DNA from: Solirubrobacterales bacterium
GTDB lineage: Bacteria > Actinomycetota > Thermoleophilia > Solirubrobacterales > 70-9
Direction of reading: 5' to 3'
DNA: 64,000 nt
Assembly (NCBI GenBank): GCA_023958085.1
Contig: JAMLGI010000001.1
Span: 248,001-312,000, forward strand
A program made the translations under genes and the position numbers. Numbering within the stretch: position 1 is the stretch's first letter; every line of letters starts with the position of its first letter. A model generated the notes under the pieces. That model worked only from the letters and a program-made list of their open reading frames with translations, ran no database searches and was not told the DNA's origin. Positions 1 through 64,000 of the stretch are shown piece by piece.

Positions 1-2
1 CC

Positions 3-118
3 CCCGAACTGAACGAGGCGGCGCTGGCCGCCGGGGCCGACGAGCTGGTCAGGAACGGAGTGAGCATGAACGAGGTCCTGACCGCCGCCCTTGGCCGGCT
101 CGGCGTGGAGGTGGCGCC

Positions 119-122
<4 letters not shown>
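3..122 (+). CDS. C-terminal end of probable methylmalonyl-CoA mutase small subunit (5' truncated)
   Basis: The reading frame enters from the left edge and ends at the TGA at 120-122, overlapping the ATG of the mutase large subunit by ATGA. The 39 visible residues include [10 protein letters not shown] and end [11 protein letters not shown]. An alanine-rich helix followed by a hydrophobic helix and a terminal LGVE resembles the end of the B12-binding-like domain of actinobacterial MutA. The small subunit gene normally lies directly upstream of, and overlaps, the large subunit gene, which supports the call. The visible part is too short to exclude another coupled protein. Confidence 0.5.
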
Positions 123-2320
<2,198 letters not shown>

Positions 2321-2334
2321 GCGGAGCCGGTCCG

Positions 2335-3327
2335 GTGTCCTCAAAGCAGTCGGTCGCGGAGCTCGAGAAGGGCATTGTTGCCGGGGACCGCGGGGCTCTG
2401 GCCCGGGCGATCACGCTTGCCGAGAGTCGCCGGCCGGAAGACCAGGAGGACGCCCAGGAGCTGATCGCGGCGCTGCTTCCGGCGACCGGGAAGGCGCGGC
2501 GGCTGGGGTTGACCGGAGTGCCCGGTGCCGGCAAGTCAACCGCGATTGAGGCGCTCGGCATGTGGCTGATCGAACGGGGTCTGAAGGTGGCGGTGCTGGC
2601 AGTTGACCCGTCCAGCACCCGCACCGGCGGTTCGATCCTCGGGGACAAGACCCGGATGCAGGAGCTCTCCGCCCGGCAGGAGGCCTTCATCCGGCCCTCC
2701 CCTTCGGGCGGGATGCTGGGCGGGGTTGCCCGCAAGACGAGGGAGACGATGCTGCTCTGCGAGGCGGCCGGTTTCGATGTGGTGATCGTCGAGTCGGTCG
2801 GGGTGGGGCAGTCCGAGGGGGAGCTGGCCGAACTGGTTGACACCCTGGCCCTGCTGATGGTTCCCGGCACCGGCGATGAGCTGCAGGGAATCAAGCGCGG
2901 GATCATGGAACTGGCCGACCTGATCGTGGTCAACAAGGCCGACGGTGACCGGCTGCCGGCCGCCCGCCGGGCCCGCGGGGACTTCCTCCACGCACTCAGG
3001 ATGATGCCGCCCTCCACCCCCGGCTGGGACACCCCGGTCCTGATCGCGAGCGCGGTCGAGAAGGCCGGCCTCGAGGAGGTCTGGCAGGCGGTCGAGGGTC
3101 ACCGTGAACTGCTGGAGAAAACCGGCCTGCTTCAGGAACGTCGCGCCGCCCAGCGTCAGCGCTGGCTCGACGCGATGATCGAGGAGGCGGTGCTCGCCGC
3201 CTTCCACGAACGCCCCGGAATCCCCGAAAAGATCGCCGCCGCCCGAGCCAAAGTAGCCGCCGGCGAGATCACCGTCCCCCAGGCCACCAGACAGATAATC
3301 GAGTCGGCCGAATCAGCCAACGGCTGA
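2335..3327 (+). CDS. meaB: Methylmalonyl-CoA mutase-associated GTPase MeaB (ArgK family)
   Basis: A SIMIBI-class P-loop GTPase that gates cofactor loading and protects methylmalonyl-CoA mutase from inactivation. Visible motifs are the P-loop GVPGAGKST at 61-69, DPSSTRTGGSILGDKTRM in the switch/base region, ESVGVGQSE at the Walker B position, and the guanine-specificity NKAD at 200-203. The 330-residue length fits the family. Start is GTG at 2335, 14 bp after the mutase stop. Family members were once named lysine/arginine/ornithine transport ArgK, but the context makes MeaB clear. Confidence 0.96.
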   Translation: MSSKQSVAELEKGIVAGDRGALARAITLAESRRPEDQEDAQELIAALLPATGKARRLGLTGVPGAGKSTAIEALGMWLIERGLKVAVLAVDPSSTRTGGSILGDKTRMQELSARQEAFIRPSPSGGMLGGVARKTRETMLLCEAAGFDVVIVESVGVGQSEGELAELVDTLALLMVPGTGDELQGIKRGIMELADLIVVNKADGDRLPAARRARGDFLHALRMMPPSTPGWDTPVLIASAVEKAGLEEVWQAVEGHRELLEKTGLLQERRAAQRQRWLDAMIEEAVLAAFHERPGIPEKIAAARAKVAAGEITVPQATRQIIESAESANG

Positions 3328-3469
3328 CCCGAAGTAGGCACACCAGGGGGAGAGTTTTCCCCACGCCAACCTTGGGAGAGCATGAAGGTGGGGTCGCATC
3401 CGGGTCGAGATGCGGTCGCGTCTAAAGAAGTATAAAAAGTATAAAGGAGCCTAAACCGATCGGAAGCGG
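3328..3469 (+). promoter_or_regulatory. Intergenic region with an A/T-rich direct repeat ahead of the ATPase gene
   Basis: Most of this gap is ordinary GC-rich sequence. At 3427-3446 there is an unusually A-rich stretch containing AAGTATAAA twice in tandem, followed by GGAG at about 3447. It probably contains the promoter of the downstream ATPase gene and possibly a regulator site. I see no convincing -35 element, so the call rests on base composition and repetition. Confidence 0.35.
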
Positions 3470-4630
3470 ATGGCTATGAGGAAACGCCAGCAGAATCCGT
3501 TCAAGCCCACATTCGGAGCCAGCCCACCGGTTCTCGCCGGAAGGGACCACCTGCTCCAGTCCTTTGACGACGCTCTTTTCGATGGACCAGGGTCTCCTGG
3601 CAGGGCTACGCTTTACACCGGGGCACGCGGCTCGGGAAAGACCGCGCTACTCAATGCGATTGAAGGGAAGGCTGGCCGGGACTTCGGGTGGGTGGTCGTG
3701 AGTGAAACCGCAACACCGGGTCTGGTCGGTCGTCTGACCCAGACCCATCTTCCTGGCCTGCTTTCCCGATTCGACCCGCAGGCCGTGGGGCGGAACCTCA
3801 GCCAGATCGGGTTTCCGGTTACCGGCGGATCGCTCAGTTGGACCAGTATCAATCAGCATGCGGTGACTCTCGACCTCCGAGCCCAGGTGAGTTTGCTCAC
3901 CGATCTGCTTAGAGAGAACGAGACGGGGCTCCTGATCACGGTTGACGAGATCCACAAGCACCAGGCTCAAGACCTCAAGGAGATCGCGACGGCGGTCCAG
4001 CATGCATTCCGGGAAGACCGTGATCTGGCGCTTGCTGCGGCAGGGTTGGAGTCCTCCGTCAGCGACATCCTGGCCGACGATGTGCTCACCTTCCTGAGGC
4101 GGGCAGATCGCCACCATCTTGGCCCGGTAAAGCTCGACGACGTGCGAGAGGCACTGGCTGTGCCGGTCGCGGAAAGTGAAAAGCACGTCGAAGAAGCCGC
4201 CTTGAAGATCATGGTGGAAGCGACGCAGGGATACCCATTCATGATCCAGCTCGTCGGGTATCAAAGCTGGCAGCAAGCCCGAAGTGATCGTGTGATTACG
4301 GACGATCACGCGGTCGCCGGGTCGGATGCGGCCAGAAGGCGCCTTGGAGCGCTCGTGCATTCTCCGGCACTGAGTGCCACCTCCGATGTTGACAAGTCAT
4401 TTCTGCTCGCGATGGCCAAGGATGAGGGGCCGTCGAAGATGGCGGACATCATCGAGCGCATGGGAGTCAAGAAGGAGTACGCGGGCGTCTACCGCCATCG
4501 GTTGATCGGAGCCGAGGTAATCGAACCTGCCGGCCATGGCTACGTCGATTTCACCATCCCCTACCTTCGCGAGTATCTGAGAGAACACGCCGCTTCACTT
4601 GTCGCTTCACTTGTCACTTCACGAAAGTGA
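3470..4630 (+). CDS. AAA/ORC-like ATP-binding protein, function unknown
   Basis: A 386-residue P-loop ATPase. The Walker A motif GARGSGKT lies at 51-58, and the Walker B motif is LLITVDE with Asp159-Glu160. Both are followed by a helical lid region and a C-terminal winged-helix-like segment (KEYAGVYRHRLIGAEVIE, then a beta-wing). The architecture resembles AAA_16/ORC-Cdc6-like proteins found singly in actinobacteria, on plasmids and in defence loci. Codon use has more A and T than its neighbours, hinting at transfer. The gene stands alone between meaB and the nucleotidyltransferase unit. It could be a stress or phage-defence ATPase or a solitary replication-initiator-like protein; the sequence does not decide. 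Confidence 0.7.
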   Translation: MAMRKRQQNPFKPTFGASPPVLAGRDHLLQSFDDALFDGPGSPGRATLYTGARGSGKTALLNAIEGKAGRDFGWVVVSETATPGLVGRLTQTHLPGLLSRFDPQAVGRNLSQIGFPVTGGSLSWTSINQHAVTLDLRAQVSLLTDLLRENETGLLITVDEIHKHQAQDLKEIATAVQHAFREDRDLALAAAGLESSVSDILADDVLTFLRRADRHHLGPVKLDDVREALAVPVAESEKHVEEAALKIMVEATQGYPFMIQLVGYQSWQQARSDRVITDDHAVAGSDAARRRLGALVHSPALSATSDVDKSFLLAMAKDEGPSKMADIIERMGVKKEYAGVYRHRLIGAEVIEPAGHGYVDFTIPYLREYLREHAASLVASLVTSRK

Positions 4631-4641
4631 GGTCCCAGCCT

Positions 4642-4662
4642 CGCCCGGCGAGCTGCCGGGCG
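4642..4662 (+). terminator. GC-rich hairpin after the ATPase gene
   Basis: An 8-bp perfect stem, CGCCCGGC paired with GCCGGGCG around a 5-nt loop, begins 12 nt after the ATPase stop. There is no T-run, which is common for actinobacterial terminators. The following 230 bp, up to the promoter at 4893, has no coding frame I believe; it may be decayed sequence. Confidence 0.5.
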
Positions 4663-4892
4663 GAGTCGCATTCGAGACCGTGGAGGCAATTCTGCCCTGC
4701 GAGGCGGCCGACACGGGTCGGTGATCGTCGCATCAGGGGGTCACCGTCCCCCGGCAACTCGCCGGGTTGCGGCGCTTGCCGCCCTGACCGGTGGTCTGGA
4801 TGTAGCCGGAGTCCTGGCCGACGGTGACTTCATGGGACGACTGCCGGAGACCTTCGTCCTCGTCCAGCTGCGTCCTGCTGTCTCACCTGCGA

Positions 4893-4931
4893 TTGACAGT
4901 ATCAGTTGTAGTGGGTAAAATACCCACTACG
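4893..4931 (+). promoter_or_regulatory. Consensus promoter with palindromic operator over its -10 box
   Basis: TTGACA at 4893-4898 is separated by exactly 17 nt from TAAAAT at 4916-4921. The -10 box sits inside a perfect inverted repeat at 4909-4929, TAGTGGGTA then AAA then TACCCACTA. A repressor bound there would block RNA polymerase. The predicted transcript starts around 4928-4932, next to an in-frame GTG at 4932, so translation is probably leaderless. The arrangement is typical of autoregulated toxin-antitoxin operons. Confidence 0.8.
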
Positions 4932-5399
4932 GTGTTTGTTGTCACCAGACCCAACGGAACCTGGGAAGCCAGGGAGTCATTTCGGACAGAGTCCGGACCG
5001 CGAAGCCGGACCCTGGCGAGCTTTCGGGAACTCACTCCGGAAGTGGAGGAAAGGGTGATCGGCCGCAGCTCCAAACCACTTGATGCTGAAGAACTGCGGA
5101 GCAAGGCGATCCGGGCAGGTGCCCCGGTTGTCGGGCCGGAAGAAGATCGCTCGGCCGAGATTCTGCTGCGACAGATCGCCCTCGGGAGGCGCCCACGCCA
5201 GGCACTTGCCGCGCTGCTTGAGGTTGAGTTTGGTGACGAAACCACCGAACATCACGTCGACCGCATGAAGCTCTGGGCCGGGGCCAGCAAAGCGGAGCGG
5301 GCACAGGCTCTGGAGGATCTGCTCGGCCTCGCTGACGCCCTCCCGGCAGGGCAGCGTTCCGCCGGATCCAAACCACCGAAGATCGGATCGAAGCGATGA
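4932..5399 (+). CDS. Small protein of unknown family, putative regulator/antitoxin of the downstream nucleotidyltransferase
   Basis: I do not recognise a named family. The protein has 155 residues. Its N-terminus is a predicted beta-sheet segment (VFVVTRPNGTWEARESF, then RSRTLASFRELTPEV). The middle is helical, including EEDRSAEILLRQIALGRRP, and the C-terminus is a basic tail. The frame is open further upstream, to 4824, but those codons would include the promoter and operator. GTG 4932, lying immediately after the predicted transcription start, is therefore chosen. Its stop overlaps the start of the nucleotidyltransferase by ATGA, showing translational coupling. The palindromic operator suggests this first gene may autoregulate the pair, as antitoxins do; that role is inferred. 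Confidence 0.6.
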   Translation: MFVVTRPNGTWEARESFRTESGPRSRTLASFRELTPEVEERVIGRSSKPLDAEELRSKAIRAGAPVVGPEEDRSAEILLRQIALGRRPRQALAALLEVEFGDETTEHHVDRMKLWAGASKAERAQALEDLLGLADALPAGQRSAGSKPPKIGSKR

Positions 5400-5947
5400 C
5401 CGAGCCCACCCTTGCCGAGAAGGTCACGCTGATCCACCGCACCTTCGAGACGGCAGAGATCCCGCATGCGATTGGCGGAGCCCTGGCACTTGCCTACTAC
5501 GGCGAACCCAGGGTGACGATCGACGTCGACGTGAATCTCTTCGTCCCGGTCGAACGCGCCGATGAGGTTCTTGCCGTGCTGGGCGGAATCGGTGTTGATG
5601 CCACTGCCGACCGGAAGGCGATTGCCCGGGACGAGCAGGTCCGGCTGTGGTGGGGAAGGAACCCGGTCGACCTCTTCTTCGCCTACGACCCGTTCCATGA
5701 CGCGATGCGGAAAGCCGCCCGCACAGTGCCATTCGGCGAAGGAACGATCCAGGTACTCGCGCCCGAGCACCTGCTCGTATGCAAGGTCTTGTTCGATCGC
5801 GTCAAGGACTGGATCGACATCGAGCAGGTGCTGGTGGGGGAGGCAGTCATCGACTCGGACGAAATAGAAACCTGGCTCACCCGCATGGTCGGAGAGAACG
5901 ACGACCGCCTCGAAAGATTCCACGAACTACGCAGCCGAACCCGCTGA
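5396..5947 (+). CDS. Minimal nucleotidyltransferase (MNT/AbiEii-like fold)
   Basis: 183 residues with the polymerase-beta-type nucleotidyltransferase core: IGGALALAYYGEPRVT followed by the metal-binding IDVDVN pair of aspartates, and a third acidic residue in NPVDLFF. The C-terminal half (LLVCKVLFDRVKDWIDIEQVL) matches the helical part of proteins annotated as nucleotidyl transferase AbiEii/DUF6036-like. It overlaps the upstream small gene by 4 bp and is therefore co-translated. A second diverged copy occurs at 14308-14883 in this window (shared VRLWWG..SVDLFF and DRxxDWxDIE patterns). It could be a toxin, a tRNA-modifying nucleotidyltransferase or a resistance-type enzyme. Confidence 0.75.
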   Translation: MTEPTLAEKVTLIHRTFETAEIPHAIGGALALAYYGEPRVTIDVDVNLFVPVERADEVLAVLGGIGVDATADRKAIARDEQVRLWWGRNPVDLFFAYDPFHDAMRKAARTVPFGEGTIQVLAPEHLLVCKVLFDRVKDWIDIEQVLVGEAVIDSDEIETWLTRMVGENDDRLERFHELRSRTR

Positions 5948-5978
5948 CCCTGGGTCCGCTTGATCAACCCCCGGGGGG

Positions 5979-8846
5979 CTAGTTCAGGGCGACCCGGTCG
6001 CTCACGGCAGTGACGGGAACCTCGATCTTCCTCACAGTCGGCTTGCCGTAGCAGCGGTTGGGGGCACCCTTCGGTTTCAACCTCGCCGTTATCTTCACGG
6101 TCACCCGGTTGCGATAAAGCCGTCCGGTCGCGGCGCGCAACGCCTGACGGGTTTTCGGCTTCAACTTCAAACGGAGATGCCGGTTCCGGTTGATCCTGAA
6201 TGTTCTCGGCTTCAGCTTCTGAACCCGGTTCCTTTCTCCGGCCCTGTAGAGAATGCTCATCTTCACCTTCGCTGCCACATCCCGGTTTGAGTTCAGGCGA
6301 ACCAGAACACCCGGAGTCTTGGCACCCCTCCCGAAGGGAGGTGACGGCCTGAACCGCTTCAAACGAAAAGTTGACTTCACCTGCGGGCAAACCACCGGTG
6401 CCGCCGTCACCTCCGAAACCGAACCGGTGTCACCACAACCCGTGACCGCCGGATCATTGTTCGAGTCACCACCATAGGAGGCAACCCAACGGTACGAACC
6501 GGCAGCATCAGGGGTGAATCCGGGCGAGGCATAGGTGCCACTGCCGCTCACCGTGACTGGAGCCGAGGTGAAAACCGGGGTCGCAGAACAAGCCGTGTCA
6601 TCAGCGCCAAACAACTCGAATGTGACCGTGCCCGAAGGAGTGAATCCGCCGGTCAGATCCGCGTTCACCGTGACCTCACCGCCGGCCACGACACTCGACG
6701 CCCCCGCCGCCACCAAAGTCGGCGCTGCCTTCGTGACCGTGTAGTTGATCGAATCGGAACCGGTCAAGGAATTGCCCGAGGTCGCGGCTACCGTGTAGGT
6801 GTGCGAGCCGACCGTGCCCGTGTCCAGGCTCCCCGACGGGCTCGAGGCACCGTTTGAGTCCTGACAGGACGAAAGCCCCGGGCCACCCGCCCCTTCCGTA
6901 CAGGCAAAAGAGGTCGGGACCGTCGCGCCGGCCGGGTAGGACCCACCGGCGGCCGGGCTGCTGATCGTCGCGGTCGGCGGATCGGCCTGAAGTGAAAACC
7001 GCCAGGTATCAGCGAAGTAGACGCTGTTGTCGCCTCCACCGAAGAGGAGCATGTTTCCCGAGGCGAGATCAAAGGACATTGACGCCTCGAAACGGGCAGC
7101 CGGACTTTGCGTCGGAGATTTCTGGGACCAGTCGTCGCCATTCCACACCCAGGAATCAGCCAGGGAGACTCCGCCGTCGGCCAATCCACCGAACAGGAGC
7201 ATGTTTCCCGAAGCCGGATCAAACGCCATCGACGACCTATCCCGGGCTGGCGGGCTGTGGGCCGGGGACTTCTGGGACCAGTCGCTGCCATCCCACACCC
7301 AGGTGTCAGTCAGGCGAACATCGCTGTTGTCCTTGCCACCGAACAGCACCGTGTTCCCCGAGGACGGGTCAAACGCCATCGACGCGAAGCTTCGGGCCGG
7401 CGGACTGTGGGCCGGGGACTTCTGGGTCCAGTCGCTGCCGTCCCACACCCAGGTATCTCCCCAGAGGCCGCCGTTTCTGCGTCCGCCGAACAGAACCGTG
7501 TTCCCCGAGGACGGGTTAAACACCATCGTCGCTCCCTGCCGGCCCGGCGGGCTGTGGGCCGGGGATTTCTGGGTCCAGTCGTTGCCGTCCCACACCCAGG
7601 TATCGCTCAAGTAGTTGGCGGCCCGAAATCCGCCGTACAGAACGGTGTTCCCCGAGGACGGGTCAAACACCATCGTCGCCCCTTCCCGGGCCGGTGGGCT
7701 GTGGGCCGGGGATCTCTGGGTCCAGTCGCTGCCGTCCCACACCCAGGTATCGCTCAAGTAATGGCCGCTGCGAAATCCGCCGAACAGCACCGTGTTCCCC
7801 GAGGACGGGTCAAACACCATCGTCGCCCCATACCGGTCAGCCGGACTGTGGGCCGGGGCAATCTGGCTCCAGTGCGAACTCAACCCGGCCGGGGGGCCGT
7901 AGGTCCAGGTCTCCTGGTGGATCACCGCGTCCCATCCACCGAACAGGAACAGACTTCCCGTTCGCGGATCAAACGCCATCGAAGAGTACAAGCCGGAACC
8001 CAGGTTTTGGGCCGGATTCATCTGAGTCCAGTCACTCCCGTTCCAGGTCCAGGTGGAGTTGTAGCTGCCACCAGCCAAAACCAGTCTCCCCAAGGTCGGG
8101 TCAAACGCCATCACCGCCGCGTATCGAGGCGTCGGGCTGTGGTCCGGGGAAAGCTGGGTCCAGTCGGTGCCGTTGAAGACCCAGGTGTCATCCAGGGTGC
8201 CACCGCCGTTTCCGCCAAACAGGACGATGTTCCCCGAAGCGGAATCAAACGCCATCGCCGCCAGAGTACGGGCTGAAGGGCTGTGGGTTGGGGACAGCTG
8301 AGACCAGTCGCTGCCGTTCCACACCCAGGTGTCATTGAACTTGCCGCTGTTCCCGTTGCCGCCGAACAGGATCATGTTGCCCGAGGACGGATCAAACACC
8401 ATTGATGCTCCGTCCCGGGCAGGTGGTTTGTGGGCAGGGGCGAGCTGAGTCCAGTCACTTCCGTTCCAGGTCCAGGTCTCGTCCTTGGATCCGGAAGGGC
8501 CGGCTCCGCCGAACATGAGAACGTTTCCCGAGACCGGATCAAACGCCATTGATGCCCCGTTGCGGATCGGAGGAACATGGGCGGGAGACAACTCGGTCCA
8601 GTCGCTCCCGTCCCACACCCAGGTGTCATTCAGGCTGCCGCTGCCGCTGTGTCCGCCGAACAGGACCATCTCCCCGGTTGACTCGTCAAAGGCCATCGCC
8701 GCCGACTGGCGGACGGGCGGGCTGTTTGCCGGAGAGAGTTGGGTCCAGGAATCCACCGGCGGCACATCCGCCGCCGCCGCCAAACCCTGCAAGCCGGCGA
8801 ACAGGAAACAACCGACCAAGACCACCAACGCTGCCCGATGTCTCAT
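5979..8846 (-). CDS. Secreted Kelch-repeat protein with Ig-like domains and basic C-terminal tail (paralogue 1)
   Basis: 955 residues. An N-terminal signal peptide ([23 protein letters not shown]) is followed by twelve Kelch-type repeats of about 50 residues. Each has the form [19 protein letters not shown], then [18 protein letters not shown], enough for two six-bladed beta-propellers. Next come an HYR-like segment ([15 protein letters not shown]), one bacterial Ig-like domain ([11 protein letters not shown] to [11 protein letters not shown]) and a lysine/arginine-rich tail with one Cys pair. Start ATG 8846 has GGAGGAG six bases upstream; an in-frame GTG sits one codon earlier. A tandem paralogue ends 44 bp upstream (8891), so the two are probably co-transcribed. 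Export and cell-surface display are likely; the ligand is unknown. Confidence 0.88.
7000..8760 (-). repeat. Twelve tandem Kelch-coding repeats, about 145 bp each
   Basis: Each unit contains a near-identical stretch on the plus strand around TCCCACACCCAGGTATC and GTCAAACACCATCGTCGCCC. Successive copies between 7320 and 7830 differ by only a few bases, indicating recent internal duplication or gene conversion. The repeats are coding and in register, and are not a CRISPR array. Confidence 0.8.
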
Positions 8847-8890
8847 CACCTACTCCTCCAAGAATCCAAATCGAATTACTGGATATACCC

Positions 8891-11800
8891 CTATCTGCCT
8901 ACCGAAACCCTGATCTTTCTCCGAACCGGCTTGCGGTAACAGGTGTCCGCAGAACCCTTCGGCTTCAACTTCGCGATGAGCACAACAGTCACCTTGGTGC
9001 CGTAAAGCCGACCGGTCGTTTTGCGAAGCCTTCTCTGCGCTTTCGGCTGCAACTTCAATCGCAAATTCAGTTTGCGGTTCACCCGCAACGTTCTCGGCTT
9101 CAGCTGCTGAACCCACTGCTTGCCGGCCTTGTAGAGAATCCTTCCCTTCACCTTCGCGACCAAAGGCCGGTTCGTCTTCACCTGAACCGGAACTATCGCT
9201 CGCTTCGCAGCCTGTCTGTTCACCCTCAGCTTGCCCAGGCCAAACGTCAACTTCATCTGCGGGCAAACCACCGGTGCTGTGGTCACCTCGGAAACCGAAC
9301 CCGCAGCGCCGCAAGCCGTCGTCACGGCCGCGTTGTTTGCGTCACCGCTGTAGTTGGCAACCCACCGGTAGGAACCGGCGGCCTCGGGAGCGAAACCGGG
9401 TGACGAGTAAGTGCCGTTGCCACTGACCGAAACCAGCTCGGAGCTGAACACCGGATCACCCGAACAGGTCGAATCATCCGGGCCAAACAGATCAAAGGAC
9501 GCGGTGCCGGAAGGCGAGTTCCCGCCGGATAGATCCGCGTCCACCTTGATCGCGCCACCGAGCACAACTCTCGTCGCACCAGTCCCTGCCAAGACCGGAG
9601 TGACCTTCGTGACGGTGGAAACCGAACCGGCATCACCACAACCCGTGGCGACAGCCTGGTTGTTTGCGTCACCGCTGTAGGCCACAACCCACCGGTAGGA
9701 ACCAGGAGCGGTAGTAGTAAACCCGGGTGAGGGGTAGGTGCCGGCACCACTCACCAGCACCTGATGCGACGTGAATATCGGTGTCGCAGAACAGTCTGCA
9801 TCGTCAGGACCAAACAGGGTGAAAGTCACCGTCCCCGAAGGCGAGCCCCCACCCGCGAGATCCCCGTCCACCTTGATCACACCACCGATCACGGTGCCGG
9901 TCGCGACAGAAGCCGCCAGGGACGGAGTGGCCTTCGTGACCGTGGAAACCGAACCGGCATCACCACAACCCGTGGCGACAGCCTGGTTGTTTGCGTCACC
10001 GCCATAGGAAGCAACCCACCGGTACGAGCCCGAACTGTCCGGAGTGAAGCCGGGAGAGGAGTAGGTGCCATTGCCACTGACCGTGACCGGATCCGAGGTG
10101 AAAACAGGCGTCGCAGAACACCCCGTGTCGCCCGGACCATAGGCCTTGAATGTGACCGAGCCGGAAGGCGAGAAGCCACCGGTCAGATCCGCATCCACCT
10201 TGATCTGGCCACCGAGCACAGCACCGGTCGCACCATTCTCGGCCAGGGTCGGGGCGGCCTTGGTGACCGTGTAACTGACCGAATTAGTGCCGGTCAGGGA
10301 GTTGCCGGAAGTCGCCGTCACCAGATAGGTGTGCGAACCGGCGCTGCCGGTGTCCAGCGATCCGGATGGGGCGGGGTCTCCATCCGAATCCGTGCAGGAC
10401 GAGAGTCCCGGGCCACCCGCCCCTTCCAGACAGCTAAAAGATGTTGCGACCGTCGCACCGACCGGGTATGAACCACCACCGGCCGGGCTACTGATCGCAG
10501 CGGTCGGCGGATTGGCCTGAAGCGAAAAGCCCCAGGTATCAGCGAAGTAGTTGACGCCGGTGTCTCCGCCGAACAGGAACATGTTTCCCGAGACCGGATC
10601 AAACCCCATAGACGCCCCTTGCCGGGCCGGTGGGCTGTGGGCCGGGGATTTCTGGGTCCAGTCGCTGCCATTCCAGACCCAGGTATCAGCGAAGAAACTG
10701 CCAGCGCTGCTTCCGCCGAAGAGGACCATGTTTACTGACGTCGGATCAAACGCCAGCGACGCCCAAGACCGGGCAGCCGGGCTGTGGGCCGGGGATTTCT
10801 GAGTCCAGTCGCCGCCATTCCACACCCAGGTATCAGCCAGGGAAACTCCGCCACCGGTCAATCCGCCGAACAGGACCATGTTTCCCGCAGCCGGATCGAA
10901 CGTCATCGACGCCCTGTCCCGGGCCGGTGGGCTGTGGGCAGGGGATTTCTGGGTCCAGTCACTCCCGTCCCACACCCAGGTATCGGCCAGGGTGACACTG
11001 CCGTTGTCTGTGCCGCCGAACAGGACTGTGTTCCCGGAGGACGGGTCAAATGCCATCGAAGCATACTTTCGGGCAGCCGGGCTATGGGCAGGGGATTTCT
11101 GGGTCCAGTCGCTGCCATCCCACACCCAGGTATCTCCCAAGGCGCCGCTGTTGCTGCGTCCCCCGAACAGGATCGTGTTCCCCGAGGACGGGTCAAACAC
11201 CATCGGCGCCCCGAACCGGGCGGACGGATGATGAGCTGGAGACTTCTGGGACCAGTCGCTGCCATCCCACACCCAGGTATCGCTCAAGTAACTGCCGTTG
11301 TATCCGCCGAACAGAACCATGTTTCCCGACATCGGATCAAACGCCATTGACGCCACCGTCCGGGTAGACGGCTTATGGGCCGGGGAGAACTTGTTCCAGT
11401 CCGAGCTCAACCCGGACGGGGGCCCGTACACCCAGGTATCGGCCAAGGCACCGCCGCCGTTTCCGCCGAACAAGACCATTTTCCCCGACGTCGAATCGAA
11501 AGCCATAGATGCCCAGGACCGGGCGGGCGGGCCATTGACCGAAGGCAAATTGGTCCAGTCGTTCCCATTCCAGGCCCAGTAATCACCCAGGGGGCCGCCG
11601 TCGTTTCCGCCGAACAGAACTGTCTTCCCCGAGGTCGGATCGAAGGCCACCGACGCCCCGTAGCGGCCTGAGGGGCTGTGGGCCGGAGACATCTGAGACC
11701 AGTCACTCCCGTCCCACATCCAGGTGTCAGCGAGGTAGCCGCTGTCGCCGAATCCGCCAAACAGGACCACTTTCCCCGAGGCCGGATCGAAGGTCATTGA

Positions 11801-12388
11801 CGCAAATTCTCGGGCAGGTGGACTGAGGGCCGGGGACATCTGGGACCAGTCGCTGCCGTCCCACACCCAGGTATCAGCCAAGCGACCGCCACTGCCGAAT
11901 CCGCCGAACAGGACCACATTCCCCGAAGCTGGATCGAACGCCATTGACGCGCTGTCCCTGGCAGGTGGGCTATTGGCCGGAGACATCTGAGACCAGTCGC
12001 TGCCATCCCAGACCCAGGTGTCAGCCAAGCGACCACCGGCGCTGCTTCCGCCGAACAGGACCATGTTCCCCGACGCCGAATCAAAAGCCATCGACGCCCC
12101 GTACCGGGCAGATGGGCTCTGGACCGGGGACTTCTGGGCCCAGTCGCTGCCGTCCCAGACCCAGGTATCGGCCAAGCGACCGCTGCTGCCGTCTCCGCCG
12201 AACAAGACCACGTTCCGCGAAGCCGAATCAAAAGCCATCGCGCTCCCTTGCCGGGCAGACGGGCTGTGGACCGGGGATTTCTGCGACCAGGATTTAACCG
12301 GCGGCACACTTGCCGCCCCCGCCAAACCCTGCGAGCCGACGAACAGGAAGCAACCGACCAATACCACCAACGCTGCTCGAAAACGCAC
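8891..12388 (-). CDS. Secreted Kelch-repeat protein with three Ig-like domains and basic C-terminal tail (paralogue 2)
   Basis: 1165 residues, same design as its downstream neighbour. It has a signal peptide ([23 protein letters not shown]), twelve Kelch repeats forming two six-bladed propellers and an HYR-like segment. It differs in having three bacterial Ig-like domains (KVDADLTGG...[14 protein letters not shown] and two further copies) where the paralogue has one. This accounts for the 210-residue length difference. It ends in a basic tail with CYRKPVRRKI. Start is GTG 12388 behind GGGGAGGATTCTAGG. The signal peptides and tails of the two proteins are clearly homologous, so the locus arose by gene duplication followed by gain or loss of Ig domains. 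Confidence 0.88.
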   Translation of the reverse strand: MRFRAALVVLVGCFLFVGSQGLAGAASVPPVKSWSQKSPVHSPSARQGSAMAFDSASRNVVLFGGDGSSGRLADTWVWDGSDWAQKSPVQSPSARYGASMAFDSASGNMVLFGGSSAGGRLADTWVWDGSDWSQMSPANSPPARDSASMAFDPASGNVVLFGGFGSGGRLADTWVWDGSDWSQMSPALSPPAREFASMTFDPASGKVVLFGGFGDSGYLADTWMWDGSDWSQMSPAHSPSGRYGASVAFDPTSGKTVLFGGNDGGPLGDYWAWNGNDWTNLPSVNGPPARSWASMAFDSTSGKMVLFGGNGGGALADTWVYGPPSGLSSDWNKFSPAHKPSTRTVASMAFDPMSGNMVLFGGYNGSYLSDTWVWDGSDWSQKSPAHHPSARFGAPMVFDPSSGNTILFGGRSNSGALGDTWVWDGSDWTQKSPAHSPAARKYASMAFDPSSGNTVLFGGTDNGSVTLADTWVWDGSDWTQKSPAHSPPARDRASMTFDPAAGNMVLFGGLTGGGVSLADTWVWNGGDWTQKSPAHSPAARSWASLAFDPTSVNMVLFGGSSAGSFFADTWVWNGSDWTQKSPAHSPPARQGASMGFDPVSGNMFLFGGDTGVNYFADTWGFSLQANPPTAAISSPAGGGSYPVGATVATSFSCLEGAGGPGLSSCTDSDGDPAPSGSLDTGSAGSHTYLVTATSGNSLTGTNSVSYTVTKAAPTLAENGATGAVLGGQIKVDADLTGGFSPSGSVTFKAYGPGDTGCSATPVFTSDPVTVSGNGTYSSPGFTPDSSGSYRWVASYGGDANNQAVATGCGDAGSVSTVTKATPSLAASVATGTVIGGVIKVDGDLAGGGSPSGTVTFTLFGPDDADCSATPIFTSHQVLVSGAGTYPSPGFTTTAPGSYRWVVAYSGDANNQAVATGCGDAGSVSTVTKVTPVLAGTGATRVVLGGAIKVDADLSGGNSPSGTASFDLFGPDDSTCSGDPVFSSELVSVSGNGTYSSPGFAPEAAGSYRWVANYSGDANNAAVTTACGAAGSVSEVTTAPVVCPQMKLTFGLGKLRVNRQAAKRAIVPVQVKTNRPLVAKVKGRILYKAGKQWVQQLKPRTLRVNRKLNLRLKLQPKAQRRLRKTTGRLYGTKVTVVLIAKLKPKGSADTCYRKPVRRKIRVSVGR
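9330..10270 (-). repeat. Three tandem Ig-domain-coding repeats, about 327 bp period
   Basis: The plus-strand segment starting ACCGAACCGGCATCACCACA at 9621 recurs at 9948, and roughly 60 bp around it are identical between the two copies, a spacing of 327 bp (109 codons). This marks recent tandem duplication of the Ig domain and a likely site for further copy-number change. Confidence 0.75.
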
Positions 12389-12467
12389 CCTAGAATCCTC
12401 CCCGGAAATGCCTCACCGGGACACTCTACTGTCGGCCGAGGAAACTTGCGAGAAATTGACGGAACTC

Positions 12468-13493
12468 TCAGGCTTCAGCGGTTCCGGAACTGCCGCCGCA
12501 AGTTGAGAGGCGGCGAGCCAGCCGCTCGGTGCTCACCTTGAATCCGACCGCCCGGAGCAGCCCGCGGACCGGGCCGGCGGCTGGCGGGCTCGGAATCGTG
12601 GCTTGGACCGCCCACAGCCCGGAAGCCTCCAGGCTGTCAAGCAACTCGACGAGTCCGGCCTTGTCGACCGGGCCATGGCTGGTCCCCGGCAAGGGAGTGA
12701 TCGATGCGATTCGGTCGGGTGTGACCCAGGTGTCGTCCGGGCCGGGCATCAACTCCAGGTTGAACCCGGTTTGAGTCACCGTTGAGGTGAGGGCGGTTGT
12801 GGCCAGCTCGGGGAGAGGCGCGGTCGGGTGAGATCCGGAGGCCGGGACTCTGACCCTCATCCAGGTTTCCGACCGCGGCAGATACCCACGGTGCCGATAG
12901 AACTCGGCGGCGGGCTCGTTGCCGCCCATCACGTCAACGATCGCAAGCGAGGTGTGGGACTGAGTTGCGTTCGCCTCGAATCTGTCCGTCAACTCGCTCC
13001 CCAGGCCGGTCCCCCGGGCCCGGGGGACCACGACCAGGGTTTCCAACACGGTGTCTGAAGTACTCGCCCACTCGCCTCCAATCCCCGGGCCAGGATCACC
13101 CGAATCCCTGTAACAGAGTGCATAGCCGGCCGGGCCGACCCGGTCGGTGGCCAGCCAAATGGTCAGATCCGTCTGGGCGAATGCAAGACGTTCGTAGTGC
13201 GCGCGCCGCAGCGGCCAACTCTGATCTGCCGGAATAGTCGGGATCCCAGCTGCGCCAGTTGAAAGATGATGGTCGAAGAGCGCGTCCCAGGGTGGCTTAA
13301 GCTCCGGAATCAACTCGGCGCCACCGCATTTGATCGCGAACCTCGTCCCGTTCCTTTGGTCAGGCATCGGGTCGAGCGTATCGGTGGGCGGGTTCTGCGC
13401 CCAGGGACCGAGTGCGGTGATCGGCACTGCAGGGACGGGAGACGTCTTGATGAGCTTCAGGCGATCAAGCGCGTCAAGGTGCTCAGCGACCAT
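12468..13493 (-). CDS. GNAT-family N-acetyltransferase, two-domain
   Basis: 341 residues. The acetyl-CoA-binding motif VVVPRARGTGLGSELTDRFE and the following FYRHRGYLPRSE strand-helix identify a GNAT fold in the central third. The C-terminal third repeats GNAT-like features (VELLDSLEASGLWAV, LLRAVGFKVSTER), suggesting a degenerate second domain. The acceptor substrate cannot be predicted. The start is uncertain: ATG 13493 gives an N-terminus of 42 residues with no family resemblance, while ATG 13367 (MPDQRNGTRF) would begin directly at the GNAT domain. It lies 27 bp downstream of the PIN-toxin gene and may be co-transcribed with it. Confidence 0.72.
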   Translation of the reverse strand: MVAEHLDALDRLKLIKTSPVPAVPITALGPWAQNPPTDTLDPMPDQRNGTRFAIKCGGAELIPELKPPWDALFDHHLSTGAAGIPTIPADQSWPLRRAHYERLAFAQTDLTIWLATDRVGPAGYALCYRDSGDPGPGIGGEWASTSDTVLETLVVVPRARGTGLGSELTDRFEANATQSHTSLAIVDVMGGNEPAAEFYRHRGYLPRSETWMRVRVPASGSHPTAPLPELATTALTSTVTQTGFNLELMPGPDDTWVTPDRIASITPLPGTSHGPVDKAGLVELLDSLEASGLWAVQATIPSPPAAGPVRGLLRAVGFKVSTERLARRLSTCGGSSGTAEA

Positions 13494-13520
13494 TCCTGCG
13501 ACGGGTGATCCCGAGGCCGG

Positions 13521-13898
13521 TCAGTATGGGGCGCGGAGGTTTTCGAACATCGGAAAGTGCCTGATGTTCCGGGTCAGCAGCTCGGCATCCAGCATGGTTG
13601 CAGTCGCGGCAATGATGAAGTCGGCGGCGTCGATTCCGTTGTGTGAGGGGAGCCAGGCGCGGCCGAGTGAGCCGGCGGCCTCGGCGACCTGCCGGTCGAC
13701 GGGATGCCAGATGATCGCTTCAAGGAGCGGAGTAATCAGGGCCAGTTCCCGGTCCCTGATCAACACGAGCAGTTCGGTGCGGACGATCTCGCTGGAGTGG
13801 AGCTCACCACGTTCGGCAGCCCGGGCCAGAGTCTCATGTGCCGCCTGGAGTCCGCGGGTGTGGTCGATCAGAACGGAGGTATCGATGAACGTACTCAC
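13521..13898 (-). CDS. vapC: PIN-domain ribonuclease toxin, VapC family
   Basis: 125 residues. The PIN signature is complete. It starts with STFIDTSVLIDHTRG, where Asp6 is the first metal ligand, continues with SSEIVRTELL providing the central Glu, and has GIDAADFIIAATA with the second acidic cluster. VapC toxins cleave specific tRNAs or rRNA when released from VapB. Its ATG overlaps the stop of the ribbon-helix-helix antitoxin gene by ATGA, the normal vapBC arrangement. Confidence 0.88.
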   Translation of the reverse strand: MSTFIDTSVLIDHTRGLQAAHETLARAAERGELHSSEIVRTELLVLIRDRELALITPLLEAIIWHPVDRQVAEAAGSLGRAWLPSHNGIDAADFIIAATATMLDAELLTRNIRHFPMFENLRAPY

Positions 13899-14146
13899 GA
13901 CTCGGTCAGCCGTCTTCCCGACCGGATCGAGTCGACGAGTTCCTCGCCGGAACGGTCCGTGGAGACAGTCCCGAAGGTCGAATCGAGCGCTGCCAGGATG
14001 CTGTCGGCCGAGCCGGTCGATCCGTACGTCGAGTGGATCGCGTCCCGAATCAACGCACTCATCGACTGTCCGGTACGGCGGCGCATGGCGTCGAGCACGG
14101 CGCGGTCATCCTCGCTGAGCGAGATCTGGGTCCGAGTCAGTGTCAT
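13895..14146 (-). CDS. vapB: Ribbon-helix-helix antitoxin, VapB-like
   Basis: 83 residues. The N-terminus TLTRTQISLSEDDRAVLDAMRRRTGQSMSALIRDAI is a classical CopG/Arc-type ribbon-helix-helix DNA-binding motif with a beta-strand then two helices. The C-terminus is the flexible toxin-binding part. The start codon lies inside a perfect 10-bp-arm palindrome and lacks a Shine-Dalgarno, so the message is probably leaderless and autoregulated by the VapBC complex. Confidence 0.85.
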   Translation of the reverse strand: MTLTRTQISLSEDDRAVLDAMRRRTGQSMSALIRDAIHSTYGSTGSADSILAALDSTFGTVSTDRSGEELVDSIRSGRRLTES

Positions 14147-14168
14147 GATGTAACGATATTACATCATG
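14144..14168 (-). promoter_or_regulatory. Palindromic vapBC operator overlapping a leaderless start
   Basis: CATGATGTAA, five bases, then TTACATCATG form a perfect inverted repeat at 14144-14168. On the minus strand a TATCGT -10-like box is followed after 6 nt by the vapB ATG, and TTGATG lies 17 nt upstream of that box. The antitoxin start codon is part of the operator. Confidence 0.75.
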
Positions 14169-14307
14169 TGACGGTCATCAAGCCGCGGCCCCGAGCATCA
14201 CCTCAACCGTTCCGGCATCGACCGGTTTCGGCTTTCAGCGGATCCGGTTTAGGAGGCCTGAACCGGACCGATAGGTGGGCTGTAGTGGCCGGGCCTACGG
14301 TCGGGGG

Positions 14308-14883
14308 ATGATTGAGGCACGCAGCTCCGTGGAAGCCCGACTGGCCGGCAAGCTTTTCGCTGTTCACGACGCCCTTGAGTCGGCCGGAATCCCGCACGCT
14401 GTGGGCGGGGCGATTGATCTGGTGTTCTGCGCGGAACATCCACGGGAGACCAGTGATCTCGACATGAACGTCTTCCTCGGGGTTGATCAGGGGGAGCGGG
14501 TCCTCGCGGCGCTCCCCGGACAGGTGGAGCGAAGTGAAGTCGACCTGGAGACGATCGTTGAGCGGGGCCAGGTGCGCCTCTGGTGGGGCGGCACCTCGGT
14601 TGATCTTTTTTTCAACAACCTCCCGGTCCACGAAGAGATCGCCCGGGCCCGCCAGACCGCGCTGTTGGAGCAACGGGAGATCCCGATCGTTGACCCGGCC
14701 TCCCTGGTCACCTTCAAGGCGATGTTCGACCGGCCGAACGACTGGCGGGACATCGAAAACATCATGGCTCTCGACCGTGCTCCGGTGGCTTTCGCGGCCC
14801 GGCGGGTCGCCGCCCTCATGGGTGAGGACGATCCGATCACCGCCCGACTGAACTCCCTGTTGGATCCCGGTCGGGAACGGTAG
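14308..14883 (+). CDS. Minimal nucleotidyltransferase, paralogue of the one at 5396
   Basis: 191 residues. Core motifs are HAVGGAIDLVF, then SDLDMNVF with the paired aspartates, and TSVDLFF with the third acidic residue. DRPNDWRDIENIM matches the C-terminal helix of the copy at 5396-5947. Start ATG 14308 lies 6 nt after TACGGT at 14296-14301, suggesting a leaderless transcript; there is no ribosome site. Unlike its paralogue it has no small upstream partner, although the VapBC pair is divergent from it 160 bp away. Function is unknown beyond the fold. Confidence 0.72.
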   Translation: MIEARSSVEARLAGKLFAVHDALESAGIPHAVGGAIDLVFCAEHPRETSDLDMNVFLGVDQGERVLAALPGQVERSEVDLETIVERGQVRLWWGGTSVDLFFNNLPVHEEIARARQTALLEQREIPIVDPASLVTFKAMFDRPNDWRDIENIMALDRAPVAFAARRVAALMGEDDPITARLNSLLDPGRER

Positions 14884-14917
14884 GTCCGCAGCTCACCGAG
14901 GTAGGCTTTCGGCTCCA

Positions 14918-15697
14918 ATGATTGGACCGACCGACGAAGAGATGCGGGTGCTGGGCTGTTTGATCGAGAAGCAGCGCACCGTGCCGGACCAGTACCCGCT
15001 GACCCTGAACTCGCTGCGGTTGGCCTGCAACCAGTCGACCAATCGCGATCCGGTGGTTGATTACGACGAGGCCACCGTCCGTCGGGCACTCGGTGAGCTC
15101 GGTCGCCGCCGCTGGATCCGGGGTGCATCCGGGCACACCAGCCGGGTCGGCAAGTACCGGCAGCTGTTCGAGGACGAGCTGAAACTCGACCAGGATCAGA
15201 TCGCCGTCCTCGCGGTCCTGATGCTGCGCGGCCCGCAAACCCCGGGGGAACTCAAGCAGCGGGCCGACCGCATGTACTCCTTCCACGACCTGGCCGCGAT
15301 CCACACCACGCTCGACGCCCTGATCGGACGGGAGCTGATCGAACGGCTGCCGCGTCAACCCGGCCAGAAGGAGGAGCGCTACCGGCAGGTGGTCGGCGGA
15401 GCGCACCTTGAGGAGGAGGACGGGCCGGAGGATGAAGGATCCCGGCCGTCGGCTGCGGCTGGTCTCGACCCGGTTGGGGCCGAAGGGGCGCAGGCCAACG
15501 AAACGGGATCGTTCCGCCCGGATCCGATCCCGAAACCGGAGCCGCTTCCGGTACCGACCGACACCCCGGAAACGGAGCGGATCGAGACGCTCGAACGGGA
15601 ATCCCGCCGCCTCGGGGAGATGGTCGAGGAGCTTCGCCAGGAACTGGCCGGGTTGCGGGGCGAGCTGGTTGAGCTCAAGGACCAGCTCGGCGCCTGA
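14918..15697 (+). CDS. YceH-family (DUF480) winged-helix protein with C-terminal coiled coil
   Basis: 259 residues. The N-terminal two-thirds match the DUF480/YceH family: EEMRVLGCLIEKQRTVPDQYPLTLNSLRLACNQ is split over the first winged helix, then LMLRGPQTPGELKQRA marks the second. Residues from about 170 form a charged, proline-rich linker, and the last 50 (ERIETLERESRRLGEMVEEL and onward) form a leucine/glutamate coiled coil. The family role is poorly defined; E. coli YceH is a non-essential cytosolic protein. TAGGCT lies 10 nt before the ATG, again consistent with a short or absent leader. Confidence 0.88.
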   Translation: MIGPTDEEMRVLGCLIEKQRTVPDQYPLTLNSLRLACNQSTNRDPVVDYDEATVRRALGELGRRRWIRGASGHTSRVGKYRQLFEDELKLDQDQIAVLAVLMLRGPQTPGELKQRADRMYSFHDLAAIHTTLDALIGRELIERLPRQPGQKEERYRQVVGGAHLEEEDGPEDEGSRPSAAAGLDPVGAEGAQANETGSFRPDPIPKPEPLPVPTDTPETERIETLERESRRLGEMVEELRQELAGLRGELVELKDQLGA

Positions 15698-15846
15698 CCC
15701 GAGGGGGAGCAGCCTGGGCTCGGCTGCCGGGACAATCAATGGACGGTTATCGTTTCGGCTGAATCCGAAAGCGCCTTCCCCGCGGCTCTCGCCGGCGTGA
15801 CCCGGTAGTAGCAGTCCACTTTGACTGCCGAACGAAGGAGCTTTGA
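15698..15846 (+). promoter_or_regulatory. metE leader region with small hairpins
   Basis: 149 bp between yceH and metE. GCAGTC-cacttt-GACTGC at 15811-15828 forms a 6-bp stem just upstream of the AAGGAG ribosome site at 15835-15840. A second weak stem lies around TTCGG...CCGAA near 15763-15780. No SAM or cobalamin riboswitch consensus is recognisable. Confidence 0.4.
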
Positions 15847-18141
15847 ATGATCCGCAGCGCCGTCCTCGGTTTCCCGCGAATGGGCCCGAACCGCGAGCTC
15901 AAGTTCGCCCTCGAAAGCCACTGGGCCGGTGAGTCGAACGCCGACGAGCTCTTGACCACAGCGCGCGGCCTGCGTCGGGCCGCCTGGGAACGGATGAAAA
16001 ACGCCGGGATCGATGTGATTCCGTCGGGTGATTTCAGCCTCTACGACCACATGCTCGACACGATCTGGGGGCTTGGGGCGATTCCGGAACGGTTCGGCAG
16101 CCCGGCCACCGACGATCTCGCCGCCTACTTCCGGCTGGCCCGGGGCAGCGACACTGCCCGGCCGCTCGAGATGACCAAGTGGTTTGACACCAACTACCAC
16201 TACCTGGTCCCCGAACTTCACCCCGAACAGCAGTTCGAGGCCAGGCCGGACCACTGGGTCGCGCAGTACGGGGAAGCGAAGGCACTCGGGATCGAGACCC
16301 GGCCGGTGATCGTCGGGCCGTTCACCTTCCTGCGTCTTGCGAAGGGACTTGAGCAGCCGTACCAGCTGCTTGACCGTCTGCTGCCGGTCTATGAGGAGAT
16401 CCTGAACGCACTCGGTGCGGCCGGAGCCCACGAGGTGCAGATCGATGAGCCCGCACTGGTGCTCGATCAGTCGGATGTCGATCTCGAAATCTTCGAGAAC
16501 GCGCTGACCGAGTTGGCGACATCGGTTGTCCCGGCGCTCACCCTGACCACCTGTTTCGCCGGGCTCGACCAGGCCGACACCCTCAAACGACTCGCCCGAA
16601 TGCCGCTCCACGAGGTCCATCTGGACCTGGTCCGGGCCCCGGAGCAGCTGCGTCCGGCCCTCGATTTCTTTGCCGGTGCGGGCACCCGCCTCTCACTCGG
16701 GCTGGTTGACGGAAGGAACGTCTGGATCACCGATCCGGATCCGGCTCTGGTCCGGTTCGACTCGGCCGCCGAGGCGATCGGCGAGGACCGGCTGACGATC
16801 TCACCCTCCTGCTCGCTGCTTCACATGCCGTTCGAGGCGGCAGCCGAGACCGGGGTCGACCCCGAGGTCCGCGACTGGCTGGCCTTCGCGACCGAAAGAC
16901 TCGACGAACTGACTCTGCTGAAACGTGCCGCGACGGCTTCGGCCGAAGAACGCGAACCGCTGCTTGCCCCGGCTCGGGAGAAGGTCGCCGGCAGGCGGGA
17001 ATCGATTCACACCTCGAACCCCGCGGTCCGGGACCGGGTCGCCTCGCTCGAAGACGGTCATTACGGACGCAGCCGACCGTACAGTGAGCGTCGGGTTGCC
17101 CAGCGGGAGAGGCAGCCGCTGCCGGAACTGCCGACCACCACGATCGGATCCTTCCCTCAGACCGGGGAGATCCGGGAAGCGCGACGGAAGCTCCGCCTGG
17201 GCGAGATCGGCCGGGATGAGTACGAGCGGATGATGGAGGGCGAGATCCGCAGGGTGGTTGATTTCCAGGAGGAGATCGGCCTCGACATGCTGGTCCACGG
17301 TGAACCGGAGCGAAACGACATGGTCGAGTACTTCGGCCAGCAGCTCGACGGCTTCACCTTCTCGGCCAACGGCTGGGTGCAGTCCTACGGAAGCCGCTGC
17401 GTCAAACCGCCGATCCTCTACGGGGACGTCTCCCGGCCCGAGCCGATGACGGTCGAGTGGTGGCGAAAGTCCCAGGCGATGACCGAGAAACCGATGAAGG
17501 GAATGCTGACCGGGCCGGTAACCATCCTGCAGTGGTCCTTCGTCCGTGACGACCAGCCGCGAAAGGACACCTGCACCCAGATCGCCCTCGCGATCCAGGA
17601 TGAGGTGCTGGACCTGGAGGCGGCCGGGGCTTTCGCGATCCAGGTGGATGAGGCCGCCCTCCGAGAGGGCCTGCCGCTCCAGCAGCGCCACCGGGACGAT
17701 TACGTGCGCTGGGCGGTGGACTGCTTCCGCCTGACCGTCGCCCCCGCCGCCCCGGACACCCAGATCCACACCCACATGTGTTACTCCGAGTTCAACGAGA
17801 TGATGGAACACATCATCCGGCTCGACGCCGACGTGCTCTCGATCGAGGCCTCCCGTTCCGGAATGGAGGTGCTGGACGTGTTCGCCGGGGAAACCTCCTA
17901 CCCGAACGAGATCGGCCCCGGGATCTACGACATCCACTCACCCCGGGTGCCGGATGCCGATGAGATCGAGAAGCTCCTGATCGCCGCCGAGGAGCGAATC
18001 GGCCGTGACCGACTCTGGGTGAACCCGGACTGTGGCCTCAAGACGAGAAAGTGGGAAGAGGTCCGCCCGGCCCTCGAAGCCATGATGGAAGCCACCCGCC
18101 GTCGCCGCAAGCAGCAACCCAATCACCGAGGTGTCGTTTGA
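15847..18141 (+). CDS. metE: Cobalamin-independent methionine synthase
   Basis: 5-methyltetrahydropteroyltriglutamate-homocysteine methyltransferase, 764 residues, full length. The N-terminal barrel begins SAVLGFPRMGPNRELKFALE. The C-terminal catalytic barrel has TTTIGSFPQT and the zinc-site segments HTHMCYSEFN (His and Cys) and VNPDCGLKTRKWEE (second Cys). It transfers the methyl group from methyl-THF to homocysteine without B12. The start follows AAGGAG with 6-nt spacing. The organism also depends on B12 for methylmalonyl-CoA mutase, so presence of this enzyme gives methionine synthesis when B12 is scarce. Confidence 0.97.
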   Translation: MIRSAVLGFPRMGPNRELKFALESHWAGESNADELLTTARGLRRAAWERMKNAGIDVIPSGDFSLYDHMLDTIWGLGAIPERFGSPATDDLAAYFRLARGSDTARPLEMTKWFDTNYHYLVPELHPEQQFEARPDHWVAQYGEAKALGIETRPVIVGPFTFLRLAKGLEQPYQLLDRLLPVYEEILNALGAAGAHEVQIDEPALVLDQSDVDLEIFENALTELATSVVPALTLTTCFAGLDQADTLKRLARMPLHEVHLDLVRAPEQLRPALDFFAGAGTRLSLGLVDGRNVWITDPDPALVRFDSAAEAIGEDRLTISPSCSLLHMPFEAAAETGVDPEVRDWLAFATERLDELTLLKRAATASAEEREPLLAPAREKVAGRRESIHTSNPAVRDRVASLEDGHYGRSRPYSERRVAQRERQPLPELPTTTIGSFPQTGEIREARRKLRLGEIGRDEYERMMEGEIRRVVDFQEEIGLDMLVHGEPERNDMVEYFGQQLDGFTFSANGWVQSYGSRCVKPPILYGDVSRPEPMTVEWWRKSQAMTEKPMKGMLTGPVTILQWSFVRDDQPRKDTCTQIALAIQDEVLDLEAAGAFAIQVDEAALREGLPLQQRHRDDYVRWAVDCFRLTVAPAAPDTQIHTHMCYSEFNEMMEHIIRLDADVLSIEASRSGMEVLDVFAGETSYPNEIGPGIYDIHSPRVPDADEIEKLLIAAEERIGRDRLWVNPDCGLKTRKWEEVRPALEAMMEATRRRRKQQPNHRGVV

Positions 18142-18199
18142 CCGGCATAATCCCGGAATTTCGACACCTCGGCGGGCTTCGGCGGGCTTCTTGGGGTGG

Positions 18200-20593
18200 T
18201 TAGGGGGTGAAGCTGCGGAGTCTCATTGAGTTGAGGATCACGAAGATCGAGCTGAAGGCCATCGCCGCTCCGGCGAAGATCGGGTTGAGCAGGCCGGTCA
18301 TTGCGACCGGGATCAGGATCACGTTGTAGGCGAAGGCCCAGAACAGGTTCTGCTTGATCGTCTTCAGGGTTGCCCGACTGAGCCGGATCGCGGTGGCGGC
18401 ACCGCGTGGCTCACCGGAGACCAGGGTCAGGTCGGAGGCCTCGATCGCCACGTCGGAACCGGTCCCGATCGCGATGCCGAGATCGGCCTGGGCGAGCGCC
18501 GGGGCGTCGTTCACCCCGTCGCCGACCATCGCTACCGTGCGGCCGTCGGCCTGGAGGCGCCTGACCTCACCGGCTTTGTCGGCGGGCAGGACCTCGCTGA
18601 TCACCTCGGAGATCCCGACCTCGGCGGCGACCGCCCGCGCGGTCGGCTCGTTGTCACCGGTGAGCAGCACCGGGTTGAGCCCCAGTTCACGCAGCTGCCG
18701 GATCGCTTCCGGGGAGCCCTCCTTGACCGAGTCGGCGACCGCGAAGACAGCCCTGACCTTCCCGTCCCAGCCGGCGGCGATCGCGGTCTCACCCCGATTC
18801 TGGGCCTCCCGCAGGGCGGCTTCCAGGGTTTCGTCCGGCTCGAGTCCGCGCTCGCCCAGCAGCCATGCCTTGCCGGCGGTCACCTCGCGGCCCTCGATCC
18901 TTCCGGTCACACCGCTGCCTTCCCGGTTGGTGAACTGCTCGACCGGCGGCAGGGTGATGTCCCCGAGTTCCGACCGTGCCCCGGCCACCAGGGCCCGGGC
19001 GATCGGGTGTTCCGAGGGATCCTCGATCGCCGCAACCAGGCGAAGCGCCTCGTCACGGTCCTGGCCCGAAGCCACGGTGATCGAGGCGAGGCTCATCTCG
19101 CCGGTGGTCACGGTGCCGGTCTTGTCCAGCAGAATGGTGTCCACCTGGCGGGTTGATTCGAGCACCTGCGGACCCTTGATCAGCAGTCCGAGGCGGGCAC
19201 CGCGACCGGTTCCGACCATCAGGGCCAGCGGGGTCGCCAGCCCGAGCGCACAGGGGCAGGCGATGATCAGCACCGACACCGCGGCGCCGAAGGCGAAGGC
19301 GGCCCCCTCCCCGGCCAGAAGCCAGACGACCAGAGTGAGCGCGGCCAGGACGATCACGATCGGCACGAAAACGGCCGAGATCCGGTCGGCCAGACGCTGG
19401 ACCGGAGCCTTGCCGGTCTGGGCCTGCTCGACCAGCCGGGCGATCTGGGCGAGGGCGGTGTCCGAGCCGACCCTGGTCGCCTCGACCACCAGCCGGCCGG
19501 AGGCGTTCACCGAGGCCCCGACGACGCCATCCCCGACCCGTTTCTCGACCGGCACCGACTCACCGGTGATCAGGGACTCGTCCACCGCCGAATCGCCCTC
19601 GACCACGGTGCCGTCGGTGGCGATCTTTTCGCCCGGTCGGACCACGAAGCGGTCACCGGGACGCAGCTCGGCCACCGGCACCCGGCGTTCGCTGCCGTCG
19701 GCGTCAAGCACCGCGGCATCCCGGGCGGCCAGGCTGCCGAGACTCTTCAGCGCGTCCCCGGCCCGGGCCTTGCCCTTCTCCTCGAAGTAGCGGCCGATCA
19801 GGAGCAGGGTGGTGACCACCCCGGCGGTCTCGAAGTAGAGATGGCTGAGGCCGGCGCCGCGGTCCGGGACCAGCTCGAAGCTCATCTTCATTCCGACCAT
19901 CCCGGCGTCACCGAAGACCAGGGCGACCACCGACCAGGTCCAGGCGGCGATCGTGCCGATCGAGATCAGGGTGTCCATCTGGACCACCCCGTGCCGGGCA
20001 CTGCGCAGGGCGGAGCGGTGGAACGGCAGGCCGGCCCAGAAAACGACCGGGGTGGCGAGCGCGAACGCAACCCACTGCCAGTAATCGAACTGAAGGGCCG
20101 GGACCATCGAGATCAGGACCAGTGGCACGGTGAGGGCCGCGCCGATGATCACCCGGTGGGCGAGGCTGGAGACCGAGGCGACCGAGTGCTGCATGTGGTC
20201 GTGGTCGTCATGCTCGCCGTGCGCCATCGCGGTCGCGGCGGGGCCGGTGACTTCACCGCCATGCACCGAGTGGTCGGACGCCGGGGTGGGGGAGTGGTCA
20301 CGGGTGCCGTTCGACACGTGGCCGTTCGCGGGACTCTCCGCCGGAGCGTCCGGACGGGCCACGTAGCCCGCCCTGGTGACCGCATCGACGAAGTCGTCAA
20401 CGCAAGCCTGCTCCGGGTCGTAGGTGACGTAGGCCTTGTGGGTCGCAAAGTTGACCGTCGCCTCGGCTCCCTCGACCTTGTTCAGATTCTTCTCGACCCG
20501 GTTCACGCAGGAGGCGCAGCTCATGCCCTCGATCGGCAGGGCAAGCTCGGCGGTGTTCGCCTTCCCGGCCGTTTCCTTCTGCTCCGCGGTCAT
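18200..20593 (-). CDS. copA: Copper-exporting P1B-type ATPase
   Basis: 797 residues. It has one N-terminal heavy-metal domain with GMSCASC (Cys26, Cys29) and a His/Asp-rich linker ([10 protein letters not shown]). Eight transmembrane helices include the intramembrane CPC at 446-448 ([15 protein letters not shown]). The catalytic DKTGT has Asp490, and [20 protein letters not shown] gives the hinge. CPC plus a single HMA identifies a P1B-1 Cu(I) exporter. The ATG overlaps the stop of the CopZ-like gene by 4 bp, so chaperone and pump are co-translated under the CsoR-like operator upstream. Confidence 0.95.
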
Positions 20594-20811
20594 CGCGGGA
20601 TCGCCTCGTAACCGGCGTCATCCACAGCGGCGGCGATCACGGAGTCGTCGAGTCCGGATCCGCTGACCCGGAGCAGGTTCGCGCCGGCGTCGGCTTCGGC
20701 GGACGAAACGCCGCCGAGCGCCTCGACCGCCTTGCGGACGTGCGCTTCGCAGTTGGAGCAGCTCATTCCCTCGACTCGGTACTCGCGGATCTGGTCGGAT
20801 TCGATGCTCAT
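20590..20811 (-). CDS. copZ: CopZ-like copper chaperone (heavy-metal-associated domain)
   Basis: 73 residues, a single HMA ferredoxin-like domain with GMSCSNC (Cys18, Cys21) and the terminal DDAGYEA. It would hand Cu(I) to CopA and probably to a CsoR repressor encoded elsewhere. Start ATG 20811 with GAAGGGACC upstream is chosen because the longer frame reading upstream would cover the promoter. The stop overlaps copA by 4 bp. Confidence 0.92.
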
Positions 20812-20851
20812 GAAGGTCCCTTCGGATCGCTTGCTGAAACAGGACGAACAC

Positions 20852-20882
20852 TTTATAGCATACCCCCGGGGGGTATTGTCAA
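20852..20882 (-). promoter_or_regulatory. Copper-responsive promoter with CsoR-like operator
   Basis: On the minus strand TTGACA (20882-20877) and TATAAA (20857-20852) are separated by 19 bp. That spacer is filled by a palindrome, ATACCCCC-G-GGGGGTAT at 20860-20876, which matches the G/C-tract inverted repeat typical of CsoR operators (TACCCC...GGGGTA). A repressor sitting between the two boxes would be released by Cu(I). The 19-bp spacing is longer than normal and would also suit a MerR-type activator. Confidence 0.85.
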
Positions 20883-20929
20883 GGGTGCTCGCGAGTCGCC
20901 CGGTATCCAGAAAGTAGAGTTGTTGTTCC

Positions 20930-22759
20930 TTGCCCCGCACCCTCTCACCTGTACAGGCGCTGCTTGAGCGACTTCACGCCGATCACCTCGAGGATCGCTC
21001 CGGTCGTGTCGCCGACTACATCCCGGAACTTGCCGACGCAAACCCGCAGCTGTTCGGGATCGCCATGGTCACCGCCGACGGCTCCGTTTACGAGGTCGGT
21101 GACACCCGGCACGAGTTCACCATCCAGTCGATATCGAAGCCGCTCACCTACGCGCTCGCGCTGGAGGCGGTGGGCGAAGAGGAGGTCCGGCGCCATGTGG
21201 ACGTCGAACCGAGCGGGGAGGCCTTCAACTCGATCACCCTCGAGCCCGGGACCGGCCTGCCGCCCAACCCGATGGTTAACGCCGGTGCGATCGCCACCGC
21301 CTCGTTGATCGAACCGCTCGGATTCGAGAGGCCGATCGACCGCATCCTTCACGAGTACTCGGCTTTTGCCGGACGCGAACTCGCCACGGACGAATCGGTC
21401 TTCGAGTCCGAGAACAAGAGCGGCCATCGCAACCGGGCGATCGCCTGGCTCCTGAAGGGCGCCGGGGTGATCGCCGGTGGAGACGTCGACGGGGTGGTCG
21501 AGACCTACTTCCGGCAGTGTTCGACCCTGGTCGACTGCCGTGACCTGGCGGTGATCGCGGCCACCCTGGCCTCGTCCGGGGTGAACCCGCTCAGCGGCGA
21601 ACGGGTGTTGCGGGAGGACACGGTCCGGGATGTGCTCAGCGTGATGGCGTCCTGCGGGATGTACGACTCGGCCGGCGACTGGCTCTACACGGTCGGCCTG
21701 CCCGCCAAGTCCGGAGTGGCCGGCGGGCTGATCGCGGTCCTTCCCGGTCGGTTGGGTGTCGCCGTTTTTTCGCCCCCGCTTGACGAACACGGAAACACCG
21801 TCCGCGGAATCGCGGTCTGCGAGGAGCTCTCCGAGACACTCGGCCTTCACGTGATGCGCCCCGACCGGCGGCCTGCCCCGCCGATCCGGACGGAACTCAC
21901 CCTGGTCGATTCCCGGTCGAAGCGGATGCGCCCGCGATCGGAGCAGACAACCCTGACCGAACAGGGTTGGCGGGTCCGGGCGCTGGAACTCCAGGGGGAG
22001 ATCTCCTTCGCCGCGGGTGAACTTGTGACCAGAGCCGCGCTGGCCGGGAGCTCGCAGCTTGAGTACGGGGTGCTCGACTTCCGCGCGGTCCGCGGAGTGG
22101 ACCCGATCGACATCCCGATCTTCAGCCACCTGTTCGAGAGTTTCTCCGAAGAGGAGGCCGAACTGGTCCTGTCGGGGGTCGACCGTCTTCCCGACTTCAC
22201 CGCCTCGCTTGACCGTTACCGGGAGCAGCGAGATTTGCCATCGATACGGACCTTTCCCGATCTGGACCTGGCCCTTGAATGGTGCGAGCGGGGCTTGATC
22301 GAGCGTTACGGCGAGCTGGCCGGCGAGAGCGAGCTCGGTCTGGCCCGGCACGGAGCCACAATCGGGATGAGCCCGGAGCAGATCCAGCTGCTGGCTGACA
22401 ATCTTGAACGCCGTTCCTATAGAGCCGGCACGGTGATCTACGGGGTCGATGACGAGAGTGTCGACGAGATGCTGCTGGTGACCGGCGGCAAGCTCAGCAC
22501 CCTGCTCGAACAGCCCGATGGCACCCTGCACCGGATCGCGACCGTGACCCCCGGGATGACCCTGGGCGAGATGGGGATGCTGAGTGGCCTGTCCAAGTTC
22601 GGTATCTCCAGGGCCGATTCGGATGTCGCCGCGTATGCGCTCAGCCGTGAGGGGCTTGACCGGCTCCGGGCGGCCGACCCCGACCTCGCCGCCACCTTCT
22701 TCGAGAACCTGCTGAAGATCCTCGCAGTCCGGGCCGGAAACCTCAGCCAGAACCTCTGA
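20930..22759 (+). CDS. glsA: Glutaminase fused to STAS and cyclic-nucleotide-binding domains
   Basis: 609 residues in three parts. Residues 1-310 are a serine-dependent beta-lactamase-fold glutaminase, with FTIQSISKPL giving the catalytic Ser67-x-x-Lys70, then NPMVNAGAIA and SGVAGGLIAVLPG. Residues 345-460 resemble a STAS domain (RALELQGEISFA...YGVLDFRAVRGVD). Residues 480-609 are a cNMP-binding domain (YRAGTVIYGVDDE, PGMTLGEMGMLSG). It hydrolyses glutamine to glutamate and ammonia; the extra domains suggest control by a nucleotide or a partner protein. The start is TTG 20930, nine bases after TAGAGT; no Shine-Dalgarno is present. It is divergent from copZ. Confidence 0.92.
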   Translation: MPRTLSPVQALLERLHADHLEDRSGRVADYIPELADANPQLFGIAMVTADGSVYEVGDTRHEFTIQSISKPLTYALALEAVGEEEVRRHVDVEPSGEAFNSITLEPGTGLPPNPMVNAGAIATASLIEPLGFERPIDRILHEYSAFAGRELATDESVFESENKSGHRNRAIAWLLKGAGVIAGGDVDGVVETYFRQCSTLVDCRDLAVIAATLASSGVNPLSGERVLREDTVRDVLSVMASCGMYDSAGDWLYTVGLPAKSGVAGGLIAVLPGRLGVAVFSPPLDEHGNTVRGIAVCEELSETLGLHVMRPDRRPAPPIRTELTLVDSRSKRMRPRSEQTTLTEQGWRVRALELQGEISFAAGELVTRAALAGSSQLEYGVLDFRAVRGVDPIDIPIFSHLFESFSEEEAELVLSGVDRLPDFTASLDRYREQRDLPSIRTFPDLDLALEWCERGLIERYGELAGESELGLARHGATIGMSPEQIQLLADNLERRSYRAGTVIYGVDDESVDEMLLVTGGKLSTLLEQPDGTLHRIATVTPGMTLGEMGMLSGLSKFGISRADSDVAAYALSREGLDRLRAADPDLAATFFENLLKILAVRAGNLSQNL

Positions 22760-22790
22760 CCCCGGGGAACCTGGCCCCTAGAGTGAAGGC
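22756..22790 (+). promoter_or_regulatory. Leaderless promoter of the crotonase gene
   Basis: CTGACC at 22756-22761, a 17-nt spacer, TAGAGT at 22779-22784, six bases, then ATG 22791. The -35 box overlaps the stop codon of the glutaminase gene, so the crotonase gene has its own promoter within 31 bp of its neighbour. Confidence 0.6.
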
Positions 22791-23705
22791 ATGCCGGCAC
22801 CCGAGTCCAACCCCGAGTTCGAGACCGTCCTCTACGCCACGGAGGGCCGGATCGCCACGATTACCCTGAACCGCCCCGATCGCCTCAACACGATCGTGCC
22901 GCCGATGCCGGAAGAGATCGAGACGGCGGTGAACCTGGCGACCAGGGACCCCGGGGTCTCGGTGATCGTCCTGCGCGGTGCCGGACGTTCCTTTTGCGCC
23001 GGATACGACTTCGGCGGGGGTTTCCACCACTGGGGCGAGATGCTCGAAACGGACGGCAGGTGGGATCCGGGCAAGGACTTTGCCGCTGCCACCGCGCCGC
23101 AGGTTGCGCCGACCCAGCAGCTGTTCTCGATCTGGCGTTCCTCGAAGCCGGTGATCGCCCAGGTCCACGGCTGGTGTGTCGGTGGCGGCAGCGACTTCGC
23201 GCTTGGTGCCGACATCATCATCGCCAGTGAGGATGCGGTGATCGGCACCCCGTACAGTCGCATGTGGGGCTCATACCTTTCCGGAATGTGGCTCTACCGG
23301 CTTGGTCTGGCCAAGGCCAAGGAGTACGCGCTGACCGGCAAGGCCCTGACCGGAATCGAGGCGGCCGAGATCGAGCTGATCAACCGGGCGGTTCCTTTCC
23401 TCGAACTGGAACGGACGGTCGCCGAGTTCGCGGAGCGGTTGGCGGAGATTCCGCTCTCGCAGCTTTCGGCGATGAAACTGATCGTCAACCAGGCCTACGA
23501 GAACATGGGGCTCGCCTCGACCCAGACCCTCGGGCCGATCCTCGACGGCCTGATGCGCAACACACCGGACGCACTCAGCTTCATCGAGCGTGCGGAAACC
23601 GAAGGCGTGAGGACGGTGATCAGCGAACGCGACGGACTCTTCGGCGATTACAGCCAGGCTCCGCCGGAACGCCGGCCGAACCCGGACAACATCATCGAAC
23701 CCTGA
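22791..23705 (+). CDS. Enoyl-CoA hydratase/isomerase (crotonase) family protein
   Basis: 304 residues. The N-terminal part holds the first oxyanion-hole segment GAGRSFCAGYDFGGGF. The second is WCVGGGSDFALGADIIIASEDAVIGTPYSRMWG, split around Gly-Gly-Gly-Ser. The segment GDTPYSR-like (GTPYSRMWG) and the lack of a clear catalytic Glu pair leave the reaction open: hydratase, isomerase or thioesterase-type. Such proteins in actinobacteria act in fatty acid, sterol or aromatic degradation. It starts from a leaderless promoter. Confidence 0.85.
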   Translation: MPAPESNPEFETVLYATEGRIATITLNRPDRLNTIVPPMPEEIETAVNLATRDPGVSVIVLRGAGRSFCAGYDFGGGFHHWGEMLETDGRWDPGKDFAAATAPQVAPTQQLFSIWRSSKPVIAQVHGWCVGGGSDFALGADIIIASEDAVIGTPYSRMWGSYLSGMWLYRLGLAKAKEYALTGKALTGIEAAEIELINRAVPFLELERTVAEFAERLAEIPLSQLSAMKLIVNQAYENMGLASTQTLGPILDGLMRNTPDALSFIERAETEGVRTVISERDGLFGDYSQAPPERRPNPDNIIEP

Positions 23706-23736
23706 CCCCGGCCCGGGCGACTGGCAGGAACAGGGC

Positions 23737-24165
23737 TCAGATCGAACCGCGCGGCGCGAGCCAGCGGGACTCGAAGCGGAGGTCGCTGTGTTCCAGAATC
23801 CGATCGTAGTCGGCGTCGTAATGGATCACTCCGACCCTCTCAACGTCGGCGATCGCGGCGATCGTCAGGTCGACCGGGGGGATCCGGTGATGGCCTGCCG
23901 ACACCAATTGACCCTGGCAGTCGGAAGCACGCTCCCGCGCCACCTGACCGAGGTCAAAGTCTGGAAGCTGATCGAGCGCGCCCATGAGCTGTCTGAACTG
24001 TTCGCCATTTCGAGCTGAGTAACCGGCCTCAAGTCGGAAGGGGAGGCAGACCCCGAAGGCCCTGGCTCGCAGGTCGGTGGCAAACTCCACGGCCGTTTCA
24101 GGGGGCAGGCCCGGCAACAGGGTGCGGGCCCAGGCGGAGTTATCCAGCAACCAGAGTCTTGACAT
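23737..24165 (-). CDS. PIN-domain toxin, VapC family
   Basis: 142 residues. LWLLDNSAWARTL has the first PIN aspartate, FRLEAGYSAR the central Glu, and IPPVDLTIAAIADVERVGVIHYDADYDRI the second acidic cluster and the final Asp. The domain is complete. The ATG overlaps the stop of the upstream antitoxin gene by one base (TGATG). It is a ribonuclease toxin by family. Confidence 0.86.
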   Translation of the reverse strand: MSRLWLLDNSAWARTLLPGLPPETAVEFATDLRARAFGVCLPFRLEAGYSARNGEQFRQLMGALDQLPDFDLGQVARERASDCQGQLVSAGHHRIPPVDLTIAAIADVERVGVIHYDADYDRILEHSDLRFESRWLAPRGSI

Positions 24166-24437
24166 CAGAGTTCGATCAGGCCCTTGCGTTTGACCTCATC
24201 GGCCGCTTCGACGTCCCAGCTCCCTTCACCGCGGCAGATACGGTCCGCCATTTCTTCGAGGATGCGATCTCCATCCTCCTGGTTGCCGCGCAGCTTGCGT
24301 AGCTTCTCCCTGGCTCCCAGGATGACAAGCTCACCCCAGTCGAGCCGGACCGAGCCGGTCTCATCTCTGAGCTGATCGAGGATCTCCTTCAGCTTCGGAG
24401 TCTCGGTGATCGCATGTCGGGGATGTTTGGTCGGCAC
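24165..24437 (-). CDS. Antitoxin partner of the PIN toxin at 23737
   Basis: 90 residues. The N-terminus VPTKHPRHAITETPKLKEILDQLRDETG is basic and helical, followed by EKLRKLRGNQEDGDRILEEMADRI and an acidic C-terminus. I do not recognise a precise family, but size, overlap with the toxin gene and order are those of a type II antitoxin. The frame is open to 24545, yet GTG 24437 lies six bases after a TACACT -10 box, so the shorter leaderless start is preferred. Confidence 0.72.
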   Translation of the reverse strand: MPTKHPRHAITETPKLKEILDQLRDETGSVRLDWGELVILGAREKLRKLRGNQEDGDRILEEMADRICRGEGSWDVEAADEVKRKGLIEL

Positions 24438-24460
24438 GAGTTCAGTGTAACACCGGTGTC
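24438..24460 (-). promoter_or_regulatory. Promoter and palindrome of the second toxin-antitoxin pair
   Basis: On the minus strand TACACT is followed after 6 nt by the GTG start. Immediately upstream, ACACCGGTGT (24450-24459) is a perfect 10-bp palindrome that would place a repressor against the -10 box. Confidence 0.6.
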
Positions 24461-24546
24461 GTACCGGATTCCAGGTTCCTGCGCAACCGGGCTCGATGTC
24501 GTCGGGTTCGGTCTGGCGCCGTCGGGACTCCGAACCAAAGCTCAAA

Positions 24547-24948
24547 TCATCGCGCTGCCACCGGGTCCGTAACCGACAGACCCAGGTGTCCAGCGACCGT
24601 CTTCATCGTGGTGTCGTGGCTGGCGAGCGTGACCGGGGCGCCGATCAGGACCGCGGTCGCCAGGTGGAGTGCGTCGAGCGTCTTCACGTGCCGCTCAATG
24701 GACTCGGCGACGGCGTGGGTTTCCCGGGTGATCTCCAGCATTCCGACCCGGTCCAGGAGCGGGCCCCCGTCCGTGAGCGGCCGGCCGTCGCGGCGCAGCA
24801 CCCGGATCACCTCGGTCCGCAGAAGACGAGAGGACACATAAGCCGTCTCCGGGGTATCCATCCAGGACAGCAGCCGCTCTCGCTCGGGCACATCCAGAAT
24901 CGTGCGGAGCGCCACCGAGGAGTCGAGATAGACGATCTCCTCGGCCAC
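24547..24948 (-). CDS. PIN-domain toxin, VapC family
   Basis: 133 residues. EEIVYLDSSVALRTIL carries the first aspartate, SSRLLRTEVIRVL the central Glu, and KTLDALHLATAVLI the second acidic residue. SHDTTMKTVAGHLGL forms the C-terminal strand and final Asp. Start GTG 24948, with GGAG 10 nt upstream, is chosen over the longer frame because the latter would read through the antitoxin. Three bases separate it from the antitoxin stop. Confidence 0.85.
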   Translation of the reverse strand: MAEEIVYLDSSVALRTILDVPERERLLSWMDTPETAYVSSRLLRTEVIRVLRRDGRPLTDGGPLLDRVGMLEITRETHAVAESIERHVKTLDALHLATAVLIGAPVTLASHDTTMKTVAGHLGLSVTDPVAAR

Positions 24949-24950
24949 GG

Positions 24951-25229
24951 TCAGTGATCTCCGTGCATCTCGTCGAGCAGCGCGTCGACCTGAGCGTCGG
25001 TGTAGGTCGGCCCACCCGGGCGGCGGGGCCACGGCGCGGGCGTTGCTGAGGGGGGTGTGTAGCGGCCCTCGCGTTCGAGTCGGGCCAGGACGGTGTCGTG
25101 TTCCCGCACGGTGCTGACCCGCCAGCGCGGTTTCCCGCGCTCGGTCACGACGACATCTTCGGTATCGGTGACTCGATCGAGCATGGCCGCGGTCCGCTGA
25201 TTCAGCTCACGCTTAGTGATCCGCTGCAT
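24951..25229 (-). CDS. Phd/YefM-type antitoxin
   Basis: 92 residues. MQRITKRELNQRTAAMLDRV followed by DVVVTERGKPRWRVSTV is the Phd/YefM fold: an N-terminal helix pair and a beta-strand that make the DNA-binding dimer. The C-terminal YTDAQVDALLDEMHGDH is the toxin-binding tail. It precedes the PIN toxin in the same operon. The ATG lies seven bases after a TACAAT -10 box (25242-25237), so the transcript is leaderless or nearly so. Confidence 0.85.
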   Translation of the reverse strand: MQRITKRELNQRTAAMLDRVTDTEDVVVTERGKPRWRVSTVREHDTVLARLEREGRYTPPSATPAPWPRRPGGPTYTDAQVDALLDEMHGDH

Positions 25230-25261
25230 ACCAGCGATTGTACTACGTATGTCTGACAGCT
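25230..25261 (-). promoter_or_regulatory. Leaderless promoter of the Phd-type antitoxin; hairpin at ychF end
   Basis: TACAAT on the minus strand (25242-25237) is seven bases from the antitoxin ATG, and TACGTA just upstream is self-complementary. GTCTGA-cagct-TCAGAC at 25251-25267 forms a short hairpin over the ychF stop codon, which could act as a weak terminator or as an operator. Confidence 0.55.
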
Positions 25262-26338
25262 TCAGACGTTGAACTTGAAGTCGACCACGTCGCCGTCGGC
25301 CATCACGTACTCCTTGCCTTCGAGCCGGACCTTGCCGGCCGCTTTGGCGTCAGCCATTGATCCGTACTCGACCAGGTCGTCGAAGGAGATGATCTCGGCC
25401 TTGATGAAGCCGCGCTGGAAGTCGGTGTGGATCGCCCCGGCAGCCTCGGGGGCGGTGTCGCCCTTGTGGATCTGCCAGGCACGGGTTTCCTTGGGACCGG
25501 CGGTCAGGTAGGTCTGAAGGCCGAGCGTTTCAAAGCCGACCCGGGCGAGCACATCCAGCCCCGGTTCCTCCACCCCGATGTCGGCCAGCATCTCGCGGGC
25601 CTCCTCCTCGTCGTCGAGTTCGACCAGTTCGGCCTCGAACTTGGCGTCGAGAAAGATCGCCTCGGCCGGGGCGACCAGCTCGCGCATCTCCGCCTTCAGG
25701 TTCTCGTCCGCGAGCTCGTCTGTATCGCAGTTGAACACGTAGAGCAGCGGCTTGGCGGTCATCAGGTGGAGTTCCCGGAGCGGAGCCGGGTCGAGGCCGG
25801 CCTCGAAGATTCCCTTGCCGCCTTCGAGGGTCTCCTTCGCTTCCTCCGCGGCCGCGACCAGCGGGGCCAGGTCCTGATCGCGTTTGGCTTCCTTGGCCAG
25901 TCGCGGCAGCGAGTTCTCGATCGTCTGCAGGTCCGCCAGGATCAGCTCCATCCGGATCGTCTCGATGTCGTTCCGCGGTTCGATCTCGCCGGCGACGTGA
26001 CTCACGTCATCGTCGTGGAATACGCGGGTGACCTGGCAGATCGCGTCCGACTCCCGGATGTTGGCGAGGAACTTGTTGCCCATCCCCTCGCCCTCGGAGG
26101 CACCCTTGACGATTCCGGCGATGTCCACGAACTGCACGGTGGCCGGCAGGATCTTCTCCGAGCCGTAGATCCCGGCCAGCTGTTCAAGCCGGGGGTCGGG
26201 CACCCCGACCACACCGACGTTCGGCTCGATCGTCGCGAACGGGTAGTTCGCCGCCAGCACGTCGTTCTTGGTCAGGGCGTTGAACAGGGTGGACTTGCCC
26301 GCGTTGGGCAGGCCGACAATGCCGATAGAGAGAGCCAT
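25262..26338 (-). CDS. ychF: Obg-like P-loop ATPase YchF
   Basis: 358 residues, full length. The P-loop GLPNAGKST is at 9-17 and [18 protein letters not shown] covers the switch region. [19 protein letters not shown] supplies G3, and VFNCDTDE replaces the usual NKxD, as in YchF, which prefers ATP. A coiled-coil insertion and a C-terminal TGS-like domain ([18 protein letters not shown] to [15 protein letters not shown]) complete it. It is a conserved ribosome-associated regulator of translation and oxidative stress. Upstream TAACCT lies eight bases before the ATG, giving another short-leader start. Confidence 0.97.
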
Positions 26339-26490
26339 CGCCCGACAGGTTATGTCCCGTCAGGCAAGCCCGCTTTCAAGTCACCGGAGACCGGTGTGGG
26401 TCAACGGCGGCCCGCGTCGATCAGGGCGTGCATCATCCCGTCGGTCATCTCGGAAGTTGGGGGAACCGCATCGGCCGTGGGTCACCGGGG

Positions 26491-26519
26491 TTGATCCGGG
26501 TGAGGGGCTGGTTGATAAT
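26491..26519 (+). promoter_or_regulatory. Promoter of the DUF6351 protein gene
   Basis: TTGATC at 26491-26496, 17-nt spacer, GATAAT at 26514-26519, five bases, then ATG 26525. It has strong similarity to sigma-70-type consensus and implies leaderless translation of a secreted protein. Confidence 0.7.
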
Positions 26520-26524
26520 CGGCC

Positions 26525-29500
26525 ATGAACTTGTCGGGACGCGTGAATGGGACGGTGAGGGACTTGGCAGGCTGGGGCTGCGGGGCGAACGGAATCGAGG
26601 GTCCACGTCGTGCCGTGTTCCTGGTTGGCACCCTTGTTGCGATGTTGCTGTCGGTCGCGACGGCACTGGTGCCGGCGCAGGCCTCCGCCGAAGCGCCGGG
26701 CGGTGACGTGCCCTCGATCTCGGAGCAGTTCTCGATCCGGACGGTTTCCTCGCGTCCGGAGATGGTCAGTGGTGGTGACGCGCTGGTCGAGCTGCGGGTT
26801 CCTCCGGGCGTCGATCTCGAGGGGCTCTCCGTGCTGGTGGGCGGCAACGACCGGACCGCTGACTTCGCCCCGGTTCCCGGCGATCCGAACCTGTTGCGAG
26901 GAATGATCACTCTGCCCCAGGCTGAGCTGAACACGGTGGTCGCAACTCTCCCCGGCTATCCGGACCGAACCCTGTACCTGGTCAACCACCCGACCACCGG
27001 CCCGATCCTTTCCGGCCCGCACCAGCAGCCGTTCACCTGCACCACCGCCCTGCCGACGAACGGGCTGGGCGCGCCGCTCGACGCCGACTGCTCGGTCGCG
27101 GCCACCGTCACCTACCAGTACAGAAAGGCGCAGGGAGCGGGGTACCTGCCGCTGGCCGATCCGTCCGCGCCCTACCCGGCGGACGGTGCGATGACCACCA
27201 CCAGCGAGGGGAAGACCGTGCCCTTCGCGGTGGCGGTCGAACGCGGGGTGATCAACCGGGCGATCTACACGATCCAGACCCTGATCGACGTCGGTCCCGG
27301 ATCGACCCAGGTCCGGGCAGGTCAGGGATTCAACGGCAAGATGGTCTTCAACTTCGGCGGCGGCTGCGAGGCCGGATACCACCAGGGCCAGCAGGGGGGT
27401 GGTGTCAACGGGATCGTCGGGTCCGGCTATGCCTTCGGACAGTCCACCCTGAACGTGTTCGGCAACCGCTGTTCCGATCACGTCTCGGCCGAAACCCTCT
27501 CGATGGTCAAGGAGCGTTTCAGCGAGAACTGGGCGCCGATCAAGGCAACCATCGGGACCGGCGGCTCCGGCGGCTCGATGGCCCAGCAGATGCTGAACAA
27601 CAACTTCCCGGGGCTGCTCGACGGTTCGATCCTCGGCAACTCCTTCCCCGACAACACCTTCGCCGCCAACCTGCTGATGGACTGCCGGATCGTGGATAGC
27701 TTCGTGGACGCGGCCGGCTGGACCGAAGCCGAAAAACACGCGGTCAAGGGAGGCGGGATCGAGCAGACCTGCGACCGGACCTTCCAGGCCTTCGGGGCCA
27801 ACTTCTTCAACCCGGCGGACTGCCCTCCGACGGTGCCGGCCCCGAATCGCTACAACGCGACGACCAACCCGACCGGGCTGCGCTGCGTGGTCTTTGATGG
27901 CAACCGGAACGTGTGGGGAACCGACCCCGGAACCGGATTCGCCCGCCAGCCGATCGACAACATCGGGGTCCAGTACGGGCTTGGGGCGCTTCGGGACGGA
28001 ACGATCACTCCGGCGCAGTTCATAGGGCTGAACCAGAACGTCGGCAGCCTCGATCACGACGGTGTTCCGCAACCGGGGCGCCGGACAGCTTCGGCAGAGT
28101 CTCTGGAGATCGCCTATCGATCGGGTGGAATGAACGAGGGCGGTGCCGGGGCCCAGGGCATCCCGGTTCTCGACAACCGGGACCACTCGATCGAGATCAC
28201 CGAGAACGGCCATCACACGATCCACGCCCTCTCGATGCGGGCGAGGATGAGCGCGGCGGCAGGTGGGGCGACAGTCCCGCACGTGATCTACACCTCGCCG
28301 ACCGGCAACCTGACCCCGGGTCTCTCGGTCCAGAACCTGATCCCCCGGATGGCCGGCTGGATTGACAACATCCAGGCTGACCAGCGACCGGTCAGCCCCC
28401 GGATCAAGGCGGTCGAGGGCTGGCCCGCCACCCTCACCGACTCCTGCTTCGATGCCACCGGGAACGTGATCGCCGAAGAGACCGCCTCGGTTGATTCCGG
28501 CACTTGCGGTTCGCTCTTTCCGAGCGGGCTGGCGGCCCGGCAGATCGCCGGTGGACCACTGGCCAACGACGTTCTGAAGTGCCAGTTGAAGCTGGTCACC
28601 CCGGCCGACTACCCGCCTGGCCTGACCGAGACGGAACTCGATCAGATCCGGGCGGTCTTTCCGGACGGAGTCTGCGACTACTCGAAGCCCGGGGTCGAGC
28701 AGGAGACCCCGCGGGACAGCTGGCGGGCACTGCCGCTGACGGGAGCTACGGACATCGCTCCGCCCGACACCGCGATCTCCTCCGCCCCGGTCGGAGTGGG
28801 GGCTGCCCCGGAGGTGGAGTTCCGCTTCTCCTCAACCGAGACCGGAACCCGGTTCGAGTGCCGCCTGGACAGCGATGAAGAGTCCGGCTTCGGCCACTGC
28901 GAATCCGGGCAGCCCTACACGGATCTCGCCGACGGACTCCACACCTTTGCCGTGAGGGCGATCGACGGTGCCGGGAACCCGGACCCGACCCCGGCGACCT
29001 TCACCTTCCGGGTCGGTGAGCCACAGCCCGCAGCTTCGCTCCAGCCACAGGAACACGACTTCGGCTGGATCGAGGTCGGCAGGGAGGCGGAGAAGGTCTT
29101 CACGCTGGCGAGCGTCGGTGACGCCGACCTCGAGGTCGGCGCGGCCACGCTGACCGGTCCCGGGGCCGGAGACTTCACGATCAGCGCCGATGGCTGCAGC
29201 GGGATTTCCGTCCCGGCCGGCCAGGACTGCCCGGTCACGGTCCGGTTCTCCCCGAACGGGCCCGGCCTCCGCCAGGCGGCACTCCGCATGGAGCTGAACG
29301 ACACCGCGGGGGCGGCGGAAGCTTGGCTCGTGGGCGCGGGAACGGAGATTCAACCCCCGGTCACCCCCAGGGCAGGACTCGGGATCGGCAGGCTCAGACT
29401 CACCGGGCCCCGGGTACGGCGACACAAGCGGTACGCCCGGCTCGGTGTCACCTGCTCGCTGGTCGTGATGACCCGCTGCTCGGGCCGGGTCCGTTTGATG

Positions 29501-29731
29501 GCCAGGCGGAGCGCGCTCGGTCTGAGGAAGCGTCCGAGGCAGTGGATCCGGATCGGGTTCCGCGGCTACTCGGTCGGCCGGGGGTATTCCGGGATCAGGA
29601 TTAAGCTGACCGGGCGAGCGGCCTGGGCGGCGCACCGACGTCGCACTCCGCTCCGGGTGAAGGTCGTGGTCACGGTGAAACAGAGGTCCTCCCATGACAC
29701 CGTCAGGAGCGCGATCAGGAAACTGAGATAG
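26525..29731 (+). CDS. Secreted DUF6351-family (alpha/beta-hydrolase-like) protein with Ig-like and ASPM/SPD-2/Hydin-like domains
   Basis: 1068 residues. A signal peptide follows a basic N-terminus (VFLVGTLVAMLLSVATALVPAQASA). The large N-terminal body belongs to the DUF6351 type and contains a nucleophile-elbow sequence GTGGSGGSM with Ser348 in a G-x-S-x-G context, plus NFGGGCEAGYHQGQQGG. Four or more paired cysteines fit an exported enzyme. After about residue 740 come an Ig-like domain (PPDTAISSAPVGVG...GTRFECRLD), a choice-of-anchor/Hydin-type domain (HDFGWIEVGREAEKVFTLASVGDADL, split) and a basic tail. Hydrolase activity is inferred from the elbow only; the substrate is unknown. Confidence 0.8.
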   Translation: MNLSGRVNGTVRDLAGWGCGANGIEGPRRAVFLVGTLVAMLLSVATALVPAQASAEAPGGDVPSISEQFSIRTVSSRPEMVSGGDALVELRVPPGVDLEGLSVLVGGNDRTADFAPVPGDPNLLRGMITLPQAELNTVVATLPGYPDRTLYLVNHPTTGPILSGPHQQPFTCTTALPTNGLGAPLDADCSVAATVTYQYRKAQGAGYLPLADPSAPYPADGAMTTTSEGKTVPFAVAVERGVINRAIYTIQTLIDVGPGSTQVRAGQGFNGKMVFNFGGGCEAGYHQGQQGGGVNGIVGSGYAFGQSTLNVFGNRCSDHVSAETLSMVKERFSENWAPIKATIGTGGSGGSMAQQMLNNNFPGLLDGSILGNSFPDNTFAANLLMDCRIVDSFVDAAGWTEAEKHAVKGGGIEQTCDRTFQAFGANFFNPADCPPTVPAPNRYNATTNPTGLRCVVFDGNRNVWGTDPGTGFARQPIDNIGVQYGLGALRDGTITPAQFIGLNQNVGSLDHDGVPQPGRRTASAESLEIAYRSGGMNEGGAGAQGIPVLDNRDHSIEITENGHHTIHALSMRARMSAAAGGATVPHVIYTSPTGNLTPGLSVQNLIPRMAGWIDNIQADQRPVSPRIKAVEGWPATLTDSCFDATGNVIAEETASVDSGTCGSLFPSGLAARQIAGGPLANDVLKCQLKLVTPADYPPGLTETELDQIRAVFPDGVCDYSKPGVEQETPRDSWRALPLTGATDIAPPDTAISSAPVGVGAAPEVEFRFSSTETGTRFECRLDSDEESGFGHCESGQPYTDLADGLHTFAVRAIDGAGNPDPTPATFTFRVGEPQPAASLQPQEHDFGWIEVGREAEKVFTLASVGDADLEVGAATLTGPGAGDFTISADGCSGISVPAGQDCPVTVRFSPNGPGLRQAALRMELNDTAGAAEAWLVGAGTEIQPPVTPRAGLGIGRLRLTGPRVRRHKRYARLGVTCSLVVMTRCSGRVRLMARRSALGLRKRPRQWIRIGFRGYSVGRGYSGIRIKLTGRAAWAAHRRRTPLRVKVVVTVKQRSSHDTVRSAIRKLR

Positions 29732-29787
29732 TTCACCCGGGCCCGGACAGCCGTCCCGGGTTCCCGGATCGGGGGTCCGGTCGCGGC

Positions 29788-30360
29788 TCACTCGAGAGCG
29801 GCTTCGGCCCGGTCGGCCTTCTTCTTCTGGTCGTCCGCAACCTGCCGGGTGGCTGCCGCCTCGGCTTCAAGTGAACCGAGGGCGGACCGGGCCCTGGCGA
29901 TCTGCCGGGTTGCCTTGGACCACTGCTTCTGCAGTTCCGGCTGGATCGAGTCGGTGTCGCAGTAGAGGTCTCCGATGCAGTCGTTCCAGGTGTTGTAAGC
30001 CTTGGTGTAACTGTTGAACGCCTTCTCGGCGGCGACCCCGGCACCGCCGACGCAGTTGAAGTCCATCTGGCCGATCGACATCTGGTCGTACGCCACCGAG
30101 ATGTCCCCGACCTGCTCGCCATAATCGGCAAAGGTCATGCCGACGGTGAGTCGGGAGTCGGTGGCCCTGAGGGCCTTGAGCAACCCGCCGACCTCCTCCC
30201 TGCAGGTGACCGCGACCACGGCTGCCTCCTCCGCCGCCCGGCTCAGCTTCTTCGCCTTGGCCCGCGCGGACTTGGCCGCATCCCTTTCCTCCTGGCTGGG
30301 CCCGCCACAGCCGGCCAGCAGCAGCGTGGCAACCAGCGAGCAGATGAATGTCCGGTACAT
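29788..30360 (-). CDS. Lipoprotein of unknown function
   Basis: 190 residues. The lipobox LLAGC puts the lipidated cysteine at 18, so it should be anchored on the outer face of the membrane. The mature part starts with a charged helix (EERDAAKSARAKAKKLSRAAEEAA), has four further cysteines (CREE, FNC, DDC-like WNDC, LYCDTD) and ends with a long helix rich in Ala, Gln and Lys, probably coiled coil. The start follows GGAGGAAGCC. It is divergent from the carbonic anhydrase gene. No family recognised. Confidence 0.82.
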   Translation of the reverse strand: MYRTFICSLVATLLLAGCGGPSQEERDAAKSARAKAKKLSRAAEEAAVVAVTCREEVGGLLKALRATDSRLTVGMTFADYGEQVGDISVAYDQMSIGQMDFNCVGGAGVAAEKAFNSYTKAYNTWNDCIGDLYCDTDSIQPELQKQWSKATRQIARARSALGSLEAEAAATRQVADDQKKKADRAEAALE

Positions 30361-30543
30361 GGCTTCCTCCAGAATCGGGTTGGACGGTCGGATCTCACTT
30401 CAAGGGGGGGGGTCGGTTCCTGCCCGCGGCTTCTGACAGCCGGAGGCAGCCGACGTGAGCCCGCCCGCCGCCGCCGATCCCCGGCCTGCTATAAATACCC
30501 GAAATCCGATCCGGATTCATATAAACGATCTCAAGGGGATTTC
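30361..30543. promoter_or_regulatory. Divergent promoter region of lipoprotein and carbonic anhydrase genes
   Basis: 183 bp. Towards the carbonic anhydrase side are two A/T-rich boxes, TATAAAT at 30490-30496 and TATAAA at 30520-30525. Between them lies an inverted repeat AATCCG-ATC-CGGATT at 30503-30517 that could be an operator. The carbonic anhydrase ribosome site AAGGGG is at 30533-30538. Confidence 0.5.
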
Positions 30544-31050
30544 ATGGGCACCACTGAACAGGCAACAGTCACCGAGGAACTACTTCGAAACGCCGCGGAC
30601 TACGCCGCCGATTTCGACAAGGGCGAGCTGCCGCTGCCTCCCGGGAAGAGGACCGTGGTCATCGCCTGCATGGACGCCCGCCTCAACCCCTACGGAATTC
30701 TCGGGCTCAGCGAGGGTGACGCCCACGTGATCCGCAACGCGGGCGGGGTAGTGAACGACGAGGCGATCCGGTCGCTGGCGATCTCCCAGCATCTGCTGGG
30801 AACCGAGGAGATCATCCTCATCCACCACACCGACTGCGGCATGCTGACCTTCACCGATGAGGAGTTCGCGGCGAAACTGGAAACCGAAGCCGGCAAGCGG
30901 CCGGAGTGGCACGCCCACTCCTTCACCGACCTGGAGGAGGACGTCCGGGCCGGAATTGAGCGGATCAAGTCGAGCCCGTTCGTGCCGAAGAACGACCGGG
31001 TCCGCGGTTTCGTCTACGACGTCAGGACCGGCGAACTGAACGAGGTCTGA
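30544..31050 (+). CDS. Beta-class carbonic anhydrase
   Basis: 168 residues. Zinc and catalytic residues are in place: VVIACMDARLNPY with Cys42, Asp44 and Arg46, then ILIHHTDCGML with His95 and Cys98. HVIRNAGG lies between. It reversibly hydrates CO2 in the cytoplasm. The short length and MDARL..YGILGL pattern match the type II-like short beta-CAs common in actinobacteria. A strong hairpin follows the gene. Confidence 0.93.
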   Translation: MGTTEQATVTEELLRNAADYAADFDKGELPLPPGKRTVVIACMDARLNPYGILGLSEGDAHVIRNAGGVVNDEAIRSLAISQHLLGTEEIILIHHTDCGMLTFTDEEFAAKLETEAGKRPEWHAHSFTDLEEDVRAGIERIKSSPFVPKNDRVRGFVYDVRTGELNEV

Positions 31051-31056
31051 CCAATC

Positions 31057-31088
31057 ACCGCTCCCGGGGCAAGAGTCCCGGGAGCGGT
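31057..31088 (+). terminator. Terminator hairpin after carbonic anhydrase
   Basis: ACCGCTCCCGGG and CCCGGGAGCGGT form a perfect 12-bp stem around an 8-nt loop, starting six bases after the stop codon. No T-run follows. Confidence 0.8.
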
Positions 31089-31195
31089 TGGTCGCGCTCC
31101 GCAGCCCCGATCCTCAATCACGGTTGCGTCCGGGCGGGTCCTGCGGCTAGGGTCTCCCTGTCCGGCAGTCGCGCCGAACCAACCCAAGGAGCTGG

Positions 31196-31618
31196 ATGAA
31201 CGAAGAACTGGAAATGGGCCCGATCGACTACATCCTGGTCGAATGGATCGACGGCAAGCCGACTGGCGAGGCGATCCCCCATCTGGTGGATCTGGTCGAG
31301 GGCGGACTGATCCGGATCCTCGATCTCGCCTTTCTGATGAAGGACGAGGACGGCACCGTCGCCGAGATCGAGATCACCGACCTCGGCGACGAGATCAGGG
31401 TCTTTGAGGGTGTGTCCTCCGGTGTGATCGACCAGAGTGACCTGACCGACGCCGGGGCTGCGCTCGAACCGGGCCGGGCGGCGGCCCTCCTGGTTTACGA
31501 GAACAGCTGGGCCGCGCCCTTTGCAACCGCGGTCAGGCGTTCCGGGGCGCAGTTGGTGGCCAGCGGCCGGATCCCGGCCCAGGCGCTGCTCGACAGCCTC
31601 GATGCCACCGGCAACTGA
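31196..31618 (+). CDS. DUF6325-family protein
   Basis: 140 residues. GPIDYILVEWIDGKPTGEAI, then HLVDLVEGGLIRILDLAFLMKDEDG is characteristic of the DUF6325 family, a small soluble alpha/beta protein widespread in actinobacteria and often followed by a SHOCT protein, as here. The C-terminal AALLVYENSWAAPFATAVRRSGAQLVASGRIP is also family-like. Function unknown. AAGGAG lies six bases before the ATG. Confidence 0.88.
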   Translation: MNEELEMGPIDYILVEWIDGKPTGEAIPHLVDLVEGGLIRILDLAFLMKDEDGTVAEIEITDLGDEIRVFEGVSSGVIDQSDLTDAGAALEPGRAAALLVYENSWAAPFATAVRRSGAQLVASGRIPAQALLDSLDATGN

Positions 31619-31642
31619 AAACGAAGAGAAAAGGAGCAAGAG

Positions 31643-31933
31643 ATGCCAGGACTTCTCAGAGGCGTGGCCCGGACCGCGGTGGTGGCCGGGACCGCGACCG
31701 CAGTAAGCAACCGTGTGTCCCGCCGACAGGCGGATCGCTGGGCCCAGCAGGACGGACCCCAGTACGCCAACCCCCGGGCCGACCTCGCCGCCCAGCAGGC
31801 CCCGGCCGCGCCCGAACCGGCTGCAGCCGAGGATCCGATCGCCAGGCTCAGGGAGCTCGGCGAACTGCGCGACAGCGGGATCCTGACCGAGGAGGAGTTC
31901 GCCGCGCAGAAGGCGAAGATCCTGGGCGCCTGA
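31643..31933 (+). CDS. SHOCT-domain protein
   Basis: 96 residues. An N-terminal hydrophobic/basic stretch (GLLRGVARTAVVAGTATAVSNRVSRRQADRW) and an Ala/Pro linker lead to a C-terminal SHOCT motif, LRELGELRDSGILTEEEFAAQKAKILG. SHOCT domains are short membrane-proximal oligomerisation modules. It lies 24 bp after the DUF6325 gene with AAGGAG upstream, so the two form an operon. Confidence 0.9.
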   Translation: MPGLLRGVARTAVVAGTATAVSNRVSRRQADRWAQQDGPQYANPRADLAAQQAPAAPEPAAAEDPIARLRELGELRDSGILTEEEFAAQKAKILGA

Positions 31934-31955
31934 GCGCCGACTTCCTTTCCGATCA

Positions 31956-31992
31956 GCCCCGCCCCCGGGGCGCCACCGCCGGGGGCAGGGGC
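31956..31992 (+). terminator. GC-rich hairpin after the DUF6325-SHOCT operon
   Basis: GCCCCGCCCCCGG pairs with CCGGGGGCAGGGGC with one bulged A, around a 10-nt loop. It lies 23 bp after the SHOCT stop and between convergent genes, so it could serve both strands. Confidence 0.65.
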
Positions 31993-32032
31993 CGGGTCAG
32001 CCGGGTGGGGATCGAGTCCCGTCCCGGCTGCT

Positions 32033-32637
32033 CTAGATCTCGGACTCCCAAAAGCATTCGGGCTTGGAGGTCCAGAGGCTTATCCGATCCCAACGGTCGT
32101 AGGACACATCGGCGTAGGCACCGCAGATGATCGAGTCGGAGAGTGTCCCGTCGTCCTCGTTGTAGACGTCCTCTGTAACCGCCACCAGGCAGCGCACTTT
32201 GCTCCGCGAACGCCGTTTGCAGGCGCCGGCGCCGTACTTGCTCCAGTCGGCTGCCGGGTCGAGATAGATCTTCCTCGCGTAGTTGGTCGCAACGGCTTTC
32301 GCCAGAGAGATCGGCATCCATTTCAAGCGGGCGCTTCGCAGACAGTTTCGGCGACGCCTGCGGTTGCGAATTCGTTGGCACTGGGCCGGGGTGCGGCTGG
32401 CTACTGCCAGATTCGGTCTCCCCGATGACCCGGCCACGCGGTCCAGGCTGCGGGCGAACGATTCCCTGGCGGCGACAGCGGCAGGGTCCGGGGCCGGATC
32501 CGCTCCTCCGAGGGCGGCGGCTACAGCCGTCGCTCCCGGGGCACGCCCTCGGATGCGGCGCTGGCTCCAGCTACGGAAACCCAGGCTAGACCCGTCAACA
32601 GCAGGCAGGAAAGCAGGGTGAGCGTACGTTTGGTCAA
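32033..32637 (-). pseudogene. Secreted cysteine-containing protein disrupted by a single frameshift
   Basis: Starting at TTG 32637, preceded by AAGGAG with 8-nt spacing, the minus strand encodes a clear signal peptide (TKRTLTLLSCLLLTGLAWVSV, continuing AGASAASEGV). It then runs into TAG at 32521-32523. The frame one base away continues as a plausible mature protein: GATAVAAALGGADPAPDP, QCQRIRNRRRR, YARKIYLDPAADWSKYGAGA, and so on to WESEI with five cysteines. Adding one C to the CCCC run near 32537-32541 joins the two into about 200 residues. It is either a real frameshift mutation or an assembly error in a homopolymer. Confidence 0.7.
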
Positions 32638-32757
32638 GTTCAGTTCTCCTTGGGCGGTGGATGGCCGAAAGCGGCCGGTCAGTCAGGAGGTCGGTGCGAA
32701 CCGAGGATTCCTGACGGACCGGTTGCTGCATTCCCTTTTGGGTCCAGCCCTTCGTCC

Positions 32758-33186
32758 CTACTGGAGCAGGATCACCAGGATCGTTCCCAGGCCGAGGGCG
32801 ATCCCGGCCACGGTCAGCAGGGTCAGGAACCGGTCCGGCCCGCTGCCCGCTGTCTCGGCACCGCTCTCCTGCTCCACCTTTCGCGCCCACCTCGTCCCGT
32901 AGCTGAAGAGGGCGATCCCGTAGATGGCGAACGCCACTCCGAGCGCGATGTAAGGCCAGGAAGCCGAGTTCGGGGCGAGTTCCGGCAACAGCCGCCCGAC
33001 CCCGATCGCCACCGCGAAAGCGGTCAGGCCGGTGCGCCACCAGGCCAGCCGGGTACGCTCCTCGGCCATCGTGGTCCGCTCGGTCGCGAGATCGGTCCGC
33101 TCCTCGGCCAGGGTAGTCCGTTCGGTCGCCAGACCCGCCTGAAGATCCGTCCCGCCGACACCGCGGCTTCCCGGGTCGGGCCTCAT
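32758..33186 (-). CDS. DUF202 (YidH-like) membrane protein
   Basis: 142 residues. A hydrophilic N-terminus with the repeated heptad-like pattern ATERTTLAEERTDLATERTT ends in the DUF202 signature EERTRLAWWRTGLTAFAVAIGVGR. Three transmembrane helices follow: the signature helix, PYIALGVAFAIYGIALFSYG and FLTLLTVAGIALGLGTILVILL. Inner membrane, function unknown. The ERTxLAxER repeat extends the motif normally present once. Confidence 0.85.
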   Translation of the reverse strand: MRPDPGSRGVGGTDLQAGLATERTTLAEERTDLATERTTMAEERTRLAWWRTGLTAFAVAIGVGRLLPELAPNSASWPYIALGVAFAIYGIALFSYGTRWARKVEQESGAETAGSGPDRFLTLLTVAGIALGLGTILVILLQ

Positions 33187-33256
33187 TTGTGGCTACCTCG
33201 GGGTGGGACTGTCTCGGAACCGCATCGCATCGCGATCCAAGGATATCCCCGGCCGA

Positions 33257-34681
33257 TCAACCGTTCGGGATCTTCTTGCCCGGATTAAGCAGGTTCTTCG
33301 GGTCGAACAGCCGCTTGATCTCCCGCTCGAGACGGATCTCGGCCGGATCCAGCGCCCGCTCGACATACCCGGTCTTCATGGCGCCGATGCCGTGCTCCCC
33401 GCTGATTGAGCCACCGAGGCGGATCGCCATCTCGAAGACCTCGCCCGCCGCCCGCTCGGCCCGCTCCAGCTCCTCCCGGTCGGCGAGGTCGACCAGAAAG
33501 GTCGCGTGCAGGTTGCCGTCACCGGCGTGCCCCCAGGAGCAGGCCTCCAGTGAGTGACGCTCGCCGATCTCGAGCACCGTCTCGATCGCTTCGGCCAGAC
33601 GCTCGCCCGGCACGACCACATCCTCGGAGAGCTTTCCTCCACGGGCGGCGGCGACCGCGATCGATACCCCGTCTCGCCACTGCCAGAGCCGGCCGATCTC
33701 ACCCCGTTCGGTGATCAGGGTGGCTGGCGCGAGTGCCCCCCCGTCCATCGCTTCGGCCAGCTCGCCGCTGAGCCGTTCGACCTCGGCCGGATCTCCGTCC
33801 GCTTCCGCCAGAACCGCGAATCCCGGATGCCTCGGGGCGGGGAAGGGGTAGGAGCCGATCGAGGCTTCCATCGACCTTCGATCCAGGTACTCGAGCGCGG
33901 TCGGTTGAAGTCCACTGCCCATGATCATCGCGATCGCTTCGCAGCCGGACTGGACGTCGGGGTAGAAGGCGACCACGGCACCGCGGGTTTGCGGGGCCGG
34001 AACCAGGCGAAGCCAGGCGGCGGTCACGATCCCGAGGGTTCCCTCCGAGCCGATCATCAGATCGGTCAGGTCGACCGCAGCCACGTCCTTGCGGATCGGA
34101 CCGCCGGTTCGGACGATCTCACCCGGGGCGACCACCGCCTCGATCCCGGTGACCCAGGCTCCGGTCACCCCGTACTTGAAGGCATGCGGGCCACCGGCGT
34201 TGGTGGCGATATTGCCGCCGATCATCGACTGCTCCGAGGCCCCGGGGTCGGGCGGGAAAAGCAGCCCGTTTTCCAGCGCAACCCGGTGGACCGTCCCGGT
34301 GGTGACCCCGGCCTCGACCTCCATCCGCCAGAGCTCGGGGGTGATCGACCGGATCCGATTGAGGCGTTCGAGGCCGATCACCACGCCACCGTCCGGGACC
34401 GCTCCCGCAGCCAGCCCGGTGCCGCCGCCACGCACGGTCATCGGCAGCTCACGTTCGTAGCAGTAGCGAAAGACCGCGGCGACCTCCTCGGTTGAACCGG
34501 GGAGGACCAGGGCGTCGGCGTGGCCGGTCACGCCCCGGTTGCTGGTTGCGTCCTGACAGGACTCGCGAAACGCAGGCCCCTCGCTGAGCACTGCGTCGGG
34601 GCCGAGCAGACCGGCAAGGTCGTCCGGCATCCCCGGGGGGGAATGGGTGCGTCCGGCTGCCTCGCTCTCACCTACGGTCAA
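33257..34681 (-). CDS. FAD-linked oxidase, glycolate/D-lactate dehydrogenase GlcD type
   Basis: 474 residues from TTG 34681, which has GAGGAG four bases upstream; the longer open frame would cover the divergent promoter. The FAD_binding_4 fold shows VLPGSTEEVAAVFRYCYE, the FAD-contact loop TVRGGGTGLAAGAVPDGG, DPGASEQSMIGGNIATNAGG and LMIGSEGTLGIVT. The C-terminal FAD-oxidase_C part has SWGHAGDGNLHATF and SGEHGIGAMKTGYV. It oxidises a 2-hydroxy acid to a 2-oxo acid, reducing an electron carrier. It is divergent from the catabolic operon, sharing a palindromic control region, and may supply or consume a pathway intermediate. Confidence 0.88.
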   Translation of the reverse strand: MTVGESEAAGRTHSPPGMPDDLAGLLGPDAVLSEGPAFRESCQDATSNRGVTGHADALVLPGSTEEVAAVFRYCYERELPMTVRGGGTGLAAGAVPDGGVVIGLERLNRIRSITPELWRMEVEAGVTTGTVHRVALENGLLFPPDPGASEQSMIGGNIATNAGGPHAFKYGVTGAWVTGIEAVVAPGEIVRTGGPIRKDVAAVDLTDLMIGSEGTLGIVTAAWLRLVPAPQTRGAVVAFYPDVQSGCEAIAMIMGSGLQPTALEYLDRRSMEASIGSYPFPAPRHPGFAVLAEADGDPAEVERLSGELAEAMDGGALAPATLITERGEIGRLWQWRDGVSIAVAAARGGKLSEDVVVPGERLAEAIETVLEIGERHSLEACSWGHAGDGNLHATFLVDLADREELERAERAAGEVFEMAIRLGGSISGEHGIGAMKTGYVERALDPAEIRLEREIKRLFDPKNLLNPGKKIPNG

Positions 34682-34740
34682 GTCTCTCCTCGTTGCATCG
34701 GGCGGCGGTGGTCGGAACCTCCTCGCCCTCCAAGATTGTT

Positions 34741-34754
34741 GGTAACATGTTACC
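34741..34754. promoter_or_regulatory. Palindromic operator between the oxidase gene and the catabolic operon
   Basis: GGTAACATGTTACC is a perfect 14-bp palindrome midway between two divergent transcription units. It reads TAACAT on both strands, so it may double as the -10 element. GGT...ACC half-sites suit FadR-type GntR regulators, one of which is encoded in this operon at 39823. Confidence 0.65.
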
Positions 34755-34846
34755 GGCTTCAGGCTACAACCGTCCGAGTCACTTCCGAGGTGGCCGGAAA
34801 AAGCCGGATTCGGGACATTCCGAAGCGGCAGACGAGGAGAGTGAAA

Positions 34847-36601
34847 GTGGGACTTACCGGTGGCGAGGTAATCGCCGAATACCTGATCAAGGAGAGAGTT
34901 CCGTACGTGTTCGGGATCCCCGGGCATGGCGACATGGCGCTTTTTGACGCGTTCAAGGACCGCCAGGACCGAATCGAGATCATCGGTGTCAAGCATGAGC
35001 AGGCGGCAGCCCACATGGCCGACGCCTACTTTCGTGCCTGCGGGCGGCCCTTGGCCACCCTGACCTCGATCGGCCCGGGCTCGCTCAACATCGCCACCGG
35101 CCTGGCCACCTCGTTCGTCGACTCGATCCCGCTGATCTCCTTCACCGGCGGACCCCAGACCTACATGCTGGGCAAGGGTGTCCTACAGGAACTGGAGCGT
35201 CAGCAGGACAACGTCTTCCCCCACATCATGCAGCCGATGGTCAAGCGGAACTGGGATGTCCAGCACGTTGACCTGCTCTCCGACGTGCTGCCGCGGGCCT
35301 TCAACAACATGCTTTCCGGCCGTCCCGGTCCGGTTCACATCGAGGTTCCGATGGACGTCCAGGCCGGTCTGACCGATCAGGCCGTTCCCGACCCGGCCTC
35401 CCGCCGGGCGGCCTTCGGGCGGGTCAAACCCGACCCCGACGGGATCGACGCCGCCGCGAAACGGCTGCTTTCGGCCCGCCGGCCCGTGATCCTCGCCGGC
35501 GGCGGGGTGCTCACCGCCGAGGCTTCGGCCGAACTGCGTGCGGTTGCCGAGTACCTCGACGCGCCGGTAGTCACCTCGATGATGGGCAAGGGCTCCTTCT
35601 CCGAGGATCATCCGCTCGCCGCCGAGCACACCGGCGCAAACGGCACCGCGGTCGGCAACCACATGAGCCGGAACGCAGATGTGCTGCTGGCGATCGGCAC
35701 CCGGTTCGCGGAGCAGAACTCCTCCTCCTACATGGACGGGATGTCCTACTCGATCCCGCCGACCGAACTGATCCACTTCGACATCGATCCGACCGAGATC
35801 GGCAAGAACTACCCGACCGCGGTCGGTGTCGTCACCGACGCGAAGGCCGGTCTTGCCGACCTGCTCGATGCCCTTCAGGACCAGAACGGTGCCGCCGCGA
35901 TCGACCGGCCCGAGTACCGGGCGGAACTGGCCGAGATGCGCCAGAAGTGGAACGAGATGATGACCGGCCGCTGGACCGACAAGCTCTCGCTCAGCCGCGT
36001 CCTCCACGGTGCCCGCGAGGTGCTGCCGCGGGAGGCGATCGCGATCGCCTCGGCCGGCCATCCGCAGATCCAGGCATTCCAGGAGTTCAAGTCCTACGAA
36101 CCGCGCACCTGGCTCACCCCGGGTGGTTACTCGACGATGGGCTACACGATGCCGGCCGCGATCGGCGCCAAGCTGGCCTGTCCGGATGTGCCGGTGGTCG
36201 GCTTCGCCGGTGACGGTGATCTACAGCAGACGATTCAGGAGCTGGCGGTGGCTGCCGAAACCAACACCCCGGTGATCATCGCCTGCGTGAACAACACCGG
36301 CTGGATCTCGATCCGGGACTTCCAGCGCGGCATGTTCGGAGAGGATCGCGGTTTCCACACAGAGTTCCGCCAGCGCAAGGGCGACCAGTTCATGCCGGTC
36401 GACTACTGCGCGATCGCCAAGGCCTTCAACTGCGGGGCCGAGAAGGTGACCGAGCCGGCCGGGGTCAGCGGGGCCTTCGAGCGGGCGATCGCCTCGGACG
36501 GACCCTGCCTGATCGAGTTCGACCTCTCCCGGGATCCAGCCGAGAGCGAAGGCGTAAACAACGGTCACTGGGATCTGCCCAAGCCGGCCTACCTGCCCTG
36601 A
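34847..36601 (+). CDS. Thiamine-diphosphate-dependent enzyme (acetolactate synthase/decarboxylase superfamily)
   Basis: 584 residues from GTG 34847, seven bases after GAGGAG. The Pyr domain has GVKHEQAAAHMADAY with the catalytic Glu, the central domain has RRPVILAGGGVLT and LIHFDIDPTEIGKNYPT, and the PP domain has GDGDLQQTIQELAVAAETN and VNNTGW for Mg-ThDP. It acts on a 2-oxo acid or aldehyde donor by decarboxylation or carboligation; the exact reaction is not visible. It is the first gene of a six-gene overlapping operon. Possible comparisons are Xsc, IolD or 2-oxo acid decarboxylases, none decisive. Confidence 0.88.
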   Translation: MGLTGGEVIAEYLIKERVPYVFGIPGHGDMALFDAFKDRQDRIEIIGVKHEQAAAHMADAYFRACGRPLATLTSIGPGSLNIATGLATSFVDSIPLISFTGGPQTYMLGKGVLQELERQQDNVFPHIMQPMVKRNWDVQHVDLLSDVLPRAFNNMLSGRPGPVHIEVPMDVQAGLTDQAVPDPASRRAAFGRVKPDPDGIDAAAKRLLSARRPVILAGGGVLTAEASAELRAVAEYLDAPVVTSMMGKGSFSEDHPLAAEHTGANGTAVGNHMSRNADVLLAIGTRFAEQNSSSYMDGMSYSIPPTELIHFDIDPTEIGKNYPTAVGVVTDAKAGLADLLDALQDQNGAAAIDRPEYRAELAEMRQKWNEMMTGRWTDKLSLSRVLHGAREVLPREAIAIASAGHPQIQAFQEFKSYEPRTWLTPGGYSTMGYTMPAAIGAKLACPDVPVVGFAGDGDLQQTIQELAVAAETNTPVIIACVNNTGWISIRDFQRGMFGEDRGFHTEFRQRKGDQFMPVDYCAIAKAFNCGAEKVTEPAGVSGAFERAIASDGPCLIEFDLSRDPAESEGVNNGHWDLPKPAYLP

Positions 36602-36629
36602 CCGAAACGCAAGCGAGAGAGGAGAGCAC

Positions 36630-37976
36630 ATGAATCACGAAACCCCGGAGCGGGATCCGAACGGAACCGCCCAGCAACTCAAGAACGAGTCCGACCGGTA
36701 CGTCCTGAAGCCGATGGGGGACGTGGACATGGGCCTCGTCCGCGGCGAGGGTGTCCGGGTCCAGGATGCCGACGGCAACGAGTACATCGACGCGATCTCG
36801 GCCGAATGGGTGCTGAACCTCGGCTTCCGTCACCCCGAGATCCAGGCGGCGATGGAGGAGCAGTTCGGCAAGATCGACTACGTCTCTCCGGTATTTGAGG
36901 ATGAGGCCCGGACCGCCTATGCGAAGAAGCTGGCCGAGCTCGCCCCGGGGGCCCTGGAGAAGGTGCTCTACGGGTTGTCGGGTGCCGGTGCGGTCGAGGG
37001 CGCGATGCACCTCGCGATGCGGACCACCGGCGGCACCGACTTCGTGGTGCTGGACGCCGCCTTCCATGGGCGGAGTTTCGCCACGATCGGGATGACCTAC
37101 GTCAAGCCCGGAATGGTCGAGGGAGCCAACCAGGGCATCGACCGCTACCTGCCCCGGCAGATACGGGTGCCGAACTACAACTGCTATCGGTGTCCGCTCA
37201 ATCTCGAGCCGGGAACCTGCGACGTCGCCTGCGCCGAGACAATCGAGTGGGCGCTCGACCGTGGCCACCTGAACGGTCCCGCCGGGGTCGTGGTCGAGCC
37301 CTTCCAGGCCAACGGTGGCATGATTCCGGCCCCGGACGGCTACCTGAAACGGGCCCACGAGATCGCCCGGAGTCACGACGTTCCGCTAATCGTTGACGAG
37401 ATCCAGGGATCGCTCTGCCGGACCGGTCCGATGTACGCATCGGAGCGGCACGGGGTCGAACCGGAGATGATCATCCTCGGCAAGGCGCTCGGTGGCGGGC
37501 TGCCGCTCTCGGCAACGATCACCACCCCGGAGTACTCGCACCTACTGCCCTGGGAGTACGGCTTCACCCAGGCCGGCAACCCGATGGCCTGCGCCGCCGG
37601 GCTGGCGATGGTCGAGATCATGGTCCGCGACAACCTGGCGGACAACTCGGAGCGGATCGGATCGATGATGCTCGATCGCCTCAAGGAGATCCAGAAGGAC
37701 TCAAAGCTGATCGGCGACGTCCGCGGTCAGGGCCTGATGATCGGGGTCGAACTGGTCCGTGACAAGCAGACCAAGGAGGAGGCCTTCGAGGAGACCGACA
37801 TGCTGATCTCGGCCTGCCTCCGCCACGGCCTGATGATCGGCAAGACCGGTCCGGTGTTCGGTGCCAATGGCAACGTCGCCAAGTTCAAACCCGCGGTCAA
37901 CGTGACCGAGGAGGAGGCCGAGGAGATGCTGGTGCTCTTCGAACGGGCACTCAAAGACGTCGAGGCGAACCTTTGA
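36630..37976 (+). CDS. Class III PLP-dependent aminotransferase
   Basis: 448 residues. Fold-type I features are DADGNEYIDAISAEWVLNLGF, YGLSGAGAVEGAMHLA for the phosphate cup, VDEIQGSLCRTG and ILGKALGGGLPLSA with Lys285 as the PLP lysine. An insertion NYNCYRCPLNLEPGTCDVAC carries four cysteines (C-x2-C-x8-C-x3-C), as seen in some GABA/omega-aminotransferases where it may bind metal. It would convert an amine or omega-amino acid to an aldehyde or keto acid. GAGAGGAGAG lies upstream of the ATG. Confidence 0.9.
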   Translation: MNHETPERDPNGTAQQLKNESDRYVLKPMGDVDMGLVRGEGVRVQDADGNEYIDAISAEWVLNLGFRHPEIQAAMEEQFGKIDYVSPVFEDEARTAYAKKLAELAPGALEKVLYGLSGAGAVEGAMHLAMRTTGGTDFVVLDAAFHGRSFATIGMTYVKPGMVEGANQGIDRYLPRQIRVPNYNCYRCPLNLEPGTCDVACAETIEWALDRGHLNGPAGVVVEPFQANGGMIPAPDGYLKRAHEIARSHDVPLIVDEIQGSLCRTGPMYASERHGVEPEMIILGKALGGGLPLSATITTPEYSHLLPWEYGFTQAGNPMACAAGLAMVEIMVRDNLADNSERIGSMMLDRLKEIQKDSKLIGDVRGQGLMIGVELVRDKQTKEEAFEETDMLISACLRHGLMIGKTGPVFGANGNVAKFKPAVNVTEEEAEEMLVLFERALKDVEANL

Positions 37977-38836
37977 GCCTCGCCGGAAAAGGCGAAGGAC
38001 CGGGCGGGATCGAAACCCGCCCGGTCTCCTTCATCGCCAACGTCGGATACGAAACATGGAGCTCCGAGGCGGTGGTCGAGTCCCTGACCGGCGCCGGATA
38101 CGACTCGGTCGAGTGGACCCCGGACCATCTCGGTGCGCTCCGTTCTCCCGCCTCGGCCCTGGCCTGCCAGCAGGACCTCGTCTCGCGGCCGGAGGACGCG
38201 GTGACGATCACCCTCGGGGCGATCGAGTCCGCGTCCGCGGCCGGTATCGGGATCATCAACGTTCTCACCGGACCCAACCTGTGGGAGGACGGTGCCGACA
38301 CCGGGGTTGATTCCGAGACCGCCTGGAAGCGCGCCGTGTCCGGTCTCGAACGAATCTGCGCTCACGCCACGAGAGTCGGGGTGAAGATCGCTCTGGAGCC
38401 ATGCTGGGGCACGATCGTTCCGGACGCCGCCAGCGCCGACCGGATGCTGGCCGAGGTGCCGGTCTCGGTCTGCTTCGACCCGAGCCACTTCGTGATGACG
38501 GGCGACCCGATCCCGGAGCTGATCCGGCGCTGGGGGGACCGGATCGTCCACTTTCACCTCAAGGACGCCTTCGGGTCACCCGGCATGGAGGGTGAGGACT
38601 TTCACTTCTGCCTGCTCGGCGAGGGCAGGGTGCCGTGGAACGAGACCTTTGCCGCCCTGGAAGCGATCGGGTACGAGGGTGCGCTGTCGGTCGAGTTCGA
38701 GGCCTACAACTACCTCGAACAGGTGCTCGGCAACGACCCGGAGCGGGCCGCCCGGCTGGCCCGGGAACAGGTCGCGGCGCTGGTCGCCCGTCACGTGAAG
38801 AGCCGCCGCGAGACCGCCGGGGTGTCCGGTGAGTGA
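37973..38836 (+). CDS. Sugar phosphate isomerase/epimerase-like TIM-barrel protein (AP_endonuc_2)
   Basis: 287 residues. The xylose-isomerase-like barrel shows KIALEPCWGTIVP, VSVCFDPSHFVMTG, IVHFHLKDAFG and ALSVEFEAYNY. These supply the usual Glu, Asp/His, His and Glu metal ligands of the IolE/IolI/hydroxypyruvate-isomerase group. The reaction is an isomerisation, epimerisation or dehydration of a polyol or keto acid, not further resolved. TTG 37973 overlaps the aminotransferase stop (TTGA). The next gene starts within its last codons. Confidence 0.85.
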   Translation: MSLAGKGEGPGGIETRPVSFIANVGYETWSSEAVVESLTGAGYDSVEWTPDHLGALRSPASALACQQDLVSRPEDAVTITLGAIESASAAGIGIINVLTGPNLWEDGADTGVDSETAWKRAVSGLERICAHATRVGVKIALEPCWGTIVPDAASADRMLAEVPVSVCFDPSHFVMTGDPIPELIRRWGDRIVHFHLKDAFGSPGMEGEDFHFCLLGEGRVPWNETFAALEAIGYEGALSVEFEAYNYLEQVLGNDPERAARLAREQVAALVARHVKSRRETAGVSGE

Positions 38837-39842
38837 CCCACGCAAGGTTCGGGTCGGGCTCTGCGGACTCGGCGAGATCGGCCAGGTCCACCTGGCGGCG
38901 ATCACCGGTTCTGAGGATGCCGAACTCGCGGCCGTCTGCGAACTCGACGCCGATCTGGCGGCCAGTTCGGTCGGGGACGAGGTACCGGTGTTCGACTCGG
39001 CCGAGACGATGATCAGGTCCGGAATCGACGTGGTCGACATCTGCCTCCCGCACCATCTGCATGTCCCGGTGGCGGTTACCGCACTCGAGGGTGGCTGTGA
39101 CGTCCTGCTGGAGAAGCCGCTGGCGATGGACCTCGCCGGTTGCGACGAGATCGCTGCCGCGGCGAAGTCCTCCGGCCGACGGGTCGGGGTCTCCCACAAC
39201 CAGCTCTACTTCGCCCCCCACCGCCGTCTGCTGGAGCTGGTCCGCTCCGGAGAACTGGGTGACCTGCGGGCGCTTTATGCCCGGCTCTGGATGGGTGGCA
39301 AGTACGGGGGCTGGCGTGAGGACGCAAGCCGGGTCGGTGGCGGCTTGCTGATGGACGCCGGCGTCCACCGGATCTACATGACCCTGGCCCTCGGCGGGCC
39401 GGTCAAGGCGGTGACCGCGATCATGGACCGGCCCCGGGCCGAGGATAGCTTCACGATCCTGCTGGAGTTCAGGTCCGGCGCGACCGGGGTGGTGCAGGCC
39501 GGCTACCACGGACCGGCGGGCGTGTTCGACGACCGGCTCGACATCCAGGGATCCGAAGGGATGGCCGAGGTGCTCGGCTGTGAGGCCTTCTTCGAGGGCG
39601 ACCTGCGGGCCCCGATCCAGCTCCGCACCCGCCTCGACGGGGAGTGGGTCGGTGATCCCGCGATCGGCGCCTGGGACGTCTCGGTCATCGACTCGGTTCA
39701 GGCAGCACTGGCCTCTTTTGCTGCCGGGGAGGAGCCGGAAACCGGGCTTGAGGCGGGCCGGGATGCGGTGGCACTGATCGAGGCCGCCTATCGTTCAGCC
39801 GAAGAGAGTCGCAGGGTCGAGCTTGGAGAACTGGACAGTTGA
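38829..39842 (+). CDS. Gfo/Idh/MocA-family NAD(P)-dependent oxidoreductase
   Basis: 337 residues. The Rossmann motif VGLCGLGEIGQVHLAAI, then ICLPHHLHVPVAVTALEGG and DVLLEKPLAMD with the catalytic EKP lysine; GGGLLMDAGVHRIYM carries the distal His. Family members oxidise polyols, inositols or sugars. GTG 38829 overlaps the preceding gene by 8 bp (GTGAGTGA), so the genes are translationally coupled. Confidence 0.9.
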   Translation: MSDPRKVRVGLCGLGEIGQVHLAAITGSEDAELAAVCELDADLAASSVGDEVPVFDSAETMIRSGIDVVDICLPHHLHVPVAVTALEGGCDVLLEKPLAMDLAGCDEIAAAAKSSGRRVGVSHNQLYFAPHRRLLELVRSGELGDLRALYARLWMGGKYGGWREDASRVGGGLLMDAGVHRIYMTLALGGPVKAVTAIMDRPRAEDSFTILLEFRSGATGVVQAGYHGPAGVFDDRLDIQGSEGMAEVLGCEAFFEGDLRAPIQLRTRLDGEWVGDPAIGAWDVSVIDSVQAALASFAAGEEPETGLEAGRDAVALIEAAYRSAEESRRVELGELDS

Positions 39843-40623
39843 GGTCGGGTTGCAGGAGATAAAGCCGGAATCGAGTCTTACCGATCGCGCCCGCGACTCA
39901 ATTCGGGAAGCGATCATCAGCGGCCAGCTTGAGCCGGGATCGCTGCACTCGGTGCAGGCCCTGGCCACGGTGTTCAACGTTTCGAGGACCCCGGTCCGGG
40001 AGGCACTGATCGACCTGGCCGGTGCCGGGATGGTCCAGTTCGAGCGGAACCGCGGGGTGCGCATCCTCCAGACCTCGGTCCGGGATCTCGAGGAGATCCT
40101 GGTGATCAGGGTGCTGCTCGAGGTTCCCGCTGCCTGGCGTGCGGCCGGACTGATCACGGCACCGGAACTTGAGCGGCTGCGTCGGGCGCTGACGGCGATG
40201 GAGGAGGCCGCGGCGATGGACGACGAGACCGGGATGATGTCCGAGGACAGGCGTTTCCACGAGATCATCAACCTCGCTTCCGGCAACGCCCGGCTGGCTT
40301 CATACGTCGATTCGCTGCGTGACCTGATCCTCACCAGGGGGGTCTCCACGGTTGATCGAACCCGTTCGATCAAGGAGGTGGTGGACGAACATCACGGGAT
40401 CCTCGACGCGATCGCAGATCGGGATGCCGACGGCGCCGCCGCGGCGATGAAGGCCCACCTGGTCTCGACCGCATCCCTGCTGCTTCACCAGGAGGCTGGC
40501 CGTGACTTCGGGGCCGGCCTCGGATGGGAGGGACTCGTGGTCGGCAACGGGCAGGGTCCGCTCGCCTTCGCCGGAGGGTTGGCGGCGGCCGACGATCAAA
40601 CTGAAAGGACTGGAGATGAGTGA
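39823..40623 (+). CDS. GntR-family transcriptional regulator, FadR (FCD) subfamily
   Basis: 266 residues. The N-terminal winged helix is SLTDRARDSIREAIISGQLEPG, then VQALATVFNVSRTPVREALIDL (GntR signature). The C-terminal FCD ligand domain has RVLLEVPAAWRAA, EDRRFHEIINLASGN and VVDEHHGILDAIADRD, which supply the metal-binding Asp and His residues. It probably senses a pathway carboxylate and controls the palindrome at 34741. TTG 39823 lies inside the preceding gene; TTG 39850 (starting QEIKPESS) is an alternative start. Its stop overlaps the aldehyde dehydrogenase start. Confidence 0.88.
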   Translation: MENWTVEVGLQEIKPESSLTDRARDSIREAIISGQLEPGSLHSVQALATVFNVSRTPVREALIDLAGAGMVQFERNRGVRILQTSVRDLEEILVIRVLLEVPAAWRAAGLITAPELERLRRALTAMEEAAAMDDETGMMSEDRRFHEIINLASGNARLASYVDSLRDLILTRGVSTVDRTRSIKEVVDEHHGILDAIADRDADGAAAAMKAHLVSTASLLLHQEAGRDFGAGLGWEGLVVGNGQGPLAFAGGLAAADDQTERTGDE

Positions 40624-42019
40624 TTCCGTGACGGCCGGGACCGTCAAGAGCTTCAACCCGTACGACCCCGCCGAGGTGGTGACCGAGCTACCGGTGACCG
40701 GGCCGGACGAGGTCGAACGGGCGCTGTCCCTCGCGGTCGAGGCCCAGCCGGCCTGGGCAGCCGATGCACCGGGCCGCTCGGCAGCCCTCGGTCGTCTGGC
40801 CGAACTGGTCGGCTCCCGCAAGGAGCAGTTCGTGGATCTGATGGTTCGCGAGGTCGGCAAGCCGGTGCCCGAGGCTGCCGGTGAGGTCGACCGGGCAGTG
40901 GCGATCCTCCGGTACTACTCGCAGGTGGCCCTGGACTCGAACGGGGAGACCTATCCGGGGTCGACCCCGGGGGCACAGGTATTGGTTCGGCGTGATCCGG
41001 TCGGGGTGGTGATGGCGATCTGCCCCTGGAACTTTCCGCTGGCAATCCCGCTGTGGAAGGCCGCCCCGGCACTGGCTTACGGCAACGCGGTCCTGATCAA
41101 GCCGGCCGGGGTGGCGATCGCGGTAGCCGATCTCCTGTCCGAACTGGCGGCGGAAGCCCTGCCGGCCGGGACGTTCGCACAGCTCCGGATCGACGGTCGC
41201 CGGGCCGGTGACCTGCTGGACGACCCGCGGATCGCCGCGGTCACCTTCACCGGATCGACCGCGGTCGGTCTCTCGGTCGCGGAACGGATGGCGCGACGGG
41301 GCGCTCCGGCCCAGGCCGAGATGGGCGGCCAGAACGCGGCCGTGGTACGGGCAGACGCGGATCTTGACCGGGCCGCGGACGCGATCGTTTCGGGAGCGAT
41401 GGGTTTCGCCGGACAGAAATGCACCGCGACCCGCCGGGTCGTGGCCGTGGCCGAGATCGCCGATGAACTCGAGGCGAAGCTGATCGAACGGGTCGAGACG
41501 CTCGGGGTCGGGGACCCGGCCGCCGACGGAGTGGCCGTCGGTCCGCTGATCGACGCCACCTCGGCCGGGGACTTCGAGCGGGCCGTCGCCGCGGCCATCG
41601 AGGCGGGCGGGCTCGAGCTGGCCCGGGCCGGTAACCCTGCGGCGGAGGGCGGGGGCCACATGGTCCGTCCCGCGCTGATCCGCCAGGACGACCCGCAGGC
41701 CGAGGTGAATCAGGAGGAGACCTTCGGCCCGCTGCTCACCCTGATCCGGGTCGAGGACGACGAGCAGGCGATCGCCGCCGCCAATGCCACCCGCTACGGG
41801 CTGACCGGAGCGGTACACGGGCGCGATCTCGGTCAGGCGACCGAACTCGCCTCCCGGCTCGAGTGCGGGCTGAAGCGAGTCAACGCCCCGACCCCGGGGG
41901 TCGACTACTACGCCCCGTTCGGCGGCGAGGGGGCCTCCAGTTTCGGCCCTCGCGAGCAGGGCCGCGCCGCCGCCGAGTTCTTCACCCGGAGCTCAACCAC
42001 CACAGTTCTCCCCGGCTGA
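40616..42019 (+). CDS. Aldehyde dehydrogenase, alpha-ketoglutaric semialdehyde dehydrogenase-like
   Basis: 467 residues. VMAICPWNFPLAIPLWKAAPAL, VTFTGSTAVG, AEMGGQNAAVV with Glu235 and GFAGQKCTATRR with Cys269 are the active-site hallmarks. The C-terminal PTPGVDYYAPFGGEGASSFG, then PREQGRAAAEFF resembles the KGSADH/YcbD branch acting on 2,5-dioxopentanoate and similar semialdehydes. It overlaps the regulator stop by 8 bp (ATGAGTGA); the longer frame from 40502 is rejected on that ground. It closes the operon by oxidising the aldehyde product to an acid. Confidence 0.9.
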   Translation: MSDSVTAGTVKSFNPYDPAEVVTELPVTGPDEVERALSLAVEAQPAWAADAPGRSAALGRLAELVGSRKEQFVDLMVREVGKPVPEAAGEVDRAVAILRYYSQVALDSNGETYPGSTPGAQVLVRRDPVGVVMAICPWNFPLAIPLWKAAPALAYGNAVLIKPAGVAIAVADLLSELAAEALPAGTFAQLRIDGRRAGDLLDDPRIAAVTFTGSTAVGLSVAERMARRGAPAQAEMGGQNAAVVRADADLDRAADAIVSGAMGFAGQKCTATRRVVAVAEIADELEAKLIERVETLGVGDPAADGVAVGPLIDATSAGDFERAVAAAIEAGGLELARAGNPAAEGGGHMVRPALIRQDDPQAEVNQEETFGPLLTLIRVEDDEQAIAAANATRYGLTGAVHGRDLGQATELASRLECGLKRVNAPTPGVDYYAPFGGEGASSFGPREQGRAAAEFFTRSSTTTVLPG

Positions 42020-42054
42020 GCCGGACCTGCCCCGAAGCCGGCCGGCTCGGCAAG

Positions 42055-42098
42055 GGTGGGGCCCGTAGGTGTCACATGCGATACCGGTTGGCCCCACC
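42055..42098. repeat. 44-bp inverted-repeat element, copy A
   Basis: It begins GGTGGGGCCCGTAGGTGTC and ends GATACCGGTTGGCCCCACC: an imperfect hairpin between convergent genes. It shares its GGTGGGGCCC and TTGGCCCCACC ends with copy B 18 bp away and with copy C at 57106. It probably works as a bidirectional terminator. Confidence 0.75.
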
Positions 42099-42115
42099 GG
42101 GCTGATTCTCTTGGT

Positions 42116-42159
42116 GGTGGGGCCCGTAGGTATCCGCGGGGATACCGGTTGGCCCCACC
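42116..42159. repeat. 44-bp inverted-repeat element, copy B
   Basis: Begins GGTGGGGCCCGTAGGTATCC and ends GGATACCGGTTGGCCCCACC. It is identical in length to copy A and differs mainly in the centre (GCGG here). The inner arms GGTATCC and GGATACC pair perfectly. Confidence 0.78.
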
Positions 42160-42171
42160 CCTGAGTGGAGT

Positions 42172-42483
42172 TCAGTCCTGGGCCGGGTCGAGTACGCCGA
42201 GGAGCTGGGTCACGCGGCAGACCAGGAGGCGCTCCTCGTCGACCTCCACCCAGTTGCCGGCCGAGGCCGGAAAGACCACGTGATCACCGGGCTTCACCGG
42301 CATCTCGATTCCGGCCGCCTTCCACCAGTCCACTCCCTGCCCGACCGCCAGCACGATTCCGTGCTGGGGCGGGGGTTCCGAGGTGCCGGGCGGCACCACC
42401 AGCCCGGAAACCCGCATCCGGTCCGGTTCAAGCTCCTTGATCACGACCTGGTCAAAAAGCGGGCGAAGGTAGTGCTTGGCCAT
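42172..42483 (-). CDS. groES: GroES-type co-chaperonin (Cpn10), without adjacent groEL
   Basis: 103 residues. YLRPLFDQVVIKELEPDRMRVSGLVVPPGTSEPPPQHGIVLAVG (shown in pieces: RPLFDQVVIKELEPDR, then GLVVPP and GIVLAVGQG) and VKPGDHVVFPASAGNWVEVDEERLLVCR fit the Cpn10 barrel and mobile loop. The mobile loop is shorter and more proline-rich than usual. No chaperonin gene lies nearby, so it is an orphan that may serve a GroEL encoded elsewhere. TACTCT (42496-42491) is seven bases from the ATG, giving another leaderless start. Confidence 0.88.
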   Translation of the reverse strand: MAKHYLRPLFDQVVIKELEPDRMRVSGLVVPPGTSEPPPQHGIVLAVGQGVDWWKAAGIEMPVKPGDHVVFPASAGNWVEVDEERLLVCRVTQLLGVLDPAQD

Positions 42484-42508
42484 GGAACGAAGAGTATTCG
42501 CTGCCCGG

Positions 42509-44647
42509 CTAGCGACGTTTCTTGTGACGCTTGGCCTTCCTGACCTTCTGTTTGAAGACGACGGTCTTCCTCGTGGTTCGAGATTCGGTCCACTCCGAGG
42601 TGAAGCTGACAGCCAGCCGGACCTTCGCGCTCCCTCGCCGCTTGAGCTGCTTCTTCACCTTCCTGGTCGGAGCCAGCTTCAGGGTGACCGTCTTCCGTCT
42701 GGCGGTGCTCCGGGCCGAGGTTTTCTTCACTCCACCCTGCTTCAAGGTGACCAGGCCGGCACCGATGGTGGTCACCCGGACGGTGGCGGTGCCATTTTTC
42801 TGGTTCAGTTTCAGCCGGCCGAGTTTCGGGGCCGGTGAAGCGGACCTTCCCTGCGTGAACCAGATCGGGGTGGAGTAGGCCTCGGTGATCATGGCCAGGG
42901 GGGAGGGTCCGTACTTGCGGGAGAGCTGGAATCCGTAGCGGGCGGTGCGGTCCCCGACGTAACTGGCGGTGAAGTCGTTGCCGGTCACGTCGAAGGTCTT
43001 CGCCGGGACACCGTCACGGATCACGGTGAGCTTCCAGTCGCCCGGCCGCGGATTGGTGGCGGCGCCCTTGACCCGGAACGACAGCCGGAGTTCCCGGCCC
43101 TTGACCGAGTGGCCGGCGATCGCCCTGTAGCCCTCCGGGGTGGCGGCGGTCATCAGCACATCCGGAGTGTCGGCACCGAAAACCTTGGCGTAGGTCTGGC
43201 CGGCTCGAACCGCGTCCCTGATCCCGCTTGGCGAGAGCTGCTTCGCGTAAACCGCGGTCGCGCCCTGCCCGATCACCGGGTCGGTTCCGATTCCGTAGCC
43301 TGCCCCGGCGCGGTGGTCGTCGCTGGAGCCCACTGCCGCAATGTGGTCTCCGGCCGCGAGGCGCTCCTCGTAAAACCGGATCGCCAGAGGAGTGAACGGA
43401 TTCGGAACCGGGGTCGTGTCCGGGGCTCCGTGGTTGAGGTCGGCGATTCCGTTGGCGACCTCCATCGCGTCGATGTCCCCGTAGCCGGTCTGCTGGTCGG
43501 TGAAGGTCCAGCCGCAGCCACGGCAGGAGGCGGGGGCCGACCGGAAGGTCTCCGGGTGGTTCTGCTGCCCCCAGCCTCCGAGCCGGTCGATCTCGGGAAA
43601 GATGCTTGAGGGCTCGTTCGCGTTCGGCACGTCGGTCAGGTCACCCTGATCGAGCGTGAACGGCCCCGGCCCGCTCGGCTTCGGGAAGCGGCGGATCGGG
43701 TTGGTCCGGAAGTCGGCCATCCGGCTCGCGCCCTGACTGTTGATGTGGCCGTTGTAGGTGGTGATCTCGCTACCGGGGATCACCAGCTTGCCCGGGTACT
43801 GGTAGCGCTCGGCGCCGAGCAGCTGCCGTGAAACGTCGTTGTTGTGATCGACCATGTCGACGAAGTCGAGGCCGGCACCCAGCTTCGGCTGGCCCGGCAC
43901 GATCGGGGCGAAGGCGAGATCGAGGCTCTCCTTCATCAGTGCATTGCCCGGCTCCTGCTCACCGTGAACGTGAACGTCACCCTGATACCAGCCCGGCTTC
44001 GGGTTGGCGATCCGGGGCTGCCACGGTTCCGGCTGGAAGGGATCGTTCGACCATGAAGTGTTGGTGCTCGGGGTGATTCCGAGCTTCCACTCGATTCCCC
44101 CGGGCGGGATCCAGCCGCCCCCGAACTCGACCGCCCAGATGCCGTCCGGGATCGGCCCGGGCCGGTAGCCGCGGCTGGTCCGGCCGGGAACGTAGGCCTT
44201 GCGATCGAGTCCGTAGGTCGCTTCGTTCGAGAAGCCGTTCTCGCCGATCCCGATCATCCGGGTGGCCGAACCGCTCCAGCCTCGCAACTCGTCCATCGTC
44301 CAGTTGGGAATCTCGGGTGTCTTCGGCCCGTACACCCCGAGGTCCAGGGTCGGGGTCACGTCACTGCCGACCAGCTTCGAGTAGCAGTAGCGAATCCGCA
44401 TCCCCTTGGTGCCGATCGCCACGTCGAATGGAATCTGCATGTAGTCCTGGTTCACGGCGTCGGTCAGGGTGCCTTCGTAGACCACCTCGTCGGCGGGGTT
44501 CACCCCGTCATTCACGGCTCCTCCCTGAACCGGACTGGTCGGCAGGCTGCAGGCGCCGGCAACCGCAGCCGGCACCAGGATCAGCCCGGTCAGCGCGGCA
44601 AGGAACAGGGTCAGTTTCAGACGGAGCAAACGCGGCGGGATTCCCAT
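42509..44647 (-). CDS. Secreted CehA/McbA-type PHP metallohydrolase-like protein with basic tail
   Basis: 712 residues. A signal peptide (LKLTLFLAALTGLILVPAAVAGA) precedes a beta-rich N-terminal domain. The polymerase-and-histidinol-phosphatase fold follows: YQGDVHVHGE, DFVDMVDHNN, IPGSEITTYNGHIN, GGWGQQNHPETF and AAVGSSDDHRAG give the ordered His/Asp/Glu metal ligands. CehA/McbA members include carbaryl hydrolases, but most have unknown substrates. The C-terminal 110 residues form a Lys/Arg-rich beta-sandwich-like tail (TATVRVTTIGAGLVTLK to KRHKKRR), also seen in other secreted proteins here, perhaps for wall attachment. Confidence 0.85.
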   Translation of the reverse strand: MGIPPRLLRLKLTLFLAALTGLILVPAAVAGACSLPTSPVQGGAVNDGVNPADEVVYEGTLTDAVNQDYMQIPFDVAIGTKGMRIRYCYSKLVGSDVTPTLDLGVYGPKTPEIPNWTMDELRGWSGSATRMIGIGENGFSNEATYGLDRKAYVPGRTSRGYRPGPIPDGIWAVEFGGGWIPPGGIEWKLGITPSTNTSWSNDPFQPEPWQPRIANPKPGWYQGDVHVHGEQEPGNALMKESLDLAFAPIVPGQPKLGAGLDFVDMVDHNNDVSRQLLGAERYQYPGKLVIPGSEITTYNGHINSQGASRMADFRTNPIRRFPKPSGPGPFTLDQGDLTDVPNANEPSSIFPEIDRLGGWGQQNHPETFRSAPASCRGCGWTFTDQQTGYGDIDAMEVANGIADLNHGAPDTTPVPNPFTPLAIRFYEERLAAGDHIAAVGSSDDHRAGAGYGIGTDPVIGQGATAVYAKQLSPSGIRDAVRAGQTYAKVFGADTPDVLMTAATPEGYRAIAGHSVKGRELRLSFRVKGAATNPRPGDWKLTVIRDGVPAKTFDVTGNDFTASYVGDRTARYGFQLSRKYGPSPLAMITEAYSTPIWFTQGRSASPAPKLGRLKLNQKNGTATVRVTTIGAGLVTLKQGGVKKTSARSTARRKTVTLKLAPTRKVKKQLKRRGSAKVRLAVSFTSEWTESRTTRKTVVFKQKVRKAKRHKKRR

Positions 44648-44854
44648 ACATCGAAGTCAACACCATTGACGCACCTCCGATGCGGAAACCGGCCCTCCGG
44701 GACCGGTCTGGTCGGCCCGCCGGCAGATGGGGCTGGTTCGGAATCCGGGGAGGTCTCGCAATCCGAACCTCAGATCTGGCGTGACGTTGTGGATCCGGCC
44801 GGGTTGCGCAACCATTGGCGGAGCGGGCGAACCAGCCCGGACGGAACCATCCGA
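44648..44854. other. Divergent intergenic region
   Basis: 207 bp between the PHP protein gene and the acidic membrane-protein gene. I find no convincing -35/-10 pair, repeat or hairpin in it. An open frame crosses it, but it has no family resemblance. Confidence 0.4.
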
Positions 44855-45640
44855 ATGACCAGACGGAAGCGAAAAACCGAGCCCGGCGAGACCGGGGAGG
44901 ACCTGCCGGAAGACACCCGGGAGATGTGGACCGTTGCCGGACCCTCCGGGCCGGACGGGCCCGGAGGAGGTGGCAGCTCCGGCGACGCCGAAATCCCGGG
45001 TGGGGCCGATGAGGACCGGATTGAGAACGAGACTGGCGAATCCGACGAGTTCGGGGAGCCTCCGGATCAAGCCGGAGTCGACTGGACCGAGGGGGAGAAT
45101 CCGGAGGACGGGTTCTACGAGGATGAAGCCGACTGGACCGAGGACGACCCGGTCGATGACGACGAGGAACCGTACGACGAGGAACCGTACGACGAGGATC
45201 CCGAGACGGCGGACGACGCCTGGATCGAGGAGGAGCAGCCCGAACCGGCCGGATCCCCGGGAACCGAGCGGCGACGATCGGTCCGCGACCGGCTGGAGGC
45301 GATCCCGTGGCCGGATACCCCCGATCCGGATCCGCGCCATCTGCTGGCCGGGGTCGCGGTCGTCGCGGTCGCGCTGGCGGTCGGCTTCGGTGCCTACCAG
45401 CTCGGCCGGGACAGCGGACCGGATCTCGACACCGCCCGGATCCAGGGTGAAGCAGCAGGACGGCAGGCGGGCGCGATCGAAGGCGCCTCCACCGGCTACC
45501 CGGCCGGCTACCGCAAGGGTCGGGAGAAGGGGTTCGGACGGGCCTACCGGAGGGCCTACCGGATCTACTACAGAAGGGCCTTCGAGCAGGCGGGGCTCGA
45601 TGTGCCGGGTGAGGGCGAGATCGAGGTCCCCGAACCGTGA
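44855..45640 (+). CDS. Single-pass membrane protein with acidic N-terminus and glycine-every-fourth-residue helix (A of three)
   Basis: 261 residues from ATG 44855. Residues 1-135 are strongly acidic and disordered (PVDDDEEPYDEEPYDEDPE). A basic patch and one transmembrane helix follow (LLAGVAVVAVALAVGFGAY, 163-183). Beyond it, glycines fall at 198, 202, 206, 210, 214, 218, 222 and 226, exactly every fourth residue, then alanines at 230 and 234 in a Tyr/Arg-rich helix. The pattern resembles the deca-GX3 motif of Yae1/Lto1 or a glycine zipper. No named family recognised. GTGA overlap with gene B. Confidence 0.78.
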   Translation: MTRRKRKTEPGETGEDLPEDTREMWTVAGPSGPDGPGGGGSSGDAEIPGGADEDRIENETGESDEFGEPPDQAGVDWTEGENPEDGFYEDEADWTEDDPVDDDEEPYDEEPYDEDPETADDAWIEEEQPEPAGSPGTERRRSVRDRLEAIPWPDTPDPDPRHLLAGVAVVAVALAVGFGAYQLGRDSGPDLDTARIQGEAAGRQAGAIEGASTGYPAGYRKGREKGFGRAYRRAYRIYYRRAFEQAGLDVPGEGEIEVPEP

Positions 45641-46128
45641 GTGGCCGGAGGCAGACAACCTGGCTGGCCGCGTTCTCGCTGCTCCTGCTCACAGCGCTTG
45701 GTGGATACCTGATCGGGTCCGGAGGGGCGGTGGGCAGAAGTGAGGCCGACCAGGCCCGGGAGGAAGCCTTCCGGCAGGCCCGCGACCGGACCACCGGCAA
45801 CGTCGCGCGCATCGCGGCAAGGCGTGGCTACCGGGCCGGGATGAAACGCGGCAGGGTGGCCGGGACGCAACTCGGCGAACGGGAAGGGATGAGGTTCGGG
45901 GCAGGCACCGCTTCGCTTCAGGCTGTCGACCAGGAGATCGGGGCGGCCCGGGCCGCTGCCGCTGCCGCCCGGTCCGAGATCAGCGCCCGCCAGGCCAACT
46001 GCGGTGTGGTGGCCAAAGCCCCCGACTGGTGTCCGACCGCCGACGAACTGGCCGCCTGGCGGGCGACGGTAGAGGCCGCCCGCCAGGCGGCCAAGCCTCC
46101 GGAGGAAGACGGTCGTGAAGGCCGCTGA
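45637..46128 (+). CDS. Single-pass membrane protein with GX3 repeat (B of three)
   Basis: 163 residues from GTG 45637, overlapping gene A by 4 bp. The N-terminal transmembrane helix is LAAFSLLLLTALGGYLIG. A charged helix leads to seven glycines at 64, 68, 72, 76, 80, 84 and 88 (RGYRAGMKRGRVAGTQLGER is part of it). An Ala/Gln coiled-coil-like helix follows. A loop with two cysteines, NCGVVAKAPDWC, may form a disulphide if the C-terminus is extracellular. It shares the design of A and C. Confidence 0.78.
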   Translation: MSGRRQTTWLAAFSLLLLTALGGYLIGSGGAVGRSEADQAREEAFRQARDRTTGNVARIAARRGYRAGMKRGRVAGTQLGEREGMRFGAGTASLQAVDQEIGAARAAAAAARSEISARQANCGVVAKAPDWCPTADELAAWRATVEAARQAAKPPEEDGREGR

Positions 46129-46498
46129 ACCGGGGACAACTGCCGTCAGGACGGTCGTCACCGTCGTCAGCGTGATGGTGGTCGTGATCGCAGCGGCGAT
46201 CGGGCTGGCCCTGGCCCCCGACCGGCCTGACCCGGGATCGGCTGCGGCCACGGACGAGGAGGCTGCCGCAAGGGTCCGCGCGGAAACCGTTCGGGAGGTC
46301 GCTGCCGGATCTGCCGAGAGAGGTTTTCGTGACGGGCTCGCGGCCGGACTCCGTCACGGCCGCATGACCGGCCGGCGGACCGGCCGTACCGACGCCGAGT
46401 TCGCGATCGCGAAACAGGCCGCCGCCTCCGCCCAGGCCGAAGCTGCCTCCGCCCAGGCTGAACTTTCCGGAATGTCGGCGGCCCCGCCGAGCCCCTGA
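46115..46498 (+). CDS. Single-pass membrane protein with GX3 repeat (C of three)
   Basis: 127 residues from GTG 46115, overlapping gene B by 14 bp. One transmembrane helix (VVTVVSVMVVVIAAAIGLAL) is followed by an acidic helix and six glycines at 70, 74, 78, 82, 86 and 90 (RGFRDGLAAGLRHGRMTGRR). An Ala/Gln-rich helix ends the protein. It is the shortest of the three coupled genes. Confidence 0.78.
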   Translation: MKAAEPGTTAVRTVVTVVSVMVVVIAAAIGLALAPDRPDPGSAAATDEEAAARVRAETVREVAAGSAERGFRDGLAAGLRHGRMTGRRTGRTDAEFAIAKQAAASAQAEAASAQAELSGMSAAPPSP

Positions 46499-46567
46499 AG
46501 ACGGCCAGCCGTTCCCGCGGCCGAGGCGAACGCCGGGACCCCCGGGTCGGCCCCGGTCCTCCGGCAG

Positions 46568-46583
46568 AGTGATGAAGATCACA
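46568..46583 (+). promoter_or_regulatory. CRP/FNR-family binding site upstream of narG
   Basis: AGTGATGAAGATCACA is close to the CRP consensus TGTGA-N6-TCACA (9 of 10) and also resembles FNR TTGAT-N4-ATCAA (8 of 10). It is about 170 bp upstream of the narG promoter at 46717. It may serve a further upstream promoter or act by looping. Oxygen- or nitrate-responsive control of nar by a CRP/FNR protein is usual. Confidence 0.6.
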
Positions 46584-46648
46584 TAACGGTCGTCCGGGTG
46601 GTTTCCGGGGTGGTCCCGGCGGGAAAGTGGCTCCGGTTGCCAAAAGTA

Positions 46649-46677
46649 CGAAATCCCACGCCAGAACTGGGATTTCG
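46649..46677 (+). terminator. Hairpin between the GX3 cluster and narG
   Basis: CGAAATCCCA and TGGGATTTCG form a perfect 10-bp stem with a 9-nt loop, with AAG/CTT pairing again beyond two mismatches. It may terminate upstream transcription or act as a regulatory hairpin of a long nar leader. A molybdenum cofactor riboswitch was considered, but no consensus was recognised. Confidence 0.5.
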
Positions 46678-46716
46678 GGCTTAGGTCAACCTCATTCGAA
46701 GGGTGCGGGGATCTAC

Positions 46717-46746
46717 TTGCCGGGGTCCCGTCGCGGGCTCTATATT
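46717..46746 (+). promoter_or_regulatory. narG operon promoter
   Basis: TTGCCG at 46717-46722, an 18-nt spacer and TATATT at 46741-46746. Transcription would start near 46753, leaving an 80-nt leader that holds a candidate small open reading frame. Confidence 0.65.
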
Positions 46747-46783
46747 CCGGTCAAACAAGGCCCGAAAACCAAGGAGGACCTTC

Positions 46784-46840
46784 TTGAAGGTTTCAGTCCT
46801 CGACGCACCCCCCACCAGCCAGGAAGGCCACCATGAGTGA
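46784..46840 (+). CDS. Candidate 18-residue leader peptide overlapping the narG start
   Basis: TTG 46784 is preceded by AAGGAGG with ideal 6-nt spacing, a stronger ribosome site than that of narG (AGGAAGG). The frame reads MKVSVLDAPPTSQEGHHE and stops at TGA 46838-46840, overlapping the narG ATG at 46833 by eight bases. Translation of the leader could couple to, or restrict, narG initiation. The PP dipeptide is a possible ribosome-pausing point. Evidence is positional only. Confidence 0.45.
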   Translation: MKVSVLDAPPTSQEGHHE

Positions 46841-49800
46841 TCGCAACTCCCTTCTCAGGGCGCGTCAGTTCTTTTCTCCCGAGAAGTCCGCCGAAGGCTG
46901 GAGCGAGATCTCCTCGCGTCCCCGTGGATGGGAACAGGGTTATCGGGACCGCTGGCAACACGACCGGGTGGTGCGTTCCACCCACGGCGTGAACTGCACC
47001 GGCTCCTGTTCCTGGAAGATCCACGTCAAGGACGGGCTGGTCACCTGGGAGACCCAGCAGACCGACTACCCCTCCAACGGCTCGGAGACACCGGACTACG
47101 AGCCCCGCGGCTGCCCCCGCGGGGCCTCCTTCTCCTGGTACGTCTACTCGCCGCTGCGGCCGAAGTTCCCCTACGTCCGGGGTGAACTGCTGTCCATGTA
47201 CAGGGAGGCCCGCCAGCATCTGGGTGACCCGGTAGACGCCTGGGCCTCGATCGTCGAGGACCCGGAAAAGGCCAGGGCCTACAAGTCACGCCGGGGCAAG
47301 GGCGGCTTCCTCCGGGCGAGCTGGGCCGAGGTAACCGAGATCGCCGCCGCCGCCCACGTCTACACGGTCAAGCAGTACGGCCCCGACCGGGTGATCGGGT
47401 TCAGTCCGATCCCGGCGATGTCGCAGGTCTCCTACGCGGCAGGCACCCGGTTTCTGTCGCTGATCGGTGGAGTGCCACTCAGTTTCTACGACTGGTATGC
47501 GGACCTGCCGCCGGCCTCCCCGCAGGTCTGGGGCGACCAGACCGACGTGCCGGAATCGGCCGACTGGTGGGACGCCTCCTACCTGATCATGTGGGGGTCG
47601 AACATTCCCCAGACCCGCACCCCGGACGCCCACTTCATGACCGAGGCCCGTTACCGCGGCCAGAAGACGGTCGTGGTTTCACCCGACTACGCCGGGAACA
47701 CCAAGTTCGCCGATCAGTGGCTGCCGGCCACCGCCGGCTCCGATGCGGCGATGGCGATGGCGATGGGGCACGTGATCCTGAAGGAGTTCTTCGTCGATCG
47801 CGAGGCGGAGTACTTCGGAGAGTACGCCCGCCAGTTCACCGATCTGCCCTTCCTGGTCGAACTTGAGGATCACGGCGACGGCACCGTTCGTGGCGGGGCG
47901 ATGCTCCGTGCCACCGAGCTCGGCGAGGATGGCGAGAACGCCGAGTGGAAGACCGTTCTGATCGACTCCAGGACCAATCAGCCGGTGGTCCCCAACGGAA
48001 CCATCGGTGAACGCTGGGGCGAAGAGGGCGAGGGCAAGTGGAACCTCGACCTGGACGGGATCGAACCGGCCCTCACGCTGCTGGGCAGTCACGAGGAGCT
48101 GGTCGAGATCACCCTGCCCCGCTTCGATGGCGGTGAGACCGAAGGCGGAGTGACGATGGTGCGTGGTGTCCCCGCCCGACGGGTGGGCGGCAAGCTGGTC
48201 ACCACGATCTTCGATCTGACCCTCGCCCAGTACGGAGTCCACCGGGATGGCCTCCCGGGCACCTGGCCGCGGGGTTACGACGATCCGGCCGAGCCGTACA
48301 CCCCGGCCTGGCAGGTGGATCACACCGGGGTCGATGCCGGCCTGGTCGAGCAGGTTGCGCGTGAGTTCGCCGAGAACGCGGAAAAGACCCGCGGACGATC
48401 GATGATCGTGCTGGGCGCCGGGGTAAACCACTGGTACCACGCCGATCAGACCTACCGTTCGATTCTCTCGATGCTGCTGTTCTGTGGCTGCCAGGGGGTG
48501 AACGGTGGTGGCTGGGCCCACTACGTCGGCCAGGAGAAGGTGCGTCCGATCTCCGGCTGGCAGACCCTCGCCTTCGCGCTCGACTGGAACCGCCCGCCGC
48601 GCCATCAGGCGGCGACCCCGTTCTGGTATCTCGCCACCGACCAGTGGCGCCACGGAACTCGCGGTCCGGATGATTTCGTCTCCCCGGCCGGTCCCGGCAA
48701 GCTCGATGTCAAGCACATCGTGGACGCGAATGCGAAGGCGGTCCGGATGGGCTGGACCCCGTCGGCCCCGTCGCTTGATCGCAACCCGCTGGATCTCGCC
48801 GACGAGGCGAAACAGGCCGGGTTGGAACCGGCCGAGTACATCGTCGACGAGCTCAAGGAGGGGCGCCTCAATTTCGCCTGCGAGGACCCGGACGACCCGG
48901 CCAACTTCCCCCGGGTGCTGAACCTGTGGCGGGCCAACCTGTTGGGCTCATCAAGCAAGGGGCACGAGTACTTCCTCAAGCATCTGCTGGGAACCGACAG
49001 CGCGGCCCGCGGCGACGAGACCCGGCCGGACCGTCGCCCCGAAGAGGTCAAGTGGCATGACGAGGCGCCCGAGGGCAAGCTCGACCTCTTCATGACGATC
49101 GACTTCCGTATGAACGGCTCCTGCCTCTACTCGGACATCGTCCTGCCGGCCGCGACCTGGTACGAGAAGCACGACATCTCCAGCACCGACATGCATCCCT
49201 TCGTCCACCCGTTCAACGCGGCGATCCCGCCGCCCTGGGAGGCGAAAACCGACTGGGATGCCTTCAACCTGATCGCCCGGAAGTTCTCCGAGCTGGCCGG
49301 GAAGCATCTCGGCACCCGCACCGACGTGGTGGTCGCACCGCTGCTTCACGACACCCCCGAGGAACTGGCCCAGCCGGGTGGCGTGGTCCGGGACTGGAAG
49401 CAGGGCGAGTGCGAACCGATCCCGGGTGAAACCATGCCGAAACTGATTCCGGTCGAACGGGACTACACAGCGGTCGGCGAGAAGATGAACGCGCTCGGCC
49501 CGCTGGTGGAGAAGGTCGGGATCGGGGCCAAGGGAGTCAGCTGGAAACCGGCGATCGAGGTCGACGAACTCCGGCAGCGAAACGGCACCGTCCTCGAAGG
49601 TGCCGGTGCCGGACGACCCGCGATCGAGACCGACATCGACGCCGCCGAGGTGATCCTCGCGCTCTCCGGCACCACCAACGGCCGGATCGCGATGGAGTCG
49701 TTCAAGACGCTGGGCGAGAGAACCGGCAAGGACCTGACCGTGATCGCGGAGGAACACGTCGACCAGAAGATCGAGTTCCGGGATCTTCGGGTTCAGCCCC

Positions 49801-50498
49801 GCAAGGTTCACGCCTCGGCCGAGTGGTCGGGGATGGAGTCCCGGGAGCGGCGGTACTCACCGTTCACTTCGAACATCGAGCACCTGATCCCGTTCCGGAC
49901 CCTGACCGGCCGGCAGAGCTTCTACGTGGACCACGAGTGGATGCTCGAGCTCGGCGAGGGCCTGCCCGCGTACCGACCGCCGGTCCGGGCCGGCAATCTC
50001 ACCAAGCTGCGGGGATCACCCGATCAGGATGATGCGCTCGAGATCGAGGTCCGGTTCCTGACCCCGCACTCGAAGTGGTCGATCCACTCCGAGTTCCAGG
50101 ACAACCTTCACATGCTGACCCTGTTCCGGGGTGGCCCCGCGATGTGGATCTCGGAACAGGATGCCGAGCGGGTCGGGGTGAAGGACAACGACTGGCTCGA
50201 GGTCTACAACGTCCACGGGGCGGTTTCCTGCCGGGCGGTGGTGTCGCGGCGGGTTCCCGACGGGATCGCGCTCTTCTACCACTCGCAGGACCGGCATGTG
50301 AACGTGCCCGTCTCGGAGGTCAGTGGACTGAGGGGTGGCACCGACAACTCGCTCACCCGGATTTCGATGAAGCCGACCCACATGATCGGGGGCTACGCCC
50401 AGCTCTCCTACGGCTTCAACTACTACGGCCCTTGCGGCACCCAGCGGGATCAGCTGATCTTGATCCGCAAGCGCCAGGAGGAGGTGCGTTACCAGTGA
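46833..50498 (+). CDS. narG: Respiratory nitrate reductase alpha subunit
   Basis: 1221 residues, membrane-associated molybdenum enzyme that reduces nitrate to nitrite with electrons from NarH. The FS0 cluster ligands are His51, Cys55, Cys59 (HGVNCTGSC) and Cys94 (RGCPRG). The Mo-coordinating aspartate lies in FYDWYADLPPASPQ (Asp220, equivalent to E. coli Asp222). WGSNIPQTRTPDAHF and VLGAGVNHWYHADQ bind the bis-MGD cofactor. No twin-arginine leader is present, so the active site faces the cytoplasm. ATG 46833 follows AGGAAGG. The stop overlaps narH by GTGA. Confidence 0.98.
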   Translation: MSDRNSLLRARQFFSPEKSAEGWSEISSRPRGWEQGYRDRWQHDRVVRSTHGVNCTGSCSWKIHVKDGLVTWETQQTDYPSNGSETPDYEPRGCPRGASFSWYVYSPLRPKFPYVRGELLSMYREARQHLGDPVDAWASIVEDPEKARAYKSRRGKGGFLRASWAEVTEIAAAAHVYTVKQYGPDRVIGFSPIPAMSQVSYAAGTRFLSLIGGVPLSFYDWYADLPPASPQVWGDQTDVPESADWWDASYLIMWGSNIPQTRTPDAHFMTEARYRGQKTVVVSPDYAGNTKFADQWLPATAGSDAAMAMAMGHVILKEFFVDREAEYFGEYARQFTDLPFLVELEDHGDGTVRGGAMLRATELGEDGENAEWKTVLIDSRTNQPVVPNGTIGERWGEEGEGKWNLDLDGIEPALTLLGSHEELVEITLPRFDGGETEGGVTMVRGVPARRVGGKLVTTIFDLTLAQYGVHRDGLPGTWPRGYDDPAEPYTPAWQVDHTGVDAGLVEQVAREFAENAEKTRGRSMIVLGAGVNHWYHADQTYRSILSMLLFCGCQGVNGGGWAHYVGQEKVRPISGWQTLAFALDWNRPPRHQAATPFWYLATDQWRHGTRGPDDFVSPAGPGKLDVKHIVDANAKAVRMGWTPSAPSLDRNPLDLADEAKQAGLEPAEYIVDELKEGRLNFACEDPDDPANFPRVLNLWRANLLGSSSKGHEYFLKHLLGTDSAARGDETRPDRRPEEVKWHDEAPEGKLDLFMTIDFRMNGSCLYSDIVLPAATWYEKHDISSTDMHPFVHPFNAAIPPPWEAKTDWDAFNLIARKFSELAGKHLGTRTDVVVAPLLHDTPEELAQPGGVVRDWKQGECEPIPGETMPKLIPVERDYTAVGEKMNALGPLVEKVGIGAKGVSWKPAIEVDELRQRNGTVLEGAGAGRPAIETDIDAAEVILALSGTTNGRIAMESFKTLGERTGKDLTVIAEEHVDQKIEFRDLRVQPRKVHASAEWSGMESRERRYSPFTSNIEHLIPFRTLTGRQSFYVDHEWMLELGEGLPAYRPPVRAGNLTKLRGSPDQDDALEIEVRFLTPHSKWSIHSEFQDNLHMLTLFRGGPAMWISEQDAERVGVKDNDWLEVYNVHGAVSCRAVVSRRVPDGIALFYHSQDRHVNVPVSEVSGLRGGTDNSLTRISMKPTHMIGGYAQLSYGFNYYGPCGTQRDQLILIRKRQEEVRYQ

Positions 50499-52168
50499 AG
50501 ATCCGGGCCCAGATGGGCATGGTCATGAACCTCGACAAGTGCATCGGGTGCCACACCTGCTCGGTCACCTGCAAGAACGTGTGGACCAACCGGCGGGGAA
50601 CCGAGTACGTCTGGTTCAACAACGTCGAAACCAAGCCGGGGCGCGGCTACCCGGTCGACTACGAGGACCAGGAGAAATGGAACGGCGGCTGGGAGCTGGA
50701 CCGCAGGGGCAAGCTCAAACTGAAGGCCGGTGGCCCACTGAAGAAGCTGGCCAACATCTTCTCCAACCCGGACCTGCCTGAGCTGGATGACTACTACGAC
50801 CCCTGGACCTACGACTACGACAAGCTGATCTCCTCCCCGGCCGCCGACCAGCAGCCGGTGGCCCGGCCCAAGTCGCAGGTGACCGGAAAGGACATCGACC
50901 TCCAGTGGGGCCCGAACTGGGATGACGACCTCGCCGGCTCGGCCGAGTTCGCCGCCAACGACCCGAACTTCCGCCACATCCAGGAGGAGGTGAAACAGGG
51001 ATTCGAGGACACCTTCATGATGTATCTGCCCCGGATCTGCGAGCACTGCATCAACCCGTCCTGTGTCGCCTCCTGCCCCTCCGGCGCGATGTACAAGCGT
51101 GAAGAGGACGGGATCGTGCTGGTCGACCAGGACGCCTGCCGCTCCTGGCGGTTCTGTGTTTCCGGCTGCCCCTACAAGAAGGTGTACTTCAACTGGAACA
51201 CGGGCAAGGCCGAGAAATGCAACTTCTGTTTCCCCCGGATCGAGGCGGGGCTGCCGACCGTCTGCTCGGAAACCTGTGTCGGCCGGCTCAGGCACCTCGG
51301 TGTGGTGTTGATCGACACCGACCGGGTCGAGGCCGCGGCCTCGGTCGAGAACGAGCATGACCTGCTGGACGCCCAGCTTGACCTGATGCTCGATCCCGAT
51401 GACCCCGAAGTGCGTGAACAGGCGCTTCGCGACGGCATCCCGGCCGACTGGATCGACGCCGCCTCCTACTCGCCGGTCTACGCGATGGCCAAGAAGTGGC
51501 GGATCGCCCTGCCGCTTCACCCGGAGTACAGGACCCTGCCGATGGTCTGGTACGTGCCGCCGCTTTCACCGATGGAGTCGGTCGGCAAGCAGCTGATCCG
51601 GGAGGGTGACGAGGACGACGCGCAGAACATCTTCGCGGCGATCGACGAGATGAGGATTCCGATGGACTATCTGGCCAGCATCCTCTCGGCCGGGGACGTT
51701 GCCCCGGTTCGCCGTTCACTCGAACGCCTGGTGGCGATGCGGCGCTACATGCGCGACATCAACCTCGGAAACGACGCCCGCCCCGAGATCGCCACCGACG
51801 CCGGCATGGAACCGCACGAGCTGGAGGCGATGTTCCGGATGGTGGCGATCGCCGACTACGACGACCGCTACGTGATTCCGAAGCGGCACGGTGAGGTCTC
51901 CGAGGGGGCCTTCATCGACCAGGGTTCCTGCGGGATCCAGTTTGCCAACGGCGCACCGGTTCCCGGCCTCGCCGGGCAGACCGGGGTGAACGCCCCCGAT
52001 CCGTTCGGCAGTTCCGGGTACGGCGGGGCGCTGGGCGCGGTCGCAATGGGCGAGTCTCCCGAAACGGGGGCGCTGGCCCAGGAGCGGGTCGACTCCGACC
52101 TCGATGTGCGTGACCTGCTCAGCCGTCACGGTGGCGACCCGGCCACCGCCGGAGGCAGCGATGCCTGA
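50495..52168 (+). CDS. narH: Respiratory nitrate reductase beta subunit
   Basis: 557 residues from GTG 50495, overlapping narG by 4 bp; the open frame further upstream lies inside narG. Four ferredoxin-type clusters are visible: Cys16, 19, 22, 26 (CIGCHTCSVTC), CEHCINPSCVASCPSGAM, CRSWRFCVSGCPYKK with a Trp in place of a Cys, as in the 3Fe-4S cluster of NarH, and KCNFCFPRIE. It carries electrons from the NarI haems to NarG. Confidence 0.97.
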   Translation: MKIRAQMGMVMNLDKCIGCHTCSVTCKNVWTNRRGTEYVWFNNVETKPGRGYPVDYEDQEKWNGGWELDRRGKLKLKAGGPLKKLANIFSNPDLPELDDYYDPWTYDYDKLISSPAADQQPVARPKSQVTGKDIDLQWGPNWDDDLAGSAEFAANDPNFRHIQEEVKQGFEDTFMMYLPRICEHCINPSCVASCPSGAMYKREEDGIVLVDQDACRSWRFCVSGCPYKKVYFNWNTGKAEKCNFCFPRIEAGLPTVCSETCVGRLRHLGVVLIDTDRVEAAASVENEHDLLDAQLDLMLDPDDPEVREQALRDGIPADWIDAASYSPVYAMAKKWRIALPLHPEYRTLPMVWYVPPLSPMESVGKQLIREGDEDDAQNIFAAIDEMRIPMDYLASILSAGDVAPVRRSLERLVAMRRYMRDINLGNDARPEIATDAGMEPHELEAMFRMVAIADYDDRYVIPKRHGEVSEGAFIDQGSCGIQFANGAPVPGLAGQTGVNAPDPFGSSGYGGALGAVAMGESPETGALAQERVDSDLDVRDLLSRHGGDPATAGGSDA

Positions 52169-52817
52169 ACGGATTCATCCGCTGAAGCTGGTCTCGCTGC
52201 TGCTCCAGTATCCGGAGTCGAATGCCGTCGAGGAGCTGTCCGGGCTGAACCTGAACGAGGTTGGCCCGGCCTCGCCCTTTCAGCGTGAAGCCCTGGCCGG
52301 GTTCCTCGAGTGGTATCTGCCGCAGGGGCTGGACCAGCTGCAGCAGTCATATGTGGACAACTTCGACTTCGATCGACGCAGCAGCCTGCATCTGACCTAC
52401 CAGCTCCACGGCGACAGTCGGCAGCGCGGTCTGGCCCTGCTCAAGATCAAGAACGCCTACCGCAAGGCCGGAATGGATCCCGACGGGACCGAACTGCCCG
52501 ACTACCTGCCGTTGATGCTCGAGTTCGCGGTACTCGCCCCGGACTCGTCCGGGACCGAACTGCTCGACCGGCACCGTGAATCGATCGAACTGATCCGGGC
52601 CGGACTGGATCGCAACGGCAGCCCCTGGACCGTCCTTTTCGACGTGATTCGTGACGGGATGCCCGGCCTCACCCGACGCCAGCTCAACCGGGTCAGGCGT
52701 CTTGCTGAAGAGGGTCCCCCGTCCGAGGAGGTCGGGATGGAACCGTTTGCCCCGCCCGAAGTGATGCCGAACCAACCCGGTGAAACCCCCCTGCCCCTGA
52801 TCGGAGGCCGCAGTTGA
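52161..52817 (+). CDS. narJ: Nitrate reductase molybdenum cofactor assembly chaperone
   Basis: 218 residues from ATG 52161 with GGAGG five bases upstream and an 8-bp overlap with narH. The all-helical NarJ/TorD fold is seen in HPLKLVSLLLQYPESN, FLEWYLPQGLDQLQQSYVDNFDFDRRSSLHLTYQLHGDSRQRG (in part) and DYLPLMLEFAVLAP. It binds NarG and inserts the Mo-bisMGD cofactor before membrane assembly. Confidence 0.94.
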   Translation: MPERIHPLKLVSLLLQYPESNAVEELSGLNLNEVGPASPFQREALAGFLEWYLPQGLDQLQQSYVDNFDFDRRSSLHLTYQLHGDSRQRGLALLKIKNAYRKAGMDPDGTELPDYLPLMLEFAVLAPDSSGTELLDRHRESIELIRAGLDRNGSPWTVLFDVIRDGMPGLTRRQLNRVRRLAEEGPPSEEVGMEPFAPPEVMPNQPGETPLPLIGGRS

Positions 52818-53629
52818 ATCTGCTTGCGACCAGTATCCCGGCGACCGCCGCCTACGTCGTTCTGCCCTACGTCGCCCTGGCGATCGGGATCACCGGTCTG
52901 ATCTGGAGGCGGAAAACGGACCAGTTCGGCTGGACCGCCCGTTCGACCGAGTTGCTCGAAGGCAGGATTCTCAGGATCGCCAGTGTCGTCTTCCACCTGG
53001 GGGTACTGATGGCGATCGGCGGGCACGTGCTCGGCATCCTGATTCCGCAGTCCTGGACCGAGGCGGTCGGGATCGATGATCACGCCTACCACCTGTTGGC
53101 CGTGGCCGGCGGTGTTTCGGCCGGGATCGCGGTGGTTGTCGGTTTCGCTGCGCTGATGTACCGGCGGTTCACCGTCGCCCGGGTCAAGGTGACCACCAGC
53201 AACATGGACCTGGTGATCTTCGGGCTCCTGGCGCTGGGGATCGTCACCGGGATGGCGGCGACCCTGATCAACATCCCCGACACGACCAACTATCGGGAGT
53301 CGGTGGCGCCCTACTTCCGCCAGATCTTCATCCTCCAGCCGGATGCATCCCTGATGTCGGGGATCAGCTGGATCTTCCAGGTCCACGTGATTTCGGTCTG
53401 GTTCCTTTACATGCTCTGGCCGTTCAGTCGGCTGGTACATGCCTTCACGGTTCCGATCAACTACCCGCGTCGCAGCCCGATCATCTACCGGCCACGCAAC
53501 CCCCAGGCGGCTGCCGCCAAGGCGAAGCGTTACGGCAGCGGATCGCTCGACTACTCACCCTCGATTCCGGCCGGCCCCCAGCCGACCGGGTCGACCGGTG
53601 GGCGGTCGCGCTCGGCGCAGGGTGAATAG
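52814..53629 (+). CDS. narI: Respiratory nitrate reductase gamma subunit (cytochrome b)
   Basis: 271 residues from TTG 52814, overlapping narJ (TTGA). Five transmembrane helices carry the diheme ligands: FHLGVLMAIGGHVLGI contains two of the histidines, and ISWIFQVHVISVWFLYMLWPFSRLVHAF the others. It takes electrons from menaquinol on the outer face and anchors NarGH. The 45-residue Pro/Arg-rich C-terminal extension is longer than in E. coli. Confidence 0.95.
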   Translation: MNLLATSIPATAAYVVLPYVALAIGITGLIWRRKTDQFGWTARSTELLEGRILRIASVVFHLGVLMAIGGHVLGILIPQSWTEAVGIDDHAYHLLAVAGGVSAGIAVVVGFAALMYRRFTVARVKVTTSNMDLVIFGLLALGIVTGMAATLINIPDTTNYRESVAPYFRQIFILQPDASLMSGISWIFQVHVISVWFLYMLWPFSRLVHAFTVPINYPRRSPIIYRPRNPQAAAAKAKRYGSGSLDYSPSIPAGPQPTGSTGGRSRSAQGE

Positions 53630-53711
53630 CTCACACAGCAAGTCGGTCAAAGGCGGGAAACTGCCGGTACCGAGGTAATCCCCACTACCCTCACCTGACC
53701 AGGAGATAACG

Positions 53712-54920
53712 ATGGAAACTGTCGCCGCCCGGGGTTCGGGCCGCAATCTCGCCCTCGCCACGATTGCGTTCGCAGCCTGTTTCTCGGCATGGGGCATGCT
53801 GGCACCGATCGCACCTGCCCTTCAGGACGATCTCGGTCTGTCCAACATCCAGACCTCGATCATGATCTCGATCCCGGTCGTTCTGGGTTCGCTGCTGCGG
53901 ATCCCGCTCGGCATCCTCACCGACCGCATCGGGGGCCGCACGGTCTTCACCGGGATGCTGTTCTACTCGGCTGCCGCCGCGGTTCTGGTCGGGTTCGCAT
54001 CGAGCTACGTCGCCCTGCTCGGCGCCGGGTTCCTGCTCGGTGCGGCCGGTGCCTCGTTCGCGGTCGGCGTGCCGTTCGTCGCCCAGTGGTACCCGCCCAA
54101 GCGCCAGGGTTTTGCCCTCGGCGTCTACGGCATGGGCAACATCGGGAACGCGATCGCAGCCTTCTCGATCCCGGCGATTCGTGACAACGCCGGGCAGGAA
54201 GTGGCCGGCCTGGTCCTCGGTGCGGTGATCGCCGTCTACGCCCTGATCTGGATGTCCCTGGCCCGGCAGGCTCCGGTCAAGAAGGCCCCGCCCACCCGGT
54301 ACCGGGAGGTGCTTGGTGCCGGCTGGAGAATCTGGCGGCTCTGCCTGTTCTACTTCGTCACCTTCGGCGGTTTCGTCGCCATGGCGCTCTACCTGCCGAA
54401 GCTGCTGGTCGACTGGTTCGACCTCTCGCTGACCGACGCCGGTCTCAGGGCAGCCGGTTTCACCCTGCTGGCGACCGGCGTCCGGCCGATCGGCGGCATG
54501 CTCTCCGACCGGATCGGGGGCAACCGGGTCCTGGCGATCTCCTTCCTCGGCGTCGGGGTTGATGCGATCGGCCTCTCCTGGCAGGCCTCGGTCCCGAACA
54601 TGGCCCTGACCACCTTCTTCTGCCTCTCGATGGCGCTCTTTCTCGGCCTCGGCAACGGCGCCGTGTTCAAGCTGGTCCCGCTCACCTTCCCCAAGGCGAC
54701 CGGTGCGGCAACCGGCCTGGTCGGCGCTGCCGGCGGACTCGGCGGCTTCTTCCCGCCGCTCTTTCTCGGGGTGGTGAAGGACGCCACCGGAGACTTCGTC
54801 CTCGCTTTCGTGCTGCTGGTCGCTTTCGCCTGGCTCTGTGCCGGCCTCGCTTTCGAGGGCCGAATGTCGGTCGAGGAAGCCGGGGGATCGGCGACCATGG
54901 AAGTCGACGACGAACCCTAG
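53712..54920 (+). CDS. narK: Nitrate/nitrite transporter, MFS NarK family
   Basis: 402 residues, twelve predicted transmembrane helices. GIGGRTVF-like DRIGGRTVF after helix 2 and the two nitrate-signature glycine motifs, YGMGNIGNAIAAF and GAAGGLGGFFPPL, place it in the NNP/NarK group. It imports nitrate or exchanges it for nitrite for the cytoplasmic NarG site. AGGAGATAACG precedes the ATG; the gene is 82 bp after narI, probably in the same operon. Confidence 0.94.
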   Translation: METVAARGSGRNLALATIAFAACFSAWGMLAPIAPALQDDLGLSNIQTSIMISIPVVLGSLLRIPLGILTDRIGGRTVFTGMLFYSAAAAVLVGFASSYVALLGAGFLLGAAGASFAVGVPFVAQWYPPKRQGFALGVYGMGNIGNAIAAFSIPAIRDNAGQEVAGLVLGAVIAVYALIWMSLARQAPVKKAPPTRYREVLGAGWRIWRLCLFYFVTFGGFVAMALYLPKLLVDWFDLSLTDAGLRAAGFTLLATGVRPIGGMLSDRIGGNRVLAISFLGVGVDAIGLSWQASVPNMALTTFFCLSMALFLGLGNGAVFKLVPLTFPKATGAATGLVGAAGGLGGFFPPLFLGVVKDATGDFVLAFVLLVAFAWLCAGLAFEGRMSVEEAGGSATMEVDDEP

Positions 54921-54923
54921 ATC

Positions 54924-55538
54924 TCAGCCGGACAGATGCCGTCCGACCCGGATCAGATCGTCGTGTGAATTCACGTTCTCGAACATCCGGGTCGGATCGC
55001 CGAACTCCCGCAGGCGCTCCTCGCCGACGATCACCGGGTCGAGCTCCCGGATCAGCCCGGTGACCGGTCTCTCCTTTGCCACCGCACACCTGACCGCTTC
55101 GATCGCCTCGTATCCGTATCTCGCGGCCAGCGGCTGAAGGCGTCCGCCGGCCAGAGGGACGACGGTCCCGGTCACTTCGCCGGCAAGCCAGCGCAGGAAG
55201 GGCGGAGGAACCAGAGGCAGGTCGCAGGCCAGAACGATCAAATCCGAGTCGCCCGCCCGTTCCATGGCGGCCAGTACCCCGAGCAGCGGATGGCGGGGTC
55301 GATCCGGTTCAACCACCACGGGCAGGTCCTCGAGTTCCGGGAGGCCGCCGACCGGCCGATCGGCTTTGGTCACGATGAAGGGTTCGAGGCCGGCCTCCTT
55401 CAGGGCCGTAACCGGGAAGGAGATCAGGGAACGTCCGGCCAGTATCGCCCCGGCCTTGTTCCCTCCCATCCGGCTGGCGGCACCACCGGCCAGCACCGCG
55501 GACGCGACCGGAGGCGGGTCGGTTCGTTCCCTGTCCAT
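54924..55538 (-). CDS. mobA: Molybdenum cofactor guanylyltransferase
   Basis: 204 residues from ATG 55538; the longer frame crosses the divergent promoter and is rejected. The nucleotide-binding start SAVLAGGAASRMGGNKAGA, then PRHPLLGVLAAMERA and VLACDLPLVPP are the MobA signatures. It attaches GMP to molybdopterin to form the MGD cofactor needed by NarG. It is convergent with narK, three bases apart, so the Mo cofactor gene is tied physically to nitrate respiration. Confidence 0.93.
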   Translation of the reverse strand: MDRERTDPPPVASAVLAGGAASRMGGNKAGAILAGRSLISFPVTALKEAGLEPFIVTKADRPVGGLPELEDLPVVVEPDRPRHPLLGVLAAMERAGDSDLIVLACDLPLVPPPFLRWLAGEVTGTVVPLAGGRLQPLAARYGYEAIEAVRCAVAKERPVTGLIRELDPVIVGEERLREFGDPTRMFENVNSHDDLIRVGRHLSG

Positions 55539-55695
55539 AAGAACATCATCCCGCCGCGACCCCCCCTCTGCCTGGCCGGGTTTCTCGCCCGGGCTCATCG
55601 AGGCTGAACTTGCGGTGACACCGGGCGGCGCCCCGGTGGCGGTAGGCTTGCCGGGCCTTGCTTTCCGCAGACGACCGATCCCGTGACGGTTCACC

Positions 55696-56577
55696 TTGCT
55701 GAGGCTGCGGGCCGAGGCCCCCGGCGAGTCCGGAGATCGGCTGGTCACCGAGCTCGGAAAGCTGAAGGGCGTGCGGCGGATCACGGCCGCGGACGGGCTC
55801 ACCGGAAGCTACCGGGTGGTGGAGGCGGATGTGAACTCGGGCTCGGCCGACCGCGTTCTCCGCGTACTTCGCGGGGTCGGGCTGGGCCATGACGACTACG
55901 TGCTGGTCCGGGAGGATGTGGTCACCCGCAGTGCCCCGGGGGAGCGGGCCGGCGAGGACTACTCCTGGGTCGAGATCATCGGGGAGGCCCGGGCCAACTC
56001 CAGACCGGTCGCCCGTTACGTGATCCTGATGATGGTCGCCGGCTGGATCGCCGGTCTCGGTGTGATCACCGGCAGCCAGATCCTGATCATCGGGGCGATG
56101 GCGGTAAGCCCGGATTTGCTGCCGCTCTGCGCGACCTGTATCGGAGTGGCGGGGCGGCGATACCGACTGGCAGGACAGTCACTTGCCACCCTGACGATCG
56201 GCATGGCCCTGGTTGCGGCAGTCGCACTGGTCGTTGCGGCGGGACTTCAGGCAACCGGGCTTCTGGCCTCCGACGCATCTCTTCACCAAGGGGTGATCGG
56301 GGCACTGGCCCACGCCGACTACTCGACCGTGATGATCGCGCTGGCGGCCGGGGTCGCCGCGATCCTCACCTTCGAGACCCGGACGGCGACCGCGGTCGGA
56401 GTCGCGATCTCGGTCACCACCGTTCCCGCCTCCGCCTACTTCGGGGTGGCTCTCGCCTTCGGCGATCAGGGACGGGCCTGGAGTGCCCTGCTGGTGCTCG
56501 GGATCAACCTGATCTGCCTGGTGGTCGCCGGCACCCTGACCATCGCCCTGCAGCGCCGGTTCACCCCCGACCGCTGA
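55696..56577 (+). CDS. DUF389-family membrane protein
   Basis: 293 residues. The N-terminal 90 residues form a soluble ferredoxin-like domain. The DUF389 core follows, with YVILMMVAGWIAGLGVITGSQILIIGAMAVSP and five to six transmembrane helices (MALVAAVALVVAAGLQATGLL, VMIALAAGVAAILTF and others). The family is widespread in actinobacteria and cyanobacteria, with no settled role. TTG 55696 is the only start after an in-frame stop at 55684. It is divergent from mobA. Confidence 0.85.
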   Translation: MLRLRAEAPGESGDRLVTELGKLKGVRRITAADGLTGSYRVVEADVNSGSADRVLRVLRGVGLGHDDYVLVREDVVTRSAPGERAGEDYSWVEIIGEARANSRPVARYVILMMVAGWIAGLGVITGSQILIIGAMAVSPDLLPLCATCIGVAGRRYRLAGQSLATLTIGMALVAAVALVVAAGLQATGLLASDASLHQGVIGALAHADYSTVMIALAAGVAAILTFETRTATAVGVAISVTTVPASAYFGVALAFGDQGRAWSALLVLGINLICLVVAGTLTIALQRRFTPDR

Positions 56578-56626
56578 CCGGCACCCGACCTGGGGGCCCG
56601 CCAATCCGGAACAACCATTTCGGGGC

Positions 56627-56638
56627 TAGAGTTCCGGC
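56627..56638 (+). promoter_or_regulatory. Leaderless -10 box of the cupin gene
   Basis: TAGAGT at 56627-56632 is six bases from ATG 56639, the same hexamer and spacing as at the crotonase gene (22779). There is no Shine-Dalgarno. Confidence 0.6.
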
Positions 56639-57088
56639 ATGGACCTTGAGACCGTGATCCGGGAACTGAGGCTCGAGCCACTGGCCCGGGAGGGTGGGAA
56701 GTTCCGCCGCAAGTTCCGGGACAAGAACTCGACCTCGATCTACTTTCTGCTGGAGCGCGGCTTCCCCACCATGTTCCACCGCCTGCCGGGTCCCGAGCTT
56801 TTCCACTTCTACACCGGTGCCCCGGTGCGGATCCAGCTACTCGGACCGGAGCCCGGGGAAGGCCGGGAGGCCAGCCTGGGAATCGACCTGGCTGGCGGTG
56901 AGCGTCCCCAGATCCTGGTCCGGGGGAACACCTGGCAGGCCGCCGAAACGACCGGCGAGTGGTCCCTGATCGGAACCACCATGGCCCCCGGTTTCGACTG
57001 GGACCGGTTTACCCTCGCCGCCCGGGAGCGTCTGATTCACGGCTGGCCCGACCACCGGGAAGTGATCGAGCACCACACCGAGCCCTGA
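56639..57088 (+). CDS. DUF985 (cupin_5) family protein
   Basis: 149 residues. The cupin core is clear: REGGKFRRKFRDKNSTSIYFLL, FPTMFHRLPGPELFHFYTGAP with the metal-type His, then GERPQILVRGNTWQAA and GTTMAPGFDWDRF. Family members are small single-domain cupins of unknown reaction, related to sugar epimerase-like folds. A perfect 46-bp palindrome lies 17 bp after the stop. Confidence 0.9.
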   Translation: MDLETVIRELRLEPLAREGGKFRRKFRDKNSTSIYFLLERGFPTMFHRLPGPELFHFYTGAPVRIQLLGPEPGEGREASLGIDLAGGERPQILVRGNTWQAAETTGEWSLIGTTMAPGFDWDRFTLAARERLIHGWPDHREVIEHHTEP

Positions 57089-57105
57089 ACCGGACCGCTC
57101 GACAG

Positions 57106-57151
57106 GGGTGGGGCCCACAGGTATCCATATGGATACCTGTGGGCCCCACCC
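57106..57151. repeat. 46-bp perfect palindrome, copy C of the inverted-repeat family
   Basis: Arms GGTGGGGCCCACAGGTATCC and its exact complement meet at a self-complementary ATAT, with one more G/C pair outside. It is the only perfect copy. Like copies A and B it separates two convergent genes. Confidence 0.82.
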
Positions 57152-57208
57152 TCTGGGTTGGGTGTGTGCCCGCCTCCGGTTGCGGTTCGGTTCGTGGTCC
57201 GGGTGCGT

Positions 57209-58714
57209 TCAGCCGGCGATGCCGGAGACGTCGATCTCGCGTTTCAGGATCTTGCCGGTCGGGCCCTTCGGCAGCTCGTCCACGATACGGACGTGACGGG
57301 GGTACTTGTAGGCCGCGACGAGGCCCTTTGAGTACTGCCGGATCTCGTCCTCGGTCGCTTCCTGGCCGTCCTTGAAGGCGACCACGGCAACGATCTCCTC
57401 GCCGAGATCGTCGTGGGGGATGCCGAGCACGGCGGCCTCGGCGATCGCCGGATGCTCGTAGAGCGCCTCCTCGATCTCCCGGGGGTAGACGTTGTATCCG
57501 CCGCGCAGGATCATCTCCTTCTTGCGGTCGACGATCGAGTAGTAACCGTCCTCGTCCACCGTGGCCATGTCCCCGGTGAAGAACCAGCCGTCCGGGGTGA
57601 TCGCCTTGGCGGTCGCCTCGGGGTTGTTCCAGTAGCCCTTCATCACGTTCGGGCCCTTCACCTGGAGCTCGCCGACGTCACCGACACCGAGCGGCTTGCC
57701 GTCCTCGTCGACGATCCGCATCTCGATTCCGGGGGCGGGGGTGCCGATGGTTCCGGGCTTCCGTTCCATGTCCATCCGCCCGAAGGAAGCGACCGGGGAG
57801 GTCTCGGAGAGGCCGTAGCCCTCGAGGATCGGGGTGTCGAACTCACGCTCGAAGGCCCGGATGATCTCGACCGGCAACGCGGCACCACCCGACGCGCAGA
57901 GCCGCAGTGAACTGATGTCGTACTCCTTGTGGTTCGGCACCTGGAGCATCGCCGCGTACATGGTCGGGACGCCGAGGAACACGGTCACGCCATCCCGCTG
58001 GATGATCTCCAGGGCCTTCACCGGATCGAAGCGCGGCAGCAGGGTCAGCTCGGCCCCGATCTTCACGCAGGCATTGAGGCCGACCGTCTGGCCAAAGACA
58101 TGGAAAAGCGGCAGGCCGCCGAAGAAGACGTCGTTCTCGGTGGGGTTCTCGAACAGCGAGAGAATCGCCTCGACATTGGTGCGGATGTTGTCGTGGGTGA
58201 GTTCCGCCCCCTTCGGCAGACCGGTGGTGCCCGAGGTGTAGAGCAGAACAGCGGTGTCCCCGCCGTCAACCTCGGCCACTTCCTCGACCGGCTCCACGCC
58301 CTGAATCAGCTCGGCGACGTTGGTCGGGTTGATCGTGATCACTTCCGCGCCGGTCTCGGCGGCGGCCTCCACGGCGGAAGCGGCAAAGTCCTCCCAGACC
58401 AGGATCAGGTCGGCTCCGGAATCGGCCAGGTAGTGCTTCACCTCGCGGGCGGTGAAAAGCACGTTCATCGGCACCACGATCGCGCCCAGCCGGAGAATCC
58501 CGTAGTAGACGATCGGGAAGTGCGGCACGTTGGGGAGCATCACGCAGACCCGGTCGCCCTGCTTGACGCCCTTCGACTTGAGCAACCCGGCAACCAGCTT
58601 GCTGGTCATGTCAAGTGCTGCGTACGGTACGGCGACATCGTCGAGCCGGATTACGTTCCGCTCGGGATGCTTCGCGGCAGTCTCGGTAAGCATCGTGGCC
58701 AGATTGGGGTTCAA
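57209..58714 (-). CDS. Long-chain acyl-CoA synthetase (AMP-forming ligase)
   Basis: 501 residues. ANL-superfamily core motifs: LLYTSGTTGLPKGAELTH (P-loop), YGLSETSPV, GYWNNPEATAKAI, TGDMATVDEDGYYSIVDRKK with the hinge Asp, and PTGKILKREI with the catalytic Lys. It activates a fatty or other carboxylic acid to its CoA thioester through an acyl-adenylate. The length is short for FadD and suits fatty or aryl acids. It fits with the crotonase, methylmalonyl-CoA and SDR genes in a catabolic background. Confidence 0.93.
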   Translation of the reverse strand: MNPNLATMLTETAAKHPERNVIRLDDVAVPYAALDMTSKLVAGLLKSKGVKQGDRVCVMLPNVPHFPIVYYGILRLGAIVVPMNVLFTAREVKHYLADSGADLILVWEDFAASAVEAAAETGAEVITINPTNVAELIQGVEPVEEVAEVDGGDTAVLLYTSGTTGLPKGAELTHDNIRTNVEAILSLFENPTENDVFFGGLPLFHVFGQTVGLNACVKIGAELTLLPRFDPVKALEIIQRDGVTVFLGVPTMYAAMLQVPNHKEYDISSLRLCASGGAALPVEIIRAFEREFDTPILEGYGLSETSPVASFGRMDMERKPGTIGTPAPGIEMRIVDEDGKPLGVGDVGELQVKGPNVMKGYWNNPEATAKAITPDGWFFTGDMATVDEDGYYSIVDRKKEMILRGGYNVYPREIEEALYEHPAIAEAAVLGIPHDDLGEEIVAVVAFKDGQEATEDEIRQYSKGLVAAYKYPRHVRIVDELPKGPTGKILKREIDVSGIAG

Positions 58715-58851
58715 CTCGATCTACCTCTCCCTCGGTGAGAATTTCGCCTGCCGCGGCCCGGGCCGACGGCGTGATATAGCGGCATGGTAGAGGTCAAGGG
58801 CAGTTCAGGGTGGCTCGCGGAGCCGAATCGCCCTTCTGGGAGACTTCCCCC

Positions 58852-59604
58852 ATGGAATTCAAGGGGATGGTGGCGCTGGTAACCGGAGGCGCGAACGGGA
58901 TCGGCCGGGCGGTCGGCGGGCGCCTCCGGGCACTCGGGGCGGAAGTGATCCTGGCCGATATCGAGGACGAAACCGGGGCCTCGGCGGCGGCGGAGATCGG
59001 GGCCGGGTTCGTCCGCTGTGACGTCTCCCGCCCCGAGGATTCGGCTACCGCTGTGGAGCTGGCGGTCGAACGATTTGGCGGACTCGACCTCGCCTTCCTC
59101 AACGCCGGGATCTCCACCGGCACCTTCCCCGGGTCCGACTTCGATCTCGCTGCCTATCGCCGGGCGATGGGGGTCAACCTCGACGGAGTCGTGTTCGGCC
59201 TGAACGCGGTGCTTCCCGCCCTGCGGGAGCGTGGCGGTGGAGCCGTCGTCGCCACCTCCTCCCTGGCGGGCCTGACCGCGGTTCCGTTCGACCCGATCTA
59301 CGCGGCGAACAAGCACGCTGTGGTCGGTCTGGTCCGGTCGCTCGGACCCGCCTTGGTCGGTGAAGGTATCCGGGTGAACGCGATCTGTCCCGGGTTCGCC
59401 GACACCAGGATCGTCGATCCGCTGCGTGACGGTCTGGCAGACGGGGGTGTACCCCTGATTCCGGTGGATCGGGTCGTGGACGGTGTGATCGCGCTGTTCA
59501 ACGGTGACGACTCCGGCACCTGCCACTTCGTCCAGCCGGGCCGGGAACCGCAGGAGTTCCACTTCCGGAGCATTCCCGGCCCCCGCTCCACCGAGCGGGC
59601 CTAG
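58852..59604 (+). CDS. Short-chain dehydrogenase/reductase
   Basis: 250 residues from ATG 58852; GTG 58810 is a possible earlier start. TGGANGIG is the cofactor-binding Gly motif, FLNAGIST replaces the usual NNAG with LNAG, and SSLAGLTAVPFDPIYAANKHA contains Ser and the YxxxK catalytic pair. Asp at the end of beta-2 (LADIEDE) indicates NAD. The substrate is unknown. Its TAG shares CTAG with the opposite-strand stop of the ThDP enzyme. Confidence 0.92.
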   Translation: MEFKGMVALVTGGANGIGRAVGGRLRALGAEVILADIEDETGASAAAEIGAGFVRCDVSRPEDSATAVELAVERFGGLDLAFLNAGISTGTFPGSDFDLAAYRRAMGVNLDGVVFGLNAVLPALRERGGGAVVATSSLAGLTAVPFDPIYAANKHAVVGLVRSLGPALVGEGIRVNAICPGFADTRIVDPLRDGLADGGVPLIPVDRVVDGVIALFNGDDSGTCHFVQPGREPQEFHFRSIPGPRSTERA

Positions 59605-61310
59605 AGCGGTCCGGCCTGGACTTCGGTCCAGCGGGCGGCCATCGCCGGCGGAATCGAGCGGTTGGCTTCACGATCGCTGCGGACGCAGATCACCGCGGGC
59701 TTGCCGGAGCTCCTGGCCTGGGCGATGGCCGGGGCGAGATCGCCGATCTCGTCAACGTACTCGCCGTGACAGCCCATCCCCTCGCCGATCAGATCCCACC
59801 GGATCTCACCCTGGTCGCAGCCGAAGGTCTTGCCCCAGTGGGTCAGTTCGTTCGGTTCCTCCATGGTCCAGGATCCCTCGGCGAAAACGATCGTGGTCAC
59901 CGGAATCCCGTCGCGGACGGCCGACTGCATCTCCATGATGTTGAACCCGGCCGCGCCATCACCGGTCACGCAGACCACCTCGCGGTCCGGGGCACCGAGT
60001 TTCGAGCCGATCGCGGAGGGAACACCGGTGCCGAGCATGCCGAGCTCGAGGATCGAGTGGTAGGAGTTGGGGCGGGTCTCGGGCAGGATCGAGTAAGCCC
60101 ACTGTGAGGTGAGTCCACCGTCCACCGTGTAGACCGCGTCGCTGCCGAAGGCCTCACCGATCACCCCCATCGCGTGGGCCGGGTGAATCCCGGGGCCGGT
60201 CCAGGCGAGGATGCCTTCCGCCGCTGCGGCGCGCCAGTTCAGGCTGGTTTCCTGGGCGGCGGCCAGGGCCGCGGTCGCGGTGGCTGCGGGAGCGGTGCCA
60301 CGGGTCTTGAGTTCGGCCACGATCTTCCCCAGGGCGTCCTTCACGTCGGCCACCATGCCCAGGGCAAGCGGGCGGGTCACCCCGATGTGCCAGGGATCGA
60401 TGTCGATCTGGATCACCCTCTGCTTTTCCGGATCACCCCAGTACTTGTCGTACGGAAGATCGAGATTGCCGGCCCTTGAGCCGGCGATCAGGATCACGTC
60501 GGCCCCGGTCCGGGCCTCGACCCCGCCGTCACCGAAACCGAAAACGTAGTTCGGGTTTGATGCCGGAACCGTCGCCCGCCCGGCCTGGGTCGGGATCAGC
60601 GAAGCGCCGAGGAGGGCGGCAAGCTCGGCCACCTCCTCGTTGGCCCGGCCCCGGTCGACCCCGGTGCCGGCGATGATCACCGGTCGTTCGGCCCCGGCCA
60701 GCAGGTCGGCGGCCGCCGCGACCTGGGCGGCCGCGGCACCCGGCTGTGGAGCCCGGTAGGCCGACGGCGGCAGGACTCGCTGCTGACTCTCCTCACCGGT
60801 CGCGTACATCACCGGCGCCGGAACGTCCACATGGACCGGCCCGGGGCGTCCGTTCCACATCTCGCGGAAGGCGAGCCGCATCACCTCGGCAATCCGGTTG
60901 AAGTCGAACACCGGCCCGCCCCACTTGACGCCCGGCTTGAAGATCTCGACCTGGTCCTGGCCCTGGAAGGTGGAGGGTGGAGAGGGGTAGCTGTTGCCCA
61001 TCCGGTGCTGCGAGGTGATCGCGATCACCGGCACCCCTTCGTGGCGAGCGGTGAAGATGCCCGGAAGCAGGTTTGCCGAGCCCGGACCGGGGTTGCCGAT
61101 CACCGCCGACGCCCTGCCGGTGGTCTTGTAGAGACCCTCGGCCATGTGGACGCCGGCCGACTCGTGCCGGACCGGCACCAGCCGGATGCCGTTGGCTTCA
61201 AGGCTTGCGAGCAGTGGGTCGATCTCGGGCGAGGGCAGGCCGAAGACGTGTTCGATCCCCTCGCTCGCCAGACACCTCGCGAAAAGTTCGCCACCGGAAA
61301 TTTCAGCCAT
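59601..61310 (-). CDS. Thiamine-diphosphate-dependent enzyme, second copy, with an altered Mg-ThDP motif
   Basis: 569 residues from ATG 61310, AAGGAG upstream. The Pyr-domain Glu is in VRHESAGVHMAEG. The GDG motif (GDGAAGFNIMEMQSAVRDG) is normal, but where most relatives read NN the sequence is VFAEGSWTMEE, so the usual Mg-ligating Asn is absent. It may be a variant family or inactive in ThDP binding. It is not closely similar to the enzyme at 34847. It ends tail-to-tail with the SDR gene, sharing CTAG. Confidence 0.85.
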   Translation of the reverse strand: MAEISGGELFARCLASEGIEHVFGLPSPEIDPLLASLEANGIRLVPVRHESAGVHMAEGLYKTTGRASAVIGNPGPGSANLLPGIFTARHEGVPVIAITSQHRMGNSYPSPPSTFQGQDQVEIFKPGVKWGGPVFDFNRIAEVMRLAFREMWNGRPGPVHVDVPAPVMYATGEESQQRVLPPSAYRAPQPGAAAAQVAAAADLLAGAERPVIIAGTGVDRGRANEEVAELAALLGASLIPTQAGRATVPASNPNYVFGFGDGGVEARTGADVILIAGSRAGNLDLPYDKYWGDPEKQRVIQIDIDPWHIGVTRPLALGMVADVKDALGKIVAELKTRGTAPAATATAALAAAQETSLNWRAAAAEGILAWTGPGIHPAHAMGVIGEAFGSDAVYTVDGGLTSQWAYSILPETRPNSYHSILELGMLGTGVPSAIGSKLGAPDREVVCVTGDGAAGFNIMEMQSAVRDGIPVTTIVFAEGSWTMEEPNELTHWGKTFGCDQGEIRWDLIGEGMGCHGEYVDEIGDLAPAIAQARSSGKPAVICVRSDREANRSIPPAMAARWTEVQAGPL

Positions 61311-61603
61311 CGACTCTCCTTGCTGCTCTGCGGTGCCGGGCACCGCATCGATTGACCGGGGGCCTTCTCCGGCCCCCGGGAGTTCACTGCGCCGAGTGTA
61401 GATCCGACCGGGTCGATTTCCCGGGTGAAGTACCGGAAATCAGGGAGTTCCCGAAGTCGACACAGGGTTTTCCACGGACTCTCGACCTCCCGACCGATCG
61501 CCGCCCCGAACCCCGCCGAAAAGGTACTCATGCATTCCCGTGATGTATCAGTACCCGTTCGACCCCGTGGTGGCTTTGCGGGTTAGATTGCTGTTCCGGA
61601 TCG
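61311..61603. other. Divergent region between ThDP enzyme and acyltransferase genes
   Basis: 293 bp. Close to the acyltransferase start, TAGATT at 61585-61590 lies 13-14 nt before ATG 61604 and could be its -10 box. A G/C hairpin (GGGGGCC...GGCCCCC) occurs near 61360-61380. No coding frame is convincing. Confidence 0.4.
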
Positions 61604-63790
61604 ATGCCTGAACCGATTGGTCAGAGTTCGAAGCGGTACATGCCCGGGCTGGACGGGTTGCGCGGGGTGGCTGTGCTTGCGGTGATTGCGTATCACCTGG
61701 GGTTTGGTTGGGCTTCGGGCGGGTTGTTGGGGGTCGGGGTGTTTTTCACCTTGAGTGGTTATCTGATCACCGACATCCTGTTGGAGCGTTGGGCCCGACG
61801 GAAGTTGAGTTTGAAGCAGTTCTGGCTGGCGCGGGCGAGGCGGCTTTTGCCGGCGTTGCTGGTGGTTTTGGTGGTGGTGATGGCGTGGGTGACGGTCGGT
61901 GATCCGTCGCAGCTTGATTCCCTGCGGGGGGAGACGTTCGCCTCGGCGTTTTTCGTTTCGAACTGGTGGTTCATTTTTCAGGATGTTTCGTATTTCGAGC
62001 AGTTCGGGCCACCGTCCCCGCTGGGACATATCTGGTCGCTGGGGGTTGAGGAGCAGTTCTACATTTTGTGGCCGTGGCTGCTGTTGGGTGGCCTGGCCCT
62101 GTTTGGTCGTCCGGTCGGGGGTCGTGACGGGAAGCGTTCGCAGCTTCAGCCGCGGCTGGCGTTGGTCACGCTCGGTCTGGCTTTCGTTTCGATTGTGTTG
62201 ATGGCGGTTCTGTTTGAGCCGGGGGCCGATTCAACCCGGGCCTATGAGGGAACCGACACCCGGGCTTTCGGTCTCTTGATCGGGGCGGCGTTGGCGATGG
62301 TGTGGCCGAGCCGTCGGCTGGTTGACGGGATCACATCGCAGGCTCGCCGCACCCTGGACATAGCGGGGGCGGTCGGGCTTGCCCTGATTTTCATTTTGAT
62401 CGCGACGACCAGTGAGTTTTCCCCGTTCATCTACCGGGGTGGTCTGGTGATCCTTTCGGTGGCGACCGCGATGGTGGTCGCTTCGGTTGCTCATCCGTCA
62501 AGCCGGGTTGGCCGGGTGTTGGGGGTTGGTCCGCTGCGTTGGATCGGGGTTCGTTCCTACGGGATTTATCTCTGGCAGTCGCCGATCATCTTGTTGACAA
62601 CCCCGGCGTTGGCTTCGTTCAGCTGGTTGCGGGCGTTCCTTCAGGTCGGGGCGACCTTCCTGATTGCCGCTCTTTCGTGGCGGTTCGTTGAGGATCCGGT
62701 GCGGCACGGGGCGGTTGGAAGGTTGTGGAAACGGGCGCGGGCCGCGAACTTCCGGTTGCGCAAACCGTCTCTCTCACCGGCCGGGTGGGGTGGGGTTGCC
62801 GCGGTTGCCCTGATCGGACTGTTCGCCCTGATCGGGTTGGCCGGCATCACCTTCAACAAGCCCCTGATCCCGATCGCCACCACCCGGGCCGAGCCACTGG
62901 CCGGTCTCGGCAACGAAAAGGTCGCGCTATCGGTCGGCGAGGGCGAGCCCCCGGACAGTTCGGAGCCGGTCGAGGCCGACCCGGCAAAGACCGCCTGCCG
63001 TTCGGTGGCCTACATCGGGGACTCGACCTCGCTCGGACTGATCTCACCCGACTATCTGCCGAACCCCGGTCAGCGGATCGACGCCAGGCTCAAGGCGGTC
63101 GGGGCGAGCCATCAGCAGATCGACATCACCGGAGCCCGTTCGATCGTGGAGACCATTTCCGGCACCACCAACGCGCAGGATGCCGCCCGGGCGATCCGGG
63201 CCGCCGGATTCAGGGGATGCTGGATCTTCGCCCTGGGCACCAACGAGGCGGCGAACATCTTTGACGGCTCCACCTACACCGAGTCGGATCGGATCAAGCT
63301 GATGATGGACATCGTCGACGGGGAGCCGGCGATGTGGGTGAATGCCAAGACCCTGGTTCACGACGGCACGGACTACGACGACAGCCGGGTCCGCAAGTGG
63401 GACCGGGCGCTGGTCGACGCCTGCCCGCTCTATCCGGAGATGCGGGTCTACGACTGGGTCGATGACGTCAAGGACGAGTGGTACATCGACGACGGCATCC
63501 ACTTCACCACGCCGGGCTACGCCCAGCGCAGCCGCCTGATCGCGGCCGGCCTGGTCAGCGCCTTCCCGTCCGGGACCAGCCTTCCCGGTCCGCAGGGTTC
63601 CGACGGCGGAACCACCGGATCCAGCGGGTCGACCGGGCCGACCGGTGTCACCGGAAGTACCGGCGCGACCGGCCCCAGCGGAGCCACCGGTTCGACCGGT
63701 CCGGACCCATCCGGATGCCTGGTCGGTCCGGCCCCGGCCGCCCTGCGCACACCGCAGCAGAACCTCGAGAACGCGATCGCCCCCTGGTAG
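61604..63790 (+). CDS. OafA/YrhL-type acyltransferase fused to SGNH domain, with collagen-like tail
   Basis: 728 residues. Residues 1-370 are an acyltransferase-3 membrane domain: MPGLDGLRGVAVLAVIAYHL with the catalytic His, GVGVFFTLSGYLITDILL, RRLLPALLVVLVVVMAW and LWSLGVEEQF-like IWSLGVEEQFYILWP, about ten helices. After the helix near 410-425, an extracellular SGNH domain follows (SVAYIGDSTSLG, GTNEAAN, DGIHFTTPGY with the Asp-x-x-His pair). The C-terminus carries GxT triplets (GSTGPTGVTGSTGATGPSG), a collagen-like stalk. It O-acylates a cell-envelope glycan. The membrane half uses more G and T at third positions than the SGNH half. Confidence 0.9.
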   Translation: MPEPIGQSSKRYMPGLDGLRGVAVLAVIAYHLGFGWASGGLLGVGVFFTLSGYLITDILLERWARRKLSLKQFWLARARRLLPALLVVLVVVMAWVTVGDPSQLDSLRGETFASAFFVSNWWFIFQDVSYFEQFGPPSPLGHIWSLGVEEQFYILWPWLLLGGLALFGRPVGGRDGKRSQLQPRLALVTLGLAFVSIVLMAVLFEPGADSTRAYEGTDTRAFGLLIGAALAMVWPSRRLVDGITSQARRTLDIAGAVGLALIFILIATTSEFSPFIYRGGLVILSVATAMVVASVAHPSSRVGRVLGVGPLRWIGVRSYGIYLWQSPIILLTTPALASFSWLRAFLQVGATFLIAALSWRFVEDPVRHGAVGRLWKRARAANFRLRKPSLSPAGWGGVAAVALIGLFALIGLAGITFNKPLIPIATTRAEPLAGLGNEKVALSVGEGEPPDSSEPVEADPAKTACRSVAYIGDSTSLGLISPDYLPNPGQRIDARLKAVGASHQQIDITGARSIVETISGTTNAQDAARAIRAAGFRGCWIFALGTNEAANIFDGSTYTESDRIKLMMDIVDGEPAMWVNAKTLVHDGTDYDDSRVRKWDRALVDACPLYPEMRVYDWVDDVKDEWYIDDGIHFTTPGYAQRSRLIAAGLVSAFPSGTSLPGPQGSDGGTTGSSGSTGPTGVTGSTGATGPSGATGSTGPDPSGCLVGPAPAALRTPQQNLENAIAPW

Positions 63791-63818
63791 ACGGCGGGCC
63801 GCGAAACCGGTGATCCGG

Positions 63819-64000
63819 TCACCAACTGTGACCGATGAACACCGGTTCCGGGGTCAGGCCGATCCCGAAGGAGTACTCCACGCCGTGGCTGATCTCCCGG
63901 GCGAACCCGACCAGCTCGGCAGCGGTTGCGCCGCCGCGATTGACCAGGGCCAGGGTGTGATTTTCCGAGAGTCCGACCCGGCCATCGCCGTAGCCACGAT
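63819..64000 (-). CDS. murB: MurB C-terminus (UDP-N-acetylenolpyruvoylglucosamine reductase), 5' part outside the window
   Basis: 59 residues before the stop at 63819-63821. RVGLSENHTLALVNRGGATA, then ELVGFAREISHGV and FGIGLTPEPVFIG match the conserved end of MurB: the SxxHxxxxxNxG motif and the last Glu of the E-P segment. It reduces UDP-GlcNAc-enolpyruvate to UDP-MurNAc in peptidoglycan synthesis with FAD and NADPH. It enters from the right edge on the minus strand. Confidence 0.88.
   Translation of the reverse strand, partial: RGYGDGRVGLSENHTLALVNRGGATAAELVGFAREISHGVEYSFGIGLTPEPVFIGHSW

What the first reader, a model, noticed from the sequence alone, without database searches (positions are those of the whole stretch)
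44855..46498. Three coupled membrane proteins, each with a run of glycines exactly every fourth residue
Seen: overlapping genes A, B and C (4-bp and 14-bp overlaps) each encode one transmembrane helix followed by 8, 7 and 6 glycines at strict i+4 spacing in a Tyr/Arg/Ala helix. A starts with a 135-residue acidic region; B ends with a two-cysteine loop. Known: the deca-GX3 motif of Yae1/Lto1 and glycine zippers use such spacing for close helix packing. Inference: the three may pack against each other through their GX3 faces and form a membrane complex. I know no described three-gene system of this kind.
Basis: partly seen in the sequence, partly recalled or inferred. Interest (0 to 1): 0.78.

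Follow-up and report, generated by a model that had tools for sequence, protein, structure and literature searches.

The report
Paired membrane proteins with glycine-zipper stalks
Three overlapping genes encode small single-pass membrane proteins that each carry a helix with glycine at every fourth residue, and in related bacteria such genes come as a near-fixed pair or are fused to a protein kinase, so they look like an undescribed stalk that holds a sensor or enzyme outside the cell membrane.

Summary
Genes A (44855-45640), B (45637-46128) and C (46115-46498) overlap by 4 and 14 bp. Each encodes one TM helix followed by 8, 7 and 6 glycines at strict i+4 spacing (0 of 20,000 shuffles each). 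No curated family matches above cut-off. The trio recurs in the genus (Solirubrobacterales MAGs). The deeper unit is an A-B pair: in all 28 A loci that could be read across the class Thermoleophilia, a B gene lies next door, 24 with exactly a 4-bp overlap (background 15%). A and B diversify together (r=0.905; best of 2000 permutations 0.347). C is a B duplicate. Relatives reveal the layout. Six genomes carry Ser/Thr kinase-TM-(GX3)12-17-two-Cys head, and three B proteins carry an SGNH-like hydrolase beyond the GX3 helix. This places the GX3 stretch outside the membrane. Best reading: A and B form a hetero-oligomeric extracytoplasmic GX3 stalk, with a variable disulfide or enzyme head on B and an acidic cytoplasmic tail with a conserved DT[QR]E[MF] motif on A. 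A-B contact and signalling are inferred, not shown; AlphaFold models were low-confidence. GX3 pairing resembles Yae1-Lto1 and FliH, but A, B and C fail membership in both.

The parts
44855..45640 (+). Gene A: acidic cytoplasmic tail, TM, 8xGX3, conserved Tyr-rich helix ending IEVPEP
   Evidence: ORF and translation; 15-row full-length and 16-row core alignments
44909..44932 (+). A residues 19-26 EDTREMWT: short motif conserved inside the acidic disordered tail
   Evidence: DT[QR]E[MF] at this place in 8 of 9 full-length genus A proteins
45341..45397 (+). A transmembrane segment (approx. res 163-181), followed by GAYQLG / GGYLLG-type end
   Evidence: hydropathy, alignment
45446..45532 (+). A GX3 array, 8 glycines (res 198-226)
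45545..45637 (+). A C-terminal YxxxYxxxYxxAFxxAGLxxP....IEVPEP region
   Evidence: near-invariant Y231, Y235, Y239, P251, P259
45637..46128 (+). Gene B: TM, 7xGX3, Ala-rich helix, two-Cys loop
45664..45720 (+). B transmembrane segment (approx. res 10-28)
45826..45900 (+). B GX3 array, 7 glycines (res 64-88)
46000..46032 (+). B two-cysteine loop C122-C132 (ANCG...WCPT)
   Evidence: both Cys kept in all genus B proteins tabulated
46115..46498 (+). Gene C: TM, 6xGX3, Ala/Gln helix; duplicated B, found in the genus only
46154..46210 (+). C transmembrane segment (approx. res 14-32)
46322..46384 (+). C GX3 array, 6 glycines (res 70-90)
   Evidence: G70-G86 invariant in 11 rows
42509..44647 (-). Divergent neighbour: CehA/McbA-family metallohydrolase with a signal-like start, near the trio in 8 of 12 genus loci
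   Evidence: NF038032 6.8e-34; tblastn to genus loci

Best explanation
A, B and C are subunits of a membrane assembly built on an extracytoplasmic GX3 stalk. Each is a single-pass protein with its N-terminus inside. Outside the membrane the chain continues as a helix with a glycine stripe every fourth residue. A and B are made together from overlapping genes and their GX3 helices pack against each other, so that the TM helices and the stalk form one close-packed bundle. B carries the variable outer head: here a two-cysteine loop, presumably a disulfide, elsewhere a different Cys pair or an SGNH-like hydrolase. A carries the inner tail: here a long acidic disordered tail with a conserved DT[QR]E[MF] motif that may be a phospho-threonine or docking site. 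C is a duplicated B that adds a third strand in this genus. The assembly would tether or sense something at the cell surface and report it inwards, as the kinase-GX3-head fusions of relatives would. Shown here: gene linkage and coupling, co-diversification, glycine conservation, fusion architectures. Inferred: direct GX3-GX3 contact, stoichiometry, disulfide, signalling role, ligand.
For: A-B linkage in 28/28 readable loci, 24 with exactly a 4-bp overlap, against 15% of 133 other same-strand neighbour pairs (loci are not phylogenetically independent). Paralogous cassettes in one genome keep their own partner (A and B nearest neighbours agree for G003b/G013b, G029b/G036b/G018b, G029a/G018a, G355b/G050), and distance matrices correlate at r=0.905 against a permutation maximum of 0.347. 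G columns are far more conserved than X columns. Topology: a Pkinase domain (PF00069, 2.5e-40 and 1.4e-38) sits N-terminal to TM-(GX3)17-two-Cys head, an architecture seen in six genomes with HRD and DFG present. An SGNH-like domain follows the GX3 helix in three B proteins, weakly recognised as Lipase_GDSL_2 in one (0.00024, below cut-off), next to Acyl_transf_3 genes in the two loci checked. Mean K+R is higher on the N side of the TM in A, and B is net positive on the N side and net negative on the C side. Precedent: mutation of the deca-GX3 motif breaks the Yae1-Lto1 complex (PMC4523923). As in FliH (PMC2674601), aromatics concentrate at x1 of GxxxG (x1/x2/x3 27/4/0% in A; 20/0/3% in long arrays). 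C vs B: hhalign 1.4e-16 over 108 columns.
Against: No direct evidence of contact. AlphaFold monomers have mean pLDDT 52-54 with the GX3 region lowest in B. GX3 counts in paired A and B do not match (e.g. 8/3, 4/7), so a simple in-register zipper is not required. 6 of 18 sampled genus genomes lack a B match, so the system is dispensable. No single neighbour gene names a substrate or signal. The positive-inside signal for B is weak by K+R count alone. The three f4-family loci have A and B divergent, so tight co-translation is not universal.
Confidence: 0.5

Rival explanations
1. The pair is a structural spacer or anchor only: GX3 helices homo- or hetero-oligomerise to tether an extracytoplasmic domain at a set height, with no signal passing inwards.
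For: Heads vary (two-Cys loop, CFDASGHPC, SGNH-like hydrolase), A tails outside the genus are short and not acidic, and in f4 the pair sits among ccmB/ccmC genes with no signalling gene.
Against: Kinase fusions in six genomes suggest inward signalling; a short motif is conserved within the otherwise diverging A tail in the genus.
Confidence: 0.3
2. The GX3 helices act inside the cell, FliH-like, as an adaptor on a cytoplasmic ATPase or secretion apparatus.
For: Weak FliH model hits over the arrays (E 0.00057-0.22 for A, B, C) and FliH-like x1 aromatic bias.
Against: Hits cover only the repeat and lie far below curated cut-offs (19.5 vs 180 bits); no FliH C-terminal domain; kinase N-terminal and SGNH C-terminal fusions give the opposite topology.
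Confidence: 0.07
3. A, B and C are unrelated proteins whose GX3 runs are convergent low-complexity helices in a GC-rich genome and are linked by accident.
For: GX3 models match unrelated families (Yae1, FliH), and other GGN-rich stretches exist in the genome.
Against: 28/28 linkage, conserved glycine registers, shared GGYxxG TM end, hhalign A-B 2.9e-10 and B-C 1.4e-16.
Confidence: 0.05

Closest known systems
Yae1-Lto1 deca-GX3 adaptor complex (PMC4523923)
   Same: Two partner proteins, each with a GX3 array; the arrays are needed for their complex formation
   Different: Yae1-Lto1 is a cytosolic eukaryotic pair for Fe-S insertion into Rli1 with a C-terminal Trp on Lto1; A/B/C have a TM, no C-terminal Trp, 6-8 glycines, and an extracytoplasmic location by inference
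FliH / YscL AxxxG(xxxG)mxxxA repeat (PMC2674601)
   Same: Long GxxxG arrays in a polar helix; aromatics favoured at x1
   Different: FliH is a cytosolic partner of the export ATPase with its own C-terminal domain; here no FliH domain and a membrane anchor
PknB/StkP-type transmembrane Ser/Thr kinases (PASTA kinases)
   Same: Relatives in six Thermoleophilia genomes carry a PknB-like kinase N-terminal to the same kind of TM-GX3 module
   Different: The outer part is a GX3 stalk and a small two-Cys head rather than PASTA repeats; A/B/C themselves have no kinase
GxxxG / glycine-zipper TM dimers
   Same: Glycine stripe thought to allow close helix packing
   Different: The array here lies outside the membrane segment in a polar, Arg/Lys/Ala-rich helix

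Membership tests
Yae1/Lto1 deca-GX3 | Ten consecutive GX3 units (about 40 residues) | tested here: not met
   8, 7 and 6; Yae1_N below cut-off for C and absent for A, B
Yae1/Lto1 deca-GX3 | Soluble protein without TM | tested here: not met
   one TM each
Yae1/Lto1 deca-GX3 | C-terminal Trp on one partner | tested here: not met
   termini PEP, EGR, PSP
Yae1/Lto1 deca-GX3 | GX3-dependent heterocomplex | not testable with these tools
   needs an interaction assay or multimer prediction
FliH | FliH model over its curated cut-off | tested here: not met
   best 19.5 bits against cut-off 180
FliH | GxxxG array with aromatic x1 | tested here: met
   against PMC2674601; clearest in A and the long arrays, weak in B
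FliH | C-terminal ATPase-binding domain | tested here: not met
   no family match outside the array
Transmembrane Ser/Thr kinase receptor | Pkinase domain | tested here: not met
   A, B, C none; present only in fused relatives

The most novel reading that the evidence does not exclude
A previously undescribed class of bacterial cell-surface receptors in Thermoleophilia: obligate A-B (here A-B-C) hetero-oligomers whose TM helices run into an extracytoplasmic GX3 glycine-zipper stalk, carrying exchangeable heads outside and a phospho-regulated tail inside, with one-chain kinase versions of the same stalk in sister families.
Probability: 0.3. Interest if true: 0.78.

Novelty: new variant of a known kind. 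Interest (0 to 1): 0.62.

Why it matters
GX3 arrays have been described in two cytosolic settings (Yae1-Lto1 and FliH/YscL), and how long polar GX3 helices pack is still poorly defined. Here is a third, membrane-anchored setting with dozens of natural heteropairs, one-chain long-array versions, and fusions that indicate topology. It gives a clean system to test whether GX3 stripes encode partner specificity and can carry a signal across a membrane, and it defines a family that Pfam and NCBIfam miss.

Tried and rejected
A DNA-repeat origin of the arrays was rejected. PDB search with the A profile: no credible solved relative (best E 0.018, an NGHM-type repeat). Fold search was not run because both models have mean pLDDT below 55. 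The nar operon as functional partner was rejected: NarG adjacency is unique to this window among the 15 other loci compared, some of them short. Yae1_N survey: only 2 of 299 class genomes over cut-off, so the Pfam model is a poor detector of these proteins. A phospho-site reading of DT[QR]E[MF] rests on loose agreement with the M. tuberculosis PknA pattern (acidic at -1, hydrophobic at +3; PMC7164672) and on the presence of 4 Pkinase and 3 FHA matches in the genome: a lead only.

Full report
Observation. Each has one hydrophobic segment followed by strict i+4 glycines: 8, 7 and 6. No shuffle of 20,000 reached these values in any of the three. The array has no long DNA repeat behind it. None of the three has a Pfam, PHROG or NCBIfam match above cut-off; the weak hits are mostly to repeat-only parts of Yae1_N and FliH.

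Distribution. B was found in 16 of 61 genomes searched, 12 of the 18 of the genus including the window's own. Reading the surrounding DNA showed the A-B-C order in the genus; C is present in all 11 genus loci where the contig reaches it. A profile of the A core matched 38 of 399 genomes of the class but almost nothing outside the class in a phylum sample (one weak match). The named records are Solirubrobacterales/Actinomycetota MAGs.

The pair. I tabulated 28 A-B pairs. In 24, A and B overlap by exactly 4 bp. In one the gap is 39 bp. In three of family f4 the two genes are adjacent but divergent, and in the locus where both flanks were identified they lie between ccmB and ccmC. One further strong A hit, G036:C205, ends at a contig edge. 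Background for a possible 4-bp overlap among other same-strand neighbours was 20 of 133. Distance matrices of A and B correlate at 0.905 against a best permutation value of 0.347; shared descent contributes, but second copies in the same genome also stay with their own partner. So the cassette appears to be inherited as a unit. Profile comparison shows C is closest to B (1.4e-16 over 108 columns), aligning to A only in the TM. A and B share the TM end and array (2.9e-10; repeat composition inflates such scores).

Architecture and topology. Related proteins carry recognisable domains on either side of the same TM-GX3 module. In G066, G121, G164, G156, G174 and G086 an intact-looking Ser/Thr kinase (HRD, DFG) precedes the TM, then 12-17 GX3 units, then a small head with two cysteines (Pfam on two of them; NCBIfam on a third). 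In G029, G036 and G018 the B protein carries an SGNH-type domain after the array; only the G018 copy reaches Lipase_GDSL_2, weakly (0.00024, below cut-off), and the motifs GDS and GTND were read by eye. Acyl_transf_3 genes lie beside the pair in the two loci checked. A kinase must be inside, and SGNH partners of such acyltransferases normally work outside (general knowledge), so the array is most likely outside. Other long-array proteins (12-15 units) occur without a detected partner gene, consistent with self-assembly; this is inference.

Conservation. Glycine columns are 93-98% conserved against 49-59% at X. Aromatics concentrate at x1, as reported for FliH, which suggests a similar kind of helix packing. 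A also has a near-invariant Tyr-rich helix and a Pro-containing end. The genus A tail is acidic and diverges freely except for DT[QR]E[MF] (8 of 9 full-length proteins). B keeps two or more Cys in most lineages, in different loops; the f4, G382 and G355a copies have none.

Neighbours. A CehA/McbA-type metallohydrolase (NF038032) with a signal-like start lies near the trio in 8 of 12 genus loci, and PD40-propeller and M48 genes in fewer. NarG follows the trio only here. None fixes a function.

Mechanism. Taken together, A and B probably form a hetero-oligomeric stalk that holds B's head outside and A's tail inside. Shown: linkage, coupling, co-diversification, conservation, fusions. Inferred: contact, disulfide, signalling. 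The models (pLDDT 52-54) predict helices for the TM and most of the array but cannot test packing.

Comparison. It works like Yae1-Lto1 in that two GX3 proteins are probably partners, and its helix chemistry resembles FliH, but it fails the TM, repeat-number and C-terminal tests. A limited literature search found no description of a membrane-anchored GX3 stalk pair or GX3 receptor kinase; absence from this library is not proof.

Noticed in passing
L082:7054-8634, L123, L128, L137, L138, L140: Ser/Thr kinase - TM - 12 to 17 GX3 units - two-Cys head in six Thermoleophilia genomes; for L128 the closest NCBIfam kinase model is the PASTA kinase, matched only over the kinase part. The juxtamembrane PTQAFGDA of three of them resembles the A-tail motif.
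   Followed up: partly
L085, L095, L096, L098, L100, L129-L131: Stand-alone TM-(GX3)12-15 proteins with a shared small C-terminal two-Cys domain; no Pfam match for L085.
   Followed up: partly
L068:2779-4115, L070, L071: A-B pair whose B carries an SGNH-like hydrolase, next to Acyl_transf_3 genes: possible surface O-acylation module.
   Followed up: partly
L034:8576-11489, L072, L074: Divergent A/B pair inserted in a cytochrome c maturation cluster (between ccmB and ccmC in L034).
   Followed up: partly
L073:7301-9094: ORF joining an MFS transporter to an A-like TM-GX3 end; fusion or read-through not decided.
   Followed up: no
window 5979-12388: Two long secreted-looking proteins in tandem with nearly the same signal-like start, likely duplicates.
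   Followed up: no
window 26525-29731: 1068-aa ORF with five i+4 glycines and one N-terminal hydrophobic segment.
   Followed up: no
L022, L025, L026, L029: A gene for a roughly 1,000-aa PD40 beta-propeller protein is divergent from A across a short intergenic region.
   Followed up: partly
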